Part shown: positions 1 to 64,000 of the stretch, one piece after another
Position numbering within the stretch: the first letter of the stretch is position 1
Layout of the letters: every line of letters begins with the position of its first letter
Source of the DNA: Natrarchaeobaculum aegyptiacum
Lineage (GTDB): Archaea > Halobacteriota > Halobacteria > Halobacteriales > Natrialbaceae
DNA: 64,000 bases
Assembly (NCBI RefSeq): GCF_002156705.1
Contig: NZ_CP019893.1
Coordinates: 1,612,001-1,676,000, forward strand
Reading direction: 5' to 3'
The notes under the pieces: model-generated
The model's input: only the letters and a program-made list of their open reading frames with translations
The model's database searches: none
Told to the model about the DNA's origin: nothing
Position numbers and translations under genes: made by a program

Positions 1-244
1 CGTCTCGGCGGACGACCGGCTCACGACGCCACAGCTCGAGGCGCTCGAACTCGCGTTCAGGCGGGGGTACGTCGACGATCCGCGGCGGGTGACCCTCGAC
101 GACCTCGCGACCGACCTCGAGATCACGCGCCAGTCACTCGCAGGTCGACTTCGACGGGGACATCGCAACCTGCTGGCCCGCGTCTTCGGGTCGGACGGGC
201 CGCCGCTCGAGCGGGTGCCGTCACACTCGTTCGCCGAAGACTGA
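1..244 (+). CDS. Bat-like HTH-10 regulator, C-terminal end (partial)
   Basis: This is the last 80 codons of a gene whose start lies before the window; the reading frame enters at base 2 and stops at 242-244. The peptide contains LTTPQLEALELAFRRGYVDD and then a helix-turn-helix with LATDLEITRQSLAGRLRRG. That is the signature of the HTH-10 (bacterio-opsin activator, Bat) domain found at the C-terminus of haloarchaeal regulators, usually behind PAS, GAF or bacterioopsin-activator domains. The sensory part is not visible, so the signal is unknown. A HalOD1 protein gene follows 77 bp downstream on the same strand. Confidence 0.85.
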   Translation, partial: VSADDRLTTPQLEALELAFRRGYVDDPRRVTLDDLATDLEITRQSLAGRLRRGHRNLLARVFGSDGPPLERVPSHSFAED

Positions 245-321
245 TCCCGCGAGAGTCCACTGGGAAAAACTCGCTACATAGTAAGGATCAAAGGCAACCG
301 GACAGCCGTTCTAGAACGGGT

Positions 322-672
322 ATGCCCTCCGCAGACGACCCAACAGACAGGGCCGTAAAGCGAGCCACGGCGACAGACGGGTTCGTCGTCACGTTCGACC
401 CACTCCGTGAGCGGCCGAGTACCGCCGTCGTAAGCGGCGTCGCCTCGCTACTCGAGACCGATCCGCTCGAACTCGAGCCCATCTACGAGGGGGTCGAGCC
501 GACCGCACTCGATTCGTTCGTCGAGCACGCCCAGCGAACCGGCGTCGACGGCGTCCACGAGCTGTGGTTCACCTACGAGGGATTCGACGTCGGCGTCCAG
601 ACCGACGGTCGAATCGTGATCCGGGAGGCGACGGACGATCCGGCGAGCGTGGACTGGTCCGACGACGAGTAG
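322..672 (+). CDS. HalOD1 output-domain protein
   Basis: This 116-residue acidic protein has the pattern of the haloarchaeal output domain 1 family. An N-terminal beta segment (GFVVTFDPLRER) is followed by a helix carrying VVSGVASLLETDPLELEPIYE, a middle helix ending in DSFVEHAQ, and a closing beta hairpin with WFTYEGFDVGVQTDGRIVI. HalOD1 domains are thought to be output or protein-interaction modules of haloarchaeal signal transduction; no enzymatic activity is known. Another member lies at 33093-33425. The ATG at 322 is the only sensible start. The upstream Bat-type regulator gene could be co-transcribed, but the spacing does not prove this. Confidence 0.8.
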   Translation: MPSADDPTDRAVKRATATDGFVVTFDPLRERPSTAVVSGVASLLETDPLELEPIYEGVEPTALDSFVEHAQRTGVDGVHELWFTYEGFDVGVQTDGRIVIREATDDPASVDWSDDE

Positions 673-681
673 CGCCGGATC

Positions 682-1545
682 TCAGTCGTGATCCGCCAGA
701 AACCCGGAGAGGACCTCGTTGACGCGATCCGACGCCTCGATAAAGACGCAGTGTGAGCCCCCCTCGAGCAGTTCGAGTCGGGCGTCCGGAAGCTGGTCGG
801 CGAGCAGTTCCGCGTTCCCGACGGGCACGACGCGGTCGTTCGTCCCGTGGCAGACGAGCGTCGGCACGCGAATCTCGCCGAGTCGGTCGCTGACGTCGAA
901 TCCGAGGACCGCCGCGGCCTGTGCCTCTCGAGCGGGCTCGTCGGCGTCTTGCTCGAGTCGCCACTCGAGAATGCGGTCGATCAGGTGTGGATTCCGGTTG
1001 GTGAACTGTTCGTTGAACGCCGGCCGCATCCGCTGGCGGAACGTCTCGCGTTCGCTCGCGCCCTTTTTTACGTCGAACATCGCTTCTCGGGTCTCCTCGG
1101 GCACCGGAATCGCCTCCGGGCCGCCGGGGGTCGTACACAGCAGCGTGAGCGTCTCGACGCGGTTGTACTCGAGGGCGTACTGCAGGGCGATCATCCCGCC
1201 CATGCTCGCGCCGACGAGGTGGACGCGACGCGTCCCGACGTCGTCGAGGACGGCCTCGAGGTCGGCGGCCAGTCCGGCGATGGAGTAGCCGCCGAGTTTG
1301 CGCATAAGTGGGGTTCGCAGCTTCCGGGGAAGCCGTGGCAAGAGCGGGGGCAAGCCGGCGTCCGAACGGCCCGTCCCGCGGTTGTCGGGTGCGATCACGG
1401 GGCGCTCGCCGGCGACCGCTTCGCGTTGCCAGCGCCACATCCACCGACCGAAGCCAAGTCCCTGCACGAAGACGACCGGCGTCCCCACCGCGTCGGCCTC
1501 GTGTTCGTAGTAGATCGACACGCCGTCCCGGGTCGCACGTGGCAT
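682..1545 (-). CDS. alpha/beta hydrolase, catalytically complete
   Basis: A 287-residue alpha/beta-hydrolase fold protein of the 3-oxoadipate enol-lactonase/MenH-like group. The oxyanion region (VFVQGLGFGRW), the DNRGTGRSD strand-turn, the nucleophile elbow GASMGG (serine nucleophile), the acid loop HGTNDRVVPV and the catalytic histidine in GGSHCVFIE are all present. The ATG at 1545 was chosen because it begins MPRATRDGVSIYYE, just where homology starts; the frame is open much further upstream but that part looks like read-through opposite priL. The substrate cannot be told. A paralogue with the same start pattern (MPTATNDSVSLFYE) lies at 46536-47309 and has lost its serine. The gene is divergent from priL. 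Confidence 0.85.
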   Translation of the reverse strand: MPRATRDGVSIYYEHEADAVGTPVVFVQGLGFGRWMWRWQREAVAGERPVIAPDNRGTGRSDAGLPPLLPRLPRKLRTPLMRKLGGYSIAGLAADLEAVLDDVGTRRVHLVGASMGGMIALQYALEYNRVETLTLLCTTPGGPEAIPVPEETREAMFDVKKGASERETFRQRMRPAFNEQFTNRNPHLIDRILEWRLEQDADEPAREAQAAAVLGFDVSDRLGEIRVPTLVCHGTNDRVVPVGNAELLADQLPDARLELLEGGSHCVFIEASDRVNEVLSGFLADHD

Positions 1546-1723
1546 AGACGAACCGACGTGTCGGGTGCCCTTGAAATCGACCCTCTCGGCGAACCGGCCG
1601 CCTGCGGCGACTTCCCCCGTTCTGGAGGTCGTTTCGAACGTCTGTAATACGGTTTTACTCTCGCCGGCCCGACCACCGATCCAACCAGATAGCTTATCCC
1701 ACCGGAGTAATATCGTTGTACCG

Positions 1724-2839
1724 ATGCAGCGACTCCACGCCCGGTATCCGTTCCTCGAGGCGGCCCGTGAGTCGGTGGCAGCGGAGGCCGTCGACCTCGC
1801 GAGCGTCGTCCAGTCTGACCGGGCGGTGGTCGAACGAGCGAGCCAACGTGTGATTACCGCCCTCGAGGAGGGCGAGACCGGGCCAATCCACCGCGACCCG
1901 CGCACGGAGTTACTCTCCTACCCGGTCGCCCGCGTCCTCGTCTCGCTGGTCGACGAACGCGTCCTCGTCCGGAAGTACGCCCGTGCGGAAGCAGCGACGG
2001 CGTTCGACCGATTTGCCACCGACCTCGAGGACACGACGGAACTGAAGAGCGTGGAGACGACCGGCCTCGAACTGGCGGACCTGCTCGCTGAGTTCGACCT
2101 GACAGACGCCGTTCGAGAACGAGCCGTCGTCGACGGTGACAGCGAGCGAACGGAGTACCTGATCGACGTCGGCACCTACCTTCCGCTCGCAGCAGACCTC
2201 TGGGGAGACGAGTGGCGACTGGTCAATCGGTCGGTACGAGACGGCGAGGTCGTCGTCGACGAGGACGACCTCCACGCGCTCGTCCGCGAGGCGATCCGCG
2301 AACGGATCGAGGACGGGCTTCCCTTCGACGTCCCGGAGACCATCGCGAGCGAACTCGAGGCCGAAGCCGGGGCCGTCCGCGAGGTGCTCGCCGACCTCGA
2401 CCTGACCCGCGACATCGACACCGTCGTCCCGGACCTCTTCCCACCGTGTATGAAGGCACTGCTCGACGACGTCCAGAAGGGTGAACACCTCCCCCATCAC
2501 TCCCGCTTTGCGATCACGGCCTTCCTCGCGAGCATCGGAATGAGCACCGACGAGATCGTCGACCTCTACCGGGTCAACTCCACCTTCGGCGAGGAGATGA
2601 CCCGCTACCAGACCGACCACATCCGCGGAGAGACCTCGCCCACCGAATACTCACCACCTTCGTGTGCGACGATGCAATCGTACGGCGACTGCGTCAACAA
2701 GGACGACCTCTGTGAGCGAATCCCGCATCCGATGGCCTACTACGAGCAGCGGATCGACGACACCGAAGACGACGACCTAGAGGACTGGCGCGAAGGACGA
2801 GACGGAAGCGACGAAGACGAATCGGCGAGTGCAGACTGA
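1724..2839 (+). CDS. priL: DNA primase large subunit PriL
   Basis: The 371-residue regulatory subunit of the archaeal/eukaryotic-type primase, which with PriS makes RNA primers at the replication fork. The start MQRLHARYPFLEAARESV matches the family. The C-terminal iron-sulfur domain is clear: one cysteine in PPCMKALL near residue 242, then CATMQSYGDC and DLCERIPHPMAYY near residues 314-331, giving the four 4Fe-4S ligands. The last roughly 25 residues are an acidic tail typical of halophiles. A TATA-like element (GCTTATCC) lies about 33 nt before the ATG, which supports this start over the longer open frame. PriS is not in this window. Confidence 0.95.
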   Translation: MQRLHARYPFLEAARESVAAEAVDLASVVQSDRAVVERASQRVITALEEGETGPIHRDPRTELLSYPVARVLVSLVDERVLVRKYARAEAATAFDRFATDLEDTTELKSVETTGLELADLLAEFDLTDAVRERAVVDGDSERTEYLIDVGTYLPLAADLWGDEWRLVNRSVRDGEVVVDEDDLHALVREAIRERIEDGLPFDVPETIASELEAEAGAVREVLADLDLTRDIDTVVPDLFPPCMKALLDDVQKGEHLPHHSRFAITAFLASIGMSTDEIVDLYRVNSTFGEEMTRYQTDHIRGETSPTEYSPPSCATMQSYGDCVNKDDLCERIPHPMAYYEQRIDDTEDDDLEDWREGRDGSDEDESASAD

Positions 2840-2887
2840 TCGGTGGACGCCGTTCGGACCGTGAAACGCGACCCTCGAGCGGGCTTC

Positions 2888-3343
2888 TCAGGGCTCGCGA
2901 GAGGGATCGTCAGAGAGTTCGTCGGCCTGTTCCTGGATGTCCCTGAGCGCCCGTTCCTGTTCACTACGGGTCAGTCCCCCGGATTCGACGTGGCGACCCT
3001 CGTACTGCCACGACGGGATCGCGTTCCAGACGCTACCGTCGCCCCCGTCGGCGTCGTCCGTCGAGGGGCGGTCGAGCGCTGCCCTGCGGGAGTCAGCCCC
3101 CGAGCGCCGCCGTGCGAGCACGAGTGCGAGCGCGAGGAAGAGACCGAACCCGGCGACGACGATCCACGGCTCGACGACGGACGCAGACCGAAGGAATACC
3201 GACGAGGCGAGCACCGCGAACACGACGGCGACGGCGAGCCAACGGAACGGGGAGCTCCGGCCGTCGCCGTCCGGGTCGGTGTTCGGTCCGGGATCCGAAC
3301 CAGCCCCCGGGTCGTCGCCCATACCGGCAACGTCACTGGACAT
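2888..3343 (-). CDS. small two-helix membrane protein
   Basis: An acidic protein of about 151 residues with a hydrophilic N-terminus rich in Gly, Asp and Pro, two adjacent membrane helices (FRWLAVAVVFAVLASSVFL, then a second one starting PWIVVAGFG and rich in Leu/Ala), a short basic stretch after the second helix (ARRRSGADSRR), and a soluble C-terminal tail with SEQERALRDIQEQADELSDD that may form a helix. I do not recognise a named family. It is convergent with priL, 48 bp away. The ATG at 3343 (MSSDVAGMG) was chosen over a longer frame with an arginine-rich extension that looks like non-coding read-through. Confidence 0.65.
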   Translation of the reverse strand: MSSDVAGMGDDPGAGSDPGPNTDPDGDGRSSPFRWLAVAVVFAVLASSVFLRSASVVEPWIVVAGFGLFLALALVLARRRSGADSRRAALDRPSTDDADGGDGSVWNAIPSWQYEGRHVESGGLTRSEQERALRDIQEQADELSDDPSREP

Positions 3344-3451
3344 ACAGCTATTCGGACGGCTACGTCGAAAAGGGTACCGCCGTCGGTCGGTCACCGGGCG
3401 TTCGGCGGTCGAAACCCACCGACAGCAACTCGAAATCGAGCAGTGGAGTGG

Positions 3452-3811
3452 CTACTCGATCGTCACGTCGGCCGTTCCGCCGATGATCATCACGGTGTGG
3501 GTGCCGCCGTCGTCGACGGTGAGCTCGAACGTTTCGCTGTCGTGGACCGTTCGGGTTTCGATCGGACCAGCTCCCTGACGGTCGATCCGAATCCCGACTC
3601 CTTCTCGCTCGAGGCCGTCCATCTCGTCCTCGAGATCCAGATCGTCAACCTCGACGACGTCGACGGTGACTGTCAGTTCGGCACCGTCGTCGGCTTCGAA
3701 CTCGACCAATTCTTCGTCGCTGATCGTCTCCTCGACACCGCCACCGAGGAGGCCGCTACACCCTGCCAGCGGGACGACGGCAGCAAGTGAAATGAAGGCA
3801 CGTCGGCGCAT
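3452..3811 (-). CDS. small Tat-type lipoprotein
   Basis: A 119-residue exported protein. The N-terminus [20 protein letters not shown] has paired arginines, a hydrophobic core and a lipobox (L-A-G-C), so it is probably exported by the Tat route and lipid-anchored at Cys18, as is usual for haloarchaeal lipoproteins. The mature part is acidic and beta-rich, ending in a strand pattern ([16 protein letters not shown]). No catalytic motif is visible and no named family is recognised. It stands alone on the minus strand, divergent from purO. Confidence 0.75.
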
Positions 3812-3961
3812 AGCTGGCGACTTTCGAGACGAGCGGGGAATAGTTTCTGGCCGACGAGGCCCGATGAAAGCACTTCCCGACGCGAGGCGGCGAGGAACGC
3901 TTGGCCCACCGGACTGGACGGAACCGACACGCCTTTTCCACTCACCCGCTCACCTGCGACT

Positions 3962-4558
3962 ATGTACGTCGGACGATTCGTCGTCGTCGGCCCCGAGGTC
4001 GGCGCCTACCGCGTCTCCTCGAGATCGTTTCCCAACCGTGAGATCACCGCCCGCGAAGATGCCCTGACCGTCGGCCCGACCGACGACGCGCCCGAAACGG
4101 ACAACCCGTACGTCGCCTACAACTGCCTGCGCGTCGTCGACACCCCAACTGGCCAGACGGTCGCGTTCGGCAACGGCTCACAGGTCGATCCGATCGCCGA
4201 GAAACTCGAGCTCGGGTACCCCGCTCGAGACGCGCTCGCGGAGTGTCTGCTCGCACTCGATTACGAGAAAGACGACTACGACACGCCGCGGATCGCGGCC
4301 ACGATCGACGACGACGGCGAGGCCCTGATCGGGACGGTCCGGAAAGACGCCCTGCTCGTCGAGACGGTCGAGGAACCGACACTCGTCGCGACCTACGAGA
4401 AAGATACCCCCGAGGTGTTCGACTTCGAGGCCGCCGACGCCGCCGACGCTGCGACTACGGCCTACGACCTCGAGTTCGAACACGCCGTCTGTGCGGCCGG
4501 CGTCGTCCGGACTGACGATGGGTTCGAGACGGCCATCGAGAACGGCGACAGTGACTGA
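3962..4558 (+). CDS. purO: archaeal IMP cyclohydrolase PurO
   Basis: A 198-residue protein beginning [20 protein letters not shown], the characteristic opening of archaeal PurO (EC 3.5.4.10). PurO closes the second purine ring, converting FAICAR to IMP in the last step of purine synthesis, replacing the cyclohydrolase half of bacterial PurH. The length (about 200 residues) and the later segments ([26 protein letters not shown]-to-D spacing) fit the family. It is a single gene between a divergent lipoprotein gene and a downstream histidine kinase; no other purine gene is nearby. Confidence 0.93.
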
Positions 4559-4632
4559 GGCCGTCTCCGCCTGAGACACTACCAACGTATCGTGGCAGTG
4601 GGTTCTTGCCAGCAGCTACCCTCGACGAGATA

Positions 4633-6159
4633 ATGAGTAACGAGTCGGCTTCCAGCGCCCACCGACTGTCGGGGGTTCCCGATGGGGGAATCAGCGACGC
4701 GCTGACCATCGAGAGCGGACTGGAAGCCCTTCGCTCGAGCCCGGAGTTCGACGGGACGATCGAACCGCTGGAAGGTCTAGAGACGCTCGAGAGCTGCGAG
4801 CACATCGCACTGTTCTACCGGGATCGTGCGGAACGGTTCGCAACGGTGACGCCGTTCGTCCGACAGGGGATCGAACGGGGCGAACGAGTCATGTACGTCG
4901 TCGACGACATGACCGACGAGGAGGTTCTCGCCGAACTGCGCGAGCCGGACGATCCACCGGGAGACGAGTTCGGCACCGACGTCGACCTCGAGGGCGCACT
5001 CGAGTCCGGCCAGTTGACCTTCCACACGCTCGAGGAGACCTACCTCAGGACCGGCCGATTCGACGCCGACGACATGCTCGAGGTTTACGCACAAGCGATC
5101 GAGGAAGCCAGGGAGGAGTATCCGGGCCTCCGGGTCACCGCGAACACGAACTTCGTGCTCGACGAGGAGGCCACGCTCGAGGAGTTCCTGGCCTACGAGA
5201 GCCGGGTCAACGAGCTCTTCAAAGGCGAAGACTGCATCGCCCTCTGTCACTACGACTGCGACCGCATCCCCCCGGAGATCCTCGTCGACGTCATCAGAAC
5301 CCACCCGCACCTGGTGTACGACGACACGGTCTGTCACAACTTCTACTACACGCCACCGGAGGAGTTCTTCGAACCCGGCGAGTCGACCCGCGACGTCGAG
5401 CGTATGCTCTACACGCTGGTCGACCGCGCGCAGGCCCGGGCCGAACTCGAGGAGACGATCGACGAACTCGAAGCCTCGAACGAACGGCTCAGACGTTTCG
5501 CTTACGTCGCCTCCCACGACCTGCAAGAGCCCCTGCGGATGATCTCGACGTACCTGCAGTTGCTCGAGTCCCGTCACGCCGCCGACCTCGACGACGAGGC
5601 CCAGGAGTTCGTCGACTTCGCCGTCGACGGCGCAGAGCGGATGCGTGCGATGGTCGACGGCCTGCACTCGTACTCCCGGATCGATATGGCCGACGACGAG
5701 TTCGAGGCCGTCGAGACCGACGACGTCGTCACGGGCGTGCTGAACGGTTTTCGGGACCGAATCGACGGCACGGACGCCGCCATCGCCGTCGAGGACCTGC
5801 CAGCGGTCCGTGCCAACCCAGCCCAGCTCGAGCAACTGTTCGCCAACCTCGTTTCGAACGCACTGACTTACAGCGGCGACGCGCCCCCGACCGTGGAGAT
5901 CACCGGCCAGCGTCGAGGAGACCGGTGCGTGTTCGCCGTCGCCGACGACGGGATCGGGATCGATCCCGATCACACCGACCAGATCTTCGAGATCTTCGGA
6001 CGGCTCCACGCCACCGACGAGATCGACGGTACCGGCGTCGGCCTCTCGCTGTGCCGAAAGATCGTCACCCACCACGGCGGCGACATCTGGGTCGATTCCG
6101 AACCGGGTGAGGGATCGACGTTCTGGTTTACGCTCCCGGCTGCACCACTCGAGTGCTGA
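4633..6159 (+). CDS. MEDS-domain sensor histidine kinase
   Basis: A 508-residue cytoplasmic sensor kinase. Residues about 50-225 are a MEDS (DcmR-type sensory) domain: it starts with CEHIALFYRDRAERFATVTP and has GLRVTANTNFVL and DCIALCHYDCDRI, as in haloarchaeal MEDS proteins. A short coiled coil (about 265-290) leads to a HisKA domain with the phospho-acceptor in YVASHDLQEPLR, then a HATPase domain with N-box NLVSNALTYS, G1 box VADDGIGIDPD, F box and G2 (GTGVGLSLCRKIV). All catalytic motifs are intact, in contrast to the kinase-like gene at 40831-43086. No transmembrane segment and no partner response regulator are visible. The start MSNESAS was preferred to an ATG nine codons earlier. Confidence 0.9.
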   Translation: MSNESASSAHRLSGVPDGGISDALTIESGLEALRSSPEFDGTIEPLEGLETLESCEHIALFYRDRAERFATVTPFVRQGIERGERVMYVVDDMTDEEVLAELREPDDPPGDEFGTDVDLEGALESGQLTFHTLEETYLRTGRFDADDMLEVYAQAIEEAREEYPGLRVTANTNFVLDEEATLEEFLAYESRVNELFKGEDCIALCHYDCDRIPPEILVDVIRTHPHLVYDDTVCHNFYYTPPEEFFEPGESTRDVERMLYTLVDRAQARAELEETIDELEASNERLRRFAYVASHDLQEPLRMISTYLQLLESRHAADLDDEAQEFVDFAVDGAERMRAMVDGLHSYSRIDMADDEFEAVETDDVVTGVLNGFRDRIDGTDAAIAVEDLPAVRANPAQLEQLFANLVSNALTYSGDAPPTVEITGQRRGDRCVFAVADDGIGIDPDHTDQIFEIFGRLHATDEIDGTGVGLSLCRKIVTHHGGDIWVDSEPGEGSTFWFTLPAAPLEC

Positions 6160-6205
6160 GCACCCCACGGCCACGCACTTGGGGCTCGAGCCCGTATCCT
6201 CGACC

Positions 6206-6874
6206 ATGCGAGTCGGGCTCATCTCCGACGTTCACAGCAACCGGGTCGCCCTCGAGGCCGTCCTCTCGGACATGCCACCGGTCGACGAACTGGTCTGTGC
6301 GGGCGACGTGGTGGGCTACAACCCGTGGCCCGCCGCCTGCGTCGACGAACTCCGCGAACGCGCGGTCCCGACCGTCCTCGGCAATCACGACGCCGCTGTA
6401 CTCGAGGAGTCGGCGCGCGGGTTCAACCCGATGGGAAAAGCCGGCATCGAACACGCCCGGAAACGCCTCGACGACGACCAGCGCGCGTGGCTCGAGTCGC
6501 TCCCCACCGAACGACGGGCGTGCGACGAGCGAGTGAAGATCGTCCACGGCCACCCCGACGACCCACAGCGATACCGCCGGTACACCTACCCCGAGGAGTT
6601 CTCGCCACGACTGCTCGGCGACGAGGACGTCCTCGTGCTCGGCCACACCCACGTTCAGGGCGTCCGCCAGTTTTCGGAGGGGATCGTCGTCAACCCCGGA
6701 AGCGTGGGCCAGCCCCGCGACGGCGACCCCCGGGCCGCCTACGCCGTCGTCGACCTCGAGCGCCTGTCGGTCGATACCCACCGCGTCTCCTACGACGTCC
6801 AAGCGGTTCAGGAGGCGGTCAGGGAGGCCGGATTGCCCGAGCGAATCGCGACTCGACTGGCTCGTGGGGAGTGA
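6206..6874 (+). CDS. YfcE/MJ0936-type metallophosphoesterase
   Basis: A 222-residue calcineurin-like phosphoesterase. Metal-binding motifs are in the expected order: ISDVHSN at the N-terminus, GDVVGYNPWP, LGNHD, VHGHPDD, and GHTHVQ with VVNPGSVGQPR near the end. This set is typical of small archaeal and bacterial phosphodiesterases of the MJ0936/YfcE group that use two metal ions. The GDVVGYNPWP loop resembles the serine/threonine phosphatase-like subgroup. The physiological substrate is unknown. The start is the ATG that begins MRVGLISDVHSN; upstream in-frame sequence overlaps the kinase gene. Confidence 0.88.
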   Translation: MRVGLISDVHSNRVALEAVLSDMPPVDELVCAGDVVGYNPWPAACVDELRERAVPTVLGNHDAAVLEESARGFNPMGKAGIEHARKRLDDDQRAWLESLPTERRACDERVKIVHGHPDDPQRYRRYTYPEEFSPRLLGDEDVLVLGHTHVQGVRQFSEGIVVNPGSVGQPRDGDPRAAYAVVDLERLSVDTHRVSYDVQAVQEAVREAGLPERIATRLARGE

Positions 6875-7177
6875 CTCGACTGCTAGACCTGTGTACCAGT
6901 GCCATCGGAGAACGGGGCCTCTCCCGACGTATTCACTGGGAGAACGGATCAGAAGCGGATTCGATGGTGGATCAGGATCGCTGCCGGAAGCGAACCCTTT
7001 TGGGGCCGGTCTCGATACGTTCGACCATGGACGACACCGACCACGTCGTGCGTATCGAGCGGAAGCGAGCGCCTCGCGTCGCGGGTCGGTGTCGCTGTCA
7101 CCGTCACAGCCACCACTCGAGTGGCCGACCGGAAACCACCCCGACTACCACACCCACACCACCTGCAACCTCGAGCC
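6875..7177. other. intergenic stretch without a gene
   Basis: About 300 bp lie between the phosphoesterase and cysE. Open frames run through it but none has a haloarchaeal codon pattern or a recognisable protein. A Thr/Pro/His-rich read-through just before cysE is best treated as its upstream region. I see no clear TATA box, hairpin or repeat. Confidence 0.5.
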
Positions 7178-7696
7178 ATGTTGGGACGACTGCGTGAGGA
7201 CACGCGGGCGATGTGCGACCGCGACCCCGCCGCGAAGCGGTGTCTCGAGGTCGCGCTCACCTATCCGGGCGTCCACGCGGTCTGGGGATATCGGATCGCC
7301 AACCGACTGTGGAGCGCGGAACTGAGACTGCCCGCTCGGCTCTTCTCACACCTCGTGCGCCTGCTGACGGGCGTCGAGATCCATCCGGCAGCGACGATCG
7401 GTCGCCGGGTGACGATCGACCACGGGATGGGCGTCGTGATCGGTGAGACCGCCGAAGTCGGCGACGACGTCCACATGTACCACGGGGTCACCCTCGGTGG
7501 CGACGTCAACGAACCCGTCAAGCGACACCCGACGCTCGAGGACGGCGTCCGGGTCGGCGCGAACGCGACATTGCTCGGCGACATCACGGTTGGCGAGGGA
7601 GCGACCGTCGGTGCCGGGTCGGTTCTCACCCGGGACGTCCCGGCAGGTGCGACCGTCGCTGGCGTCCCGGCGAAACGAGTGGACGGGAGCGACTGA
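7178..7696 (+). CDS. cysE: serine O-acetyltransferase CysE
   Basis: A 172-residue left-handed beta-helix acetyltransferase (EC 2.3.1.30) that makes O-acetylserine for cysteine synthesis. The N-terminal helices carry REDTRAMCDRDPAAK and the hexapeptide region begins at GVEIHPAATIGRRVTIDHGM, followed by GVVIGETAEVGDDV and MYHGVTLGG. This is the conserved CysE signature, with the catalytic His in DHGM and acetyl-CoA binding in the GVTLGG turn. It is of the short type lacking the long N-terminal domain, common in archaea and Gram-positive bacteria. The ATG at 7178 (MLGRLREDTR) is where homology begins. No cysteine synthase gene adjoins it. Confidence 0.92.
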   Translation: MLGRLREDTRAMCDRDPAAKRCLEVALTYPGVHAVWGYRIANRLWSAELRLPARLFSHLVRLLTGVEIHPAATIGRRVTIDHGMGVVIGETAEVGDDVHMYHGVTLGGDVNEPVKRHPTLEDGVRVGANATLLGDITVGEGATVGAGSVLTRDVPAGATVAGVPAKRVDGSD

Positions 7697-7793
7697 CCAC
7701 CATCTCCGAGTTGCCTCGCTGAGAGAGCTCAGCGACGATCATCGTCACTCGAGTCGATCAAGGTTTTTGACCCGTCCCCCGCAACCGGATCGC

Positions 7794-8768
7794 ATGCCAG
7801 TCCGCCCGACGCGACTGTACCTCCAGATGGTCGCCGCCCTCCTCGGCCTCCTCGTGGTCACGGTCGGCTTCGTCGTCGGCGTCTGGGCCGTCTTCGCCCT
7901 CCTGTTTGCCTCCTTCGAGGTCGACGCCCCCGGAATCGTCGCGCTCGTCCCCGCAGTAGTGACGCTGATCGCCATCGCTGGCCTCGAGTACGTCCAGCGG
8001 GGAACGGTCGAACGGCTCGCAGATGCCCACCCCGTCGACCACGAGGCTGCCCCAGAGCTTTACGAGACCACGACGCGCATCGCTGCCCAGCTCGACGTCC
8101 CTGTCCCCACCATCGCCGTCTCCGACCGGGACGCTCCCGAGGCACTGGTCGTCGGCTACCGGCCCAGCGACGTCCATCTCGTGCTCTCACTCGGGACGAT
8201 CGAGGCCCTCGAGCCGGCGGAACTCGAGGCCGTGATCGCCCACGAACTCGCCCACGTCAGGAACCGGGACGCGATGGTGATGACCGCCGTCTCGGTGCCC
8301 GTCGTGCTCGCCGACGGCCTGCGCTCTCGACTCACCGCAATCGAAAATCCCGGGTGGGGCGTGATCGTCGTCGTCCCGCTGGGGCTCGTCTCGAGCGTCG
8401 TCTGGGTCCTCGGCCGGACGATCACCGCCCGACTGGCACGCGTCCGGGAACGAGCCGCAGACCGTACCGCAGCCGAGGTGACCGGCTCACCGGCCGCCCT
8501 CGCCGGCGCGCTCGAGCGTCTCGACCGCGAAATAGCCGAGACTCCGGAACGGGACCTGCGGGAGGTCTCCGGGGTCTCCTCGCTGTCGATCCTCCCGCTC
8601 ACGCCCGACGAGCCCGAGAAGGTCATGCTCGGGCCCGAAGGCGACGTCGAACCCGCCTACTGGCGGGCCCGAACGCTGCTACACCGACTCGAACGCTGGC
8701 TCTTCGAGTCGCACCCGCCCACTGAGCAGCGACTCGAGGCGCTCGCGGCGATGCAACGCGAGAGATGA
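7794..8768 (+). CDS. HtpX-like M48 membrane metalloprotease
   Basis: A 324-residue membrane protease of peptidase family M48. Two N-terminal membrane helices (about residues 8-37 and 45-62) precede a soluble part with the zinc motif AHELAHVRNRD near residue 149, and a downstream RERAADRTAAEVTG segment carrying the third zinc ligand. A further hydrophobic pair lies between them (about 190-215). The C-terminal ESHPPTEQRLEAL is the usual HPxxxxR motif of HtpX. The family degrades misfolded membrane proteins with the active site on the cytoplasmic side. Its start MPVRPTRLY follows a T-rich promoter-like stretch (aggtttttga). The next gene is convergent. Confidence 0.9.
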   Translation: MPVRPTRLYLQMVAALLGLLVVTVGFVVGVWAVFALLFASFEVDAPGIVALVPAVVTLIAIAGLEYVQRGTVERLADAHPVDHEAAPELYETTTRIAAQLDVPVPTIAVSDRDAPEALVVGYRPSDVHLVLSLGTIEALEPAELEAVIAHELAHVRNRDAMVMTAVSVPVVLADGLRSRLTAIENPGWGVIVVVPLGLVSSVVWVLGRTITARLARVRERAADRTAAEVTGSPAALAGALERLDREIAETPERDLREVSGVSSLSILPLTPDEPEKVMLGPEGDVEPAYWRARTLLHRLERWLFESHPPTEQRLEALAAMQRER

Positions 8769-8781
8769 ATTTCGACTCCCG

Positions 8782-9153
8782 TTACGTCTGTTCTCCGTCG
8801 ACCGTTCCGTCTGTCCCGGGAGGAGTGCCCTCCGCGGCGACTCCCTCGTCGGTCTCGGCGTCGCTCGCGGATTCACCGGGAGCCTCGTCGGTGGTCGCCG
8901 GCTCGGGATCGGACGTGTAGCCGAGTTCGAACCAGAGTTTCGCGGTGCAGTCGAACGTCTCCTCGTCGAGTTCCGTCTCCTCTTCTCGCTGGTCCATGTA
9001 GCCGTTGCAGCGGCCGTGTTTGACGACGTTCATCAGTGACGCAGCCGAGCCACACTCCGGACAGTCGATGTAGTAGTTCCCCGCGTCGTTCTGGTGCCAC
9101 GCGTCGGGCGAAAGTTCCGTGTACGCGGCGTCTTCGCGGGATCGTCTGCTCAT
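8782..9153 (-). CDS. acidic zinc-ribbon-like protein, haloarchaeal
   Basis: A 123-residue protein with cysteines arranged as CPECG near residue 32, then RCNGY and FDCTAKL, which could bind one zinc ion. The C-terminal third is a low-complexity acidic tail rich in Ala, Asp, Glu, Thr and Gly. It looks like a family restricted to haloarchaea; I do not know a function. The start at 9153 (MSRRSREDAAYTEL) is an ATG; a GTG three codons earlier is also possible. It ends 14 bp from the convergent protease gene. Confidence 0.7.
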   Translation of the reverse strand: MSRRSREDAAYTELSPDAWHQNDAGNYYIDCPECGSAASLMNVVKHGRCNGYMDQREEETELDEETFDCTAKLWFELGYTSDPEPATTDEAPGESASDAETDEGVAAEGTPPGTDGTVDGEQT

Positions 9154-9246
9154 GTCCCTCACGTCGGGTGCGAGTCCGGTAACGCCCGACCCGGACAGTG
9201 CAAGCGCTCCGTGTCCGGTCGGTCGATGGGGCCTGACGGAACGAGC

Positions 9247-10638
9247 CTAGACGAGCGGCTCGAGCAACGCCTCACCGGCCGCGAGCAATTCCCCTACCCG
9301 CTCGGCGTCGGTCGCCTCCGCGTACACCCGGAGGACGGGTTCGGTCCCACTCGGGCGAACCAGCACCCACGAGCCGTCCTCGAGGGCGAGTTTGAAGCCG
9401 TCGGCCGTGTTCACGCCCTCGACGGTCGTTCCGGCGACCGAATCGGGGATTTCGGCCTCGAGGTCGTCGATAACGCGGGCTTTCTCGTGATCCGGACAGG
9501 GGACACTGGTCTTGTTCTGGACGACCGTCCCGTGGGCCTCGAGCAGGCGGTCGACGCGGTCGTCGAGCGGCTCGGCGGCGTCCATGGCCGCAGCCAGCAG
9601 GGCGACGAGGACGCCGTCTTTCTCGCGGACGTGGCCGCGGACGGTGAACCCGCCAGACTCCTCACCGCCGACGAGGGCGTCGTGGTCGGCCATCGCGCCA
9701 GCGACCCACTTGAACCCGACCGGAACCTCGTGGACGTCCTCGCCGTGGGCCCCCGCGACCCGGTCGATCAGGAACGTGGTGGAGACGGTCCGGACCGCCC
9801 CACCGGTATCGTCCTCGAGCAGGTAGTCGTACAGCGCCGCGAAGAAGAGGTTCTCGTCGAGATAGCCCCGTTCGGGGGTGACGATCGCGATCCGGTCGGC
9901 GTCGCCGTCGTTCGCGATTCCCAGGGTCGCTTCGCCGTCGCCAGTCACGCGATCGACCAGGTCCTCGAGATTCCCGGGCGCGGGCTCCGGCGCGCCGCCA
10001 CCGAACGTCGGGTCGCGATCACAGCGAAGGCACTCGACGTCGGCACCCGCTCGCTCGAGCAGGGCGTCGGTGGTCCCGCGTCCGCTGCCGTGCATCGCGT
10101 CGTAGGCGATCGTCCGCCCGTCGAGGTCGACGCCACCGGTGATCGCTGCGACCAGCTCGAGGGCGGCGTCGGCGTGTGGCGTGGTCAGGTCGACCTCGCG
10201 GACGCTCCCGTGGTCGTCGGCCGGGAGTGGGTCGGGTTCGGCGAGTCGATCCGCGATGGCGTCGGTCACGTCGGGAAGCGCCGGCGCGCCGTCTGCGGGG
10301 ATGAACTTCACGCCGTTGTACTCCGGCGGATTGTGCGAGGCCGTGACAGCCAGTCCGCCGCCGAGATCACGTTCGACGATGGCGTGGGCAACCAGCGGCG
10401 TCGGCCGGTCACGTTCCGGGATCAGGACGTCGAATCCGTTCGCACACAGCACCCGTGTGAGTTCCTCGGCGAATCCGCGAGAGGTCTCGCGAGCGTCGTA
10501 GCCGACGACGAGCGTTCCCTCGAGACCCTCGTCTCGCAGGTAGGTCGCGACCGCCTGCCCGACCATCCGGACCCGCGGCGTCGTGAACTCCTCGAGGGTG
10601 GCCCGCCAGCCGTCCGTGCCGAACCTGATCGTCTCCAT
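9247..10638 (-). CDS. phosphoglucomutase/phosphoglucosamine mutase family
   Basis: A 463-residue alpha-D-phosphohexomutase. The phosphoserine loop VTASHNPPEYNG (Ser101), the metal loop DGDADRIAI near residue 240, the sugar-binding loop GGEESGG near 325, and the phosphate-binding RPSGTEPVLRVYAEA near 433 are all intact, in the four-domain order of the family. The opening METIRFGTDGWRA is typical of archaeal and haloarchaeal members. The GGEESGG loop is shared by phosphomannomutase/phosphoglucomutase and GlmM subfamilies, so hexose versus hexosamine specificity cannot be settled. It acts in the cytoplasm on sugar phosphates for glycan or glycolipid precursors. It stands alone on the minus strand. 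Confidence 0.9.
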   Translation of the reverse strand: METIRFGTDGWRATLEEFTTPRVRMVGQAVATYLRDEGLEGTLVVGYDARETSRGFAEELTRVLCANGFDVLIPERDRPTPLVAHAIVERDLGGGLAVTASHNPPEYNGVKFIPADGAPALPDVTDAIADRLAEPDPLPADDHGSVREVDLTTPHADAALELVAAITGGVDLDGRTIAYDAMHGSGRGTTDALLERAGADVECLRCDRDPTFGGGAPEPAPGNLEDLVDRVTGDGEATLGIANDGDADRIAIVTPERGYLDENLFFAALYDYLLEDDTGGAVRTVSTTFLIDRVAGAHGEDVHEVPVGFKWVAGAMADHDALVGGEESGGFTVRGHVREKDGVLVALLAAAMDAAEPLDDRVDRLLEAHGTVVQNKTSVPCPDHEKARVIDDLEAEIPDSVAGTTVEGVNTADGFKLALEDGSWVLVRPSGTEPVLRVYAEATDAERVGELLAAGEALLEPLV

Positions 10639-10702
10639 AGCCGTGGGTCGACGGCCGGTGGGAAAAAAGCGCCGCCGGCGCGTTCTCCTCGAGTGGGCCG
10701 AA

Positions 10703-11785
10703 TCAGGCCTCGGCGCGATCGAGTCGCTCCTCGAACAGCCGCTCGCCGGTCTCCTCGCAGGTCACCGCCATCACGTCGTGGGACGTACAGCACGATTCGA
10801 CGACCTCCTCGCCCAGTTCCACGTCGCCGCCGGTGGGGCAGCGCTCGAGGAACATCCGCAGGGCGTTGAGTACCCGTCCTCTCGTCTCGGGACCGAGTGC
10901 ATGCCAGTCGTCGACCCAGTCCTCGAGGGCGCGGCTGGCAGCGACGTCCGCGACGACGGCCGCGTGAGAGGGCCAGCGGCCGGCGATTCCACGGTTCCCG
11001 ACCAGAAACCGGGCTTCGTCGCGGGCCTCGAGGTCGAACGCCTCGGGATCGACGTCGAAGCCGACGGCCTCGATCACGGCGGCTGCGTCGACGGCGTCGG
11101 CCGTTCGATCCGCTGCAGGGGCATCGTCCGCCCCGGTTTCGTCCGGTTCGGCGCCGGCAGCGTCGCCGGTCTCGAGGATCGTCCCGATCTCGGCGAACCA
11201 GCGATCTTCGAACCCGTCGGTGAGACAGAGGTCGTCGATCTCGGTACAGGGCTCGAGCACGTCGCGTTCGAGGAAGTACCGCTCGAGGTCGAAGACTCCG
11301 GGTTCGGAACGGCCATAGCCGTCGGTGGCAGCCACGTCTGGCCCCGGTCGTTCCTCGGGAGTGGGTGGTTCCGTCCGCACGTCTACGTCGGGACCGGGTG
11401 GCTCGACCATCGGATCGAAGTAGGCGCCGTCGTCGGCCGCGTCGGCCGAGTCGATCGTATCGGAAGTAGCGTGCGTGTCAGTGGCCGCAGCGTCGGCGTC
11501 GACACCATGGAAGCCACTGGCGGTCTCGAGGTCGGGCTCCTTGCCGAACAGGCGGAGTACGCCGGCCGGCAGGTAGCGTCTGGTCAGCGTCGGCGTCCCG
11601 GGAACGAGATACCCCCGAAGGGAGATGATCGCAGCCGAGACGACGAACACGAGGACGCCAGCGATCCGGTGTTTGCGAGCGACGAGCCAGCCGAGGGCCG
11701 CGGCGATCGTCAGGTTGACGACCGTACACGGCAGACAGCGGTTCTCGCCAGTATACTCCGGCTGTTTGAGATCGTCGAGATCCAT
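10703..11785 (-). CDS. conserved haloarchaeal membrane-associated protein
   Basis: A 360-residue protein starting MDLDDLKQPEYTGENRCLPC. It has an N-terminal pair of membrane helices (about residues 20-60, TIAAALGWLVA and VLVFVVSAAIIS), a conserved basic segment with YLPAGVLRLFGKEPD, a long acidic low-complexity linker (about 85-150), and a soluble C-terminal part. The N-terminal CLPC, a middle EPCTEIDDLCL and a late ESCCTSHDVMAVTCEETGER contain several cysteines that could bind a metal. I recognise it only as a haloarchaeal-type protein. No function is assigned. The internal ATG at 11785 was preferred over an upstream one because the promoter-like sequence is closer. Confidence 0.65.
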   Translation of the reverse strand: MDLDDLKQPEYTGENRCLPCTVVNLTIAAALGWLVARKHRIAGVLVFVVSAAIISLRGYLVPGTPTLTRRYLPAGVLRLFGKEPDLETASGFHGVDADAAATDTHATSDTIDSADAADDGAYFDPMVEPPGPDVDVRTEPPTPEERPGPDVAATDGYGRSEPGVFDLERYFLERDVLEPCTEIDDLCLTDGFEDRWFAEIGTILETGDAAGAEPDETGADDAPAADRTADAVDAAAVIEAVGFDVDPEAFDLEARDEARFLVGNRGIAGRWPSHAAVVADVAASRALEDWVDDWHALGPETRGRVLNALRMFLERCPTGGDVELGEEVVESCCTSHDVMAVTCEETGERLFEERLDRAEA

Positions 11786-11883
11786 ATCACCCGGACGAAC
11801 GACGAGTAGTCCCATCTATTTTTCGGAGATTTCGATACGATACTATCGTCGACGCCGTCGTCGACGGGGCCGTCGCGGGGGAG

Positions 11884-12135
11884 TCACTCGAGGCCGACGA
11901 GTCGTTCTTTCTCACGCCGTCGCAACTGCTTGATCTCGTACTCGCGTGACATCGCCGCCGAACGGGTCTCGTAGCGCTCGTGATAGCGGAGTTCGACCGG
12001 CGTCCGGCCCCGGGTGTACTTCGCGCCCTCGCCAGCGTCGTGTTCGGCGACGCGGCGCTCGAGGTCGGTCGTGTAGCCGGTGTAGAAACTGCCGTCGGCG
12101 CACTCGAGGACGTAAACGACGTGGTCGCCAGCCAT
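11884..12135 (-). CDS. GIY-YIG domain nuclease (UPF0213/YhbQ type)
   Basis: An 83-residue single-domain GIY-YIG protein. The motif appears as [27 protein letters not shown], where the usual GIY is VVYVL and the YIG is YTG; the catalytic arginine (ERR) and a downstream glutamate (KERLVGLE) are in place. Small stand-alone members are common in bacteria and haloarchaea and have endonuclease folds, but their cellular role is poorly defined (DNA repair or RNA processing have been suggested). Size matches the family. Confidence 0.88.
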
Positions 12136-12231
12136 CGCTCGAGAGGAGGAAGTCGACCACGAAAAGGGTCACGTCGTGGGAGAGTGGGGGTCGGTGGGGT
12201 GTCGTGGAGCCCTGGGTGGTCTGGTCGGTCG

Positions 12232-12396
12232 TCAGTCCGAACGAACCCGGGTGCCGCGGCCGCGTTCTCGCGACACTTCCGCGATTCCCGCGTTCGCCGA
12301 GCAACTGACACACGCGTGGATCTCGCCGTCTGCGTCGGCGAAGACGCGCGCAAAGCGTTCGGAAACGTGTGCGCCACAGTGGTTGCAGGTGGGCAT
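12232..12396 (-). CDS. 54-residue zinc-finger protein
   Basis: A tiny protein (MPTCNHCGAHVSERFARVFA at its start) with two cysteine pairs, CNHCG and CVSCSA, which would form a zinc knuckle, and a basic tail SRERGRGTRVRSD. It fits a widespread haloarchaeal family of about 50-60 residue zinc fingers of unknown function, possibly nucleic-acid binding given the basic tail. The start is fixed by an upstream TATA element at 12440-12453 and by the position of the CNHCG motif right after the ATG. A perfect 16-bp palindrome sits in its short leader. Confidence 0.75.
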   Translation of the reverse strand: MPTCNHCGAHVSERFARVFADADGEIHACVSCSANAGIAEVSRERGRGTRVRSD

Positions 12397-12403
12397 TGGT
12401 CTC

Positions 12404-12419
12404 ACCGGCGATCGCCGGT
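12404..12419. promoter_or_regulatory. 16-bp perfect palindrome in the leader of the zinc-finger gene
   Basis: ACCGGCGATCGCCGGT is a perfect palindrome ending 8 bp before the start codon at 12396. From the TATA position, transcription should begin near 12420, so the palindrome would lie at the very start of the mRNA. It could be an operator or a 5' hairpin. Confidence 0.5.
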
Positions 12420-12439
12420 ATCCGGTACTACCCAGCAGT

Positions 12440-12453
12440 AGCATAAAAATGCT
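12440..12453 (-). promoter_or_regulatory. TATA box inside an inverted repeat
   Basis: AGCATAAAAATGCT holds an A/T core (minus strand ATTTTTATGC) flanked by inverted AGCAT/ATGCT arms. It is about 48 nt upstream of the zinc-finger start codon, which gives a leader of about 20 nt. The dyad over the TATA box suggests a repressor site. Confidence 0.5.
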
Positions 12454-12517
12454 TTGCCAAACGCAGTAAGGAGTTTTTCAAACAGAGTGTATCGTTTTCG
12501 AATAGCCAACTATATTT

Positions 12518-13294
12518 TTACTGTGGAGAGTTTTCCCCCCGCGCCGCGTCGACGGCCTGGGCGACGAGCGTTGCCTGTCCCCCGGCGACGAATCCTGCGT
12601 CGACGTTGACGACCGAGAGGACGGTACAGGACTGGAGCATCCCCGCCAGTGCAGCCTCTCCGTCGCCACCGAAACCGTAACCACTCGAGACCGGCAGCCC
12701 GATCACCGGCGTGTCGACGAGCCCGGCAATCACGGTCGGGAGCGCACCCTCACGGCCGGCAGCGACGATCAGTACGTCCGCCTCGCGAAAACGATCGACC
12801 TGATCGAGCGTCCGGGAGAGCGCCGCGACGCCGACGTCGTCGACGCGGTCGACCGTCGCGCCCGCGTCCGAGCAGACGACGTGGGCCTCGTCCGCGATGG
12901 GCACGTCGACCGAACCAGCCGTGACGATTCCCACCGTCGCCTCGAGCGACGGCGGATCGTACGAGCCGGTCATCAGCCGAACGGTCCGGCTGCGACGCTC
13001 GAGAGTGACCGACGAGTCGGCGGGATCGACGAGCCGCGACCCGATGGCGGCGAGCTGATCGTCGGTCACCCGTGTTACGAGCGCACGATCGGTCGTCTCG
13101 AGTGCGGTCGCGGCCAGCGAGCAGACCTGCTCGACTGACTTGCCATCGGCGAGGATGGCCTCGGGGATGCCCCGGCGCTGCTCGCGAGCCGCGTCGAATC
13201 GCCCCGCCTCGTCGGTTGCGTACCCTCGCAGTCTTGCTTCCGCCTGTGCCGGGGTGAGCGAGCCGTCGGCGACGGCCTCGAGGAGTTCTCGCAT
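12518..13294 (-). CDS. larB: LarB-like nickel-pincer cofactor synthesis protein
   Basis: A 258-residue protein. The N-terminal part (MRELLEAVADGSLTPAQAEA) is the typical LarB opening and the C-terminal half is an AIR-carboxylase (PurE-like) fold with VLIVAAGREGALPTVIAGL, PVSSGYGFGGDGE and a final ALVAQAVDA-type helix. LarB carboxylates and hydrolyses nicotinic acid adenine dinucleotide in the first step of nickel-pincer nucleotide synthesis, the cofactor of lactate racemase. LarC and LarE were not seen in the window. Start chosen at MRELLEAVADG; longer frames are read-through. A PurE-related role in another pathway is less likely because of the N-terminal region. Confidence 0.85.
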   Translation of the reverse strand: MRELLEAVADGSLTPAQAEARLRGYATDEAGRFDAAREQRRGIPEAILADGKSVEQVCSLAATALETTDRALVTRVTDDQLAAIGSRLVDPADSSVTLERRSRTVRLMTGSYDPPSLEATVGIVTAGSVDVPIADEAHVVCSDAGATVDRVDDVGVAALSRTLDQVDRFREADVLIVAAGREGALPTVIAGLVDTPVIGLPVSSGYGFGGDGEAALAGMLQSCTVLSVVNVDAGFVAGGQATLVAQAVDAARGENSPQ

Positions 13295-13481
13295 ATCCGA
13301 GGTCGGTCCCGAAGCTACTCGAATCCGTCGACCCGTCCGGTCGTCGACGACCGCGAGCGGCCGCGAGAGCGCGCGCGAGCCGGTTCGCCCCGGCTCGAGC
13401 GGATAGGGCGAACCCAAGCCCAGTCATTGGACATATACTTTCCGGTCACGATGGCGGTCGAAACGGTCGAATGAACCCCTG

Positions 13482-13503
13482 CAACCCCCGTATTTCCATC
13501 GAT
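13482..13503 (-). repeat. ORB-like element upstream of the DUF1931 gene
   Basis: On the minus strand this reads ATCGATGGAAATACGGGGGTTG, sharing GGAAAT-N2-GGGGGTT with the ORB-like elements at 35116-35139 and 31948-31970. It is a weaker match than the origin copies and begins 11 bp upstream of the TATA box of the DUF1931 gene. Confidence 0.45.
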
Positions 13504-13513
13504 AACCACAACA

Positions 13514-13520
13514 TTTATAC
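13514..13520 (+). promoter_or_regulatory. TATA box of the DUF1931 gene
   Basis: TTTATAC lies about 30 nt before the ATG at 13547, the usual spacing for a leaderless haloarchaeal mRNA. Confidence 0.65.
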
Positions 13521-13546
13521 CACGGAAGGGGAAACGGATACATCGT

Positions 13547-13714
13547 ATGGCAGACCTTATCGTCAAAGCCGCCGTCAAGGAAGCGCTCGATGACAAGAAC
13601 GTCGCCTCGGACTTCTACGATGCCCTCGACGAGGAAGTCGACCAGCTGCTCGAAGACGCTGCCCGCCGAGCTGAGGCTAACGACCGGAAGACGGTCCAGC
13701 CCCGCGACCTGTAA
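13547..13714 (+). CDS. DUF1931 histone-fold protein
   Basis: A 55-residue protein beginning MADLIVKAAVKEALDDKNVA and ending in NDRKTVQPRDL. This matches the haloarchaeal DUF1931 family, whose structure is a single histone fold related to archaeal histones and CBF/NF-Y. Here only one short histone-fold unit is encoded; larger archaeal relatives carry two. The C-terminal RKTVQPRDL resembles the R-T and loop-2 region of histones. Its role is not established; DNA or protein binding is inferred from the fold. The gene is alone, with a strong TATA box, a T-rich terminator and an ORB-like element upstream. It is too short for many gene finders. Confidence 0.88.
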   Translation: MADLIVKAAVKEALDDKNVASDFYDALDEEVDQLLEDAARRAEANDRKTVQPRDL

Positions 13715-13732
13715 GGCCAGTCACTCGAGTAT

Positions 13733-13741
13733 CGATTTTTT
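13733..13741 (+). terminator. T-run after the DUF1931 gene
   Basis: A run of six T (CGATTTTTT) starts about 20 bp after the stop codon. Oligo-T without a required hairpin is the usual archaeal termination signal. Confidence 0.5.
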
Positions 13742-13891
13742 GCGTCGGCTGCTCGGTGAGCCGCTGCTGTCTCCTCCGAACGACAGCAGTACCAGATGCA
13801 ACGAGTTAGCATGACCGCCAGACTGATCCGCGATCAGGTGTACACTGACGCGCAGTGGCTACGATAACAGAAGAGAGCGACGAACGATCGG

Positions 13892-14953
13892 CTACCGACG
13901 TCGTTGCTCGAGATACTCCTGGGTCCGGCCGAGGACGACGTAGTCGGTCTCCCGCAGTTCCTCGACGGTCGCCGAGCCCGTCACGAACATCGCGGTCCGA
14001 AATTCGAGTTCGAGGGTCTCGAGCAGGTCGACCACCGCGTCGGTGCCCTGCCCGGCCGGCGAGAGGAACGGTTTGGCGAGTCCACCCGCGCGAGCGCCCA
14101 GTGCGATCGCTTTCGCCACGTCGAGCCCAGATCGAACGCCGCCGCTGGCGATGACGCAGTCGTGTTCGTCGGCCGCCTCGAGCGTGCTGACGGCCGTCGG
14201 AACGCCCCAGGCGCGGAATCGCTGTCCGACCTGTTCCTGGCGGTCGGCACCGACGGCTGCCGCCCGGTAGGCCTCGATACCCGACCACGTCGTGCCACCC
14301 TTGCCCGCGACGTCGATGGCGTCGACGCCAGCTTCGGCGAGCCGTCGGGCCGTGTCGCGAGCAATCCCGTTGCCCGTCTCCTTGACGACGACGGGGACCG
14401 AGAGGTCGCTCGCGACGGCCTCGATCGCCTCGAGACAGCCCCGGGCGTCGACGTCGCCCTCTGGCTGGACGGCCTCCTGTAAGAAGTTGAGGTGGATTGC
14501 CATCGCATCGGCGTCGATCATGTCGACGGCCGCCTCGACGTCAGCGACGTCGTACTCGAGCAACTGGGCCGCACCCACGTTGCCGTAGAGGAAGGCGTCC
14601 GGGGCGACGTCCCGGACGACGGTGTAGGACTCGAGGAGAGCCTCGTCGTCGAGCTCGAGGCCGGCACGCTGGCTGCCGACGCCCATGGCGACGTTCTGTT
14701 CCTGGGCGGCTTCCGCGAGCGCGCGGTTGATCTTGGTCGTCGCCGGGTGGCCCCCGGTCATGCTCTCGATGACGATGGGGGCCGCGAGTTCGTGCCCGAA
14801 CAGCGTCGTCGTCGTGTCGATCTCGTCGCGATGGATCTCAGGCAGCGCCTCGTGGACGAGGTCGACGTCGGCAAACCCCGTCCCCGAGGTCTCGACGTCC
14901 TCTTCTTCGATGATTCGGATGTGGTCGTCTTTCCTGTCGGATGTCTCGGGCAT
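13892..14953 (-). CDS. fni: type 2 isopentenyl-diphosphate isomerase
   Basis: A 353-residue FMN-dependent isomerase (EC 5.3.3.2) that interconverts IPP and DMAPP, needed for archaeal isoprenoid lipids. Diagnostic segments are the N-terminal [76 protein letters not shown], and the phosphate-binding [19 protein letters not shown]. All fit the IDI-2 TIM barrel. Start is the ATG giving [11 protein letters not shown]. Upstream lies CTCCAGTGGAG, an 11-bp palindrome at 14962-14972, and a CCTTTTCAAT stretch that could be the TATA box. Confidence 0.95.
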
Positions 14954-15289
14954 CGAATCGTCTCCAGTGGAGCCTAGCACGACGGGATTGAAAAGGTGTC
15001 CATCGACGTCTCCGCGTCTGCCCCGATCGCTCGACCGATAGTTTCGGTGACCGACCTGTTCTCGAGGCGAAACGAAGGGGTTGCAGTGGCGGGGATGCTG
15101 CCGCTCCAGATGCGCCCCCACTGTCACAGATTTTGCCACCGGAAACGTTCAGGAGACGAAGACGACCGACCACGCGAACACAGGTTACTCGATCGACATA
15201 TTGAATAGCGCACGGGAAAACCGTTACACCGACCCATGTCCCCGCTTGACCTCCTCCCGCGCCTGAAGACGAGGGTATGCGCTCGCACT
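14954..15289. other. intergenic region between divergent genes
   Basis: This 336-bp stretch lies between fni (minus) and a membrane protein gene (plus). It holds the presumed fni promoter near 14985-15000, an ORB-like element at 15061-15085, and an AT-rich patch (catattgaatagc, about 15197-15209) that may serve the plus-strand gene. No convincing gene is present. Confidence 0.5.
15061..15085 (+). repeat. ORB-like element between fni and a membrane protein gene
   Basis: CTCGAGGCGAAACGAAGGGG followed by TTGCA matches the 3' half of the origin boxes (GAAACGAAGGGGT) exactly, with a poorer TCCA half. The copy at 35081-35104 has the same TCGAGGCGAAAC left side. Confidence 0.6.
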
Positions 15290-16177
15290 ATGTATCAGGT
15301 GCTTCGTGACGCCCTCCGAGACGAGTCTCTGCGGATACCAATCCTCGTCGGACTCGTTACGGTCCCGATCACCGTCGGGCAGTCCATGGGGTCCGTCGTC
15401 ACCGGACCCGGAACGTTCGACGCCACCATTTCGGGTGGACCGTTCCCGCTCGCAGGCATCCTCGTCGGCCTCTACGCCACCCGTCGGCCGGTCGACGCGA
15501 AACGCGCCGGCGTCTGGACCGGACTCGCCGCTTCGATCGCCGTACTTCTGGTCTACGGCCTCGGCTCGATCTCGACCATCCTCGCGACGAGCTGGCCGCT
15601 GGCCGCGGTTGCGATCGTCCTCGCACCCCTCACCATCGCCTTTGGCGTCGGTGTCGTCGTCCTCCTCACCACAGTCCCGGCGGTCGGAACCCACTGGCTG
15701 GTGACCAGACTCCGGCACGATCACCGCGTTCGGCGGGACGACGAAGGCGAGGATACTGGCGGTGAACCACGCTCCCCGGGGTCGACGTGGCGACCCGTGC
15801 TCGCGTGCTACGCAGTTGCCGCACCGATCGTCCTCCTGCTCGCGCTGGTCGTCCACCCCGACGGATTCACAGGTGGTCTTCTCGTCGCACTGTCGATCGT
15901 GATCCTGTTTCTGCTCTCACTCGTCACCCTTCCCGCACTGTTCGCCGACGCAACCCATCCCCGAAACGCCACCGACTGGCTCCCCCAGGTCTGGCTCTAC
16001 GTCGGCGGCCCACTCGTCGCCACGGCACTCGTCTACGCCGTCGCCACGGCTCGAGCGGCGGACTTCCCGACCGGCTACGCACAGTATGGGTACCTGATCA
16101 CACTCTGGATCGCCGTGGCGGTCTACCTGATGAACGAGCGTCGGCGCGGCGACCGCCAGCGCGCCAGTCCGTCCTGA
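15290..16177 (+). CDS. polytopic membrane protein, haloarchaeal
   Basis: A protein of about 295 residues with roughly eight hydrophobic segments: near residues 15-35, 52-68, 80-100, 105-140 (two helices), 182-203, 212-235, 240-265 and 270-287. Between the fifth and sixth lies a charged cytoplasmic loop (RLRHDHRVRRDDEGEDTGGE). No transporter motif or named family is recognised; the glycine- and valine-rich helices resemble haloarchaeal DUF5518-like membrane proteins. The ATG at 15290 (MYQVLRDALRDESLR) is preferred to one 18 codons upstream. Confidence 0.65.
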   Translation: MYQVLRDALRDESLRIPILVGLVTVPITVGQSMGSVVTGPGTFDATISGGPFPLAGILVGLYATRRPVDAKRAGVWTGLAASIAVLLVYGLGSISTILATSWPLAAVAIVLAPLTIAFGVGVVVLLTTVPAVGTHWLVTRLRHDHRVRRDDEGEDTGGEPRSPGSTWRPVLACYAVAAPIVLLLALVVHPDGFTGGLLVALSIVILFLLSLVTLPALFADATHPRNATDWLPQVWLYVGGPLVATALVYAVATARAADFPTGYAQYGYLITLWIAVAVYLMNERRRGDRQRASPS

Positions 16178-16187
16178 AACACTGCGA

Positions 16188-16895
16188 TCAGTACGCCCGG
16201 ATCTCGACGCCGTCGTCGGTCCCGACGTAGGTTGCGTCGGCCAGCCCGACGAACAGTCCGTGCTCGAGTACGCCCGGGATCGCCGAGAGGTCGCGGGCGA
16301 GGTCGGCAGGTGACTCGATCGCGCCGAAATCACAGTCGAGTACGAGATTTCCGTTATCGGTGACGACCGGACCGTCCTTGCGCTCGGCCGCCCGGAGCGT
16401 CGGCTCACCACCGAGGACACGCGCACGATCGGCGGCGACGGTGCGAGCGTCGGGCAGCACCTCGAGCGGGACCGAACGGTCGAGCCTCGCGGTCAGTTTC
16501 GACGGGTCGGCGACGACGACGAATCGGTCTGCCGCCGCGTCGACGAGTTTCTCCCGGGAATGGGCTGCGCCGCCACCCTTGATCAGCGTGCCGTGAGCGG
16601 TCGCGTCTGGATCGTCGACCACCTGATCGGCGCCGTCGATGGCGAGGTCGACGCGGTCGACGGCATCGAGCGTCGTCAGCGGAATCCCCACCTCGAGTGC
16701 GAGTTGCCGGGACTGAAACGACGTCGGGATTGCCCGGATCTCGAGGCCGTCGGCGACGGCGTCGCCGATCGCCTCGATCGCGTAGGCCGCCGTCGAGCCG
16801 GTCCCGAGCCCGACGACGGTACCGTCTTCGACCTCCTCGGCTGCCCGTTCACCAGCACGGCGTTTCGCCGCCGCGTCGCCACCTGCCGTTTTCAT
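16188..16895 (-). CDS. rpiA: ribose-5-phosphate isomerase A
   Basis: A 235-residue isomerase (EC 5.3.1.6) interconverting ribose 5-phosphate and ribulose 5-phosphate. Motifs: VVGLGTGSTAAYAI (phosphate loop), AIPTSFQSRQLA, DLAIDGADQVVDD with the catalytic aspartate, LIKGGGAAHSREK with the catalytic lysine and glutamate region, and VTDNGNLVLDCDFG near the end. The length is normal. The start at 16895 (MKTAGGDAAAKRRAGERAAE) is preferred over an ATG five codons earlier. The neighbouring genes are unrelated membrane proteins. Confidence 0.95.
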   Translation of the reverse strand: MKTAGGDAAAKRRAGERAAEEVEDGTVVGLGTGSTAAYAIEAIGDAVADGLEIRAIPTSFQSRQLALEVGIPLTTLDAVDRVDLAIDGADQVVDDPDATAHGTLIKGGGAAHSREKLVDAAADRFVVVADPSKLTARLDRSVPLEVLPDARTVAADRARVLGGEPTLRAAERKDGPVVTDNGNLVLDCDFGAIESPADLARDLSAIPGVLEHGLFVGLADATYVGTDDGVEIRAY

Positions 16896-16952
16896 CTGTT
16901 GTTCTCTCACGCGCGCGGAAGGGGCAAAAGCGTTGATCCCTCGGGCGCGGCG

Positions 16953-17633
16953 CTACTCTCGATCCGTTTCGGGGTCGGCGTCGCGGTCGGCGCGGTCTGA
17001 CTCCGCCCGAGCGCACTCGTCGTGCCAGCGAGCCTGATCGCCCGGGCCTCGAGATCCCTCGTCGAGGTCGTGGTCCGGAGGGGGAGACCGTGGCCCCGAC
17101 GGCGTCCGCGGTTCGTGTGCGTCGTCCCACGGCTGTGGGTCGTCTGCGCGTCCGGTCCACTGATTCGAGTCCTGCGGTGGTCGCTGCGCCCCGGAACCGT
17201 CGCTCGAGCGAGCGCCGCGCGGGCGGTCCGACAGCCCGATCGATCGGCGGGTACTCACCCTGCGGTCCGGGTACTCTCTGGCGAGTGCAGCGCCGAGGAA
17301 CCCGCCGACCAGTGCCAGCCCGACGGTGTAGATCAGGATCGTCGCGAACGCGAGGACGACGCCGACGAACAGGACGGCCGCTCCCTCGATCGGGATCGCC
17401 GCGAACGCCGTTCCGAACCCGACGAACGCGAGCGCGAGCAAGGCGATGCCCGCTGCCGGGAGGAACGTGATCGCACCTGCCAGTGCGCCGGCGAGCGCGC
17501 CATCCCGGTGATTCGGACCCTCGAGGAAGCCGGCCACGGCGCCGCCGATGACCGTCGAGAACGGGATGAACGAGAGAAGGATGCCGACGATGGCTCCCAC
17601 GATCGCGTGCACGAGTGTCCCGTGGGTACTCAT
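16953..17633 (-). CDS. DUF5518 membrane protein
   Basis: A 226-residue protein. Residues about 7-120 form four glycine/alanine-rich membrane helices, beginning IVGAIVGILLSFIPFSTVIG and GAVAGFLEG, the signature of the haloarchaeal DUF5518 family. The remaining roughly 105 residues are hydrophilic, rich in Arg, Asp, Pro and Ser and without obvious fold. Function is unknown. Start at 17633 is MSTHGTLVHAIVG; the 34 upstream codons of the open frame look non-coding. Confidence 0.8.
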   Translation of the reverse strand: MSTHGTLVHAIVGAIVGILLSFIPFSTVIGGAVAGFLEGPNHRDGALAGALAGAITFLPAAGIALLALAFVGFGTAFAAIPIEGAAVLFVGVVLAFATILIYTVGLALVGGFLGAALAREYPDRRVSTRRSIGLSDRPRGARSSDGSGAQRPPQDSNQWTGRADDPQPWDDAHEPRTPSGPRSPPPDHDLDEGSRGPGDQARWHDECARAESDRADRDADPETDRE

Positions 17634-17682
17634 ATGACACCATACGACGACCATCGGCAAAAAGTGGTGGTTACGACACGAG

Positions 17683-18924
17683 TTACCGGTCGTTTTCCCC
17701 GCCAGCGTCCGCAGGATCTGCATCACTGGCCACACTCGAGTCGGGGGCGGAGTCGTCGTAGGTGGTCACGGTCGCCGTCGCAGCGTCGGCAGGCGATTCA
17801 CTGTCGTCGCCGTCGTCGTCGGAATCGGCGTCGAACTCGACGGGACCAGCCGGTTCGTCCGTCTCGTCGTCGACCGCCTCGAGTTCGTCTTCGACGAGTT
17901 CGGTGAAGCTGGTCTCGAGGTTGACCTCGTCTGCGAGGAGGTCGACGGCCTCGACGAAAACGGCGACGATCAGCGGGCCGACGACGATCCCGATCGGGCC
18001 GAGCGTGAAGAGCCCGCCCGTGAAGCCGACGAAGTAGAGGCTTCCGGGAAGGCCAGCCGATCGCCGTGCGAGTCGCGGACGGACGGCGATGTCGGGGAGC
18101 CACGCCACGAGCGCGATCCCAAAGACGCCGACGAGCGCGGCGGCCAGCAACTCACCGGCCGCGACGTGGTAGGCCGCGACCGGGACGATCAGGAGACTCG
18201 GCCCGATGATCGGGACGAACTGCAAGATTGCCGCGATCACCGCCATCGTAAACGGGATCTCGTAGCCGAGCGCCCAGAAGAGCGGATACCCGATCACGAA
18301 CGTCGCCATAGAGGTCGCCAGTTGCAACACGTAAATCGCGTACAGCGTCTCTCGAGCGCGTCCGGCGAGCGCGTAGACCACGTCGCGGTAGGCTGGCGGG
18401 ACGGGCGCGACTGCGGCCTTTCCCGCAGCGTCCCCCTTGAGCAACAGCCCGAACAGCAAGATTGCAAACAGCGCGAACTTGATTCCCAGCACCGGCAACT
18501 GCGTCGCAATCGCGACTGTCACGTCCATGAGGACGTCGATCGCGAGCGCCTGTGCCTCCGCGGCGTCGATCGTGTACGTGTACTCGAACGCTGTCACCGG
18601 AATCTCCGGCGGCAGCGACTCGAGAATGGCGATCACCTGGTCGACACGGACGACGAGGGTGTACACGATCGGGGCGAACACCGCAACGGCACCGGCGAAT
18701 CCAATCAGCGTCGCCGCGGCGGCAGCGAACCACTCGCTCAGCCCGCGCCTGACGAACCAGCCATGGACGGGGATCAGAACGTACGCGACCGTGAGCGCGA
18801 ACAGGATCGTCCCGAGTACCTCGAGCAAGATTGCGGCCGTGATCGCCCCCAGCGCGACGACGATCCCCGCGAGGACGTACCGTCGCGTCCGGTCTGGATT
18901 TCGAGTATCCCCGGTAGTCGTCAC
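17683..18924 (-). CDS. AI-2E (PerM) family transporter
   Basis: A 413-residue membrane protein of the AI-2 exporter/PerM superfamily. Helices are arranged as two near the N-terminus (AGIVVALGAITAAILLEVLG, LFALTVAYVLIPVHGW), one after, a long soluble loop, then five at the C-terminal half with the family's LPxxIxx/PxxAxxFVEAVDLL pattern. A distinctive acidic tail of about 80 residues rich in Asp, Glu and Ser follows. Members export signalling molecules or ions (some act as Na+/H+ antiporters); the substrate here is unknown. A GTG start at 18924 was chosen because a TATA box lies 28 nt upstream; a GTG at 18984 is possible but less consistent. Confidence 0.85.
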   Translation of the reverse strand: MTTTGDTRNPDRTRRYVLAGIVVALGAITAAILLEVLGTILFALTVAYVLIPVHGWFVRRGLSEWFAAAAATLIGFAGAVAVFAPIVYTLVVRVDQVIAILESLPPEIPVTAFEYTYTIDAAEAQALAIDVLMDVTVAIATQLPVLGIKFALFAILLFGLLLKGDAAGKAAVAPVPPAYRDVVYALAGRARETLYAIYVLQLATSMATFVIGYPLFWALGYEIPFTMAVIAAILQFVPIIGPSLLIVPVAAYHVAAGELLAAALVGVFGIALVAWLPDIAVRPRLARRSAGLPGSLYFVGFTGGLFTLGPIGIVVGPLIVAVFVEAVDLLADEVNLETSFTELVEDELEAVDDETDEPAGPVEFDADSDDDGDDSESPADAATATVTTYDDSAPDSSVASDADPADAGGENDR

Positions 18925-18945
18925 AGGAACGACTCTCGTTGAATC

Positions 18946-18952
18946 GGTAAAG
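18946..18952 (-). promoter_or_regulatory. TATA-like box deciding the AI-2E transporter start
   Basis: On the minus strand CTTTACC lies about 22-28 nt before the GTG at 18924, preceded by an A-rich GAGAAAGA. This fits a leaderless transcript starting at that GTG. Confidence 0.5.
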
Positions 18953-19054
18953 TCTTTCTCACCAACCTGGATCGTCCCGGTCACGCAGCAGCGAGCGTCT
19001 TCACGAGTATCCGGGGGTCCCGGATCGAGCCAGAACCGACGATGCGGGAACGAG

Positions 19055-19060
19055 TATAAG
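19055..19060 (+). promoter_or_regulatory. TATA box of the binding-protein gene
   Basis: TATAAG lies 25-30 nt before the ATG at 19085, which predicts an mRNA with almost no leader. No riboswitch fits in this space. Confidence 0.6.
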
Positions 19061-19084
19061 CCGCCAGAGTACGAGTATCAGACA

Positions 19085-20275
19085 ATGAGACGACGGCCGT
19101 TTCTCGCCGGCGTATCCGGGTCAGCCGTGGTCGGACTCGCAGGATGTGCGACGTTCGACAACGACGATCCGGACGACGATGCGACGGTCCCCGAGGTCGA
19201 AGACGACGCCGACGAGGTCGAGAGCGACGGCCCCCTCCGTATCGCCACCTACAGTTCCATGGTGACCGGCGAGGAGTCCTTCGGCAGATGGCTCACCGAC
19301 GCCTTCGAATCTGCGTACCCGGACGCCGAACTCGAGTGGACGGTCCCCAACTCGGGTATCGATCACTACCGTCAGCGGGCCAGCTTCGGCGCCGGAATCG
19401 ACGCGGACGTCTACCTCGGCCTCTCGGCAACAGACCTCGCGCTCGTCGACGACGTCGAGATCGCGCGCGAGGCTGACGACGACGCAGACGACGCCGACCC
19501 AAACGACGAGGAACTCCCCGCCGACGGTTCGCTGTTCGAACCACTCGATCACACTCGGCTCGAGCGTCGTGACGACCTCCGCGAAGACCTCGAGATACCC
19601 TTCGGTGGTGGAATCTCGGACGTCGTTCCGGTCGGCTACGGCTACGTCACGCCCGTGGTCGACGATCGTGAACTCGACCTCCTCGAGACCGAGTCGCTCG
19701 CCGACCTCCCCGGGGCCGTCGCCGACGACGGCCTCCTCGTCCAGCATCCCCGGTACTCGACGCCCGGCCGTGCGTTTCTCTGCTGGACCGTCGCCGCCGC
19801 TGGCGACGATTTCCTCGAGTTCTGGCGCACACTTTCGGATGGCGACCTCGAGATTCGCGATCAGTGGACCGACTCCTACGAGGCGTATCTGGCTGGCGAC
19901 AGTCCGATGGTCGTCTCCTACTCGACCGACCGGGTCGGAGCCGTCGACGACGGCCGCGACCTCGCGGGCCACCGGGTACTCACGCCGGCCGACCGGGGGT
20001 ACCTGACCGTCGAAGGCGCGGCGATCGTCGCCGGAACGGAACAACCGGACCTCGCGTACGCGTTCCTGAACTTCCTGCACACCGACGAGGTCCAGACCGA
20101 ACTCGCCGTTCGAAACCGCCAGTTTCCGGCGATAGAGCCCGAGGTACTCGATCGACCCGCCCTCGTCCGGGAGTACGCCGTCGAACCCGAGACTCCAGTA
20201 ACGATTCCGTACGAGGAACTCACCACGAATCTCGAGAGCTGGATCGACGAGTGGGAGCGAGAAATCCCCACCTGA
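19085..20275 (+). CDS. thiamine-type ABC transporter substrate-binding lipoprotein
   Basis: A 396-residue exported binding protein. The N-terminus MRRRPFLAGVSGSAVVGLAG ends in a lipobox (L-A-G-C), pointing to Tat export and lipid anchoring. After an acidic linker the mature domain starts LRIATYSSMVTG and contains VPNSGIDHYRQRA, VPVGYGYVTPVVDD, STPGRAFLCWTVAAAG and LAYAFLNFLHTDEVQTELA. This order is that of ThiB/TbpA thiamine-binding proteins (periplasmic binding protein type 2). No permease or ATPase gene follows in this window; the next gene is a small membrane protein. The residue match is good for the subfamily but binding of thiamine itself is inferred. Confidence 0.8.
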   Translation: MRRRPFLAGVSGSAVVGLAGCATFDNDDPDDDATVPEVEDDADEVESDGPLRIATYSSMVTGEESFGRWLTDAFESAYPDAELEWTVPNSGIDHYRQRASFGAGIDADVYLGLSATDLALVDDVEIAREADDDADDADPNDEELPADGSLFEPLDHTRLERRDDLREDLEIPFGGGISDVVPVGYGYVTPVVDDRELDLLETESLADLPGAVADDGLLVQHPRYSTPGRAFLCWTVAAAGDDFLEFWRTLSDGDLEIRDQWTDSYEAYLAGDSPMVVSYSTDRVGAVDDGRDLAGHRVLTPADRGYLTVEGAAIVAGTEQPDLAYAFLNFLHTDEVQTELAVRNRQFPAIEPEVLDRPALVREYAVEPETPVTIPYEELTTNLESWIDEWEREIPT

Positions 20276-20303
20276 GCCGACCGAGCCGGGAGATACCGGG
20301 TCC

Positions 20304-20696
20304 ATGTTTACGGCGACGGACGTGGTGGCGCCGTCCGTGCAGCTCAAATCACTCCTCACTGGCAACCCGTCGCGAACGTCGAAACTCTACCTGGGGATCG
20401 GCCTGCTCTCGCTGATCAAGGCCATCGCCGTCCGTGACGACCGGAACCGGTTCAAGCGAGAACTCGTCGACGCAGGGCTCTACCTCGCGATCGGCGTCGC
20501 GCTCCACCGATACGCTCGCTTTACGGAACGAAAACGGACAGAACTCCAGTCGCAGGCCCCCGACTGGCTGACCGGCATCGTCGGTGACCAGAGCGGCTCG
20601 AGCGGGCAGGGGCCAGTCGGCCGACTCACTGGCGAGACGACGTCGCAGTCTGAATCGTCCTCGGTGAGCGACCGGGTTCGCGGAATGCTCGCCTAG
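20304..20696 (+). CDS. small conserved haloarchaeal protein
   Basis: A 130-residue protein 28 bp downstream of the binding-protein gene on the same strand. Residues about 28-75 are amphipathic to hydrophobic (LYLGIGLLSLIKAIAV, then LYLAIGVALHRYARF) and could be two weak membrane helices. The tail is Ser/Gly/Gln-rich. I do not recognise a family with a known function. It may be co-transcribed with the upstream gene but nothing links it to thiamine. Confidence 0.6.
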   Translation: MFTATDVVAPSVQLKSLLTGNPSRTSKLYLGIGLLSLIKAIAVRDDRNRFKRELVDAGLYLAIGVALHRYARFTERKRTELQSQAPDWLTGIVGDQSGSSGQGPVGRLTGETTSQSESSSVSDRVRGMLA

Positions 20697-20835
20697 TACC
20701 GTTCCAGGCGTCGACTGCAGAGTCGAACCGACCTGCGGCGACGGATCCGACCCAGCAGTTCAGGCGTGGACCGCCACTAGACAGGTCGGTGCGACCCCGG
20801 TCGGCGCGGTAGTCGACTCGAGTGGCCCGTCGGGA

Positions 20836-21216
20836 TCAGCCGGCGTTCGGGGCTCCGAATCGGTCGTCACCGATCCGCGTCGTGGTCGGATCAGGACCGA
20901 CGAGTTCGAACCCGTCGTCGGCCCCGGCGCGCTCGTCGCGACGGCCGTCAGTCGATCCGGTCGTCGGTCGACCGCGCTGAAGAGCCCTGAGCCGTTCCGT
21001 CGCCCGTTCGACAGATCGATCCTGCCGGCAGATGACCGTGTCCGGGTGGCCGACGAACGTCCAGTCGGCTCCTGTAGTGTGGTTCGAGGTGGTGGACTCG
21101 GCTGGGGCGGTCGGGAACATCTCCTCGGGTGAGTCGATGCCGTACGCCTCGAGCACCGCGTCCGGGTCCGGCTCGACGTACTCGAAGACGGTCCGTCCCG
21201 TGTGCTCCGATGTCAT
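20836..21216 (-). CDS. uncharacterised acidic protein
   Basis: A 126-residue soluble acidic protein starting MTSEHTGRTVFEYVEPDPDA. It has a short N-terminal segment with EYVEPDPDAVLEAYGIDSPEEMFP, a Thr/Ser-rich middle with WTFVGHPDTVICRQDRS, and a charged helix (VERATERLRALQRGR). No known domain is recognised. An AT-rich minus-strand element (CAATTTACGG, near 21257-21266) could be its promoter. The ATG at 21216 is preferred; the longer frame upstream has an unusual composition. Confidence 0.55.
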   Translation of the reverse strand: MTSEHTGRTVFEYVEPDPDAVLEAYGIDSPEEMFPTAPAESTTSNHTTGADWTFVGHPDTVICRQDRSVERATERLRALQRGRPTTGSTDGRRDERAGADDGFELVGPDPTTTRIGDDRFGAPNAG

Positions 21217-21455
21217 ACGAGGCGAACCACCGGGACCACCCTTCGTTACGATCCAATTACCGTAAATTGAACGGTGGTTTTCACCGGTGTTCGAAATCGC
21301 AGACGGCCCGACGGTAAGGAACGCATTCCCGTTCACCGGCACCCTCGAGTCTGCCGGTCGGACGGTCGATCGGACAGCTAACCTCGATCGACCGCGAACC
21401 GAACGCGAGTTGGAGACGGATCCGTGACGGGACAAATGCGGTGCCCGTCGACGGA

Positions 21456-22634
21456 TCAGAAGAGGTCCTGTGTGATCTCCAGGGTCTTCTCGCCGTCCTC
21501 CCAGTTGACGAACAGGGCGACGCTCGTCGCGCTGGTGATGACGTCCTGAAGGTGGATGCGTTCGTCGGCCAGCGGCGTTACGATCTCGCTGATGATCCCC
21601 GGCTGGTCGGGGATCGCACCGCCGGTGACGCGAACGACGGCGATCGGCGAGTCGACGGTCACGCTCGAGAGTTCGTCCCGGGCGATGACCTCCCGGTGGA
21701 GGACGTTCTCGCCTCGCTGGGCGTCTTCCTCGTCGATGTAGAAGGTTACCGAGTCCATCCCGCTGGCGACGGCGTCGACGTTGATCTCTTCGTCGGCGAG
21801 CGACGAGGAGAGGTGGTGGAAGATCCCCGGCTGGTTACGGATCGCCCGGCCAGCGACGGTGAGACAGGCCAGCGGCCGTTCTCGCAGGTCGACGAGGTTC
21901 TCGAACTCGCCTTCGATGCTCGTGCCACCGGCCATCAGGTCGCCGTGCTGGTAGTGGACCACGCGCACGTCGAGATTGCCGTCCTTGTACGACAGCGCGG
22001 AGGGCGCGACGACTTCAGCACCGCGGAACGAGAGGTTTCGCAGTTCGTCGACCGAGATTTCGCCGACGTTGCGCGCGCCTTCGACGACGCGCGGGTCGCC
22101 GGTCATCACACCCTCGACGTCGGTCACGATGACGACCTCGTCGGCCTCCATGTACTTGCCCATCATGACGGCCGTCGTGTCGCTGCCACCGCGACCGAGG
22201 GTGGTGACCGAGCCGTCGTTTCCTTCCGCGAGGAAACCCGTCAGGACGGGAACGGTGTCATCGAGGTCGTCTGCGATCTCGAGTGCGCGTTTCTGGGTCT
22301 CTTCGACGTCGACCTCGCCGTACTCGTCGGTGATGACCGGCCAGCCATCGGCGCCGGGCTCGAGGAAGGTCGCGTCGATTCCCCGGGCCGAGAGGGCGGC
22401 TTTGAGCATGCGAACGGAGGTTCGCTCGCCCATGCTGACGATCTGGGCGCGGTCCTGTTCGTCGGCCTCGAAGGTGATGTCCTCGAGGAGGTCGTCCGTG
22501 GTCGATCCCATCGCGCTGGCGACGACGGCGATCTCGTGGCCGTCTTCGACCGCCTTGGCGACGGAGTCGGCCGCCCGGTTGATCCGGTCGCCGCTACCGA
22601 GACTGGTGCCGCCGAACTTCGCGACTACGCGCAT
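21456..22634 (-). CDS. aspartate kinase
   Basis: A 392-residue aspartokinase (EC 2.7.2.4), first enzyme of the aspartate pathway to threonine, methionine and (by the DAP route) lysine. The kinase domain begins VVAKFGGTSLGSGDRI and contains SMGERTSVRM, TLGRGGSDTTAV, VVIVTDVEGVMTGDPR and MSYKEA-equivalent ELRNLSFRGAEVV. Two C-terminal ACT repeats follow (VAGRAIRNQPGIFHHL near residue 265 and VTGGAIPDQPGIISEI near 340), indicating feedback control by an amino acid. The gene stands alone; threonine synthase lies at 50205-51470. The presence of this enzyme beside the LysW route supports the latter serving arginine here. Confidence 0.95.
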   Translation of the reverse strand: MRVVAKFGGTSLGSGDRINRAADSVAKAVEDGHEIAVVASAMGSTTDDLLEDITFEADEQDRAQIVSMGERTSVRMLKAALSARGIDATFLEPGADGWPVITDEYGEVDVEETQKRALEIADDLDDTVPVLTGFLAEGNDGSVTTLGRGGSDTTAVMMGKYMEADEVVIVTDVEGVMTGDPRVVEGARNVGEISVDELRNLSFRGAEVVAPSALSYKDGNLDVRVVHYQHGDLMAGGTSIEGEFENLVDLRERPLACLTVAGRAIRNQPGIFHHLSSSLADEEINVDAVASGMDSVTFYIDEEDAQRGENVLHREVIARDELSSVTVDSPIAVVRVTGGAIPDQPGIISEIVTPLADERIHLQDVITSATSVALFVNWEDGEKTLEITQDLF

Positions 22635-22874
22635 ACTGACACCTCGAGTGGAACGTGGCTGTGCCGCGATGCTCGCTTACCGGTGGCGTGGCTCATACCC
22701 AGCCCGTTACCAGAGCGTGCAAATAACTGTGTCCCATTGGATCTGGACCGCCTCGAGGCTGACTGTCCAGTTTGCTAAGGAATCGTCGTCGATCACTCGA
22801 TCGTCGATCGGGCCACCGAACCCAGCCGAACGGGATACGGGATTTATGGTCGTGCGCGCCATTACCACACGACG

Positions 22875-23312
22875 ATGAACGTCCGGGACGCCCTCGAGGC
22901 CGACGCCGACGCGCTGGCGGCAATCGCGGATTCACCGACCGACGTGATGCGCAATCTCGTCCACGACCGGACGGTCCGCGTCGCAGCCGACGGGACCCAC
23001 GATCCCCACGCCGACGTCGATGGGTCGCAGTACGACGGCTCCGATCCGGACGACCTCCTCGGGTTCATCAGTTTCGACGCCCGGGACGACACCGTCCACG
23101 TCACCCAGCTCGACGGGACGCCCGAGGCCTGTAAACGCCTGCTCGCCGAACCCGTCCGATTCGCCGACCGCGAGTCGATGGCCGTCGAGGTCCTCGTCAC
23201 GCCGGGCAGCGAAGGTATCGAGAACGCCGCCGACGAACTCGGATTCGAGCGACACGGCTTCGGCCCCCGATTTCAGGGCGAGCGGACGGTACGGTTTCGA
23301 CTGGAACGATAA
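22875..23312 (+). CDS. GNAT-like acetyltransferase, haloarchaeal
   Basis: A 145-residue protein with the start MNVRDALEADADALAAIADS typical of GNAT domains and a middle strand LLGFISFDARDDTVHVTQLDG. The canonical acetyl-CoA loop (R/Q-x-x-G-x-G/A) is not obvious, so it may be a divergent or inactive relative. The C-terminus ends in a strand that returns to the core (HGFGPRFQGERTVRFRL). A TATA-like TTTATGG at 22843-22849, 26-32 nt before the ATG, supports the start. No substrate can be proposed. Confidence 0.7.
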   Translation: MNVRDALEADADALAAIADSPTDVMRNLVHDRTVRVAADGTHDPHADVDGSQYDGSDPDDLLGFISFDARDDTVHVTQLDGTPEACKRLLAEPVRFADRESMAVEVLVTPGSEGIENAADELGFERHGFGPRFQGERTVRFRLER

Positions 23313-23458
23313 GTACACGGTACGGATCAACGGCACTGATTTCTACCGCGAGCAGCCACAGGCTGCGAGCGTGCCGACGACTGACTCGGAGAGAGCGAAG
23401 CGAACGAAGAGGAGGGAGGAGTGCTTTTGATCGACATTTTGCCGAGCGTCGTGACGAC

Positions 23459-23481
23459 GGACGCCAGCGGTACTGGCGTCC
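23459..23481. terminator. 9-bp perfect hairpin between convergent genes
   Basis: GGACGCCAG, loop CGGTA, CTGGCGTCC. It lies between the 3' ends of the GNAT-like gene and the DP1 gene, so it could stop or separate transcripts from both sides. There is no T-run beside it, so termination is only inferred. Confidence 0.45.
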
Positions 23482-23509
23482 TCGTCACAGAGCGTAGCGC
23501 AAAAGGTCG

Positions 23510-25114
23510 TTAACTGAACTTCTGGACCGTCACCTCGAGCGTGTCGAGGTCGACGATGGGGGCGTAGCCGGAGTCGGGGTCGATGTTGACGCTCTTCTGG
23601 AAGTCGGTCTGGGCCTGCCAGCACCCGGAGTTGATCGCGAGCACGTCGTGGTACTTTCCGAAGCCGAGTTTGTGGACGTGGCCGGTGTGGAAGATGTCCG
23701 GCACCTCGTCGATGACGAGGTAATCTTTCTCTTCGGGTGCGAGCCGGGTGTGGCCCCCGAACTGCGGGGCGACGTGGCGCTTTTTCAGGAGGTGGTACAT
23801 CGCCTTGTGAGGCTCGTCGTAGCTGGCCTTTTCCTCCGGCAATTCGGCGATCACCTCGTCAAGCGAGACGCCGTGGTACATGAGGACGGAGACACCCTCG
23901 AGAGTAACCATCGACGGATTGGAGACGATGCGGGCGTCGTGGGCGGTCATGATCTCCCGGATGTCCTCGTCGAATCCCGGCTGGGGTTCTGCGAGCCGAA
24001 CCGCGTCGTGGTTGCCGGGGATCATGACGATCTCGACGTCCCCCGGCACGAGTTTGAGGTACTCGCTGAACGCCTCGTACTGCTCGTAGATGTCGACGAT
24101 GTCGAGTTCCTCGTCCTGGTTCGGGTAGACCCCGACGCCCTCGACCATGTCGCCGGCGATCAACAGGTACTCGACGTGCTGAGCTGCGGGGGTGTGCAGC
24201 CAGTCGGCGAAGGCCGTCCAGGCGTCGTGCATGAACTCCTGACTGCCGACGTGAACGTCACTGATCAGCGCCGCCTGGACGTGACGGTCGGCAGTCGACG
24301 GCTCGTGCGTCCGGGGTACGTCCGGGAAGAACATCGAATCGACGAAGGCGATTCCCGAATCCCCAGAGAGCGTCCCCTCCATCGCCAGCACCTCGTCACA
24401 GAGCAGTTCCTCGACGAGGTCGGCGTACTGGCGGTCTTTCATCACGAGCCACGGGAAGGTCCCGGTGGCGTCCTCGAGTTCGATCAGCCAGTGACCGCTC
24501 GCGGTCGAACGAACGTCGTTGACCAGCCCGACCATCGCGACCTCCTCACCGCCGGGCATGTCCTCGATCGTCGCCGCGGGACGGTGGTTGACCCGCCCAC
24601 GGAGCTTCGAGCCGAGGCGCTCGAGGCGGTCCCGGAAGACCGACACGAAATCCTCGTACTCGCCGGTCCCGGTACTCTCGCCGGTCATGTCGTTTGCGAT
24701 CTCGAGCGATCGCAGGGCCGGGTCGGCAGATCGACCCGCGTCAGTAGACCCCCCCGTTTCGACTGGAGACGGCGATGGAGATTCACCCGAATGGGTGGGG
24801 GTCGCTCCAGTTGAAACGGAGGGGTCGGCGTCCCCGGCGTCGGGAACTTGATCTCGGTCGTTGCTCCCTGCAGGAGCCGCCGCCGAGGAGCCATCGGAAT
24901 CGCCAGCCGTGACGTCCTCGCGGTCGTTCGCGATCGCCGCCTCGACGTGGTCGGTCCGGATCACGAGTACGTCGTCGTCGACATTCTCGAGGACCGTCTC
25001 GAGTGCACGGGCCGGGTCGTCGGCTGCGGCGAGTTTCGTCACGGCCTCACGGTCGGCGTTGTAGCCGCAGCTTGCGAGTTCGCTGACGATACGGGCCGCT
25101 CGCTCGAGTGGCAC
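23510..25114 (-). CDS. polB: DNA polymerase D small subunit DP1
   Basis: A 534-residue small subunit of the archaeal family D replicative polymerase, with 3'-5' proofreading exonuclease activity. The N-terminal helical domain (PLERAARIVSELASCGYNAD, about 1-65) is followed by a low-complexity linker rich in Ser, Pro, Gly and Asp (about 66-130), an OB-fold (about 190-275), and a calcineurin-like exonuclease domain with ISDVHVGS, LIAGDMVEG, MIPGNHDAVR, MYHGVS and HTGHVHKLG. All metal motifs are intact. The linker DNA holds two inverted ORB-like elements (24747-24770, 24804-24825). In haloarchaea this gene commonly lies near orc1 at the origin, as here. The large subunit DP2 is not in the window. 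Confidence 0.95.
   Translation of the reverse strand: MPLERAARIVSELASCGYNADREAVTKLAAADDPARALETVLENVDDDVLVIRTDHVEAAIANDREDVTAGDSDGSSAAAPAGSNDRDQVPDAGDADPSVSTGATPTHSGESPSPSPVETGGSTDAGRSADPALRSLEIANDMTGESTGTGEYEDFVSVFRDRLERLGSKLRGRVNHRPAATIEDMPGGEEVAMVGLVNDVRSTASGHWLIELEDATGTFPWLVMKDRQYADLVEELLCDEVLAMEGTLSGDSGIAFVDSMFFPDVPRTHEPSTADRHVQAALISDVHVGSQEFMHDAWTAFADWLHTPAAQHVEYLLIAGDMVEGVGVYPNQDEELDIVDIYEQYEAFSEYLKLVPGDVEIVMIPGNHDAVRLAEPQPGFDEDIREIMTAHDARIVSNPSMVTLEGVSVLMYHGVSLDEVIAELPEEKASYDEPHKAMYHLLKKRHVAPQFGGHTRLAPEEKDYLVIDEVPDIFHTGHVHKLGFGKYHDVLAINSGCWQAQTDFQKSVNIDPDSGYAPIVDLDTLEVTVQKFS
24747..24770 (-). repeat. ORB-like element inside the DP1 gene, minus orientation
   Basis: On the minus strand GTCTCCAGTCGAAACGGGGG continues into a G-run and TC. 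It is a near-complete match to the origin boxes at 28831 and 29132. It encodes linker residues of about 115-123 (SPVETGGST). Confidence 0.75.
24804..24825 (+). repeat. ORB-like element inside the DP1 gene, plus orientation
   Basis: GCTCCAGTTGAAACGGAGGG is followed by GT. It differs from the origin box at 29132-29157 at two or three positions. With the copy at 24747-24770 it forms an inverted pair 33 bp apart, the same relative arrangement as in the origin. Confidence 0.75.
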
Positions 25115-25247
25115 ACCACTCGTATTCGTGACCTGCGAAAAAAGGATAGCGAATCGCTCGTCGGACCGGGCGGTCGACGGCTACTCCGTGGCAGGTGCTG
25201 TCGGCGAGGGGAAAGTTGATGGCCGCCCCCGGCAAACTGCGGGAACG

Positions 25248-26087
25248 ATGAGCGGTTCCGACGACGCCGACGCCGCCGAGGGCAACTCGAGCACCGACCC
25301 TGTGACGATCGAAGACGACGGCGTCGTCCGCTGGTTCTTCCGCAGCGAGGACGGAACGGTCGTCTTCGTGCGCGATATCCTCACGAGCGTCGCCATCGTC
25401 GCGGCGATCGGTCTGTTGCTGTTCGCGATCAGCGGGGTCTGGCCACCACTCGTCGCCGTCGAGAGCGGGAGCATGGAACCGAACATGCAACGTGGCGACC
25501 TCATCTTCGTCGTCGACGAGGATCGGTTCGTCGGTGACGACCCCGCGGCCGACACCGGGGTCGTGACACTCGAGGACGGCGAAGCGAACGGCTACGAGAC
25601 GTTCGGCCAGCCCGGAGACGTGATTATCTTCGAGCCAAACGGCAATCCGGCAGCGACGCCGATCATCCACCGGGCACACTTCTGGGTCGAAGAGGACGAA
25701 AACTGGGTCGAAACCAGAGCCGACGAGGAAATCGTCGCCGGTGGAAGCTGTGACGACGTCCCGACGTGTCCGGCCCCTCACGACGGGTTCGTCACCAAAG
25801 GTGACAACAACGACGGCTACGACCAGTACGGCGGTGCCGGAAACGACGTCGTCAAACCCGAGTGGATCACCGGCAAGGCACAGCTCCGGATCCCGTGGCT
25901 CGGTCACGTCAGACTCTTCTTCGACGAACTGTTCGCCGGAATGTTGATTCCGTCCGCCGGCTCGGCTGCCGCTGGAACGGGCGGTACTGCCACTGGCATC
26001 GCTGCCGGCCACACGACGGCCGCCGGGACAGCCCTCGCGACTGCGGGAATCGGACTCGCCGCCGGTATCGACCGACGGCGTCGCTGA
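25248..26087 (+). CDS. signal peptidase I, archaeal type
   Basis: A 279-residue membrane protease (family S26) that cuts Sec signal peptides. After an acidic N-terminal tail there is a membrane anchor (about residues 46-64, SVAIVAAIGLLLFAISGVW), then ESGSMEPNMQRGDLIFVVD with the catalytic serine, IIHRAHF with the archaeal catalytic histidine in place of lysine, and FVTKGDNNDGYDQYG with the third active-site region. A second hydrophobic Gly/Ala-rich segment lies at the C-terminus. The gene lies between DP1 and orc1, as is usual at haloarchaeal origins. The ATG at 25248 (MSGSDDADAAEG) is preferred to upstream starts. Confidence 0.93.
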   Translation: MSGSDDADAAEGNSSTDPVTIEDDGVVRWFFRSEDGTVVFVRDILTSVAIVAAIGLLLFAISGVWPPLVAVESGSMEPNMQRGDLIFVVDEDRFVGDDPAADTGVVTLEDGEANGYETFGQPGDVIIFEPNGNPAATPIIHRAHFWVEEDENWVETRADEEIVAGGSCDDVPTCPAPHDGFVTKGDNNDGYDQYGGAGNDVVKPEWITGKAQLRIPWLGHVRLFFDELFAGMLIPSAGSAAAGTGGTATGIAAGHTTAAGTALATAGIGLAAGIDRRRR

Positions 26088-26110
26088 TTGTCACAGAAAT
26101 GCAAGGAGGA

Positions 26111-26134
26111 AGCCCACGACTTCAGTCGTGGGTG
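26111..26134. mobile_element. hairpin resembling an IS200/IS605 end
   Basis: CCCACGAC, loop TTCA, GTCGTGGG, preceded by GGAGGAAG. This resembles the conserved hairpin at the right end of haloarchaeal IS200/IS605 (IS1341-type) elements. No tnpA or tnpB gene lies nearby, so this is a relic, a miniature element, or a look-alike terminator between the convergent signal peptidase and orc1 genes. Confidence 0.5.
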
Positions 26135-26204
26135 ACCGACGAGCGGCAGGTGAATCAAAAATCGTACTCGAGAATCCAATACTGGACTCGAGACCGGCCG
26201 GTCG

Positions 26205-28130
26205 TTACTTCTGTTTCTCGAATCTCGCCTGGACGAACGGCTGGACGTCGTCGATGTCACCCAAACGCGAATCAGACGTCAGGACAGCCTCGGTCTCCTC
26301 GAGCGGGACCGAGAGGTTGATCTCCTTCGTCCGGCCGTAGCGTCCCTTCGAGACGACGACCGCGTTGACGATCCCGAGCATGTCGAGTTCGCTGATGAGG
26401 TCGGTGACGCGACGCTGGGTGAGCACGTCGGCGTCGATCTCCTCGCAGAATCGCTTGTAGATGTTGAACACCTCACCGGTGTTGATGCTGTGGACCCCGT
26501 TTTTCTCGAGGGAGATGATCGCGAAGAGGACGAGTTTGCTCTGCGTGGGGAGGGTGCGAACGACCTCGACGACGCGGTCGAGTTCGATCTTGTCCTGGGC
26601 TTCGCGCACGTGGCGTTCCTCGACGGTCTCGGCCTGCGACCGTTCGGCGAGTTCGCCCGCCGTCCGCAGGAGGTCGAGTGCTCGCCGGGCGTCCCCGTGT
26701 TCCTGTGCGGCGAACGCAGCACAGAGCGGGATCACGTCGTCCGAGAGCGCACCCGCCTTGAACGCCACGTCGGACCGGTGCTCGAGGATATCCCGGAGCT
26801 GATTCGCATCGTACGGTGGGAAGACGATCTCCTCTTCACCGAGTGAAGATTTCACCCGCGGGTCGAGGAAGTCAGTGAACTTGAGGTCGTTACTGATCCC
26901 GATGATCGATACCCGGGAGTTCTCGAGTTCGGAGTTCATCCGCGAGAGATTGTAGAGGGTGTCGTCGCCGCTTTTCTCGACGAGTTTGTCGATCTCGTCG
27001 AGCATGATCACGACCACGCGCTCGTCGTAGTCGACGGCGTCGAAGAAGACGCTGTAGACGCGGTCGGTCGGCCACCCGGTCATCGGCACCTCTTCGAACG
27101 ACTCGGCGTCGTCTTCGAGTTCCTCGATTCGATCCTCGATGGCTTCGCGGGAATCGAACGGTGTCGACTCGAGTGGGTGGTCGTTTCCGCCCGGACCCCG
27201 GTTCCCTTCGACCACTTCGCGGTTGCCGTCGGCAGGACGCTCCGCGGCGTCGACGTGTTCCCGTCCGTCGGTGGCCGACTGCTGTCGAGTGGATCCCCCA
27301 TCGGCCGACCCCTCTGTTTCTGGTGGAGATGGCGACTCAGTCGGTGATTCTTCCGCTGGAGTCGGTCCAGCCGAACCAGTCGAATCAACCGACCCAGCCG
27401 AACTAGCTGAATCACGGTTATCGGCAGGAGACTCTGCCTCCCGATTCTGCTGTGACGTCGGCGAGTCGGCGTGAGAACCGTGTGGGTCACGGGATGGGTT
27501 ACTCGAGTGGTGATCGGGTTGGGTAGATCCGTCGACCGACGCTGGCTCCGGGCGATCCGGATCGGTCGTGGCGTCGGCTTCCGCCATGGAATCTCGTCGC
27601 TGCTCGTACTCGTCGACGGTCTCGAGCAACGACTCGAGTGAGTCGATCCGATCGTCGATCCGGGCTTCGTTCTTCTCGATGAACTTGTTCGCCAGTTGCG
27701 CGAGCACGCGATACTGGGTATCGGTCACTTCGCAGTTGATGTACTCGACGTCGCAAGGAACGCTGTACTTCTGGGAAGTGCTCTCGAGTTCCTTGCTGAC
27801 GAATTTCGCGCTGGCGGTCTTCCCGGTTCCCGTCTTCCCGTAGATGAGGATGTTCGACGGGGTCTCCCCTCGGAGTGCAGCGACGAGAATCGTCGCCATC
27901 TTGTTGATCTGGTCGCTCCGGTGGGGGAGTTCGTGTGGCGTGTACGACGGGCGAAGGACTTCCTTGTTCTCGAAGATCGGTTCGCCGCTGAGCAAGTCGT
28001 CGAACAGTCCCTGGTTGGATTCGTCGTCGCCGAGATCGGAACTCTCGAACGGAGAAGAAAATCCTGCCGGTCCATCTGACTCGAGCGCGTCGTTACCCAG
28101 TGATCGTGAGTTCCTGTCGTCGTCTGACAT
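26205..28130 (-). CDS. orc1: Orc1/Cdc6 replication initiator
   Basis: A 641-residue origin-binding AAA+ protein. Walker A (IYGKTGTGKTAS, about 97-107) and Walker B (VVVIMLDEIDKL, about 372-383) are intact, as are sensor 1 (GISNDL), sensor 2 with the ARR loop (HGDARRALDLLRTAGE) and a C-terminal winged helix (about 545-641). Between the Walker motifs sits an unusual hydrophilic insert of about 145 residues (about 181-325) rich in Ser, Pro, Asp and Glu. Haloarchaeal Orc1 encoded beside oriC1 is known to be long, but this insert also carries an ORB-like DNA element. The gene abuts the gene-free origin region. The start MSDDDRNSRSL at 28130 is preferred to an upstream extension that overlaps the origin. 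Confidence 0.96.
   Translation of the reverse strand: MSDDDRNSRSLGNDALESDGPAGFSSPFESSDLGDDESNQGLFDDLLSGEPIFENKEVLRPSYTPHELPHRSDQINKMATILVAALRGETPSNILIYGKTGTGKTASAKFVSKELESTSQKYSVPCDVEYINCEVTDTQYRVLAQLANKFIEKNEARIDDRIDSLESLLETVDEYEQRRDSMAEADATTDPDRPEPASVDGSTQPDHHSSNPSRDPHGSHADSPTSQQNREAESPADNRDSASSAGSVDSTGSAGPTPAEESPTESPSPPETEGSADGGSTRQQSATDGREHVDAAERPADGNREVVEGNRGPGGNDHPLESTPFDSREAIEDRIEELEDDAESFEEVPMTGWPTDRVYSVFFDAVDYDERVVVIMLDEIDKLVEKSGDDTLYNLSRMNSELENSRVSIIGISNDLKFTDFLDPRVKSSLGEEEIVFPPYDANQLRDILEHRSDVAFKAGALSDDVIPLCAAFAAQEHGDARRALDLLRTAGELAERSQAETVEERHVREAQDKIELDRVVEVVRTLPTQSKLVLFAIISLEKNGVHSINTGEVFNIYKRFCEEIDADVLTQRRVTDLISELDMLGIVNAVVVSKGRYGRTKEINLSVPLEETEAVLTSDSRLGDIDDVQPFVQARFEKQK
27307..27330 (-). 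repeat. ORB-like element inside orc1
   Basis: On the minus strand ATCTCCACCAGAAACAGAGG followed by GGTC. It matches the box core (CTCCA-GAAAC-GGGGTC) and encodes about residues 267-275 of the Orc1 insert (SPPETEGSA), parallel to SPVETGGST in DP1. Confidence 0.65.
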
Positions 28131-28142
28131 TCGTCGGTCGTA

Positions 28143-28166
28143 CACCCCCCTATTTCGAGTGGAGAT
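28143..28166 (-). repeat. ORB-like element next to the orc1 start
   Basis: On the minus strand ATCTCCACTCGAAATAGGGG is followed by GGTG. It lies just upstream of the orc1 start codon (28130), over its probable promoter, so bound Orc1 could repress its own gene. Confidence 0.7.
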
Positions 28167-28610
28167 CCAACGCCGCGACGGTGGTTTTACGGAGGTAAAT
28201 GGGGTAATACGGTCCATCTACGCTCTCATCGCCCCAGCACGGATCCAGTTGATGCAAACGAACCAGAGGAACACATCGATAATAAATTTGTCCCTTCACT
28301 CCAGACGAGTTTCACGATTTCCAACGACGATGGACGGGTTGAATTCTGGTAGTTGTCAGCGGTTCAGGCCAGATTACTACCGAGAGATCCTTTACCAGTA
28401 GATTCCCACACCAACCAGCTACGACGAGCGCTCCGTCGAGGTAAACCCCTGGTTCGAACGGACGACGAGATCGGTCTCGAAAACGCGCTACAGCAACGCT
28501 TCGACTGGAGAAGTCGCTCAAAGGTTTCGTGTCGTTCGGTCGCTGTTGTCGCCCAGCCACGTTCGTGATGGTTGTTCACACTCATCGATCGGTAGCGTTC
28601 GAATCACTGA

Positions 28611-28633
28611 CTCCGATGGGTACGCCATCGGAG
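28611..28633. repeat. 9-bp perfect hairpin within the origin region
   Basis: CTCCGATGG, loop GTACG, CCATCGGAG. It lies between the orc1-proximal ORB and the DUE-flanking ORB. Function unknown. Confidence 0.55.
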
Positions 28634-28830
28634 AGTGGGATTGACCGAAACGACCACGACTGTGAACGCGAGTGGCCGAAACCGTCTGTGAACAGGCGTA
28701 ATCGGGAACGTGACATCCAAACGCGGAGCGATACCGAGACCGAGTTTCCAGTAATAGATCGGTACACGTGAAGTGAACGACAGCGAGTGAGAGGTGTGGT
28801 GACACGCCTACTGGAGCCACTCTAGCCCCC

Positions 28831-28853
28831 CACCCCTTCGTTTCCACTGGAAC
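28831..28853 (-). repeat. origin recognition box, left of the AT-rich element
   Basis: On the minus strand GGTTCCAGTGGAAACGAAGG continues GGTGGGG. It contains the palindromic TTCCAGTGGAA centre and the G-string of haloarchaeal ORBs. Confidence 0.85.
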
Positions 28854-28892
28854 CGTCCGAGAGAGGGTCCGGAACCGACGCTTCTAGTCTGA

Positions 28893-28994
28893 AAGGATTT
28901 ATGTGGGTGGGTCAGAAACAATATCCGCAGTACTAGCAAATTAACGTTTGTACTAGATGAGGATGGATTTGTTACTAGGCTTAACTAGATTAGC
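28893..28994. other. AT-rich probable DNA unwinding element
   Basis: A stretch of about 100 bp, clearly poorer in G+C than its surroundings, running from TGAAAGGATTTATG to AACTAGATTAGCTG. It is flanked at a distance by inverted ORBs at 28831 and 29132, as expected of a duplex unwinding element. Confidence 0.7.
28931..28988 (+). repeat. iterated TACTAG hexamers in the AT-rich element
   Basis: TACTAG occurs at 28931, 28951 and 28973, followed by AACTAG at 28983. Spacings of 20, 22 and 10 bp put them near multiples of one or two helical turns. Confidence 0.6.
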
Positions 28995-29131
28995 TGCCCG
29001 ATCTTCTAGAACAGGTTTCTTCTCCGAATATCCTCTCTCTACCCCTTCTACCTGCTGTTTCTGGTATCACCTTCGAGACGAACCGTTCCAGTTCCCGGAT
29101 CGACTCATTCGATGGGTCCGACGATCGATCG

Positions 29132-29157
29132 TCTCCAGTTGAAACGAAGGGGTGGGG
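29132..29157 (+). repeat. origin recognition box, right of the AT-rich element
   Basis: TCTCCAGTTGAAACGAAGGG continues GTGGGG. It is the strongest match in the window together with the inverted copy at 28831-28853. Confidence 0.85.
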
Positions 29158-29253
29158 GTGTTCCGACCACCCCGATCGGATCCCTGATGACTTTCCACTC
29201 CTCAAACTCGACCGGACTTTCCTCTCTCCGCAACCGGATTTGCCACTCACTCT

Positions 29254-29312
29254 CACGCACGTCTGGTCTCACTGCTCATCCTCGCACTCATCTGGTCTCA
29301 CCGCTCACCCTC
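29254..29312 (+). repeat. two-copy direct repeat of about 29 bp in the origin right arm
   Basis: Two units share TCTGGTCTCAC-Y-GCTCA-Y-CCTC, starting at 29262 and 29291. The plus strand here is pyrimidine-rich. It may be an origin spacer or a binding repeat. Confidence 0.5.
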
Positions 29313-29712
29313 ACCTTCGATCGCCCGTGCCAATCAGGTATTACCTGGAGTCGTAACTCCACGATGGATACTAACTCTGAAACTCTCAGTTTCGCAGCCG
29401 GCCGACCGACTGTTCTTCGCGGTCAGCCCCGAGAAGTCAGTCGCCGACGAGGAATCAGCCCATCGATATATCCGGCCTTCTGACTATCTCTCCTTTACGG
29501 ATTGACGAACGAGGTGTCTCAGTAACCTGGACTGAGTAGCCGGACCAGAGAGACCCCACAGGGAAACGTATTTCAAGAGAACGTGGCTACCATGGCAGAC
29601 TCTCACTTTCTCGCTACACCTTACACCGATCCATCATTTATCACCCCAAGGACTTTAACGTAGGCTTAAGTGAATTCAGTGTAGTACTACTCGCAGACAC
29701 ACCCCGTGTACT

Positions 29713-29717
29713 GGAGG
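29713..29717 (+). promoter_or_regulatory. Shine-Dalgarno of oapA
   Basis: GGAGG ends 7 nt before the ATG at 29725. A TATA-like CTTTAACG near 29654-29661 or CTTAAG near 29665 suggests a leader of at least 30 nt, unusual among the mostly leaderless genes of the window. Confidence 0.55.
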
Positions 29718-29724
29718 CCCGACA

Positions 29725-30363
29725 ATGGGACTGTTCACAGAACTCAAAGATAGTATCTCCCGGGCGACGGACCGCCTGTTCTCCGAGCAGGAGCCGAAAC
29801 GCATCGGGATCTACGGCCCGCCGAACGCTGGAAAGACGACCCTCGCGAACCGGATCGCTCGAGACTGGACTGGTGACGCCATCGGTACGGAGAGTCACAT
29901 CCCGCACGAGACGCGACGCGCGCGCAGGAAAGAAAACGTAGAGATCGAACGCAACGGCAAGTCGGTGACGATCGACATCGTCGACACGCCCGGCGTGACG
30001 ACGAAAGTCGATTACGAGGAGTTTACCGACGAGATGGAAGAAGACGACGCCATCCGCCGCTCTCGAGAGGCGACCGAAGGCGTCGCCGAAGCGATGCACT
30101 GGCTTCGCGAGGACGTCGACGGCGTTATCTACGTTCTCGACAGCGCAGAAGACCCGATCACGCAGGTGAACACGATGCTCATCGGGATCATCGAGTCTCG
30201 TGACCTTCCCGTGCTCATCTTCGCGAACAAGATCGATCTGGACGAATCGAGCGTCAAACGGATCGAAGACGCCTTCCCGCAGCACAAGACCGTTCCACTG
30301 TCGGCGAAAGAAGGCGACAACATGGACGAAGTGTACGACAACATCGCACAGTACTTCGGGTGA
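29725..30363 (+). CDS. oapA: origin-associated GTPase OapA (Era-like)
   Basis: A 212-residue GTPase. G1 is GIYGPPNAGKTT (about 29-38), G3 DTPGV (about 88-92), G4 ANKIDL (about 170) and G5 LSAKEGD (about 191), so GTP binding should be intact. It is related to Era/Obg-type TRAFAC GTPases but lacks a KH domain. In haloarchaea this gene sits beside oriC1 and is called origin-associated protein A; the exact role in replication is not established as far as I know. It heads a three-gene operon: the next gene begins 6 bp after its stop codon, and the third follows 16 bp later. Confidence 0.9.
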   Translation: MGLFTELKDSISRATDRLFSEQEPKRIGIYGPPNAGKTTLANRIARDWTGDAIGTESHIPHETRRARRKENVEIERNGKSVTIDIVDTPGVTTKVDYEEFTDEMEEDDAIRRSREATEGVAEAMHWLREDVDGVIYVLDSAEDPITQVNTMLIGIIESRDLPVLIFANKIDLDESSVKRIEDAFPQHKTVPLSAKEGDNMDEVYDNIAQYFG

Positions 30364-30368
30364 TCAGG

Positions 30369-30770
30369 ATGCCCAAAGCAACGAACACCGGCGGCGACGA
30401 TCCGGACGATGGAATCCAGATCGACCTGATCAGCGGTGAACGAATGTCCGAGATGGCCACGATGGAGAAGATCCGGATGATCCTCGACGGTGTCCACGAC
30501 GGCAACATCGTGATCCTCGAGGACGGATTGACTCCGGACGAGGAGAGTCGCCTCATCGAGACGACGATGGCCGAGATCAACCCGGACGGCTTCAACGGGA
30601 TCGAGATCGAGACCTATCCGAAGTCGGACACCAAAGACTCGTCGCTCCTCGGACGGATCATGGGGAACGACGAATCCGAGGCGAAACTGACCGTGATCGG
30701 GCCGGCAAACCGTATCGAGACACTCCACAAGGACGAAACGCTCATCAGCGCCCTCGTGTCTCGAAGCTGA
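30369..30770 (+). CDS. oapB: DUF2073 protein, OapB
   Basis: A protein of about 133 residues matching the archaeal DUF2073 family: DGIQIDLISGERMSEMATME, IRMILDGVHDGNIVILEDGL, then LTVIGPANRIETLHKDETLI near the end. The fold and function are not known to me; the family co-occurs with the Era-like GTPase across archaea, which suggests a shared complex. The ATG at 30369 was chosen; a GTG at 30360 would overlap the oapA stop codon and is also possible. The name OapB follows haloarchaeal usage for the gene between oapA and oapC. Confidence 0.85.
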   Translation: MPKATNTGGDDPDDGIQIDLISGERMSEMATMEKIRMILDGVHDGNIVILEDGLTPDEESRLIETTMAEINPDGFNGIEIETYPKSDTKDSSLLGRIMGNDESEAKLTVIGPANRIETLHKDETLISALVSRS

Positions 30771-30786
30771 CCAGAGGCTGACACTA

Positions 30787-31896
30787 ATGCCACACGAATG
30801 TACGACCTGCGGCCGGACGTTCCCCGACGGATCGAAGGAGATGCTGTCGGGCTGTCCGGACTGTGGTGGGAACAAGTTCCAGTTTTCTCCCTCGAGAGAC
30901 CTCTCGAGTGGATCCTCGGGGTCGACCGATAGCGCGGGGTCAGGAACAGCAACAGGATCGGGTTCGGCTTCAGGACCAGCATCAACAGCAGCGTCCGATT
31001 CAGGGACACAATCGCCAGCGTCCGGTTCGGGGTCACGGTCGCAACCGAACGCAGGGGTGGAGTCGGGATCACAGTCGGACGCCGATTCGGGCGGGGAGTC
31101 GACCCCTGCCGCGTCAGACCGATCGGCTCGAGCGGCGGCGAAACGAACGGGTGCTCGAGCGACCGAGACGGTCCGTGAGTGGGTCAGCAGAAAGGCCGAC
31201 GAAAACACCGACGCTGCAGCGGAACCGACGGGGAGTTCGACCGACGACGGTGCCAACCAGTCGGGGGCCACCTCGGAGCGAACACTCGACACGAGTGACT
31301 TTCCGGAGTGGCCGGATTCGGCCCGCCGACCCGAAGATCGGACCACGGCACGATCCGAGACCGGGTCTGGCCGGGCCGGTGGGCGGGAGGTCGACGCATC
31401 TGACTCTGACCCTGGCCGTGCAAGTGGATCGTCACGAACGCCGGTCGCCGACAGTGAGAACACTGCCCAGGCCGATGCCCGGACAGGTGTCGTCTCCGAG
31501 AACGACATTCCCTCCGGGACTGTCGAGGGCGAGACGACTCGAGCCCGGCGCGAGGATCCTCACGGGGCAAGGCAGGAGCCGCCTCGAGAACGGGATGCCC
31601 GTGGCGACGCTGGATCGCCCACCGATTCCCCGGCTGGTTCCGAACGGGGCGCAGACGAGAACGTCGATCCGGCGGATGGTCGGGTCGTCAGCGAACCGTC
31701 CGGTGATCGTCCGTCGATCGAGCAACTGCGCGAGGAGCTCAACGAACAGTTCGAGAGCATCAAGATCGTCCGACCCGGCGAGTACGAACTCAACCTGATG
31801 GAGCTGTACAACCGCGAGGAGTACATCATCTCCCTGCAGGAAGACGGTCGGTACGTCATCGAGGTTCCGGACGCCTGGCGAGACGGCGACCAGTAG
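30787..31896 (+). CDS. oapC: zinc-ribbon protein OapC with long disordered linker
   Basis: A 369-residue protein with three parts. Residues 1-40 form a zinc ribbon (CTTCGRTFPDGS, then GCPDCGGNKFQF). Residues about 42-310 are a low-complexity Gly/Ser/Arg/Asp-rich linker with no fold. The last 60 or so residues are a conserved domain beginning PSIEQLREELNEQFESIKIV and ending in VIEVPDAWRDG. In shorter archaeal relatives the ribbon and C-terminal domain are nearly contiguous. The gene closes the oapABC unit. Zinc binding is inferred from the cysteines; partner proteins are unknown. Confidence 0.85.
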   Translation: MPHECTTCGRTFPDGSKEMLSGCPDCGGNKFQFSPSRDLSSGSSGSTDSAGSGTATGSGSASGPASTAASDSGTQSPASGSGSRSQPNAGVESGSQSDADSGGESTPAASDRSARAAAKRTGARATETVREWVSRKADENTDAAAEPTGSSTDDGANQSGATSERTLDTSDFPEWPDSARRPEDRTTARSETGSGRAGGREVDASDSDPGRASGSSRTPVADSENTAQADARTGVVSENDIPSGTVEGETTRARREDPHGARQEPPRERDARGDAGSPTDSPAGSERGADENVDPADGRVVSEPSGDRPSIEQLREELNEQFESIKIVRPGEYELNLMELYNREEYIISLQEDGRYVIEVPDAWRDGDQ

Positions 31897-31947
31897 GTTG
31901 CCGTTCGAACGACTGGTGTTGAAAGTCTCTGTCCTGCTGTCTTTCGA

Positions 31948-31970
31948 TTTCCAGTCGAAATAAGGGGGTT
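31948..31970 (+). repeat. ORB-like element downstream of oapC
   Basis: TTTCCAGTCGAAATAAGGGG followed by GTT. It lies 52 bp after the oapC stop codon, 2.8 kb from the origin box at 29132. Confidence 0.65.
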
Positions 31971-32072
31971 GAGATGGCGTGAGGCTGCCCGTCGGTTGCC
32001 GAGAAACGGGCCGATCGAACTCCGTCGTCTGTCCCTGATCCGAATCGGCGCAGACAGACGGAGACAGATGGA

Positions 32073-32079
32073 TTTAAGC
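32073..32079 (+). promoter_or_regulatory. TATA box of a 29-residue ORF
   Basis: TTTAAGC lies 24-30 nt before the ATG at 32103, the expected distance for a leaderless transcript. Confidence 0.5.
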
Positions 32080-32102
32080 GACGCCGGGGCCAGCGTCCGA
32101 AC

Positions 32103-32192
32103 ATGAGCACTGCAACGAAGATCGTTCTCGCGACGGTCGGCGTCTCGGCACTGCTGTCGATTCTGCTGGTCGTCCAGGGCGTATTCGCCTGA
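32103..32192 (+). CDS. 29-residue single-helix membrane peptide
   Basis: A very short ORF starting MSTATKIVLATVGVSALLSI and continuing hydrophobic to a final VFA and stop. It forms one membrane helix with a short basic N-terminal end (one lysine), so the C-terminus would face outward. It has its own TATA box at the right distance, and it fills an otherwise gene-free 300-bp gap between oapC and the next gene. I believe similar tiny peptides occur in other haloarchaea but I cannot confirm that here. Too short for most gene finders. Confidence 0.55.
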   Translation: MSTATKIVLATVGVSALLSILLVVQGVFA

Positions 32193-32220
32193 ACCGGGGT
32201 CATTCGTGTCCGCACCCTCG

Positions 32221-33003
32221 ATGTTCGAGCCACGCGCGTGTCAGAGCGTAGTCGAACCGATCAAAGCCGATCACGCGCCAGCTGCGCTCGTCTTCGACAC
32301 CGCTCGCGACTTCGAGACGGTACCACCGGCCACAGCCGAGGAACTGGGGTTCGCCGTCGACGCACTCGAGCCGGCGACCTATCCCGCTGACTGGCTTCCC
32401 GATGACTCGCCGGCGGTTCTCTCACAGTACGCGAGCTCGACGTTCACCATTGGGATGCCGGGCGACGGGAGCGTCGTCTGGACGCGCCAGACCGACCCGC
32501 CGGTCGTCCTGGTCAAGCCGCGACTCGAGGGCTCTCCCGAGTCGTTCGTGAACTTTCTCCTCGCCGAGGCGTTCGTCGAACTCGGACTCGAGGTTCCCGA
32601 ACACTTCCTCGGGTTCTTCGAGGATTCGTACCGCGACCTCGACCGGGCGATCGACGCCGATCCGACGAGCACCTACCAGATCGCAGCGGCGCTGTACGAC
32701 GGCTGGGTCGGCCTCCAGACGCAGGACGTCTTCGCCGAGTGGCACGAAACGCATCCCGAACTGGCGGACGCGTGGCAAGACGCCGGTGACAGACTCGAGG
32801 GTCGGGTCGCCGGGCTTCCGCGGGCGGTCGCTCGTGGCGAGACCGACGTCGCGGACGCGACGGAACTGGCGTGTGCGGCGATCAAGCACGCTATCGAGCT
32901 ACCGGCACCCTTCGGCGCGCTCGACACGGCGGCCTACCGGGATCACGGCGCCGAGTACGCGGTTCGGTGGGCCGAGAAGACCTTCGACGCGATGGCCGAC
33001 TGA
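32221..33003 (+). CDS. conserved haloarchaeal protein, function unknown
   Basis: A 260-residue soluble acidic protein starting MFEPRACQSVVEPIKADHAP. It is mostly helical in the C-terminal half (FVNFLLAEAFVELGLEVPEH, LACAAIKHAIELPAPFGALD), with Trp and Asp-rich turns. No catalytic motif is seen, and no structural homologue is recognised. A GTG at 32206 would add five residues. The next two genes on the minus strand are of haloarchaeal-only type as well. Confidence 0.7.
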   Translation: MFEPRACQSVVEPIKADHAPAALVFDTARDFETVPPATAEELGFAVDALEPATYPADWLPDDSPAVLSQYASSTFTIGMPGDGSVVWTRQTDPPVVLVKPRLEGSPESFVNFLLAEAFVELGLEVPEHFLGFFEDSYRDLDRAIDADPTSTYQIAAALYDGWVGLQTQDVFAEWHETHPELADAWQDAGDRLEGRVAGLPRAVARGETDVADATELACAAIKHAIELPAPFGALDTAAYRDHGAEYAVRWAEKTFDAMAD

Positions 33004-33092
33004 CGCGTTCGCGGGAGATCGAGGAGTGGATTTCGAGGCCGACCGTCGAGTTCTTCGGTCAGCCGACGCTCGACGTTCCGATCCGGTCTCGG

Positions 33093-33425
33093 CTATCCAC
33101 CGCCCTCGAGGCTCGCGACTCGAATTTCGAACGTGTTCCCGGGCGTGATACGAATGCCAGTGGTTGGGGTGTTGAACTGCACCGAGGTTTCGATTGACGA
33201 TTCGGTGAACAGGTCGTCGAGTGCCTCGGGGTCGACCGCGTCGAAGAGGTCGCAGTCGTCTTTCTCGAGGTCGGCGTCAGTTGCCGTTTCGATCGCGCTG
33301 AGTACGGCGTCGCTCAGTTCCCGGTCGCGTCGGGGATCGTACCAGATTCGGACCTCGCCTTCTCCGGTGGTGGGTTTCCCACTCGCTTCGGGTTCGACGT
33401 CGGTGTCGTCTGGCTGGTCGGTCAT
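33093..33425 (-). CDS. HalOD1 output-domain protein
   Basis: A 110-residue protein: disordered acidic N-terminus, then LSDAVLSAIETATDADLEKD, DLFDAVDPEALDDLFTES and a final hairpin with VQFNTPTTGIRITPGNTFEI. This helix-helix-hairpin order is the HalOD1 pattern, as in 322-672. It probably works with a sensor in two-component-like signalling, but its partner is unknown. The ATG at 33425 is preferred over an in-frame one four codons upstream. Confidence 0.8.
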   Translation of the reverse strand: MTDQPDDTDVEPEASGKPTTGEGEVRIWYDPRRDRELSDAVLSAIETATDADLEKDDCDLFDAVDPEALDDLFTESSIETSVQFNTPTTGIRITPGNTFEIRVASLEGGG

Positions 33426-33497
33426 GGGGTGGTTCACACACCGTCAGGGTGGATAAAACTATCTCGAGTCGGCTCTGCCCCGAACGGGCCCCAGAGA

Positions 33498-34076
33498 CTA
33501 GAACGACGCGTCGACGCTGCCGTCTTCGTCGAGGTCGATCACGCCGTCGAACAGCGATTCGAACGACTCGACGGTCGCCTCGTCGTGGGGGTCTTCCGAG
33601 AGGTGAAAGAGACCGATCGCGTCGTACTCCGTGAGTAGCTCGAGGATGCGTTCGACGGCCTCGAGTGCGTCGTCTTCGCCGGCGTAGTAGGCCAGTTCGG
33701 TCACGGAGTCGAAGCTCAGCCGGAGCTTGCCGTCGTGGGTCTGGAGAAACCCTTCGATGTGATTGACGATGCCATCCACGTCGTCGGGCGCAGCGACGTA
33801 GTGGACGGTATCGCCGGCGCGTCGAGAGTACCCGCGTTCGATGCTGAGGGTGTCGAGGATCTCGGCGCGGTTTTCGTCGACGTCGTAATACTCGAGTTTC
33901 TGTCGCACTTCGCGGGCGGTCGTTCGGGTGGAGACGACGAGAAAGTGGTCCGTATCGGTTTTGAGAAAGTCGGTGTCGAAGCGATCCGTTTCACCGGTGC
34001 TCGGATGGAGCAAGAGGACGCCGGTCCCACCCGGTACCGTCTCCGGCGCGTCGTCGATCTCGAGCCTGTAGGTCAT
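33498..34076 (-). CDS. RecA/KaiC-like protein without Walker A
   Basis: A 192-residue protein whose strand pattern (GTGVLLLHPSTGETDRF, HFLVVSTRTTAREV, VHYVAAPDDVDGIVNHI, LRLSFDSVTELAYYAGEDDA, IGLFHLSEDPHD) follows the RecA/KaiC-type ATPase core used in HTR-like/DUF835 proteins. The nucleotide-binding GxxxxGKT loop is absent, so it probably does not hydrolyse ATP. Such proteins are haloarchaea-specific and may act as signalling adaptors. A TATA-like GCTTAAGG lies near 34108-34116 on the minus strand. Confidence 0.65.
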   Translation of the reverse strand: MTYRLEIDDAPETVPGGTGVLLLHPSTGETDRFDTDFLKTDTDHFLVVSTRTTAREVRQKLEYYDVDENRAEILDTLSIERGYSRRAGDTVHYVAAPDDVDGIVNHIEGFLQTHDGKLRLSFDSVTELAYYAGEDDALEAVERILELLTEYDAIGLFHLSEDPHDEATVESFESLFDGVIDLDEDGSVDASF

Positions 34077-34310
34077 TGTCTGCTGGACCCAACAACTTCC
34101 GGTATCACCTTAAGCGTGCGGATGTCGCTCATCGACGGCTCGTGACAGCCTCTGGGGGCGATTGGAACGTCACGATTCCCGACGGGACGCTCACAGCGAG
34201 TGGCACTCCTCGGATACTCGCGTCCGGTCTTGGGTTCGGAGTCGACACTCGAGACTGACCACCGATCCGGAGTCGAACCGATTTTCCCCACGCGGGTCCG
34301 TAAATAGGAT

Positions 34311-34991
34311 ATGAGCGTACGTGAGGAGTTCGACGAGTGGGCCGCGAGCGGTCGCGACCGCGGGATGGAACAGCGTCACTGGCACACGGCGAAACACGCA
34401 CTGGCCCGGATGCCGGTCGAGCCGGGCGACGTCGTCCTCGACCTCGGTTGTGGGAGCGGCTACGCCGGTCGCGCCCTTCGGGACACGAAGGAGGCCGGTC
34501 GCGTCTACGGCCTCGACGGCGCCCCCGAGATGGCCCGCAACGCCGCTTCCTACACCGACGACCCGAAGGTCGCCTACGTCGTCGGCGACTTCGACGACCT
34601 GCCGTTTGCCGACGACTCGATCGATCACGTCTGGTCGATGGAGGCCTTCTACTACGCCGCCGATCCCCACCACACGCTCGAGGAGGTCGCCCGGATTCTC
34701 CGTCCCGGCGGCACGTTCTACTGTGCGGTCAACTACTACGAGGAGAACGTCCACTCCCACGAGTGGCAAGAACGGATCTCGATCGAGATGACTCGCTGGG
34801 ATCGCGAGCAGTACCGGACGGCGTTTCGCGACGCGGGCATCCACGTCGCCGCTCAGGACAACGTGCCCGATCGGGAGACCGAGATTCCCGACGAAAGCGC
34901 GTTCCCCACCGAGGACTGGGAGACTCGCGAGGACATGGTCGAGCGGTATCGGGAGTACGGCACGTTGCTGACCGTCGGCGTCGCTCCCTGA
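34311..34991 (+). CDS. class I SAM-dependent methyltransferase
   Basis: A 226-residue methyltransferase. Motif I is VLDLGCGSGYAGRAL (about 43-57), with the acidic end of strand 2 in VYGLDGAPEMARNA, motif post-I in YVVGDFDDLPFADDSIDHVW, and the LRPGGTFYCAVNYYEENVHS strand near the middle. The fold is that of UbiE/Coq5-like small-molecule methyltransferases. The substrate is unknown; the aromatic YYEENVHSHEWQ loop would shape the pocket. Stop is followed by two ORB-like elements. Confidence 0.85.
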   Translation: MSVREEFDEWAASGRDRGMEQRHWHTAKHALARMPVEPGDVVLDLGCGSGYAGRALRDTKEAGRVYGLDGAPEMARNAASYTDDPKVAYVVGDFDDLPFADDSIDHVWSMEAFYYAADPHHTLEEVARILRPGGTFYCAVNYYEENVHSHEWQERISIEMTRWDREQYRTAFRDAGIHVAAQDNVPDRETEIPDESAFPTEDWETREDMVERYREYGTLLTVGVAP

Positions 34992-35080
34992 TCGCCGGTG
35001 ACTGACCGCTACTTCCGTTAATTTCTCGACCGAACACTATCTGCTGTGCTCACCGATCAGTGCGCGCGTGCGGCCGACTC

Positions 35081-35104
35081 GAACCCCCCTGTTTCGCCTC
35101 GACC
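35081..35104 (-). repeat. ORB-like element (first of a tandem pair)
   Basis: On the minus strand GGTCGAGGCGAAACAGGGGG then GTTC. It lies between the methyltransferase and DUF1684 genes, 11 bp from a second copy in the same orientation. Confidence 0.6.
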
Positions 35105-35115
35105 TCCCCACACCC

Positions 35116-35139
35116 GAACCCCCTCATTTCCACTCGAGT
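35116..35139 (-). repeat. ORB-like element (second of a tandem pair)
   Basis: On the minus strand ACTCGAGTGGAAATGAGGGG then GTTC. The pair has the same orientation with start points 35 bp apart. Confidence 0.65.
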
Positions 35140-35207
35140 GTCACCCCCGTCTGGCGATTTCTCACGCGATTCTCGAGGTCGCCCCGTGAGAGCGGGGCCA
35201 GTCTCGT

Positions 35208-35819
35208 TCACTCGAAGCGCTCCCCGGCCGGGATCGCAACCTCGAGCCAGTTGTCTTCCGGTGGGAGTGGACAGTCGAACGTCTCGCTGTAGGCACAGAA
35301 CGGCGTGTACGCGAGGTTGAAATCGAGGACGATCTCGTCTCCGGTCTCGAGGTCTCGCTCGGGAGCCAGTTCCATGTACCGACCGCCGCTGTAGCTCTGC
35401 TGGCCGGTCGTCTTGTCCCGGAACGGAACGAACAGCGGCTGGTCGGCCTGCGCCTCGAGTTCGAACGCCTGCAGTTCGTACTGCCCGTCTTCGAGGTCGG
35501 GGTCCTCCCGCTCGAGGTCGAACGCGAGGGTCAGGACGTTCAGGTAGCGCATCTCCCCGCCTGCGGTGGTGTCGAGCAAGACGACCTCCGGTTCGTCGTG
35601 GACCGTCACCGTCGCGCGAACCCGGTAAGCCGGGTCGGGGTCGAAGTAGTCTAGCCCGTCGAACTCGTCGCGGTCGTCCGGCGGGATCGGCGACTGCGGG
35701 TGCTCGGCGAAGAACTGGCCTTTCTCGTCGCGTTTGGCCTCGAGTTCCGCGCGCCACTGGTCGACGTCGACGTCGAGGCCTGGAACACTCGAGTCGCTCG
35801 AGTCGCTGGAATCGCTCAT
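35208..35819 (-). CDS. DUF1684 protein
   Basis: A 203-residue protein of the DUF1684 family. Diagnostic parts are the N-terminal WRAELEAKRDEKGQFFAEHP, the FVPFRDKTTGQQSYSGGRYM segment and the C-terminal NLAYTPFCAYSETFDCPLPP, with two conserved cysteines that could form a disulfide or ligand pair. Family members occur in bacteria and archaea as beta-sandwich proteins; no reaction is established. It begins with a Ser/Asp repeat (MSDSSDSSDSS). The gene is divergent from the helicase, 149 bp apart. Confidence 0.85.
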   Translation of the reverse strand: MSDSSDSSDSSVPGLDVDVDQWRAELEAKRDEKGQFFAEHPQSPIPPDDRDEFDGLDYFDPDPAYRVRATVTVHDEPEVVLLDTTAGGEMRYLNVLTLAFDLEREDPDLEDGQYELQAFELEAQADQPLFVPFRDKTTGQQSYSGGRYMELAPERDLETGDEIVLDFNLAYTPFCAYSETFDCPLPPEDNWLEVAIPAGERFE

Positions 35820-35968
35820 ACCTTCCGTACCGGGTGGGGACGGGAGTGGGTTGTGGTTCGGTAGTCGGCTTTCCCGTGGACTCGAGTTCGTCTCGGTCTC
35901 CTCGCCCGCGAAGGTTTATCACCGAAGGGGCAGCAAGCCCAGTCCGTCAACGCTTTGGCCGACCCACG

Positions 35969-38401
35969 ATGAGTACTGGAAGAATGACCGACTGGCGCTC
36001 GATCTTCGGCCACGCCGATCCCTACGACGAGCAGGTCGACGGTATCGAGACCGCCGCAGAGACCGCTCGAGACGGCGGCTTCACCGTCATCGAGGGTGCG
36101 TGTGGTACGGGGAAGACGATGATCGCGCTCACCGCGGGGATCGACCTCGTCCGGGACCCCGAGAGCGACTACGAGCGCGTCTTCGTCCTCACGAGCGTCA
36201 AACAGCAGCTACGTCAGTTCGAAGCCGACCTCGAGACGATCAACGAGAACCTTCATGACGACGCCCGCCCGGTCTCTGGGCTCACCCTCGTGGGCAAGGC
36301 AGACGTCTGCCCGTACAACCGCGAGGGATGCGCCGGTATCGACGACGGGAACGTCTACGACCGGTGTGAGACGCTGCGCGAGCGCACCCGCGACCTCACC
36401 GGCGAGGGCGGGGAGACGACCGCCGGCTCGCTCGCCGCCCAGGCGCGCAGCCAGCAGATCGGGCTCGCGGACAGCGGTCGACAGGACGGAGCGACCTACC
36501 TCGAGACGGCAGGCGAGCCGACGCCCTATCCGCGCGACCTCCCGACCTACAGTGACGGCGGACCCGTCGGTGGCGAAACCGAGTACTGCCCGTTTTACGC
36601 CCAGTACCTCGAGGACCTTCCAGAAGACGGGAGCGACAGCGATCCCTCGGAAGCGGTCCCCTACGACTTCACGCGCGAGGGGATGATCACGCCTGAGGAC
36701 CTCGTCGCGCTCTCGGCCCGTCACGGCACCTGCCCGCACTCGGTGATGGGAGCCGCGCTGGGCCAGGTCGAGGTCGTCGTCGGGAACTACTACCACGCGT
36801 TCGATCCGCGGACGACCGGGACGTTCACCGGCGCGTTGCTCGACGACTCGACGTTCGTCGTCTGCGACGAAGCCCACATGCTGGAACCGCGGGTCCGATC
36901 GCTGGTTAGCGACGGCGTCGCCGACCGAACGCTCCGGGACGCCGAGACGGAACTCTCGCGAGTCATCCAGCCCGTGAAGTTCGAACGCGAGGGCCGGTCG
37001 GCGACGGGCGGGTCGAAGACTGCCGACGCGGACCTCGTCCGCGCGGAATTGAACGACAGTGACGTCTCCTACGACGAACTCGTCCGCAGCCTCGAGTTCC
37101 TCCAGGACCTCCGTGGGGAACTCGACCGGCGCGTGCGGGCACATCTCGACCGGAAACACAGGGGGTGGCAGTCGACCCCTCGCGATCTCGGAGACGACGA
37201 GATACCCCTCCGAGACCCCGCCGAACCGGCCGAAGACGCGATCTCCGAGTGGGCGCGGGAAGCGGGATACACCGACGTCGACTGGGTTCGAGTGGAAGCC
37301 GTGGGGGCCGTCGCCGCCCGCATCCTGAACGAAGCCGAAGACGAAGACCGGACCCGCGCCGCACCGGCGGTCGGCCGCGTCCTCGGGGAGTGGTACCGCC
37401 GCGATCACACGACCTACTTCCGTGAGATCGAACTCGAGCGCACGTGGGACGACGCCGAACCCGCAGACTCCTGGCGGCGGGTGTACAACGCCCGACTCGC
37501 CCTGCACAACTGCGTGCCGAGCGGGGCCATCGGCGAGCGCCTCGCGGCCTTCGGTGGCGGCATCCTCATGAGCGCGACGCTCGAACCGATCGACGCCTTC
37601 ACCGAGGTGACGGGTCTCGACTACCTCGCGCGCGAGGAGGATCGGCCCGTCGTAGAACGCCGATACGGCCTCCACTTTCCCGACGAGAACCGCGAGAGCT
37701 TCGCCGTCGCCGCACCGAAGTTCACCTACGAGAACCGGGGGCGGCCCGGGCAGGGTACCGCGAGCGGTGACGTCTCGGGAGACGACCACGAGGAACAGAA
37801 CCCGACGCGACGTCACTACGCCGACGCGATCACGAAAGTCGCCCGGCTCCCGGGGAACGTCCTCGTCGGAATGCCCAGTTACAGCGAGGCCGACTGGGCC
37901 GCGAGCGTCCTCTCCGACCGGGTCGAGAAACCCGTCTTGCTCGACGCCTCGAGCGACGACGAGACGACCGAGTCACTCAAGAGCGAGTTCTTCGCAGGCG
38001 AGGGGAAGGTGCTCGTGACGAGTCTCCGGGGGACGCTCACCGAGGGTGTCGACTACAGCGGGGACCGTCTGTCGGCGGCGGTGGTCTGTGGCGTCCCGAT
38101 CGTCAACACAGCGAGCCCGCGGACGAAGGCCGTGCGACGAGCCTACGAGGAGGAGTTCGGCGACGGTTTCACGTACGCGTTGACGATTCCCGCGGTCCGG
38201 AAGGCCAGACAGGCCATCGGCCGGGTAATTCGCTCGCCCGAGGACGTCGGCGTCCGGGTGCTGCTCGACGAACGCTACGCCCGCGATAGCTGGGACTCCG
38301 TCCGGCCGTACCTGCCCGACGACGGCGAGTTTCAGCCCGTCAGCCCCGACATGCTCGAGATGGGGCTCGACCGGATTCGGCCGCGACTCGAGTCGTCGTA
38401 G
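35969..38401 (+). CDS. XPD/DinG-like superfamily 2 DNA helicase
   Basis: An 810-residue helicase. The Q-like region YDEQVDGIETAAETA, Walker A EGACGTGKTMIAL (about 39-51), DEAH-box VVCDEAHML (about 300), motif III/IV region and motif VI QAIGRVIRSPEDVG (about 747-760) are all present. Between motifs Ia and II lie cysteines in CPYNREGC, DRCETLRE, YCPFYAQYL and TCPHSVMG, which suit the 4Fe-4S domain of XPD/DinG/FANCJ helicases. It would unwind DNA 5'-3' in repair, transcription-linked repair or replication restart. The start is the first ATG after a TTTATC element (35915-35920); MTDWRS at 35984 is also possible. Confidence 0.9.
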   Translation: MSTGRMTDWRSIFGHADPYDEQVDGIETAAETARDGGFTVIEGACGTGKTMIALTAGIDLVRDPESDYERVFVLTSVKQQLRQFEADLETINENLHDDARPVSGLTLVGKADVCPYNREGCAGIDDGNVYDRCETLRERTRDLTGEGGETTAGSLAAQARSQQIGLADSGRQDGATYLETAGEPTPYPRDLPTYSDGGPVGGETEYCPFYAQYLEDLPEDGSDSDPSEAVPYDFTREGMITPEDLVALSARHGTCPHSVMGAALGQVEVVVGNYYHAFDPRTTGTFTGALLDDSTFVVCDEAHMLEPRVRSLVSDGVADRTLRDAETELSRVIQPVKFEREGRSATGGSKTADADLVRAELNDSDVSYDELVRSLEFLQDLRGELDRRVRAHLDRKHRGWQSTPRDLGDDEIPLRDPAEPAEDAISEWAREAGYTDVDWVRVEAVGAVAARILNEAEDEDRTRAAPAVGRVLGEWYRRDHTTYFREIELERTWDDAEPADSWRRVYNARLALHNCVPSGAIGERLAAFGGGILMSATLEPIDAFTEVTGLDYLAREEDRPVVERRYGLHFPDENRESFAVAAPKFTYENRGRPGQGTASGDVSGDDHEEQNPTRRHYADAITKVARLPGNVLVGMPSYSEADWAASVLSDRVEKPVLLDASSDDETTESLKSEFFAGEGKVLVTSLRGTLTEGVDYSGDRLSAAVVCGVPIVNTASPRTKAVRRAYEEEFGDGFTYALTIPAVRKARQAIGRVIRSPEDVGVRVLLDERYARDSWDSVRPYLPDDGEFQPVSPDMLEMGLDRIRPRLESS

Positions 38402-38417
38402 GGCTCGACCCGACGCG

Positions 38418-38846
38418 TCACCGTCGGGTCTCGCCCCCTGTTTCGGGTCGAGACGCCACGCCCCGGTATCGCCCCTCACCGAGCGGCTCGATTTCGAACC
38501 CGAGTGCGTCGTAGAACGGCCGCACGTCGGCGTCGAAGTGCGCCGTGAGCCGGCCCTTTCGCTCGAGTGCGGCTTCGATCAGCGCGCTCCCGATCCCACG
38601 CCCCCGGTGGCGTCGCCGGACGGCGACGGCGTCGACGTGTGCACCGTGGTCGCGTGGCTCGAGGACTGCGGTTCCGAGGATTCGCTCCACAGGGGGAGTT
38701 TCGACACTCGATCCACGGCGGTCACCCGCGACGAGGACGTCGCCGTTGGCGATCCGATCCTCGACGGGTCCGGGCTCGAGCATCGCCCCGTCGACGATGC
38801 GTCGAACCTCGAGGGTATCGTCGGGCGTCGCGGTCCTGACGAACAC
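38418..38846 (-). CDS. GNAT acetyltransferase coupled to samp2
   Basis: A 142-residue GNAT domain protein. It opens MFVRTATPDDTLEVRRIVDG, and the acetyl-CoA loop is clear: VAVRRRHRGRGIGSALIEAA (Q/R-x-x-G-x-G/A present as RRHRGRGIG). A DADVRPFYDALGFEI strand-helix near the C-terminus completes the fold. It starts 4 bp after the samp2 stop codon, so the two are almost certainly co-transcribed. The target may be a protein lysine or a small molecule. Its final codons (RPETGGET) are encoded by an ORB-like element. Confidence 0.88.
   Translation of the reverse strand: MFVRTATPDDTLEVRRIVDGAMLEPGPVEDRIANGDVLVAGDRRGSSVETPPVERILGTAVLEPRDHGAHVDAVAVRRRHRGRGIGSALIEAALERKGRLTAHFDADVRPFYDALGFEIEPLGEGRYRGVASRPETGGETRR
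38428..38454 (-). repeat. ORB-like element in the GNAT gene end
   Basis: On the minus strand GTCTCGACCCGAAACAGGGG then GCGAGAC. It is a weaker match (CCCGAAAC in place of TCGAAAC), with outer GTCTCG/CGAGAC arms. It encodes the peptide RPETGGET. Confidence 0.45.
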
Positions 38847-38850
38847 GCGT

Positions 38851-39102
38851 TCACCCGCCTTTGATCAGCCGGAGGACGGTCACGTGGTCAGTCTCGACCG
38901 GCTGGTCCTCCGGGACGGGCCGGCCGTCGACGAGGACGCTCACCTCGTGGGGGCTCAGGTCGACCGCTCGGAGGAGGTCCGCGTACGTCGGCTGGGCCTC
39001 GACCCGCGAGCCTCTCGATGGATCGCTCCCGTCGAGGTCCGACAGCTCCTCGAAGTCGAGTTCGTGCGTCTCGTCGCCCTTGACGTCCACGGTGACGCGC
39101 AT
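38851..39102 (-). CDS. samp2: ubiquitin-like small archaeal modifier protein SAMP2
   Basis: An 83-residue beta-grasp protein starting [20 protein letters not shown]. The C-terminal half ([20 protein letters not shown], then VLRLIKGG at the end) matches Haloferax SAMP2, which is attached via its C-terminal Gly-Gly to lysines by the E1-like UbaA and also acts in tRNA thiolation. The terminal Gly-Gly and the conserved lysine two residues before it (poly-SAMP2 site) are both present. This protein carries an extra acidic insert (about residues 20-35) between strands 1-2 and helix 1. The downstream gene is an acetyltransferase; rfcS lies nearby. Confidence 0.93.
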
Positions 39103-39186
39103 GGCCGCGATTGGGAGGCGACGGTCTTGAGCGCGTCGCTCTCTCGAACTCGTCCGCTGCCGAGAGTGAACGACCCGCCGATCCAG

Positions 39187-39204
39187 GACCAAACGAATTT
39201 GGTC
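39187..39204. promoter_or_regulatory. dyad between divergent samp2 and uspA
   Basis: GACCAAA, CGAA, TTTGGTC is a perfect 7-bp inverted repeat ending 22 nt before the uspA start codon, where a TATA box would be expected. It may be an operator. Confidence 0.5.
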
Positions 39205-39225
39205 TCACCGGGCGAACGTCACGGT

Positions 39226-39654
39226 ATGTACACGGTCGTCGTCGCAGTCACTGCAGATCGAGGACTCGAGGTCGCACGATACGTCACCACGCTCGCCGAA
39301 GACGGTCGCGAGGTCGAAGCCATCGTCGTAAACGTCTTCGAGGAGTTCGAGGTCGCCGACGAGGCTGGCGTCGTAAACTCTGCGGACCTCTTCGAGGACG
39401 TCGAACCACCCGAAATCGTCGACGCCGTCACGTCGGACCTCGAGTCCGCCGGCGTCGACGTCACCGTTCGCCACGAACACGGGGACCCGGTCACCGAAAT
39501 CATGCGGGTGGCCGAGGAAGTCGACGCCGATACCATCGCCGTCGAGAGCCGCAAGCGATCGCCAACCGGAAAGGCGATCTTCGGCAGTACGGCCCAGCGG
39601 CTCGTTCTCGAGGCAGATCGGCCGGTGACCGTGATGACCGAGCCGTCGGACTGA
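39226..39654 (+). CDS. universal stress protein UspA family
   Basis: A 142-residue single-domain Usp protein. It starts [20 protein letters not shown] and ends with the nucleotide-binding loop [20 protein letters not shown], close to the G-2x-G-9x-G(S/T) pattern of ATP-binding Usp proteins, followed by DRPVTVMTE. It probably binds ATP and acts in stress or energy-state responses. The gene lies between divergent samp2 and rfcS. Confidence 0.88.
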
Positions 39655-39732
39655 CGGCTGGTCCCGACTGGTTCTGGCTCGAGTCACGACTTCCGGCTCC
39701 TGTCGGGACCGGCCGGGCCGGGCTTCGGTCGA

Positions 39733-39738
39733 TTTATC
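39733..39738 (+). promoter_or_regulatory. TATA box of rfcS
   Basis: TTTATC lies 24-29 nt before the rfcS ATG at 39762, indicating a leaderless mRNA. Confidence 0.55.
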
Positions 39739-39761
39739 TTTGGCGCGACCCACCTTCGCGT

Positions 39762-40760
39762 ATGAGCGAGGCCGACGCCGAGCCGGCGGAGCCGACGGAG
39801 CCGACGCCCGGCCGGACCGAAGTCTGGATCGAGAAGTATCGGCCGCAGCGACTCGACGAGATCAAGGGCCACGAGGACATCGTCCCGCGACTACAGCGGT
39901 ACGTCACGCAGGACGACCTCCCCCACCTCATGTTCGCGGGGCCAGCCGGAACCGGCAAGACGACCTCGGCGACGGCCATCGCCCGTGAGGTCTACGGCGA
40001 CGACTGGCGCGAGAACTTCCTCGAGCTGAACGCCTCCGACCAGCGCGGAATCGACGTGGTTCGCGACCGCATCAAGGACTTCGCGCGCTCGTCGTTCGGC
40101 GGCTACGACCACCGTATCATCTTCCTGGACGAGGCCGACGCGCTCACCAGTGACGCCCAGTCGGCGCTACGCCGGACGATGGAGCAGTTCTCGAACAACA
40201 CGCGCTTTATCCTCTCGTGTAACTACTCGAGCCAGATCATCGACCCCATCCAGTCGCGGTGTGCCGTCTTCCGCTTTACCGAACTCGGCGAGACGGCCAT
40301 CGAAGCCCAGGTTCGCGACATCGCGGACAACGAAGGGATCGAGGTGACCGACGACGGCGTCGACGCGCTCGTCTACGCCGCCGACGGCGACATGCGAAAG
40401 GCGATCAACGGACTGCAGGCCGCCGCGGTGATGGGCGAGGTCGTCGACGAGGAGACGGTCTTCGCGATCACTTCGACCGCCCGCCCCGAAGAAGTCGAGG
40501 CGATGGTCGAACACGCTATCGACGGCGACTTCACCGCCGCGCGGGCTGCCCTGGAGGAACTGCTGACCGACCGTGGACTCGCCGGCGGCGACGTCATCGA
40601 CCAGCTGCATCGCTCGGCCTGGACGTTCGACATCCCGGAGCAGGCGACCGTCCGCCTGCTCGAACGGCTGGGCGAGGCCGACTACCGGATCACCGAAGGG
40701 GCGAACGAACGCCTGCAACTCGAGGCCTTGCTGGCGTCGCTGGCGCTCGAGAACGAGTAG
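39762..40760 (+). CDS. rfcS: replication factor C small subunit
   Basis: A 332-residue AAA+ clamp-loader subunit that loads PCNA at primer ends. It has [20 protein letters not shown] (RFC box II), Walker [12 protein letters not shown] (about 61-70), the [14 protein letters not shown] box, Walker [12 protein letters not shown] (about 122), the SRC motif in [11 protein letters not shown] with the arginine finger, and the C-terminal collar. No intein is present. The large subunit RfcL is not in the window. The gene is near samp2 as in other haloarchaea. Confidence 0.96.
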
Positions 40761-40830
40761 TCGACTCGTCGCTTCCTGTCTCTCCCCGGTATTCGACGTT
40801 ATAGAATACTCGAACAGCGATCCGCTCGGC

Positions 40831-43086
40831 TCACTCGAGGTCCAGACTCTCGACGCCGCGGATAGCGATGGCGGTGCCGTCGTCGTCGGCGGCGACGCCG
40901 ACGTCCCAGCCGTGGTCGTCGGCGATCCGCTCGACGAACTCGAGCCCGAACTCGGTTCCGTCGGCGTCTTCGGCCGCGTCGAGTCGGCCCGGATCGGGGT
41001 CCGGGTCGGGCTCGAGTTCGTCGTCGACGTCTTCACCATCCGCGTCGGCCGTCGCAGGCCGGCTGCCGGCGACGTAGAAGCCGTCGTCCGCCGCGCCGAC
41101 GGTGACGGTGACCCGGGCGTCGCTCTCTTCGACGCCCTCGAGTGCGATTGTCGCCTGCAGGACGTACTCGAACAGGTCGGTGACGGCCTCGCGGTCGGCG
41201 GCGAAGACGAGGTCTCCTTCGGTCACCAGCCGGGCGTCGTCGGTGTTGCTGGTGAGCCAGGCCCGGGTCGCGACCTCGGTGAGGACGACCGGCTCGCGGT
41301 CGTCGTCATCGCCGACGGCCACGTCGATCAGCCCCTGCAAGCGCTCTGCGAGGCGTTCGTGGGCAGTCGCGACGACGTCGAAGTGTTCGGCGTCGCCGGT
41401 CTTTTCGGCCAGTTCGAGGTAGCCCCGCGCGGTGTTCAGCGACGTCTGGACGTCGTCGCTGATCCGGCTCGCGACCTCCTCGAGTCGGCGGCGAGCGGCC
41501 AGCAACTCGCGTTCTCGGCGGTGTTGCTGGGTGACGTCCTCGTAGACGAGGATGCCGCCGCCGCTGTCTGCAGGATCGGTCTCCGAGTCGTCGCCGCCCA
41601 CCTCGAGCGGAACGACGGTGAGTTCGAACTCGCGGACGCCGTCGGGCGTCAGCCAGTGGGTTTCGAGGTGGCGGCGGTCGCCGGCCTCGAGTGCGGCCGA
41701 GAGCGTTCGCCGGTCGTCGGCGAGCCCCGACGGGAGCGCGACGTCGGTGACGGCGTCGCCGATCAGCGCGTCGCGGTCGACGCCGAAGACGGCCTCGAAC
41801 GTCGCGTTGATCCCGGAGACGACCGCCTCGCCATCTTCGAGGTCGTACCGGAGTGTCGGCTCGGAGACGTTTCGGAAGAGCGTGAACAGGGCGTCGCGCT
41901 CGTCTTTGATCCGCTCGTAGCGCTCGAGGACGCGGCTGTGCTCCCGTCGCAACCGGTTACGTTCGTTCGTGACGCCGCGTTCGGTCCAGTTGCGCTCGAG
42001 GATCGCCGCGGCGAACTCACAGAGCCCCTCGAGGAGGGCGACGTCGGCGCCGTCGAACGCGTCGGCCTCGGTGGCGGCGACGTGGAGGACGCCCACCTCG
42101 CCAACGGGGACGCTACAGAGCGAACGTGCACCGTCGAACGGGGGCTCGATCCACTCGTAGGTCGCCAGGTCGGCGATCCGGATCGGTTCGCGCGCCCGGA
42201 ACGCCACGCCGAGGGGCTCCTCGAGTGAGACGGGTGTAACCGCCTCGTCCGGCACGTCCGGGGCGACCGCCCTGGGGACGAGTTCGCCGAAGTTGATCGT
42301 CGCGAGCCAGCAGTGCTCGAAGCCGAGGACCTCGACGGCCCCCTCGACGAGGCGCTCGAAGAGGTCGTCTCGCTCCCGACAGCTGGCGATACGAGCGGTC
42401 GTGTCGAACACCGCGCCGGCCGTGCTGGTGTCGAGACGCTCGTCGCGACCAGCCCCGACGTCGTCACCAGGGTCGGCTGGAACGGCGGTCGTGACGCCCC
42501 CGGTGTCGCCGGACTGGGTCGCGTCGTTGGTGGCTGCTGGGCCGGATGTGGCGTCGTCGGTGATCGCTGACTCGGGTGCGTCGCCGTCGGTGACGCCTGG
42601 ATTGGCCGCACCCTCGCCGTTCGAACCCTCGTCTGACTCGTCACCCGCTGTGGTGGCCTCGGCTTCGGCTTCCGTGCCAGCCGTCCCGTCCCGGTCGTCT
42701 CGAGTCTGGGCGCAGACTCGTTCGATCTCGTCGACGAGGTGGGCGTGGGCGTCGCCGGCGTCCCGCCTGACGTGGCCGTCGACGGCCGCGGGAATCGTCG
42801 CCTCGGCGTACGGCCCGTCGCCGAAGACGACCAGCGGCGTCGAGCCGCAGGCGTCGGCGATCGCTGCCAGCTCGTCGTCGCTGTCGCCGTCGACGACGAC
42901 GCAGTCGACCTCGGACACCCAGTCGGGAATTTCGCCGACGGTGGCCGTCGCGTGGACGGTTCGCTCGGGTCCGACCCGAACGCCTTCCAGCGCCGTCGCT
43001 CGTTCGGCCGCCGCCACGTCAGTGGGGCCGACGTAGAGGATCGATCTGGGGGAGGTCTGCGTCGTCGAGTGAGCCTTCGATGTCAT
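40831..43086 (-). CDS. multi-domain histidine kinase-like protein with lost catalytic residues
   Basis: A 751-residue protein. An N-terminal receiver-like region (SILYVGPTDVAAAERATALE, about 14-120) precedes an acidic linker (about 135-220), a GAF domain (about 255-390; FEHCWLATINFGELVPRAVA), a coiled coil, a PAS domain (about 430-560; YDLEDGEAVVSGINATFEAV), and a dimerisation/ATPase part. The H-box reads ISDDVQTSLNTARG where kinases have SHDLRNPL, so histidine is replaced by aspartate. The N-box position reads EYVLQATIALEG with no asparagine, and the G1 box aspartate is missing (YVAGSRPAT). It therefore looks unable to autophosphorylate and may be a dimerising signal adaptor. It is transcribed away from the alaS promoter region. 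Confidence 0.85.
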   Translation of the reverse strand: MTSKAHSTTQTSPRSILYVGPTDVAAAERATALEGVRVGPERTVHATATVGEIPDWVSEVDCVVVDGDSDDELAAIADACGSTPLVVFGDGPYAEATIPAAVDGHVRRDAGDAHAHLVDEIERVCAQTRDDRDGTAGTEAEAEATTAGDESDEGSNGEGAANPGVTDGDAPESAITDDATSGPAATNDATQSGDTGGVTTAVPADPGDDVGAGRDERLDTSTAGAVFDTTARIASCRERDDLFERLVEGAVEVLGFEHCWLATINFGELVPRAVAPDVPDEAVTPVSLEEPLGVAFRAREPIRIADLATYEWIEPPFDGARSLCSVPVGEVGVLHVAATEADAFDGADVALLEGLCEFAAAILERNWTERGVTNERNRLRREHSRVLERYERIKDERDALFTLFRNVSEPTLRYDLEDGEAVVSGINATFEAVFGVDRDALIGDAVTDVALPSGLADDRRTLSAALEAGDRRHLETHWLTPDGVREFELTVVPLEVGGDDSETDPADSGGGILVYEDVTQQHRRERELLAARRRLEEVASRISDDVQTSLNTARGYLELAEKTGDAEHFDVVATAHERLAERLQGLIDVAVGDDDDREPVVLTEVATRAWLTSNTDDARLVTEGDLVFAADREAVTDLFEYVLQATIALEGVEESDARVTVTVGAADDGFYVAGSRPATADADGEDVDDELEPDPDPDPGRLDAAEDADGTEFGLEFVERIADDHGWDVGVAADDDGTAIAIRGVESLDLE

Positions 43087-43455
43087 CGAATCCGAATCCG
43101 TCGTCTGTACGTACAGTCTCTGATTCCATACTAAAGATTCTGCCGGGCGATTCGGCGACTCGAGGCTGGCTCTCGAGCGCCCCAAATCCGACGATCTCGT
43201 TAAATTTAGTCTATTCTGTTTCGTTGATGTGATATTCGCTCGTACAATCTATCGATCGTCCGAAACCGCCGCTCGGTGGCGAGTCGGACCCGACGGTCGC
43301 TGGCGTGTGGCCCGCTTGAGGGGGTATTCGTCGCCGCCAAACCGACGGTCGGGCTATCCGCCCCCGTCGGACTGCCCGAATCAGCCCGTGTCGGGCACTC
43401 TCGCGGAATGAACGTTGCGGAACTGTTTTAGGCACTGGCTGGTCAAGGACGTACA
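43087..43455. other. intergenic region between divergent kinase-like gene and alaS
   Basis: About 370 bp without a gene. It has an AT-rich part (43190-43250, ctcgttaaatttagtctatt) likely to hold the kinase-like gene promoter, and TTTTAGG at 43426-43432, 24-30 nt before the alaS ATG, the probable alaS TATA box. Confidence 0.55.
43426..43432 (+). promoter_or_regulatory. TATA-like box of alaS
   Basis: TTTTAGG is 24-30 nt before the start codon at 43456, in agreement with a leaderless alaS transcript. Confidence 0.5.
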
Positions 43456-46227
43456 ATGAGCGAACTCGCGGACGAGTACCGCCTCGAGTACTTCGAGGAG
43501 GAAGGATTCGTGCGCAAGGAGTGTCCCGAGTGTGGGAACCACTTCTGGACGCGCGACGCAGACCGCGTGACCTGTGGCGAGCCGCCGTGTGCCGAGTACG
43601 ACTTCATCGACGACCCTGGCTTCGCCGAGGAGTACAGCCTCGAAGAGATGCGCGAGGCGTTTCTCTCCTTTTTCGAAGAACACGGTCACGACCGAATCGA
43701 GCCCTACCCGGTCGCAGCAAACCGCTGGCGCGAGGACGTCCTCCTGACTCAGGCGTCGATCTACGACTTCCAGCCGCTGGTGACCTCCGGAGAGACCCCG
43801 CCGCCGGCCAATCCGCTGACGGTGAGCCAGCCCTGTATCCGGATGCAGGACATCGACAACGTCGGCAAGACGGGCCGCCACACGATGGCCTTCGAGATGA
43901 TGGCCCACCACGCGTTCAACGCACGCGAGGACGCCGACGAGGAGTACGCCTACGAGGGCGAGGTCTACTGGAAGGACCGGACCGTCGAACTCTGTGACAA
44001 TCTGCTCGACTCGCTCGGGGCGGACATCGAGGAGGTCACTTACATCGAAGACCCCTGGGTCGGCGGCGGCAACGCCGGCCCCGCCATCGAGGTCATCTAC
44101 AAGGGCCTCGAGCTGGCGACGCTCGTCTTCATGTGCATGGAGGCCGACCCCGACGGCGAGTACGAACTCAAAGACGGGAACCGCTACTCCTACATGGACA
44201 CCTACATCGTCGACACCGGCTACGGGCTCGAGCGCTGGACCTGGATGAGCCAGGGCACCCCGACGGTGTACGAGGCGATCTACCCCGAGATGATCGCCTT
44301 CCTCAGGGACAACGCGGGCATCGAACACACCGAGGACGAAACCGAACTCGTCGGTCGCGCAGCACGCCTCTCGGGTAACCTCGATATCGACGACGTCGAC
44401 GACGTCGAGGCCGCCCGCGGCGACATCGCCGACCAGCTGGACGTCTCGGTCGAGGAACTCCGGGACCTCGTCGAACCGCTCGAGTCGATCTACGCCATCG
44501 CCGACCACTGCCGGACGCTCGCGTACATGTTCGGCGACGGTATCGTCCCCTCGAACGTCGGGACGGGCTACCTCGCCCGGATGGTCCTGCGGCGAACCAA
44601 GCGCCTGTGTGATACCGTCGGTGTCGACGCACCGCTGGACGAACTCGTCGACATGCAGGCCGAACGGCTGGGTTACGAGAACCGTGACACGATCCGCGAC
44701 GTCGTCCGCACGGAAGTCGAGAAGTACCGCGAGACGCTCGAGCGCGGGGGTCGCCGGGTCGAACAGCTCGCTGCAGAGTACGCAGAACGCGGCGAGGCGA
44801 TCCCCACCGGGGAACTGATCGAACTCTACGACTCCCACGGCATCCAGCCGGATATGGTCGCCGAGATCGCCGAGGAGGCCGGTGCGACCGTCGACGTCCC
44901 CGACGACTTCTACAGTCTGGTCGCCGAGCGTCACGAGACGCCCGACGACGCCGGCTCCGTCACCCAGGAGGGAGACGAGCGCTTTTCCGACCTTCCCGAG
45001 ACGGAGAAACTCTACTACGACGACCAACAGCGCACCCAGTTCGAGGCAGTCGTCCTCGACGTCTTCGAACGCGAGGAGGGGTACGACGTCGTCCTGGACC
45101 AGACGATGTTCTACCCCGAAGGCGGGGGCCAGCCCGCCGACACCGGGACGATTTCGACCGACGACGCCACCCTCGAGGTCAGCGACGTCCAGATCGAAGA
45201 CGGCGTCATCTGCCACCGGACCGACGAGAATCCCGGCAAAGGGGAGTTCGTCAACGGGCAGGTCGACGCCTCGCGTCGCCGGCAACTCATGCGCCATCAC
45301 ACTGCCACGCACATCGTCATCCACGCTGCACGGCAGGTGCTCGGCGAGCACGTCCGGCAGGCCGGTGCCCAGAAGGGCGTCGACTCCTCGCGGATCGACC
45401 TGCGTCACTACGACCGCATCTCCCGGGATGACGTCCGGGAGATCGAACGCCGTGCCAACGAGATCGTGATGGACAACACGGCGGTCACCCAGGAGTGGCC
45501 CGACCGCCACGAGGCAGAAGCCGAACACGGCTTCGACCTCTATCAGGGCGGCATCCCCCCGGGCGAGCAGATCCGCCTGATCCACGTCGACGAGGACGTA
45601 CAGGCCTGCGGTGGCACCCACGTCGCTCGCACCGGCGACATCGGCGCGATCAAGGTACTCAACACCGAGCGCGTCCAGGACGGCGTCGAACGCATCACCT
45701 TCGCTGCTGGTGAGGCCGCAATCGAGGCCACTCAGGAGAAAGAAGACGCCCTCTACGAGGCCGCCGACGTGCTCGACGTCTCCCCGGAGGACGTCCCCGA
45801 GACCGCAGAACGGTTCTTCGAGGAGTGGAAGGATCGTGGCAAACAGATCGACGACCTGAAAGAACAGCTCGCAGAGGCCCGCGCCACCGGCGGCGGGAGC
45901 GAGGAAGTCGACGTCGGTGACGCGACGGCGGTCGTCGACCGCATCGACGGCGACGTGGACGAACTCCGGGCGACCGCGACCGCCATCGCCGACGACGGCA
46001 CCATCGCCGTCCTCGGCAGCGGGCTCGAGAGCGCCCAGTTCGTCGTCGCCGTCCCCGACGATGTGGGCGTCAACGCCGGCGAGGTCGTCGGTGAACTCGC
46101 CGCGAAGGTGGGCGGCGGTGGCGGCGGCCCGCCGGACTTCGCCCAGGGTGGCGGTCCCGACGTCGACGCACTGGACGAGGCGCTCGAGGATGCGCCGGAC
46201 GTACTCCGGCAGGTTCTGGACGCCTGA
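43456..46227 (+). CDS. alaS: alanyl-tRNA synthetase
   Basis: A 923-residue AlaRS of archaeal type. It begins with an N-terminal zinc-ribbon extension ([20 protein letters not shown]), then the class II core (motif 2 [14 protein letters not shown], motif 3 [14 protein letters not shown]), a tRNA-recognition part, the editing domain with [20 protein letters not shown] and [15 protein letters not shown] (zinc site HxxxH...CxxxH), a coiled coil, and a C-terminal DHHA1-type domain with a Gly run ([14 protein letters not shown]). All catalytic and editing residues appear intact. It charges tRNA-Ala and removes mischarged Ser/Gly. Confidence 0.97.
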
Positions 46228-46285
46228 CGGTCGGTTTTTCGACGGCGGCGAAACGTTCGTGTACCGCGCCCCCGAAGAGAACAGT

Positions 46286-46459
46286 ATGAATTCGCGTCAC
46301 GAACAGCCACTCGAGTGGCTAACCGACGGTACGGTCACGTTCTCGAGAGCCGCCGACCACGCTGGACTGTCCCACTGGGAGTTCGCGGCACTGGTCGACG
46401 ATTACGGTCGCCCGTGGGTCTCGAGCACCCACCTCGAATCGGATCTCGAGGAATTGTAG
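46286..46459 (+). CDS. 57-residue UPF0175-like HTH protein
   Basis: A small ORF starting MNSRHEQPLEWLTDGTVTFS and continuing RAADHAGLSHWEFAALVDDY-GRPW. The helix-turn-helix resembles the C-terminal half of UPF0175 proteins (a proposed antitoxin family), in which AAELAGxSxxEFxxLLxxxGI is conserved. No partner toxin (PIN domain) gene lies beside it. It might be a solitary regulator or a remnant. It is 58 bp after alaS on the same strand. Short enough to be missed by gene finders. Confidence 0.6.
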   Translation: MNSRHEQPLEWLTDGTVTFSRAADHAGLSHWEFAALVDDYGRPWVSSTHLESDLEEL

Positions 46460-46535
46460 TTTTGGGGGTACGGTAGCCACAGTAGTATCGGATAGAACCG
46501 AAACCGACCCTTCCGTCCGTGCACTTCCGTTCGAT

Positions 46536-47309
46536 ATGCCCACCGCAACGAACGACTCCGTCTCGCTGTTCTACGAGCGCGACGGCGACGGCGACCCCAT
46601 CGTCTTCGTCTCCGAGGCCGGCCTTGGCGGCTGGTCCTGGGGGTGGCAACACGCCGCGCTCACCGGCCCCTACGAGACCGTCGTCTGGGATCTCCGGGGA
46701 ACCGGCCGTTCGGACGCTCCGCCCGGTCCCTGCTCTCTCGAGGCCCACGTTTCCGACCTCGAGGCCGTTCTCGAGGCCTGTGACATCCGTCGCGCCCACC
46801 TCGTCGGCTGCGGGCTCGGCGCTGCAATCGCACTCGAGGCGGCCCGAACCACGTCTCGCGCGCGGAGTCTCGCGCTCTTCGGTGCGGCTGCCGATGGCGA
46901 GGCGATGGATCTCGAACCGCTGTTTGCCCCGCCGGACGACCGCGACGCGCTTGCCGACTCGCTCGAGGCGGGACTCTCGGACGACTTCCGGGAGTCCCAC
47001 CCCGACGTCTGTGAGGGCATCGTCGACTGGCGCGCTGACGGCGACGCCGACCGCGCGGGCTGGGAGACACAGGTCGCCCCCCTCGAGGACTTCGACGCGA
47101 CCGACTGGCTGGTCGAGATCACCCAGCCCGCGCTCGTCGTCCACGGGACGGCCGACGACCTCGTTCCCGTCGACGCGGGGCAATCACTCGCCCGCGATCT
47201 TCCCCGGGGGGAGTTCCACCCGCTCGAGGGAGCCGGTCACCTCGCGTTCGTCGAGCGGTCACGGCCGGTCAACGACCTGCTCGACGGCTTTCTCGAGGCC
47301 ATCGAGTGA
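46536..47309 (+). CDS. alpha/beta hydrolase homologue lacking the nucleophile
   Basis: A 257-residue alpha/beta-hydrolase fold protein starting MPTATNDSVSLFYERDGDGD. It resembles the enzyme at 682-1545 over its whole length (DLRGTGRSD, HGTADDLVPV acid, GAGHLAFVE histidine). The nucleophile elbow is LVGCGLGAAIA: the serine of GxSxG is a glycine (G-C-G-L-G). The cysteine sits one position before the normal nucleophile, so ordinary esterase chemistry looks impossible. It may have a non-catalytic role or unusual chemistry. Downstream, 94 bp away, is an acyl-adenylate ligase homologue that is also degenerate. Confidence 0.85.
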   Translation: MPTATNDSVSLFYERDGDGDPIVFVSEAGLGGWSWGWQHAALTGPYETVVWDLRGTGRSDAPPGPCSLEAHVSDLEAVLEACDIRRAHLVGCGLGAAIALEAARTTSRARSLALFGAAADGEAMDLEPLFAPPDDRDALADSLEAGLSDDFRESHPDVCEGIVDWRADGDADRAGWETQVAPLEDFDATDWLVEITQPALVVHGTADDLVPVDAGQSLARDLPRGEFHPLEGAGHLAFVERSRPVNDLLDGFLEAIE

Positions 47310-47403
47310 CCACGTCGTGGCCCGTCCGGGATCGAAACCGTACACACCTTGCGAGTGACCGCCCGCCCGTTACCACCCCGAGCGGTGAAGCCGTCCCGTA
47401 CCC

Positions 47404-48696
47404 GTGTCTCTCTCGCTGGCCCGTCGCGCCGACCTGTTTCCCGACCGGACCGCCGTCGTCGACGTCTCGGAGGACGACCTGTACGCTCCCGCGCGGACGA
47501 TCGACGAAGACCGCGTCTCCTACGCGACCCTCTCGCGGCTGGCCGACGCACTGGCGACCAGGCTCGCCACGCTCGGCGTCGATCCCGGGGACACCGTCTG
47601 TCTCCTCTCGCGAAACCGCGTGACGTCGCTCGCGCTGCTGTTCGCCTGTCGCCGACTCGAGGCAACGCTCGCACCGATCTCGCACCTCCTGACGCCCGTG
47701 ACGGTCGAGCGACCGTTCGACGCACTCGAGCCGACCCTCCTCGTCGCCGAGCCGGCCCAGCGCGACCTGCGTCGGTCGCTCCCGGTCGATTCGGTCGTGA
47801 CGATCGACGAGCTGGCGACCGTCGAGTCCGAGTCCGATCCAGATCCGAACCCGAGCCCGAACCCCAACCGCCCGTTGCTGGCTCTTCACGGCGAGGACGG
47901 CCGGCCGGTCGTCGCCTACTCCGAACGGGCGCTCGAGCGCAACTGCCTGACGGCCGTCGTCGCCTGGGGATGCTCCGGATCGGATACGGTGTCGCTTCTC
48001 GCGCCGCTGTCGACCCCCGACTCGCTGGCCCGCGTCGCGCTCCCCACGCTATACGTCGGTGGCCGACTCTTGCTCGACCGGGCGTTCGACCCCGGCGATG
48101 CAGTGACAGCGATGGACTGCGAGCGAGCGACCCTCGCCGCCGGTCGACCCGGAGCCCTGCGGGATCTCGCGACCGACCCCGGATTCGACGAGGCGGTCGA
48201 CGCGCTCGAGCGGGTCGTCGTCTCGGGGTCGCTGGCCGACGACGTTCGAACGGCATTTTCCAATCGCGGGATCTCGATCTATCGCGCGTGGGGCCGCCTC
48301 GAGTGCCCGACTGCGTTCACGCGACTGATCGGCGGCGAATCGGAGGTCCAGCAGAATCACGATCACGAAGACGCGATCGGTGTCCCGGTACCCGACTGCT
48401 ACGTCCGATTGGTTGACGACGGCGACCTGATCGAGGGGGCAGGTGCGGGACGCCTCGAGTTATCGGGGCCGGTACTCGCGAGTGGTTACCTGACTGACGG
48501 GAGCAGGGGCAACCGTCCATCCGATCGCCTCGACAGGACTGCCGAGAGCGACGACGCTGGACGGTTCGGCGATGCCGACGACAGGGGGTGGTCCGACGAT
48601 CTCGACGATGCTGGACAGTTCGACGACTGGTTCGACACCGGGATGCGGGCTCGACGGGACGAGTCTGGGCGATACTCGCTGGATCACTCCCGGTAA
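47404..48696 (+). CDS. degenerate, truncated AMP-binding (ANL) ligase homologue
   Basis: A protein of about 430 residues with the layout of acyl-CoA synthetases/MenE: VSYATLSRLADALATRLATL and LGVDPGDTVCLLSRN at the N-terminus and GRLELSGPVLASGYL near the end. The ATP-binding P-loop (YTSGTTGxPK) is replaced by ALHGEDGRPVV, the YGxTE motif by GRLECP, and the TGD motif near the C-terminus by WFDTGMRARRDESG. The C-terminal domain with the catalytic lysine is missing: the protein stops soon after this point. It has a GTG start (47404). It may have lost enzyme activity while remaining expressed, or be decaying. The acidic linker near the end (DLDDAGQFDDWF) is unusual. Confidence 0.7.
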   Translation: MSLSLARRADLFPDRTAVVDVSEDDLYAPARTIDEDRVSYATLSRLADALATRLATLGVDPGDTVCLLSRNRVTSLALLFACRRLEATLAPISHLLTPVTVERPFDALEPTLLVAEPAQRDLRRSLPVDSVVTIDELATVESESDPDPNPSPNPNRPLLALHGEDGRPVVAYSERALERNCLTAVVAWGCSGSDTVSLLAPLSTPDSLARVALPTLYVGGRLLLDRAFDPGDAVTAMDCERATLAAGRPGALRDLATDPGFDEAVDALERVVVSGSLADDVRTAFSNRGISIYRAWGRLECPTAFTRLIGGESEVQQNHDHEDAIGVPVPDCYVRLVDDGDLIEGAGAGRLELSGPVLASGYLTDGSRGNRPSDRLDRTAESDDAGRFGDADDRGWSDDLDDAGQFDDWFDTGMRARRDESGRYSLDHSR

Positions 48697-48835
48697 CCGG
48701 TCGTTATCGGGTTCGGGCGACGGTCTCGATAGGTGGTGGCTACTCGCGTTTCACCGAGTTCGGGTACGTCCGCGGTCCCGGCAACGTCGGCGCGTGGCAG
48801 AAGGCCTATTCGTGCGGAGTCGCCTAGACCGGTCG

Positions 48836-49657
48836 ATGAGCGACCTTCGGATCGCCGTGCTAAATGCATCCCACCGGGATATGAACACGACCCGGAACTT
48901 TCGCCGCGAACTCGACGGTTCGCTGGCGGAGTACTACGTCACCGACGGGGAGATCCCCGACGACTACGCGTTCGACGCCGTCGTCGTCAGTGGATCGCGC
49001 TCGTCGGTCTACTGGGACGAGGAGTGGATCGACGCGACCAGGGCGTGGGTCGGCGAGGCAGTCGACCGCGACATCCCACACCTCGGCATCTGTTGGGGTC
49101 ACCAGTTGCTCGCGAGCGTCCTCGGCGGCACCGTCGAGGCCATGGGCGCCTACGAGGTCGGCTACAGCGAGATCACCCGGACGGCGGACACACGGCTATT
49201 CGAAGGAATCCCCGAGACGTTCACCTCCTTTACCAGCCACTCCGACGCCGTCACCGACCTTCCACCCGGTGCGACGGCGCTCGCGGAGAATCACTACTCC
49301 GTCCACGGCTTCCGCAAAGACCGCGTCTTCGGCGTCCAGTTCCACCCCGAGTTCGACCCGAAGACCGCCCGCGACCTCGTCCACCGAAAGGACCTCTCAC
49401 AGGAGCGCCTCGAGTCGGTCCTCGCCGAGATAACCGCAGAGAACTATCGGAAGGCCTGTGAGTCCAAACTCGTCTTCGACAACTACCTGGCGTTCGTCCG
49501 GGAGGTGACCGCAGAGGCCGACCCCGCGTCCGTCCCTGCTGGCGACCCGACCACGGGCGACCAGCCGACGGACGTCGAACTCGAGACGTCCCCCGACGGT
49601 CCGACGGAACCGGCTGGCGACGCAGAGAGCGACGCCGCCGCCGGGTGCTCCGACTAG
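48836..49657 (+). CDS. class I glutamine amidotransferase-type protein
   Basis: A 273-residue protein with a class I GATase domain: GICWGHQLLASVLGG holds the nucleophilic cysteine, FGVQFHPEFD the catalytic His-x-Glu, and MNTTRNFRRELDGSLAEYYV opens it. It fits the GuaA/YfeJ-like stand-alone group of glutamine amidotransferases, which may deaminate glutamine for an unknown acceptor. The last roughly 55 residues are an acidic tail (rich in Asp, Pro, Thr) with no domain. The start at MSDLRIAVLNASHRD is chosen because the upstream frame has no homology. Confidence 0.85.
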   Translation: MSDLRIAVLNASHRDMNTTRNFRRELDGSLAEYYVTDGEIPDDYAFDAVVVSGSRSSVYWDEEWIDATRAWVGEAVDRDIPHLGICWGHQLLASVLGGTVEAMGAYEVGYSEITRTADTRLFEGIPETFTSFTSHSDAVTDLPPGATALAENHYSVHGFRKDRVFGVQFHPEFDPKTARDLVHRKDLSQERLESVLAEITAENYRKACESKLVFDNYLAFVREVTAEADPASVPAGDPTTGDQPTDVELETSPDGPTEPAGDAESDAAAGCSD

Positions 49658-49678
49658 CCGGGACCCCGCCGACCGACG

Positions 49679-50104
49679 TTACTGACGGCCGAGCCCGAAC
49701 AACCGGCGGAGGGCGGTTCGATCTCGCGTTCCGGTTTCTGACATCTCGTCGTCGCTGTTTTCGTTCGACGCCTCGCCTCCACCGCGTCCTCGACACTCGA
49801 GCAACCGCTCGTACTGATCGATGACGCCCTGCCGACGGCGTTCGCTGGCGACCAGTTCGCGCTCGAGGGCGGCAATCGTCGCCTCGAGCTGAGTTCGTTC
49901 GATCCGGTGAGCCAGTGGCTCCTGGGCGATCGCTGTTGAGTGGTGCCTCGCGGGCTCGGACTCGGTCGTCGCTCGGTTCGTGGCCTCGAGTGACACGTCT
50001 GGCACGTGTGGGGGGTGGGCTACGCTGACACCCGTCGGGCCGCCATCGAGCGGTCGACTCCGACTGGAGGATGAACGGTCTGATGATCGTTGCTCGGCGG
50101 ACAT
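49679..50104 (-). CDS. short coiled-coil protein
   Basis: A 141-residue protein starting MSAEQRSSDRSSSSRSRPLD. The first 60 residues are Ser/Arg/Thr-rich and disordered; residues about 62-105 form a heptad-like coiled coil (ATIAALERELVASERRRQGV, then IDQYERLLECRG); the C-terminus is basic (DRTALRRLFGLGRQ). I do not recognise a family function. It is convergent with the amidotransferase gene and lies 100 bp before the threonine synthase 3' end. Confidence 0.6.
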   Translation of the reverse strand: MSAEQRSSDRSSSSRSRPLDGGPTGVSVAHPPHVPDVSLEATNRATTESEPARHHSTAIAQEPLAHRIERTQLEATIAALERELVASERRRQGVIDQYERLLECRGRGGGEASNENSDDEMSETGTRDRTALRRLFGLGRQ

Positions 50105-50204
50105 GGACGAACCGATCCTACCAGACGGGACCTGAAAAAGCTCAGTCAGTCGGGCGTCAGACGATCTGACGCCGGCCGGACGGCCGCCGGCTTCGACTCT
50201 CTCG

Positions 50205-51470
50205 CTAGTTCTGGAGGTGCTCGAGCACGCCCTCCGTATCGGCGGGGACAGGCTCTGGCTCCGCCCCGGCGGCCGCGGCCGCGTCGGGGTCTTTGAGCAG
50301 GTGGCCGGTCGTGAGGCAGGCGACGCGCTCGTCGTCGTCGACGATGCCTTCGGCGCGGAGCTTCCGGAGGCCGGCGACGGAAGCGGCGGAGGCGGGTTCG
50401 ACGCCGATCCCCTCTCTGGCGAGGTCGCGCTGGGCGTCGGTGATCTCCTCGTCTGACACGGCGATCGCCGTCCCACCGGTCTCGCGGATCCCCGGCAGCG
50501 CCTTCGGCGCGTTGACCGGGTTGCCGATCCGGATGGCCGTCGCGCGGGTCTCGACCTCGTCCCACCGGCGAACCTCGTCGGCACCGTTCTCGATTGCCTC
50601 GACCATCGGTGCCGCGCCTTCGGCCTGCACACCGGTCAGCTTCGGAACCTCCTCGGGCTCGAGCGACCCGGCCTGAACGAGTTCGCGGAACGCCTTGTAC
50701 AGCGCCGAGGTGTTGCCCGCGTTGCCCACGGGGAGGACGATCCGATCGGGGAACGTCCCGTAGTCGGCCTGGAACGCCTCGAGGATCTCGAGACCGATCG
50801 TCTTCTGGCCCTCGAGTCGGAACGGGTTGAGCGAGTTCAGCAGGTAGGCCTCGCCTCTCGCGGCGAGATCCTGGACGATGTCGAGACAGGCGTCGAAGTT
50901 GCCGTCGACCTCGAGGATGCGAGCACCGTGGAGGCTGGCCTGGGCGACTTTCCCCGCTGCGACTTTGCCGGCGGGCAGCAAGACGAGCGTCTCCATGTCG
51001 CCGCGGGTGCCGTAGGCGGCCAGCGCGGCGCTCGTGTTCCCAGTCGACGCACAGGCCAGTCGACCGACGCCGAGTTCCCGCGCCACGGCGGTCCCGACGG
51101 TCATCCCCCTGTCCTTGAACGATCCCGTCGGGTTCATCCCCTCGTGTTTGATCCGCAGTGCCTCGACGCCAACGCTCTCCTCGAGACGTGGCACCTCGTA
51201 CAGCGGCGTCGCTCCCTCCTGGATCGAGACGCCCGACTCGAGCGGCAGCGCGTCCGCATATCGCCAGACGCCCTGGCCCTGCCCGTCGAAGTCCTCGAGT
51301 GTCGGGAGGTCGGCGTACCGAACCTCGAGCAGGCCGTCACACTCGTCGCAGGTGTAGCGAACGTCGTCGAACGGGGCGAACGTCTCCCCGCACTCGATGC
51401 ACTCGAGCCAGACGCCGTCGTCGGCGTCGTCGGGTACCGCCGGGGAATCGGCCGATAGACTGAGACTCAT
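50205..51470 (-). CDS. thrC: threonine synthase
   Basis: A 421-residue PLP enzyme (EC 4.2.3.1) turning O-phosphohomoserine into threonine. It begins with a zinc-ribbon-like segment (CIECGETFAP, CDECDGLLEVR). The PLP lysine is in NPTGSFKDRGMTVG (about residue 120), followed by ACASTGNTSAALAAYGT and the phosphate-binding LPVGNAGNTSALY glycine loop. It would use aspartate-derived homoserine phosphate, linking to aspartate kinase at 21456-22634. Promoter not identified. The intergenic region beyond the start (51471-51636) shows nothing clear. Confidence 0.94.
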   Translation of the reverse strand: MSLSLSADSPAVPDDADDGVWLECIECGETFAPFDDVRYTCDECDGLLEVRYADLPTLEDFDGQGQGVWRYADALPLESGVSIQEGATPLYEVPRLEESVGVEALRIKHEGMNPTGSFKDRGMTVGTAVARELGVGRLACASTGNTSAALAAYGTRGDMETLVLLPAGKVAAGKVAQASLHGARILEVDGNFDACLDIVQDLAARGEAYLLNSLNPFRLEGQKTIGLEILEAFQADYGTFPDRIVLPVGNAGNTSALYKAFRELVQAGSLEPEEVPKLTGVQAEGAAPMVEAIENGADEVRRWDEVETRATAIRIGNPVNAPKALPGIRETGGTAIAVSDEEITDAQRDLAREGIGVEPASAASVAGLRKLRAEGIVDDDERVACLTTGHLLKDPDAAAAAGAEPEPVPADTEGVLEHLQN

Positions 51471-51636
51471 TGTCGTCCGTGAGGGGTGGCAGGGAGAAAA
51501 AGGACGTGATTGTCCGGAGGGCAGTCTCCTGAGTGCTCACGGTTCGTCCGCGTGGCCCGCGGTCGATTCCGTCCTCGAAAACGCATCGACTGGTCGACTG
51601 TCGATACCCCCAGTTGGTCCCCACGTTCTGCGTTCG

Positions 51637-51714
51637 CTACGTCAGGTAGACGGCCATCAGGGCTGCTGGGCCGAGAACCATGAGTAGCGTTGCAAGCAGT
51701 ACTCTGACTGACAT
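51637..51714 (-). CDS. 25-residue hydrophobic membrane peptide
   Basis: A tiny ORF encoding MSVRVLLATLLMVLGPAALM and five more residues, one hydrophobic helix with a basic arginine near the N-terminus. A strong TATA-like element (minus-strand AATATTATATT, 51738-51746) lies about 25-33 nt upstream of the ATG, which fits a leaderless mRNA. It is analogous to the 29-residue peptide at 32103-32192. Function unknown; membrane insertion is inferred from composition. Confidence 0.55.
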   Translation of the reverse strand: MSVRVLLATLLMVLGPAALMAVYLT

Positions 51715-51737
51715 CGATTCAGATCTGGACAGCCTTG

Positions 51738-51746
51738 AATATAATA
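51738..51746 (-). promoter_or_regulatory. TATA box of the 25-residue peptide gene
   Basis: On the minus strand GAAATATTATATTC, with A-rich B-recognition side, lies about 25-33 nt before the start codon. It is among the most AT-rich short stretches outside the origin. Confidence 0.55.
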
Positions 51747-51892
51747 TTTCGGTTTCGTTCACACTCAAAATTACGTTTCGTCTCGAGTAACGATTGGTTT
51801 CGTTGCGGAAATCGTGACTTTCCTGCTCGGCTCGGTCAGGACGGATGCTCTCATCAGGAGAGAACCCAGTATCCGTCACGACTCAATCGACG

Positions 51893-52804
51893 CTATTCCA
51901 GCAACCAGCTCAGCAGCGCCTTCTGTGCGTGCAGCCGGTTTTCGGCCTGCTCGAAGACGACCGACTGGTCGCTCTCGACGACGGCGTCGGTGATCTCCTC
52001 GCCGCGGTGGGCGGGCAGACAGTGCATCACCGAGGCGTCGGGGGCGCACTCGAGCAGCTCCTCGTTGACCTGAAACCCGTCGAACGCCTGCATGCGGACG
52101 TCGCGTTCGTCTTCCTGACCCATGCTGATCCAGACGTCGGTGTAGATGACGTCGGCGTCGGCAGCCGCCTCGAGCGGATCGGTCGTGGTCGTCGGGTCGC
52201 CGCCGAGGTCGCGGGCGCGCTCTATGACGTCGTCGTCGACCTCGTAGCCCTCGGGGGTGGCGATGGTGAGGTCGACGTCGGTACGTGCACAGCCGATGGC
52301 GAACGACTGGGCAACGTTGTTTCCGTCGCCGATCCAGGCCGCCTGCACGTCTTCGAACCCACCCTCGAGTTCGCGGATCGTCTGGAGGTCCGCGAGCGTC
52401 TGGCAGGGGTGGGCGTCGTCGGTGAGGCCGTTGACGACGGGAACCGACGAATAGTCGGCCAGCACCTCGATGTTCTCGTGTTTGAATACGCGAGCCATCA
52501 CGGCGTCGACGTATCGCGAGAGCGTTCGCGCGGTGTCTTTCAGGGGTTCGCCGCGGCCGAGCTGGATGTCGTCTTCGCCGAGGAAGACGGCGTGGCCGCC
52601 GAGCTGGGTCATCCCGGTCTCGAAGGAGACCCGGGTTCGGGTGCTCGGCTTCTGGAAGATCATCCCCAGCGTCTGCCCCTCGAGGTCTTCGTGGGGCTCG
52701 CCGGCGTGCTGGGCGCGCTTGTACTCGTCGGCGCGGTCTAAGATCTCGTGCAGTTCGTCGGTAGAAACGTCGTCGATCTCGAGGAAGTGGCGTGTCTCTG
52801 TCAT
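51893..52804 (-). CDS. argF: ornithine carbamoyltransferase
   Basis: A 303-residue OTCase (EC 2.1.3.3) forming citrulline from ornithine and carbamoyl phosphate. STRTRVSFETGMTQLGGHAV holds the carbamoyl-phosphate motif, SRYVDAVMARVFKHE, HPCQTLADLQTIRE and WIGDGNNVAQSF are family motifs, and HCLPAHRGEEI carries the catalytic cysteine loop. It is the last gene of the arginine operon and overlaps argE by 4 bp (ATGA). Confidence 0.95.
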   Translation of the reverse strand: MTETRHFLEIDDVSTDELHEILDRADEYKRAQHAGEPHEDLEGQTLGMIFQKPSTRTRVSFETGMTQLGGHAVFLGEDDIQLGRGEPLKDTARTLSRYVDAVMARVFKHENIEVLADYSSVPVVNGLTDDAHPCQTLADLQTIRELEGGFEDVQAAWIGDGNNVAQSFAIGCARTDVDLTIATPEGYEVDDDVIERARDLGGDPTTTTDPLEAAADADVIYTDVWISMGQEDERDVRMQAFDGFQVNEELLECAPDASVMHCLPAHRGEEITDAVVESDQSVVFEQAENRLHAQKALLSWLLE

Positions 52805-53874
52805 GCGTCGTCACCCTGTAGCGTGCGTGCCACGCGCTCTAGGACCTCGACCGACTGGTCGAACTCCGCGAGCGAGAGGCGTTCGTCGGGGGCGTGGTCG
52901 AGGTCGGAGTTGCCCGGCCCGTAGGTCACCATCGGGCAGTCCCACGCCCCGGCGTAGATGTTCATGTCGCTGGTTCCGGTCTTCCGGACCAGCCGCGGTT
53001 CCTCGCCCACCTCCCGGATGGCGACGCGGAACGCCCGTGCGACCTCCGTTCGCGGGCTCATCATCACCGGCGGGACCTTGTCCTTCCAGGTGACGGTGCC
53101 GACCTCGAGTTCGGCCTCTGCGGCCTCGCGGACGGTCTCGACGTCGAGTGCCGGCGGAACCCGAAGCTGGACGTCCATCGTCGTTTCGACGGAGAGGCCG
53201 TCCTCGCTGACGCCGCCTTCGATGCCGACCGGCTTGGTCGTCACCTGCTCGAAGACGGGTTCGTACTCGCCACCCTCGAAGTGTTCTTCGACGCCCGACC
53301 ACCAGCGGACGGCGTGCTGGATCGCGTTCGGGTCCGGCCGGGAGGTGTGACCGGATTCGCTCGTCGCGACGTAGGTGCCGGCGATCAATCCACGATATCC
53401 CAGTGTGATCCCGTCGGCCCCGGAGGGTTCGCCGTTGACGACGGCCTCCGGGGCTGTGTCTCGGTCGTCGACCAGGTAGCGAGAGCCACGCGAGTCGACT
53501 TCCTCGCCGACGACGCCGACGAAGGAGACGCCAGTGCGAACGGCCGCGGCTGCCATCGCAGCGAGCGGTCCCGTTGCGTCGACGCTGCCGCGGCCCCAGA
53601 GAATCTCGTCGTCGCCCGTCTCTTCGACCTCGACGGGAATCTCGCCGGGGACGGTGTCGATGTGTGAGGTCAGCAGGACCGAGTCGTCGGCCGGTGCACG
53701 AACGTTGCCGACGGCGTCGATCCAGACCTCACGGTCGTGGGCCTCGAAGAAGTCGACGAGCCGTTTTGCCGCTTTCCGCTCTTCGCGTGTGGGCGAGGGA
53801 ATCGACACGAGGTCGACGAGTAACTCGCGAGCGTCCTCGAGTGAGACCTCGCTGCCAGTCGTCGCGCTACTCAT
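52801..53874 (-). CDS. argE: LysW-ornithine carboxypeptidase (ArgE/LysK type)
   Basis: A 357-residue M20 metallopeptidase that releases ornithine from the LysW carrier. Motifs include VLLTSHIDTVPGE with a metal histidine, WGRGSVDATGPLAAMAAA, GVVGEEVDSRGSRYL with the general-base glutamate, and TSDMNIYAGAWDCPMVTYGPG. These are the LysK-type family marks. Its cluster place (with argD/argF) shows a role in arginine rather than in lysine synthesis. It overlaps the adjacent genes by 4 bp on both sides. Confidence 0.92.
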   Translation of the reverse strand: MSSATTGSEVSLEDARELLVDLVSIPSPTREERKAAKRLVDFFEAHDREVWIDAVGNVRAPADDSVLLTSHIDTVPGEIPVEVEETGDDEILWGRGSVDATGPLAAMAAAAVRTGVSFVGVVGEEVDSRGSRYLVDDRDTAPEAVVNGEPSGADGITLGYRGLIAGTYVATSESGHTSRPDPNAIQHAVRWWSGVEEHFEGGEYEPVFEQVTTKPVGIEGGVSEDGLSVETTMDVQLRVPPALDVETVREAAEAELEVGTVTWKDKVPPVMMSPRTEVARAFRVAIREVGEEPRLVRKTGTSDMNIYAGAWDCPMVTYGPGNSDLDHAPDERLSLAEFDQSVEVLERVARTLQGDDA

Positions 53875-55025
53875 GAGTTGGCTTCTGTGTCGGGTGCGAT
53901 GACCGTACGCATCGCCTCGACGAGCTGGTCGGCCTCGGATTCGTCGATCACGAGCGGCGGGAGCAATCGGAGGACAGTCCGACCGGCGGGAAGCGCCAGC
54001 ACTTGCTGCTCGAGCGCGAGGTCGCGGGCGACGCGGTTGGCTCCTCGTTTCAACTCGACGCCGACGAGGACCCCGTCGCCGCGAACCTCGCGGACCGAGT
54101 CACCGAGGGCGTCCTCGAGTTCGCCCGTCAGGTACTCGCCAATCTCGGCGGCGTGGGCCGGCCACTCCTCCTCGATCAGCGTCGTGATGGTCGCGTCGAC
54201 GGCCGCCGTGACAACGGGGCCGCCGCTGAAGGTCGCGTTGTGGGAGGCTGCGCCGTCGGCGATCCAGTCGCGGACGACGATTCCGCCCACGGGCAGGCCG
54301 TTGCCCAGTCCCTTCGCGGTAGTGATAATGTCGGGCGTGATGCCTGCGTTCTGGCAGGCCCACATCGAACCCGTCCGGCCCATGCCGGTCTGGACCTCGT
54401 CGAAGACGAGCGCCGCGCCGGCGTCGTCGGTGAGTTCGCGGGCCGTCTCGAGGTAGCCCGCCGGCGGGACGTTGATTCCGCCTTCGCCCTGGATCGGTTC
54501 CAAAATGACGGCGGCGGTCTCGTCGTCGACCGCGTCCGTAAGTTCCTCGCTGTCGCCGTAGGGGACGAACTCGACGTCTCCCGCGAGTGGCTCGAACGGT
54601 TTCTTGTATTTGTCTTTCCAGGTGGCCGCCAGCGATCCCATCGTCCGCCCGTGGAACGAGCGGGTCGCGGCGACGATCGTCGACTCGCCGGTCGCTGAGC
54701 GAGCGAACTTCAGTGCGGCTTCGTTGGCCTCGGTACCGGAGTTGCAGAACCAGGCCTGATCCAGCCCATCGGGCGCCGACGCGACGAGCGCCGCGTAGGC
54801 GTCTTCTCGGGACTGGACGGGATACGAGGAGTCGACGAACGTCAACTCGGCGACTTGCTCCTGAACGGCCTCGACGACCGCCGGGTGGCTGTGACCCAGC
54901 GGCGTACAGGCGTAGCTCGCGCCCGCGTCGAGGTACTCCGTGCCGTCGTCGGTGTAGAGGTACGGCCCCTCGCCACGCGCTATCGGGATGGGCTTGCTGC
55001 CGGAGACGAAGTCGTGATCGCTCAT
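53871..55025 (-). CDS. argD: LysW-glutamate-semialdehyde/ornithine aminotransferase (ArgD/LysJ)
   Basis: A 384-residue class III aminotransferase. It has the PLP sites: FCNSGTEANEAALKFARSAT (phosphate cup), FHGRTMGSLAATWK, VFDEVQTGMGRTGSMWACQN with the cofactor aspartate, and TTAKGLGNGLPVGGIV with the Schiff-base lysine. It transfers an amino group to the LysW-bound semialdehyde to make LysW-gamma-ornithine. Overlaps of 4 bp with argE and argB indicate translational coupling. Confidence 0.93.
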   Translation of the reverse strand: MSDHDFVSGSKPIPIARGEGPYLYTDDGTEYLDAGASYACTPLGHSHPAVVEAVQEQVAELTFVDSSYPVQSREDAYAALVASAPDGLDQAWFCNSGTEANEAALKFARSATGESTIVAATRSFHGRTMGSLAATWKDKYKKPFEPLAGDVEFVPYGDSEELTDAVDDETAAVILEPIQGEGGINVPPAGYLETARELTDDAGAALVFDEVQTGMGRTGSMWACQNAGITPDIITTAKGLGNGLPVGGIVVRDWIADGAASHNATFSGGPVVTAAVDATITTLIEEEWPAHAAEIGEYLTGELEDALGDSVREVRGDGVLVGVELKRGANRVARDLALEQQVLALPAGRTVLRLLPPLVIDESEADQLVEAMRTVIAPDTEANS

Positions 55026-55897
55026 TCTGCAGCCTCCGTTTCCGCGTCGTCCGCGTCGGATTCGTCTTCGAGCGCACCCTGCTCGAGGGTCGTCCCCTCG
55101 CCGTCGAGCGCACTCGAGATCGGTTCGTCGGCGTTCGCGCTGGCGACGACGACCGACGCCGCGCCCCCCTCGAGGGCTTCCTCGGCGGCCATGACTTTCT
55201 TCGTCATGAATCCCTCGGCAGCGTCTTTGACGGCGGCGAATTCCTCGGGCGTCGACGCCGAATCGATCTTCGTCGACTCGTCGTCGGGGTCCTCGTAGAT
55301 ACCCGAGACGTCCGTGAGGACGACGAGGTCGGCCTCGAGTGCGCCCGCGATCGCAGCCGCGGCGCGGTCGGCGTCGGCGTTGACGGCCGTATAGCCACCG
55401 TCTTTCTCCGCGCCCAGCACTGGAACGGAGACGACGGGCATGTAGCCGCCCGTGAGGACGGTCTCGAGCAGATCCGCGTTGACGGACTCGATCTTGCCGG
55501 AGTGGTCGCCGCGCTTGATCTTCTTCTTGCCGTCTTCCTCGACGCGAACGGCTGATTTGCGCTTGCCACAGAGCAGTTTGCCGTCGGTGCCCGAGAGGCC
55601 GACCGCGTTCACGCCCTCGTTCTGTAAGCTTTCGACCAGGTCGGTGTTGAGTTTGCCGGGCATGACCATCTTGAAGACGTCCATCGTCTCCTCGTCGGTG
55701 AAGCGGCCGACGACGCCGCCGGGCGTCTCGACGTAGGTTGGTTCCTTGCCCAGCGCCTCGAGGGTCTCGTCGACGGCGGTCGAACCGCCGTGGGTGAGGA
55801 CGACGTCCTCGCCCCCTTCGACGAGGCTCGCGACGTCCGCGAGCGCGCCCTCCGGTTCGACGGCGCGAGCGCCGCCGATCTTGACGACCACCGTCAT
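55022..55897 (-). CDS. argB: LysW-glutamate kinase (ArgB/LysZ type)
   Basis: A 291-residue amino-acid kinase that phosphorylates the gamma-carboxyl of LysW-bound glutamate. It starts MTVVVKIGGARAVEPEGALA and has VVLTHGGSTAVDETLEALGK, the GKLNTDLVESLQNEGVNAVG region with the substrate site, and DLVVLTDVSGIYEDPDDES in the ATP-binding half. The long ending after the fold is acidic (Asp/Glu/Ala-rich). It is separated by 1 bp from argC. Confidence 0.93.
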   Translation of the reverse strand: MTVVVKIGGARAVEPEGALADVASLVEGGEDVVLTHGGSTAVDETLEALGKEPTYVETPGGVVGRFTDEETMDVFKMVMPGKLNTDLVESLQNEGVNAVGLSGTDGKLLCGKRKSAVRVEEDGKKKIKRGDHSGKIESVNADLLETVLTGGYMPVVSVPVLGAEKDGGYTAVNADADRAAAAIAGALEADLVVLTDVSGIYEDPDDESTKIDSASTPEEFAAVKDAAEGFMTKKVMAAEEALEGGAASVVVASANADEPISSALDGEGTTLEQGALEDESDADDAETEAAE

Positions 55898-55898
55898 C

Positions 55899-56975
55899 CT
55901 AGGGTGCCCCCACGGGGTGCAGTCCCGCGAACTCGAGGCCGGCGGTCTCTTCGAGGCCGAGCGCGACGTTGGCCGCGTGGACGGCCTGACCGGCCGAGCC
56001 TTTCATCATGTTGTCGATGGCCGAGAAGACGACGACGCGCTTGTTCGACGGGTCGAGTTCGAAGCCGACCTCGGCGACGTTCGTCCCGGCGACGGCCTTC
56101 GGTTCGGGGTAGCGGTAGACGCCGGAGCCGCCGGCGGCCATGCGGACGAACGGCTCGTCTTCGTAGCTTCCCCGGTAGGCTTTCCAGAGGTCGCCCTTCG
56201 AGACGGGGCCGTTCGGGAAGACGTGACTCGTCGCGCTCGCGCCACGAATCATATCCACGGCGTGGCAGGTAAACGAGACCGAGGTGCCGAGGAACTGTTC
56301 GATCTCGGCTTCGTGACGGTGACCTGTCGGCGCGTACGGGCGGACGACGCCCGACCGCTCGGGGTGAGAAGAGGCCTCGCCACCGCCAGCGCCGCCCTCG
56401 CTCGAGCCGACCTTGACGTCGACGACGATCTGTTCGTCACCCTCGAGGACGTCGTGTTCGAAAAGCGGGTACAGCCCGAGAATGGTGGCGGTGGCGTTAC
56501 AGCCGCCGCCGGCGATCAGGTCCGCGCCCGCGAGGTTCTCACGGTTGATCTCGGGCAGGGCGTACTCCGAGCGCTCGAGATACTCGGGCGCGTCGTGGCC
56601 GTCGTACCACTGCTCGTACTGTTCTTCGGTGTTCAGCCGGAAGTCAGCCGAGAGGTCGACGACCGTGTCCGCAACGTCGAAGAACTCGTCGATCTGTCCC
56701 ATCGAAACGCCGTGTGGCGTCGCGGCAAAGAGGACGTCGACTGACGCCAAGTCCTCGGGTTCGGTAAAGCGAAGGTCGGCCCCGCGTAGCGGCGGGTGGA
56801 CCGAGCCGACGCTCTTGCCGGCTTTCGATCGGCTCGTCACCTCGGCGAGTTCGAAATTCGGGTGGCCGGCGAGCAGGCGAAGGAGTTCGCCGCCCGTAAA
56901 GCCCGAACCACCGATAACCGTCGCGGTAACGGCTTCTGTACTTCCGTCTGTCTGGGTCTCTGAATCGACTGCCAT
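55899..56975 (-). CDS. argC: LysW-glutamyl phosphate reductase (ArgC/LysY type)
   Basis: A 358-residue NADPH-dependent reductase. After an acidic N-terminal extension the Rossmann fold begins TVIGGSGFTGGELLRLLAGH, and the catalytic cysteine is in GGGCNATATILGLYPLFEHD (about residue 160). PYAPTGHRHEAEIEQ and VSFTCHAVDMIRGASATSH belong to the dimer/active-site part. Neighbours: 1 bp from argB, overlapping argX by 1 bp. Confidence 0.93.
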   Translation of the reverse strand: MAVDSETQTDGSTEAVTATVIGGSGFTGGELLRLLAGHPNFELAEVTSRSKAGKSVGSVHPPLRGADLRFTEPEDLASVDVLFAATPHGVSMGQIDEFFDVADTVVDLSADFRLNTEEQYEQWYDGHDAPEYLERSEYALPEINRENLAGADLIAGGGCNATATILGLYPLFEHDVLEGDEQIVVDVKVGSSEGGAGGGEASSHPERSGVVRPYAPTGHRHEAEIEQFLGTSVSFTCHAVDMIRGASATSHVFPNGPVSKGDLWKAYRGSYEDEPFVRMAAGGSGVYRYPEPKAVAGTNVAEVGFELDPSNKRVVVFSAIDNMMKGSAGQAVHAANVALGLEETAGLEFAGLHPVGAP

Positions 56976-57844
56976 CAGGCTGTCACCTCGGGTTCGTCGG
57001 CCGCGGCTTTCGTCTCGAGCCAGTCGACGACGGCGCCCGCGACGTCGGTGTCGACGGCTCCGTCGAGGGCCTTGAACTCGACGGTGTGGTTGACCTCGTG
57101 GACGGTGTATCCATCTTCGGTCTCCATCAGGTCCACACCCAGCAGCCCGCCGCCGACGGCGTCGCTGGCCTTCTGGACGAGTTCGCGAGCCTCGTCGTCG
57201 AGTTCGAAGACGTCCGTCTCCGCCCCCTTCGCGGCGTTGGTGATCCAGTGGTCGGAGGATCGAACCATCGCAGCGACGGGTTCGCCGTCGGTCGCGACGA
57301 CGCGGATGTCACGCCCCGGCTTCTCGACGAACTCCTGGACGTAGAAGATCTTGTGCTCGTAGTGGCCGAGCGTCGACTTGTGCTCTAAGATCGCCTCCGC
57401 GGCGTCCGGGGAGTCGATCTTGGCCATCAGGCGACCCCACGAGCCCACGACGGGTTTGAGGACGCAGGGGTAGCCGAAGTCCTCGATGGCCTCGAGTGCG
57501 CTCTCTTTCGTGAACGCGACTTTCGTCGCGGGCGTCGGGACGCCAGCGTGCTCGAGTGCGAGGCTGTTCTTGACCTTGTCGGCGCAGATGTCCGCAGTCT
57601 CGTGGCTGTTGACCACGGGGATGCCGTAGGCCTCGAAGAACTGCGTGGCGTAGAGGCTTCGGCTCGTGGCGAGACAGCGGTCGACGACGACGTCGAGGTC
57701 CGCGTATGCCGCGGGTGCCTCGCTGATGTCGAAGGTCTGCTTGCGAACGTCGATCTTTTCGACCTCGTGATCGCGTTCGCGCAGCTCGTTCAACAGGAGC
57801 TTCTCGTCCTTTCGAATCCGGGAGTAGAGTATTCCTACCTTCAC
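56975..57844 (-). CDS. argX: LysW ligase ArgX/LysX (RimK family)
   Basis: A 289-residue ATP-grasp ligase that joins glutamate to the C-terminal glutamate of LysW. It begins (M)KVGILYSRIRKDEKLLLNEL and contains CLATSRSLYATQFFEAYGIP, NSHETADICADKVKNSLALE, PCVLKPVVGSWGRLMAKIDS (ATP-binding loop), and VGVDLMETE...YTVHEVNHTVEFKALD near the end. The GTG at 57844 is preferred to the GTG at 57853 because AGGGGTGG lies 6 nt before it as a ribosome-binding site. Glutamate versus aminoadipate use is not settled by motif alone, but clustering with argF/argG/argH points to glutamate. Confidence 0.93.
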   Translation of the reverse strand: MKVGILYSRIRKDEKLLLNELRERDHEVEKIDVRKQTFDISEAPAAYADLDVVVDRCLATSRSLYATQFFEAYGIPVVNSHETADICADKVKNSLALEHAGVPTPATKVAFTKESALEAIEDFGYPCVLKPVVGSWGRLMAKIDSPDAAEAILEHKSTLGHYEHKIFYVQEFVEKPGRDIRVVATDGEPVAAMVRSSDHWITNAAKGAETDVFELDDEARELVQKASDAVGGGLLGVDLMETEDGYTVHEVNHTVEFKALDGAVDTDVAGAVVDWLETKAAADEPEVTA

Positions 57845-57932
57845 TCGAACCACCCCTGAGGCCTACTCGTCGGTGTCGGCCGACGGCAGCCCGTCTCTGC
57901 AGGGTAAACTGGTGTCGCGCCCGTCTGCAAGA

Positions 57933-58097
57933 TCACTCACCCCAGTCCTCTTCGAGCTCGGGGGCTCGCTCGAGGACTGGTGGCTCCGTGTCGACGACTT
58001 CCAGTTCGGCTCCGCAGGTCGTACAGTCAACGATCTCTCCGACTTCCAGATCGTCGTGCAGGGACACCTCGGCCCCACACTCGACGCATTCGGTCAT
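57933..58097 (-). CDS. lysW: amino-group carrier protein LysW
   Basis: A 54-residue zinc-ribbon carrier, MTECVECGAEVSLHDDLEVG at its start, with two cysteine pairs (CVECG, CTTCG) and the conserved ending EEDWGE. The gamma-carboxyl of the final glutamate carries the amino acid through arginine synthesis. It is short and easily missed; the nearest longer open frames are in other reading frames. It is 88 bp upstream of argX and has its own SD and promoter-like sequence, 207 bp after the argH stop. Confidence 0.95.
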   Translation of the reverse strand: MTECVECGAEVSLHDDLEVGEIVDCTTCGAELEVVDTEPPVLERAPELEEDWGE

Positions 58098-58102
58098 TGT
58101 AT

Positions 58103-58110
58103 CTCCACCT
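58103..58110 (-). promoter_or_regulatory. Shine-Dalgarno of lysW
   Basis: On the minus strand AGGTGGAG lies 5 nt before the ATG, so lysW mRNA has a leader. TATA candidates are TTTAAGGG near 58127-58134 and TATAATT near 58153-58159. Confidence 0.55.
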
Positions 58111-58304
58111 CTGGGCCGATTGCCCTTAAAGGCTTCGAACTTAACAGCAAAATTATACGATGTACACTGGCCGCTAACGGAGGGAAACGAACGATCCGCG
58201 CCAAATCACGTTTGACATATCATAAATTAGGTAGCTTGTCCCCTGGCGGGGACCGTCGTCGCCGGACCGCCGTCGCTCCGCCCAGCGGACGCGAGCGTCG
58301 GTGC

Positions 58305-59816
58305 TCAGACATACGCGTCCACCTCCTCATCGAGGGTCTCCCGAGCGGCCTCGAGTGCCGCCGCCGTCGCCTCGAGTTCGTCGCGGTCGGCTGCGAGCGC
58401 TTCGCGGGCCGACTCGAGTTGTTCCTCGACGGCGTCGGGTGCCGGCCCACCGAGCGAATCGCGACTCGCGACGCTCGTAGCGGGCTCGAGGATATCCTCG
58501 ACCGCACCGGGGTCGACGTACGCTTCGAGTGGCTCCCCCAGCACGTTCTCGACGGCCGCGTCGATGGCCTCGAGATCCGGCGCGTCCTCGCCGGCCTCGA
58601 GTTCCTCGGCTGCCGTCGCGACGATCTCGTGAGCCGTGCGAAACGGCAGGCCGTTCGTCGCCAGCAGGTCGGCGACGCCGGTCGCCGTCGAGAAGCCCTC
58701 GCCGGCCGCCTCCGCCAGGATCGCCTCGTTCCAGTCGGCGGTGGCGACCGCGCCGGCGGCGACCTCGCTGGCCTCGGTGACGTCGTCGACGCAGTCCCAG
58801 GCGTGGGTGGTCGCCCGTTGCAGGTCGCGATTGTACGCCCGGGGAAGGCCCTTGAGCGTCGTCGTCAGCCCCTGTACCGCACCTGCGGCGTCCCCGGAGA
58901 CCGCCCGAACGAGCTCGAGCGTATCCGGATTCTTCTTCTGAGGCATGATCGACGACGTCGAGGAGTAGTCGTCCGAGAGGTCCACGAACCCGCGGTTCGC
59001 GAAGACGATTACGTCCTCTGCCAGTCCGGAGAGCGTCGTCGCGTGCGTCGACAGCGTCTGGACCGTCTCGAGCAGGAAGTCCCGGCTCGAGGAGGCGTCC
59101 ATCGAGTTCTCGACGACGCTGTCGAACCCCAGCAACTCGGCCGTGCGCTCGCGGTCGATGTCGAACGGCGTGCCCGCGAACGCGGCTCCACCGAGGGGCG
59201 ACTCGTTGATTCGGCCGTAGGCCTCGAGCAGGCGTGCGGTGTCCCGTGCGATCGCGCCCTCGTAGGCCAGCGCCCAGTGGGAAACGGTCGTCGGCTGGGC
59301 GGGCTGGAGGTGGGTGTAGCCGGGCATCACCGTCTGGACGTTCTCGGCGGCGACTGCGAGCAGCGATTCACGCAGGGTGAGGGTGGTCTCGACGGTCTCG
59401 AGGACGTCCTCGCGCAGACGGTAGCGGATACAGGCCGCGACCTCGTCGTTACGCGAGCGAGCCGTGTGCATCTTGCCGCCGTCGGGACCGACGCGCTCGA
59501 TGACGGCCGTCTCGATTGCCTCGTGGACGTCCTCGCCGTCTGGCAGGGCCTCGTGGCCCTCCGTTTCGACGGCCTCGAGGCCCGCCAGGATCTCGCCGGT
59601 GACGTCGTCCTCGATAATGCCCTGTTCGGCCAGCATGACGACGTGTGCGCGATCGACCGCGAGGTCGGCCTCGAAGATCCGAACGTCGGCCGCGAGCGAG
59701 GAGAGGAAGCTCCGGGCGGGGCCGCCGCTGAAGCGGTCCCGGCGGACGACGCCCTCGTCGTCCTCGTTCCCGGCATCGGTGCGTGCCTCGTGGGTACTGG
59801 TACTCTCCTCGGTCAC
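58305..59816 (-). CDS. argH: argininosuccinate lyase
   Basis: A 503-residue lyase (EC 4.3.2.1), last step of arginine synthesis. Characteristic segments are HTARSRNDEVAACIRYRLRE, GYTHLQPAQPTTVSHWALAY, and the signature loop SSSIMPQKKNPDTLELVR with the catalytic serine region, then a helical end. The C-terminus carries an extra helical segment (ALAADRDELEATAAALEAAR). The GTG start at 59816 follows the argG stop by 4 bp, so the two form an operon; the ATG further upstream overlaps argG. Confidence 0.94.
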   Translation of the reverse strand: MTEESTSTHEARTDAGNEDDEGVVRRDRFSGGPARSFLSSLAADVRIFEADLAVDRAHVVMLAEQGIIEDDVTGEILAGLEAVETEGHEALPDGEDVHEAIETAVIERVGPDGGKMHTARSRNDEVAACIRYRLREDVLETVETTLTLRESLLAVAAENVQTVMPGYTHLQPAQPTTVSHWALAYEGAIARDTARLLEAYGRINESPLGGAAFAGTPFDIDRERTAELLGFDSVVENSMDASSSRDFLLETVQTLSTHATTLSGLAEDVIVFANRGFVDLSDDYSSTSSIMPQKKNPDTLELVRAVSGDAAGAVQGLTTTLKGLPRAYNRDLQRATTHAWDCVDDVTEASEVAAGAVATADWNEAILAEAAGEGFSTATGVADLLATNGLPFRTAHEIVATAAEELEAGEDAPDLEAIDAAVENVLGEPLEAYVDPGAVEDILEPATSVASRDSLGGPAPDAVEEQLESAREALAADRDELEATAAALEAARETLDEEVDAYV

Positions 59817-59823
59817 GGTCAGA

Positions 59824-61026
59824 TCACTCCTCGTCGTCGGTGGCCGCGTTCGCTTCGATCGCCTCGTTCGCGAGACGACGCTGGAAGCCGTGGTACTTCG
59901 CGACGCCGGTGGCGTCCTCCTGAGTGATCTTGCCGACCGTCTCGGTGTCGAAGGAGGCGTGCTCGGCCGAGTAGGCCGCGAAGTCGCTCTCGCGTGCGAC
60001 CGCACGGGCCTGCCCGCCTTCGAAGCGGATCGTCACGGTCCCGGTCACGCGCTGCTGGGTCTCGGCGATGAAGCCCTCGAGCGCGCCGACCAGCGGCGCG
60101 TCGACGAGGCCCTCGTAGCCTTTCTTCGACCACTTCTGGTCGATCAGCTGCTTGAATTCACGCTCTTCCTGGGTGAGGACGAGCCCCTCGAGGGCCTCGT
60201 GGGCGTTCAGCAGCGTCGTCGCGGCGGGGTGTTCGTAGTTCTCGCGAACTTTCAGGCCGAGCATGCGGTCTTCCATCGAGTCCGTGCGGCCGACGCCGTA
60301 CGGCCCGGCGACCTCGTTCAGGTGCTGGATCAACTCGACGGGCTCGTACGCGACCCCGTCGACGGCGACGGGGTAGCCCTCCTCGAAGGTAATCTCGATC
60401 TCCTGGCTCTCGCCGGTCGGGGCCTGGGTCCACTCGTAGATCTCCTCGGGCGGAATGTACCCCGGGTCTTCGAGGTCGTCGCCCTCGACCGAGCGGCTCC
60501 AGAGGTTGGTGTCGATCGACCAGTCGCCGCCGCTGCCACCCTCGACGGGTAGATCCTTCTCGGCGGCGTACTCCTGCTCCCACTCGCGGGTCAGGCCCAG
60601 TTCGCGCACGGGGGCGATGACTTCGAGATCGGAGTCGCGCCAGACGGCCTCGAACCGGAGCTGGTCGTTACCCTTCCCGGTGCAGCCGTGGGCGATGCCG
60701 GTACAGCCCTGCTGCTCGGCGACCTCGAGGATCGCTTCGGCGATCACGGGTCGCGCGAGTGCGGTTCCCAGTGGGTAGCCCTGGTAGGTCGCGTTCGCAC
60801 GAACGCTCTCGAGACACAGCTGTGCGAACTCGTCTTTTGCGTCGACGACGTAGTGCTCTAAATCGAGCGCTTCGGCGGTCTCTTCAGCCTCGTCGAACTC
60901 CGAGGCCGGCTGGCCGACGTCGACCGTGACGCCGATGACCTCGTCGTATCCGTACTCTTCTTCGAGCAGCGGGACACAGACAGTCGTGTCCAGGCCGCCC
61001 GAGAACGCAAGTGCCACGCGTGTCAT
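59824..61026 (-). CDS. argG: argininosuccinate synthase
   Basis: A 400-residue ATP pyrophosphatase-type ligase (EC 6.3.4.5) joining citrulline and aspartate. It begins MTRVALAFSGGLDTTVCVPL with the PP-loop SGGLDT, and contains HGCTGKGNDQLRFE, YAAEKDLPVEGGSGG and LNEVAGPYGVGRTDSMEDR. It is the first gene of the whole minus-strand arginine cluster. Upstream AT-rich sequence (CTTAAG at 61056-61061; TTTTAAAT at 61069-61076) provides the promoter. Confidence 0.95.
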   Translation of the reverse strand: MTRVALAFSGGLDTTVCVPLLEEEYGYDEVIGVTVDVGQPASEFDEAEETAEALDLEHYVVDAKDEFAQLCLESVRANATYQGYPLGTALARPVIAEAILEVAEQQGCTGIAHGCTGKGNDQLRFEAVWRDSDLEVIAPVRELGLTREWEQEYAAEKDLPVEGGSGGDWSIDTNLWSRSVEGDDLEDPGYIPPEEIYEWTQAPTGESQEIEITFEEGYPVAVDGVAYEPVELIQHLNEVAGPYGVGRTDSMEDRMLGLKVRENYEHPAATTLLNAHEALEGLVLTQEEREFKQLIDQKWSKKGYEGLVDAPLVGALEGFIAETQQRVTGTVTIRFEGGQARAVARESDFAAYSAEHASFDTETVGKITQEDATGVAKYHGFQRRLANEAIEANAATDDEE

Positions 61027-61389
61027 GTCGTACTCGAGGGAAACGGGAGGACCAACTTAAGCCCGTTGATTTAAAATCCGAAATTTACGGAGAGAGCGTC
61101 TGCTACGCAGAAATTTGGCGTTTCTGGAACGTTGGAACGAACGGGGTCGATGGGTGTGGTATGTGGCGGGCTCAACGGCCCCGCCGCCGTCGCCGCCGTC
61201 GCCGCCGTCGCCGCAGAGAACGAGACCCGTCGGTACCGGGAGCCGCGAACACGGCACCGACGGAGTGGCTCATTGCGGGAGAAATACTGGCCCACGGTAT
61301 TAAACCTGCTGAATCGCCCGGACAGGGGCCACCAGTCGCCTCGAGGTGTTCGAGTCGGCTGCGGGTTCGAGCCGAGACAGCGACTGACG
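61027..61389. other. argG promoter region and intergenic sequence
   Basis: About 360 bp. Close to argG are two TATA-like elements (CTTAAG 61056, TTTTAAAT 61069) and AT-rich symmetric words (AAATCCGAAATTT near 61074-61086; CAGAAATTTGGCGTTTCTG near 61107-61125) that could bind a regulator of arginine genes. Farther away is a (CCGCCGTCG)n tract at 61180-61213. No gene is recognised here. Confidence 0.5.
61180..61213 (+). repeat. 9-nt tandem repeat tract
   Basis: The unit CGCCGCCGT (GC-rich) is repeated between three and four times without interruption. It is a simple-sequence tract, in all frames encoding repeats of Ala-Ala-Val or similar; I see no reason to call it coding. Confidence 0.7.
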
Positions 61390-62619
61390 TCAGGTGTCGT
61401 CGTCTTCCGGCAACGACAGCACGTTCTCCCGGCCGACCCGGAAGACCTCGATCTCGTCGTCCTCGCGCAGGCTCGTGACGACCTGACTCGTCTTGGCCTC
61501 GGTCCAGTCGAGTTGCGTGACCACTTCCTGCTGTTTGATCCGGCCGCCGCGTTGCTCGAGCAGCCGCATCACCCGTTCCTCGTTGCTGAGCAGTTCGGGC
61601 GGCGGACTCGAGGGCTGGGTCCTGGTCGCCATCGTCCCGGCTGTCGACTGTTCGTCGTTAGATCCGGGACGACGTCTGTCTCTGTCCTCTTCGGCGACGC
61701 CGGTCGCACCGGGTGCCGTCGCGTCGTGCGGTGACGGGCCCGCGGCGTCGGTTTTGGCCGCAGGTCCGGACCGCTGGCCGTGACGTCGACTGACCCACCA
61801 CCCGGTCGCCGCGGCCAGCAGGAGGACGGCGACTGCCGCGATCGCGATGGTCCACGTCGGCGGCTGGTCGTCGCCGCTCTCGGCCGGCCCGATGGCCGTC
61901 CCGCCGTTTTCGATCAGGACGACCGACGGCTGGTCGTCAGTGAACTCCGTTTCGTCGCCGTTCCAGAGGACGGAGCCATCCGGTGGGCTGTCCGGCGAGG
62001 GTGAGACGTCGCGGGCCGTGTACTCCTCGGGCCAGGAGAACTGTAACGTCGTGTCGTCGACGAGCGTGAACCCGGCGAGAGCGTCACCAGCCTCGATCAG
62101 TGCCGGTTCGACGTGTGAGAATCCAGTCCACTGGAATGTATAGGTCACGTGACCCATGTCGCGCGGCGCGGGACTCTCCCGGGTGGCAACCGAGACGTTC
62201 GAGAGGCTCATCTCCCGGTTGGTCTCGTTTTGGCCGCCCTCGAGCACCTGATTCCAGTCGGCAGCTTCGGCCTCGGCGTAGGAGCTAGCGTTCTCCTCGA
62301 CGTCGGTCCGGAGTGACTCCCAGTCGTCGGAACTCGCGTTCCCGAAGCGGTAGTCGACGGTGAACGTCGCTGTTCCGTTCTCGTGGAGGAAGACGTCGAC
62401 GTGGACCTCGTCGGCAGCGGCGAGGTCTGACTCGTGGTCGAGTTGCGGGGCTGGCTCTGGTTCGAGCTCGGACTCCGATTGTGGCTGTTCGCCAGTCTGG
62501 AAGGCCACGTCGTCGATCGCTTCTGCCGAAACTGCAGCGACCGGGCTGGCCGCGACGAGATTGCACGCAACGACGACCACGAGCGCCCACCACAGCACCC
62601 GTCGCCCCTTCGAATCCAT
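61390..62619 (-). CDS. membrane-anchored HTH protein, haloarchaeal
   Basis: A 409-residue protein. A signal-type N-terminus (VLWWALVVVVACNLVAASPV) leads to an exported beta-rich domain (about 40-240; EVHVDVFLHENGTATFTVDY, GFSHVEPALIEAGDALAGFT). One membrane helix follows (about 250-272, TIAIAAVAVLLLAAATGWWV), then a cytoplasmic linker and a winged helix near the C-terminus (VMRLLEQRGGRIKQQEVVTQ, LDWTEAKTSQVVTSLREDDE). It would sense something outside and regulate transcription. Family of unknown function with many haloarchaeal relatives. Confidence 0.8.
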   Translation of the reverse strand: MDSKGRRVLWWALVVVVACNLVAASPVAAVSAEAIDDVAFQTGEQPQSESELEPEPAPQLDHESDLAAADEVHVDVFLHENGTATFTVDYRFGNASSDDWESLRTDVEENASSYAEAEAADWNQVLEGGQNETNREMSLSNVSVATRESPAPRDMGHVTYTFQWTGFSHVEPALIEAGDALAGFTLVDDTTLQFSWPEEYTARDVSPSPDSPPDGSVLWNGDETEFTDDQPSVVLIENGGTAIGPAESGDDQPPTWTIAIAAVAVLLLAAATGWWVSRRHGQRSGPAAKTDAAGPSPHDATAPGATGVAEEDRDRRRPGSNDEQSTAGTMATRTQPSSPPPELLSNEERVMRLLEQRGGRIKQQEVVTQLDWTEAKTSQVVTSLREDDEIEVFRVGRENVLSLPEDDDT

Positions 62620-62702
62620 TACCTGCAGTTGTCGGAGCCGACTAAATAGGTTTTTCCGACGACGACGCCACGTTTTTGCTCCCACCGTTCGTACCCCACG
62701 TC

Positions 62703-62888
62703 ATGATCGATCCTCGCGCCGCGCTTTCGGTCGAAACCCTCCTCAAGATCGTCCTCGGGCTGATCGCCGTCTTGCTCGCTCTCCGGATCGTCGAGACGAT
62801 CTTCGGCTGGGTCTTCAGCCTGCTGGTGCCCGGCCTGTTGCTCGTCGTCGCGTTGCTCATCGTCCTCTGGTTTCTCGATCGGCTCTAA
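62703..62888 (+). CDS. 61-residue two-helix membrane protein
   Basis: A small protein starting MIDPRAALSVETLLKIVLGL with two adjoining membrane helices (about residues 12-29 and 33-57, TLLKIVLGLIAVLLALRIVE, then FSLLVPGLLLVVALLIVLWF). It appears in haloarchaea as a conserved unknown. It is divergent from the membrane HTH gene, 83 bp away, and could share a promoter region with it. Start ATG 62703 preferred to one nine codons earlier. Confidence 0.7.
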   Translation: MIDPRAALSVETLLKIVLGLIAVLLALRIVETIFGWVFSLLVPGLLLVVALLIVLWFLDRL

Positions 62889-62968
62889 TGCGCGGCACAC
62901 GTCGACGTCGGCGAACGCCAGACTCATACGACACACCGGTCTAGATCGAGTACGCGAAGTGACCCGCA

Positions 62969-63469
62969 GTGTATAGCGTCAACGTTCCGGTCCCCGGTCG
63001 CGTCCGCACCCTCGCGAACGACCTCTACCCCGAGCTCGTCGGGTTCGACGCCGTCCGCGAGGACCACTCCTGTCTGCTCAAACGCCTCGGCGACGCAGAC
63101 CACGTCCACCAGCTCCAGCACCGCGCCCACCGGGCGCTCGAGGGGGCCCCCGCCGTCGAAGCCCGGATTACTGGTATCGACTACTTCGAGGACCCGCCGC
63201 TGGGTTCTGCCCCCGTCGTCTACCTCGTCGTCGAGAGCCCCGGTCTCGAGACGATCCACCGGAACCTCACCGACCACTTCGACGCTGTCTCCGGTCTCGA
63301 GGGCGGTGACTACGTCCCACACGTCACCCTCGCCCGCGGCGGTGACCTCGAGGCAGCTCGTCGCCTCGCCGACCGCGACGTCGACCCGATCACCTGGACG
63401 GTCTCCGAACTCGAGTTCTGGGACGGCACCTACCGGTTACCGGTGAGCCGGGTGTCGTTGCCGGCCTGA
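62969..63469 (+). CDS. 2H phosphoesterase / 2'-5' RNA ligase-like protein
   Basis: A 166-residue protein with GTG start (62969). The second HxT motif is clear in VPHVTLARGGDL; at the position of the first the sequence is EDHSCLLKRLG, where HSCL replaces HxTL, so one of the two catalytic motifs is modified. Family members cut or join 2'-5' or cyclic phosphates in RNA. The gene end overlaps a 33-bp tandem repeat that also duplicates its stop codon. Confidence 0.7.
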   Translation: MYSVNVPVPGRVRTLANDLYPELVGFDAVREDHSCLLKRLGDADHVHQLQHRAHRALEGAPAVEARITGIDYFEDPPLGSAPVVYLVVESPGLETIHRNLTDHFDAVSGLEGGDYVPHVTLARGGDLEAARRLADRDVDPITWTVSELEFWDGTYRLPVSRVSLPA

Positions 63470-63526
63470 GTGCTGGTGAGCCCGGTGTCGTTGCCGGCCT
63501 GAGTGCTGGTGAGCCCGGTGTCGTTT
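63443..63526 (+). repeat. 33-bp tandem repeat over the stop codon of the 2H gene
   Basis: Two full 33-bp units (63443-63475, 63476-63508) and a partial third begin GTGAGCCCGGTGTCGTTGCC, each with a TGA stop in the same reading frame (first copy has one C-to-G change). Eleven codons long, so frame is kept across copies. The first unit is the end of the 2H gene. Confidence 0.85.
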
Positions 63527-63561
63527 CCAACCCGACTACGGACGAGTCGAACCCGTCAACC

Positions 63562-63568
63562 ATAAATA
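63562..63568 (+). promoter_or_regulatory. TATA box of the tRNA-Gln gene
   Basis: ATAAATA lies 29-35 nt before the tRNA 5' end at 63597. Confidence 0.65.
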
Positions 63569-63596
63569 GGTGCCCGCCGCTACAATGACTTGCAGC

Positions 63597-63669
63597 AGTC
63601 CCATGGGGTAGCGGCCAATCCTGAAGCCTTCTGGGGGCTTCGACCCAGGTTCGAATCCTGGTGGGACTA
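63597..63669 (+). tRNA. tRNA-Gln (CUG anticodon)
   Basis: A 73-nt tRNA. Acceptor stem AGTCCCA pairs with TGGGACT (63662-63668), with discriminator A; the T-arm is CCAGG-TTCGAAT-CCTGG; the anticodon stem AAGCC/GGCTT holds the loop TTCTGGG, anticodon CTG, reading CAG codons. The D-arm has TAGCGG. No intron is seen and CCA is not encoded. Preceded by a TATA box. An ORB-like element and a flavin oxidoreductase gene lie beyond it. Confidence 0.95.
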
Positions 63670-63713
63670 CTTCTTCACTTCATTTCGAGCCTAACCAGCC
63701 CACCGTCTCCGGG

Positions 63714-63737
63714 TTTCCACTCGAAACGAAGGGGTCT
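63714..63737 (+). repeat. ORB-like element after tRNA-Gln
   Basis: TTTCCACTCGAAACGAAGGG followed by GTCT. Nearly perfect match to the origin box, 34.5 kb from the origin. It lies between tRNA-Gln and the end of the convergent oxidoreductase gene. Confidence 0.75.
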
Positions 63738-63770
63738 ACCGTTCCGTTCTCGAGCGCTCGATACCACGGC

Positions 63771-64000
63771 TCAGCCGTCCCGTTCGTACGCACCCGCCCG
63801 CTCGAGGTCGCCGCGTTTCGACAGGACGCTCGGCGTTCGACAGATCCCCGGCGCGCCGGTTACCTGTGGCACGGTGCAATTGTTGCAGTTCTCACAGAGG
63901 ACTCGTGCGTCCGGGGGTGACTCGAGCAGGCGCGCGGCGAGTCGCGGTTCGGCGTAGAACGGTCGGGCCATTCCGATGGCGTCGGCCGCCGGTTTCGGCG
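63771..64000 (-). CDS. NADH:flavin oxidoreductase (OYE family), partial
   Basis: Only the C-terminal 75 or so codons are in the window; the gene enters from the right edge. The visible part reads DAIGMARPFYAEPRLAARLL and CENCNNC, fitting the end of an Old-Yellow-Enzyme/2,4-dienoyl-CoA reductase-like flavin oxidoreductase, in which the PFYA-type region closes the barrel. The CENCNNC cysteines could hold a metal or Fe-S cluster. Substrate unknown. Confidence 0.75.
   Translation of the reverse strand, partial: PKPAADAIGMARPFYAEPRLAARLLESPPDARVLCENCNNCTVPQVTGAPGICRTPSVLSKRGDLERAGAYERDG

Follow-up and report, generated by a model that had tools for sequence, protein, structure and literature searches.

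What are two ORB-like boxes doing inside the gene for DP1, the small subunit of PolD? This question was addressed in a window of 64,000 nucleotides (G000:C1:1612001-1676000) within a haloarchaeal genome of 3.93 Mb, where orc1 lies upstream of DP1 and oriC1 is found between 28.8 and 29.2 kb (Table 1).

Two opposed ORB cores within the DP1 gene

Both of the opposed boxes that the original prediction had placed within DP1 are present and are exact to the ORB core. The two 22-bp sites occupy the disordered N-terminal linker, about 290-365 nt into the gene, with box A reading along the DP1 sense strand, where it encodes SPVETGG, and box B running antisense to DP1, its complement encoding PSVSTG. 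The boxes face outward. Their opposite orientation and closeness are as had been proposed, although the spacing given at that time, 33 bp, has to be corrected to the 34 bp measured between the 22-mers. The expected likeness to the geometry of the origin, minus the AT-rich spacer, was also borne out, the spacer between the DP1 boxes being 65% GC and an AT-rich element being absent.

Table 1 Coordinates of genes and ORB-type boxes in the window
Feature	Position	Strand	Sequence	Score and remarks
Satellite ORB without G-string	15060-15081	plus		26.6 bits
DP1 (PolD small subunit) CDS	23510-25114	minus		PF04042, 59.6 bits; ORF of 534 aa
DP1 ORB core box A	24748-24769	minus	TCTCCAGTCGAAACGGGGGGGT	29.8 bits; exact to CTCCAGTNGAAACGNNGGGG
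DP1 ORB core box B	24804-24825	plus	GCTCCAGTTGAAACGGAGGGGT	32.9 bits; exact core match
orc1 (oriC1-type Orc1/Cdc6) CDS	26205-28130	minus		PF09079, 111 bits
ORB in orc1 coding linker	27308-27329	minus		28.7 bits; exceeds all 400 synonymous shuffles
orc1-promoter ORB	28144-28165	minus		27.1 bits; ends 13 nt upstream of orc1 ATG
oriC1 ORB	28832-28853	minus		34.8 bits; G-string tail GGGGTGGGGG
oriC1 ORB	29132-29153	plus		36.4 bits; G-string tail GGGGTGGGGG
Satellite ORB without G-string	31948-31969	plus		31.0 bits; intergenic, about 3 kb from oriC1
Satellite ORB-like box	35118-35139	minus		21.0 bits
Satellite ORB	63714-63735	plus		38.9 bits; about 35 kb from oriC1; syntenic in related genomes

Sites were scored with a 22-nt weight matrix built from 240 oriC sites, all of which came from the intergenic stretch preceding orc1, with DP1 excluded. 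When the 400-kb neighbourhood was simulated ten times with a third-order Markov model, the highest score reached by chance was 13.6 bits, compared to 29.8 and 32.9 bits for the DP1 boxes. Perfect matches to CTCCAGTNGAAACGNNGGGG number four in the entire 3.93-Mb genome, namely the DP1 pair, a single oriC box and another site at a distance of 54 kb, and all ten genome-wide matches with two or fewer mismatches fall between -14 and +114 kb from oriC1. A chance origin of the boxes was ruled out by the Markov simulations together with a reversed-pattern control, which produced zero matches in 12 of 12 genomes.

Spread of the pair and its conservation as DNA

The DP1-to-oriC stretches of 100 further genomes were compared with that of the present genome, giving a sample of 101 that covers ten families of one order, sampled unequally. 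At a threshold of 20 bits, at least one DP1 box was found in 95 of the 101 genomes and both in 62, counts in which every genome weighs the same whatever its relatedness, although the linker on either side of the boxes has diverged until its composition is close to background. Loss from close relatives, which had been named as grounds for abandoning the prediction, is therefore not the pattern observed. The sense box reaches 20 bits in 89 of the 101 DP1 genes and the antisense box in 68. When the best box scored at least 15 bits, the offset between the boxes was exactly 56 nt in 81 loci, 53 nt in nine, 68 nt in two, 74 nt in two and 77 nt in one, the differences all being multiples of three, as the coding frame demands.

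The pair was seen as well among 80 named loci (for example in Haloarcula, Halomicrobium, Haladaptatus, Natrinema, Natronorubrum and Halorubellus), within which the relatives of Haloarcula hispanica have strong boxes, the DP1 boxes of Haloferax relatives are weak and Halorubrum has kept the sense box alone. Both boxes are lost in one locus of the larger sample, L117 (G293), indicating with the previous two cases that the element is dispensable in places. The pair was absent from all 18 outgroup loci of the phylum and, on this comparison, appears to be a haloarchaeal trait. Matches of 17-18 bits in two outgroup loci (L154 and L161) were not counted, since their position is another one, within the conserved catalytic domain, where they agree with the protein sequence. 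Separately, in four loci of outgroup family f11 (L153:6526-6547, L144, L149 and L150), an ORB-like box was observed about 300-420 bp behind DP1; the one in L153 sits in a TYW1-looking radical-SAM gene (peptide SPVEIMGSS), where protein constraint is possible.

Synonymous codon shuffles that preserve the protein and draw on the pooled codon usage of the DP1 genes were used as a comparison. The summed box scores of 100 of the 101 DP1 genes exceeded all 1000 shuffles, L117 being the sole failure, and the mean best box scores were +28 and +23 bits as observed versus -6 and -11 bits after shuffling. Across the 81 loci with an offset of 56 nt, information per column was 1.42 and 1.44 bits in the boxes, compared to 0.29 bits in the spacer and 0.26-0.28 bits in the flanks, and within the boxes it was highest at third codon positions (1.50 and 1.63 bits), the opposite of coding constraint; such per-column values are somewhat inflated, the sites having been located with the matrix, a bias from which the shuffle test is free, as the same maximum was taken on both sides. 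Whether the boxes would outlast the drifting linker as DNA had been suggested as a check, and they do so in about 100 genomes of ten families as well as in the 80 named loci. This supports the view that the DP1 boxes are under selection as DNA and constitute a candidate binding element of the Orc1 type.

A constellation of ORBs around oriC1

The DP1 pair had been treated as an isolated feature, which proved to be mistaken, as a larger constellation of ORBs includes it. In the present genome, 17 ORBs of at least 20 bits were found in 400 kb, where the simulation maximum was 13.6 bits. Genome-wide scans, which used IUPAC patterns rather than the matrix and covered 12 mostly single-contig genomes, placed 104 of 112 matches to TCSASNNGAAAYNNNGGGGK within 200 kb of oriC1, compared to 12.6 expected if matches were uniform, and with the 20 kb on either side of oriC1 left out, 36 of 44 matches were still within 200 kb versus 4.5 expected. 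The satellites number about 4-18 per genome and many are single boxes. A near-perfect box, mostly of 34-39 bits, lies some 20-40 kb from oriC1 among neighbour genes common to many genera. The satellite at 63714-63735 has a partner box on the opposite strand at 64054, just beyond the window. This partner (L013:16054-16075) falls where a flavin oxidoreductase gene encodes a Gly/Ser-rich segment. In G007-G012, boxes of the CCAYNCGAAACGARGGGG type also recur at about 100-240 kb from oriC1 as tandem direct pairs on one strand, with 100-250 bp between the two members.

The orc1 gene carries boxes of its own. Of 86 loci, 72 have a box at the orc1 start; its end is typically about 13 nt short of the ATG, so that it covers the core promoter, an arrangement that suggests orc1 autoregulation in haloarchaea. 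The start codon in the window (MSDDDRN...) was itself placed by inference, at the conserved ATG 13 nt past the promoter box. After this box and its orthologous sites, a conserved RCGNGTACGACG often comes next. The box in the body of orc1 is likewise supported by synonymous shuffles in 31 of 43 loci of its own family.

The boxes fall into two classes by their tails. A G-string tail, defined as at least four G among the five bases after the core, was found on 87% of the boxes in oriC pairs, 1% of those in DP1 and 0% of those in the promoter or body of orc1. Neither DP1 box of the window has the GGGGG that trails the oriC ORBs. The spacer of the oriC pair is 48% GC and includes a 60-bp stretch at 33% GC. 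In L035-L038, all of one genus, the G-string oriC pair was observed 0.3-1.1 kb downstream of DP1 and not upstream of orc1.

Published ORB surveys searched the intergenic regions adjoining orc/cdc6 genes (PMC3528665), and one of them retained repeats with a G-string only (PMC4595724), so that the class lacking the G-string would be missed by design, and published ORB maps leave out this whole class of site. A literature search, largely without subscription journals, returned no report of ORBs inside DP1 or of a class without the G-string, and the set of such ORBs around oriC1 looks to be previously unreported.

Candidate roles of the DP1 pair

Given initiator-type boxes that lie outside the origin and have neither a G-string nor an AT-rich element, we propose that the DP1 pair and the satellites dock Orc1 without initiating replication and, through titration, determine how much initiator is available, a reading to which we assign a probability of roughly 0.55 on the sequence evidence. 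Each box would dock one Orc1 monomer by sequence-specific contacts, and Orc1 docked in this way would be unable to start replication, since the G-string and the AT-rich unwinding element are both missing. The DP1 pair and the other satellites would buffer free Orc1 and, being near oriC1, would be copied soon after it fires, doubling the sink and delaying re-initiation. The ORB on the core promoter of orc1 would close a negative feedback on the supply of Orc1, and a feedback on DP1 possibly accompanies titration. The more inclusive proposal, in which the entire constellation without G-strings (DP1, orc1 body, orc1 promoter and the syntenic satellites to about 100-200 kb) would time oriC1 firing through titration and feedback together, falls somewhat short of an even chance. 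Counting against titration, the sink formed by about 4-18 satellites per genome may be a weak one should Orc1 be plentiful.

The chief competing explanation is that Orc1 at the pair regulates the DP1 gene, acting, for example, as a roadblock and linking polymerase supply to free Orc1, as appears to happen at orc1. We consider this rather unlikely overall, and it is favored by the loyalty of the pair to DP1. In four genomes (G059, G060, G111 and G303), rearrangement has separated the oriC pair from DP1 by 57-193 kb, and the same place in DP1 nonetheless has at least one strong box in all four and both boxes in three. Tight linkage to oriC is not required for the DP1 boxes, and a function needing oriC at 4 kb is therefore unlikely and was rejected. 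A DP1-specific role accounts at least as well as titration for the retention of the pair in DP1 after oriC has moved away. The carriers here are moreover replication genes, DP1 and orc1, the latter also having an ORB just before its ATG in many loci. A regulatory role is harder to reconcile with the position of the pair well inside DP1 and not at a promoter, with the equally strong satellites in or beside unrelated genes such as the flavin oxidoreductase gene 35 kb away, and with L036, in which the oriC pair lies just behind DP1 and the DP1 boxes have decayed; its relative L037, arranged likewise, has kept them. In L117, which has lost the boxes, oriC is some 224 kb off if the contig is circular.

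Less probable again is a role for the constellation, the DP1 pair included, in bridging or marking the origin region in the manner of parS, with Orc1 serving chromosome organization or segregation. The gathering of sites within about 200 kb of oriC1 is a spread resembling that of bacterial parS, and inverted pairs could favor bridging, but many satellites are single boxes and we know of no archaeal precedent for Orc1 bridging or marking an origin region.

Selection on something other than a DNA-binding site is very improbable. Were the peptide motif (SPVETGG or PSVSTG) selected and the resemblance to ORBs incidental, the occurrence of the same peptide, SPVETEGS, in the Orc1 linker would be accounted for. 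The codon choice, however, opposes the preference of the genome, with nearly or wholly invariant third bases in the rare codons GTT (7% of codons for the amino acid), ACT (5%), GGA (7%), TCT (2%) and CCA (6%); the second box is antisense and encodes another peptide, and some satellites are intergenic. The peptide motif was rejected on the synonymous shuffles and these invariant rare codons. Retention of the inverted repeat as a hairpin in the DP1 mRNA is no more credible, even with two largely complementary 22-mers 34 nt apart. The boxes do not covary, and the hairpin was rejected on this basis: identity between boxes of the same genome was 0.798 compared to 0.794 between genomes (P = 0.23), indicating that the boxes evolve independently toward the ORB rather than toward an RNA stem. 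Pairability showed no excess (P = 0.74), Halorubrum retains a single box and the sequence agrees with the oriC ORB. The least probable reading, a second, minor or dormant replication origin, has the outward-facing inverted pair of oriC1 in its favor and is opposed by the lack of a G-string and of an AT-rich element and by a spacer of only 34 bp at 65% GC.

Relation to known systems

The core TCCA(C/G)NNGAAACGNNGGGGT and the inverted, outward-facing arrangement are shared by the DP1 pair and the G-string ORBs of oriC1 in Haloferax volcanii and Haloarcula hispanica (PMC3528665). The DP1 pair differs in lying within coding sequence, in having neither the G-string nor the AT-rich spacer, and in a box separation of 34 bp compared to about 280 bp in oriC1.

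How re-initiation at oriC1 is prevented is poorly understood in archaea with Orc1/Cdc6, and a single published case of haloarchaeal titration was found, on oriC2. In Haloarcula hispanica, the ORB-rich region oriC2D downstream of cdc6E represses oriC2, likely via titration of Cdc6E (PMC3936714), and thus resembles the sites described here in having ORBs outside the origin that are thought to titrate an initiator. The 11 ORBs of oriC2D are contained in a single intergenic region of 722 bp and belong to another origin/initiator pair (PMC3936714), whereas here two boxes lie in a distant coding gene, the others are dispersed over about 200 kb and conservation is order-wide. In bacteria, Bacillus subtilis deprived of six non-origin DnaA-box clusters initiates early, and these clusters and datA of Escherichia coli (PMC5295017) are initiator sites outside the origin, like the candidate sites here. 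They belong to another domain and bind another initiator, the haloarchaeal set being a putative counterpart in function for which no role in nucleotide hydrolysis is known.

With conserved and mapped candidate sites for non-initiating Orc1 docking, titration and feedback become directly testable through synonymous recoding. The DP1 boxes further indicate that the code of a DNA-binding site can mould a protein-coding linker and, if the proposal is true, the gene of a replicative polymerase would have been bent to carry part of a titration system. With regard to initiator genes in the present genome, the only other gene found with a Cdc6_C domain is at 1095-1382, right where the contig begins, indicating that the numbering starts at this second orc gene and not at oriC1.
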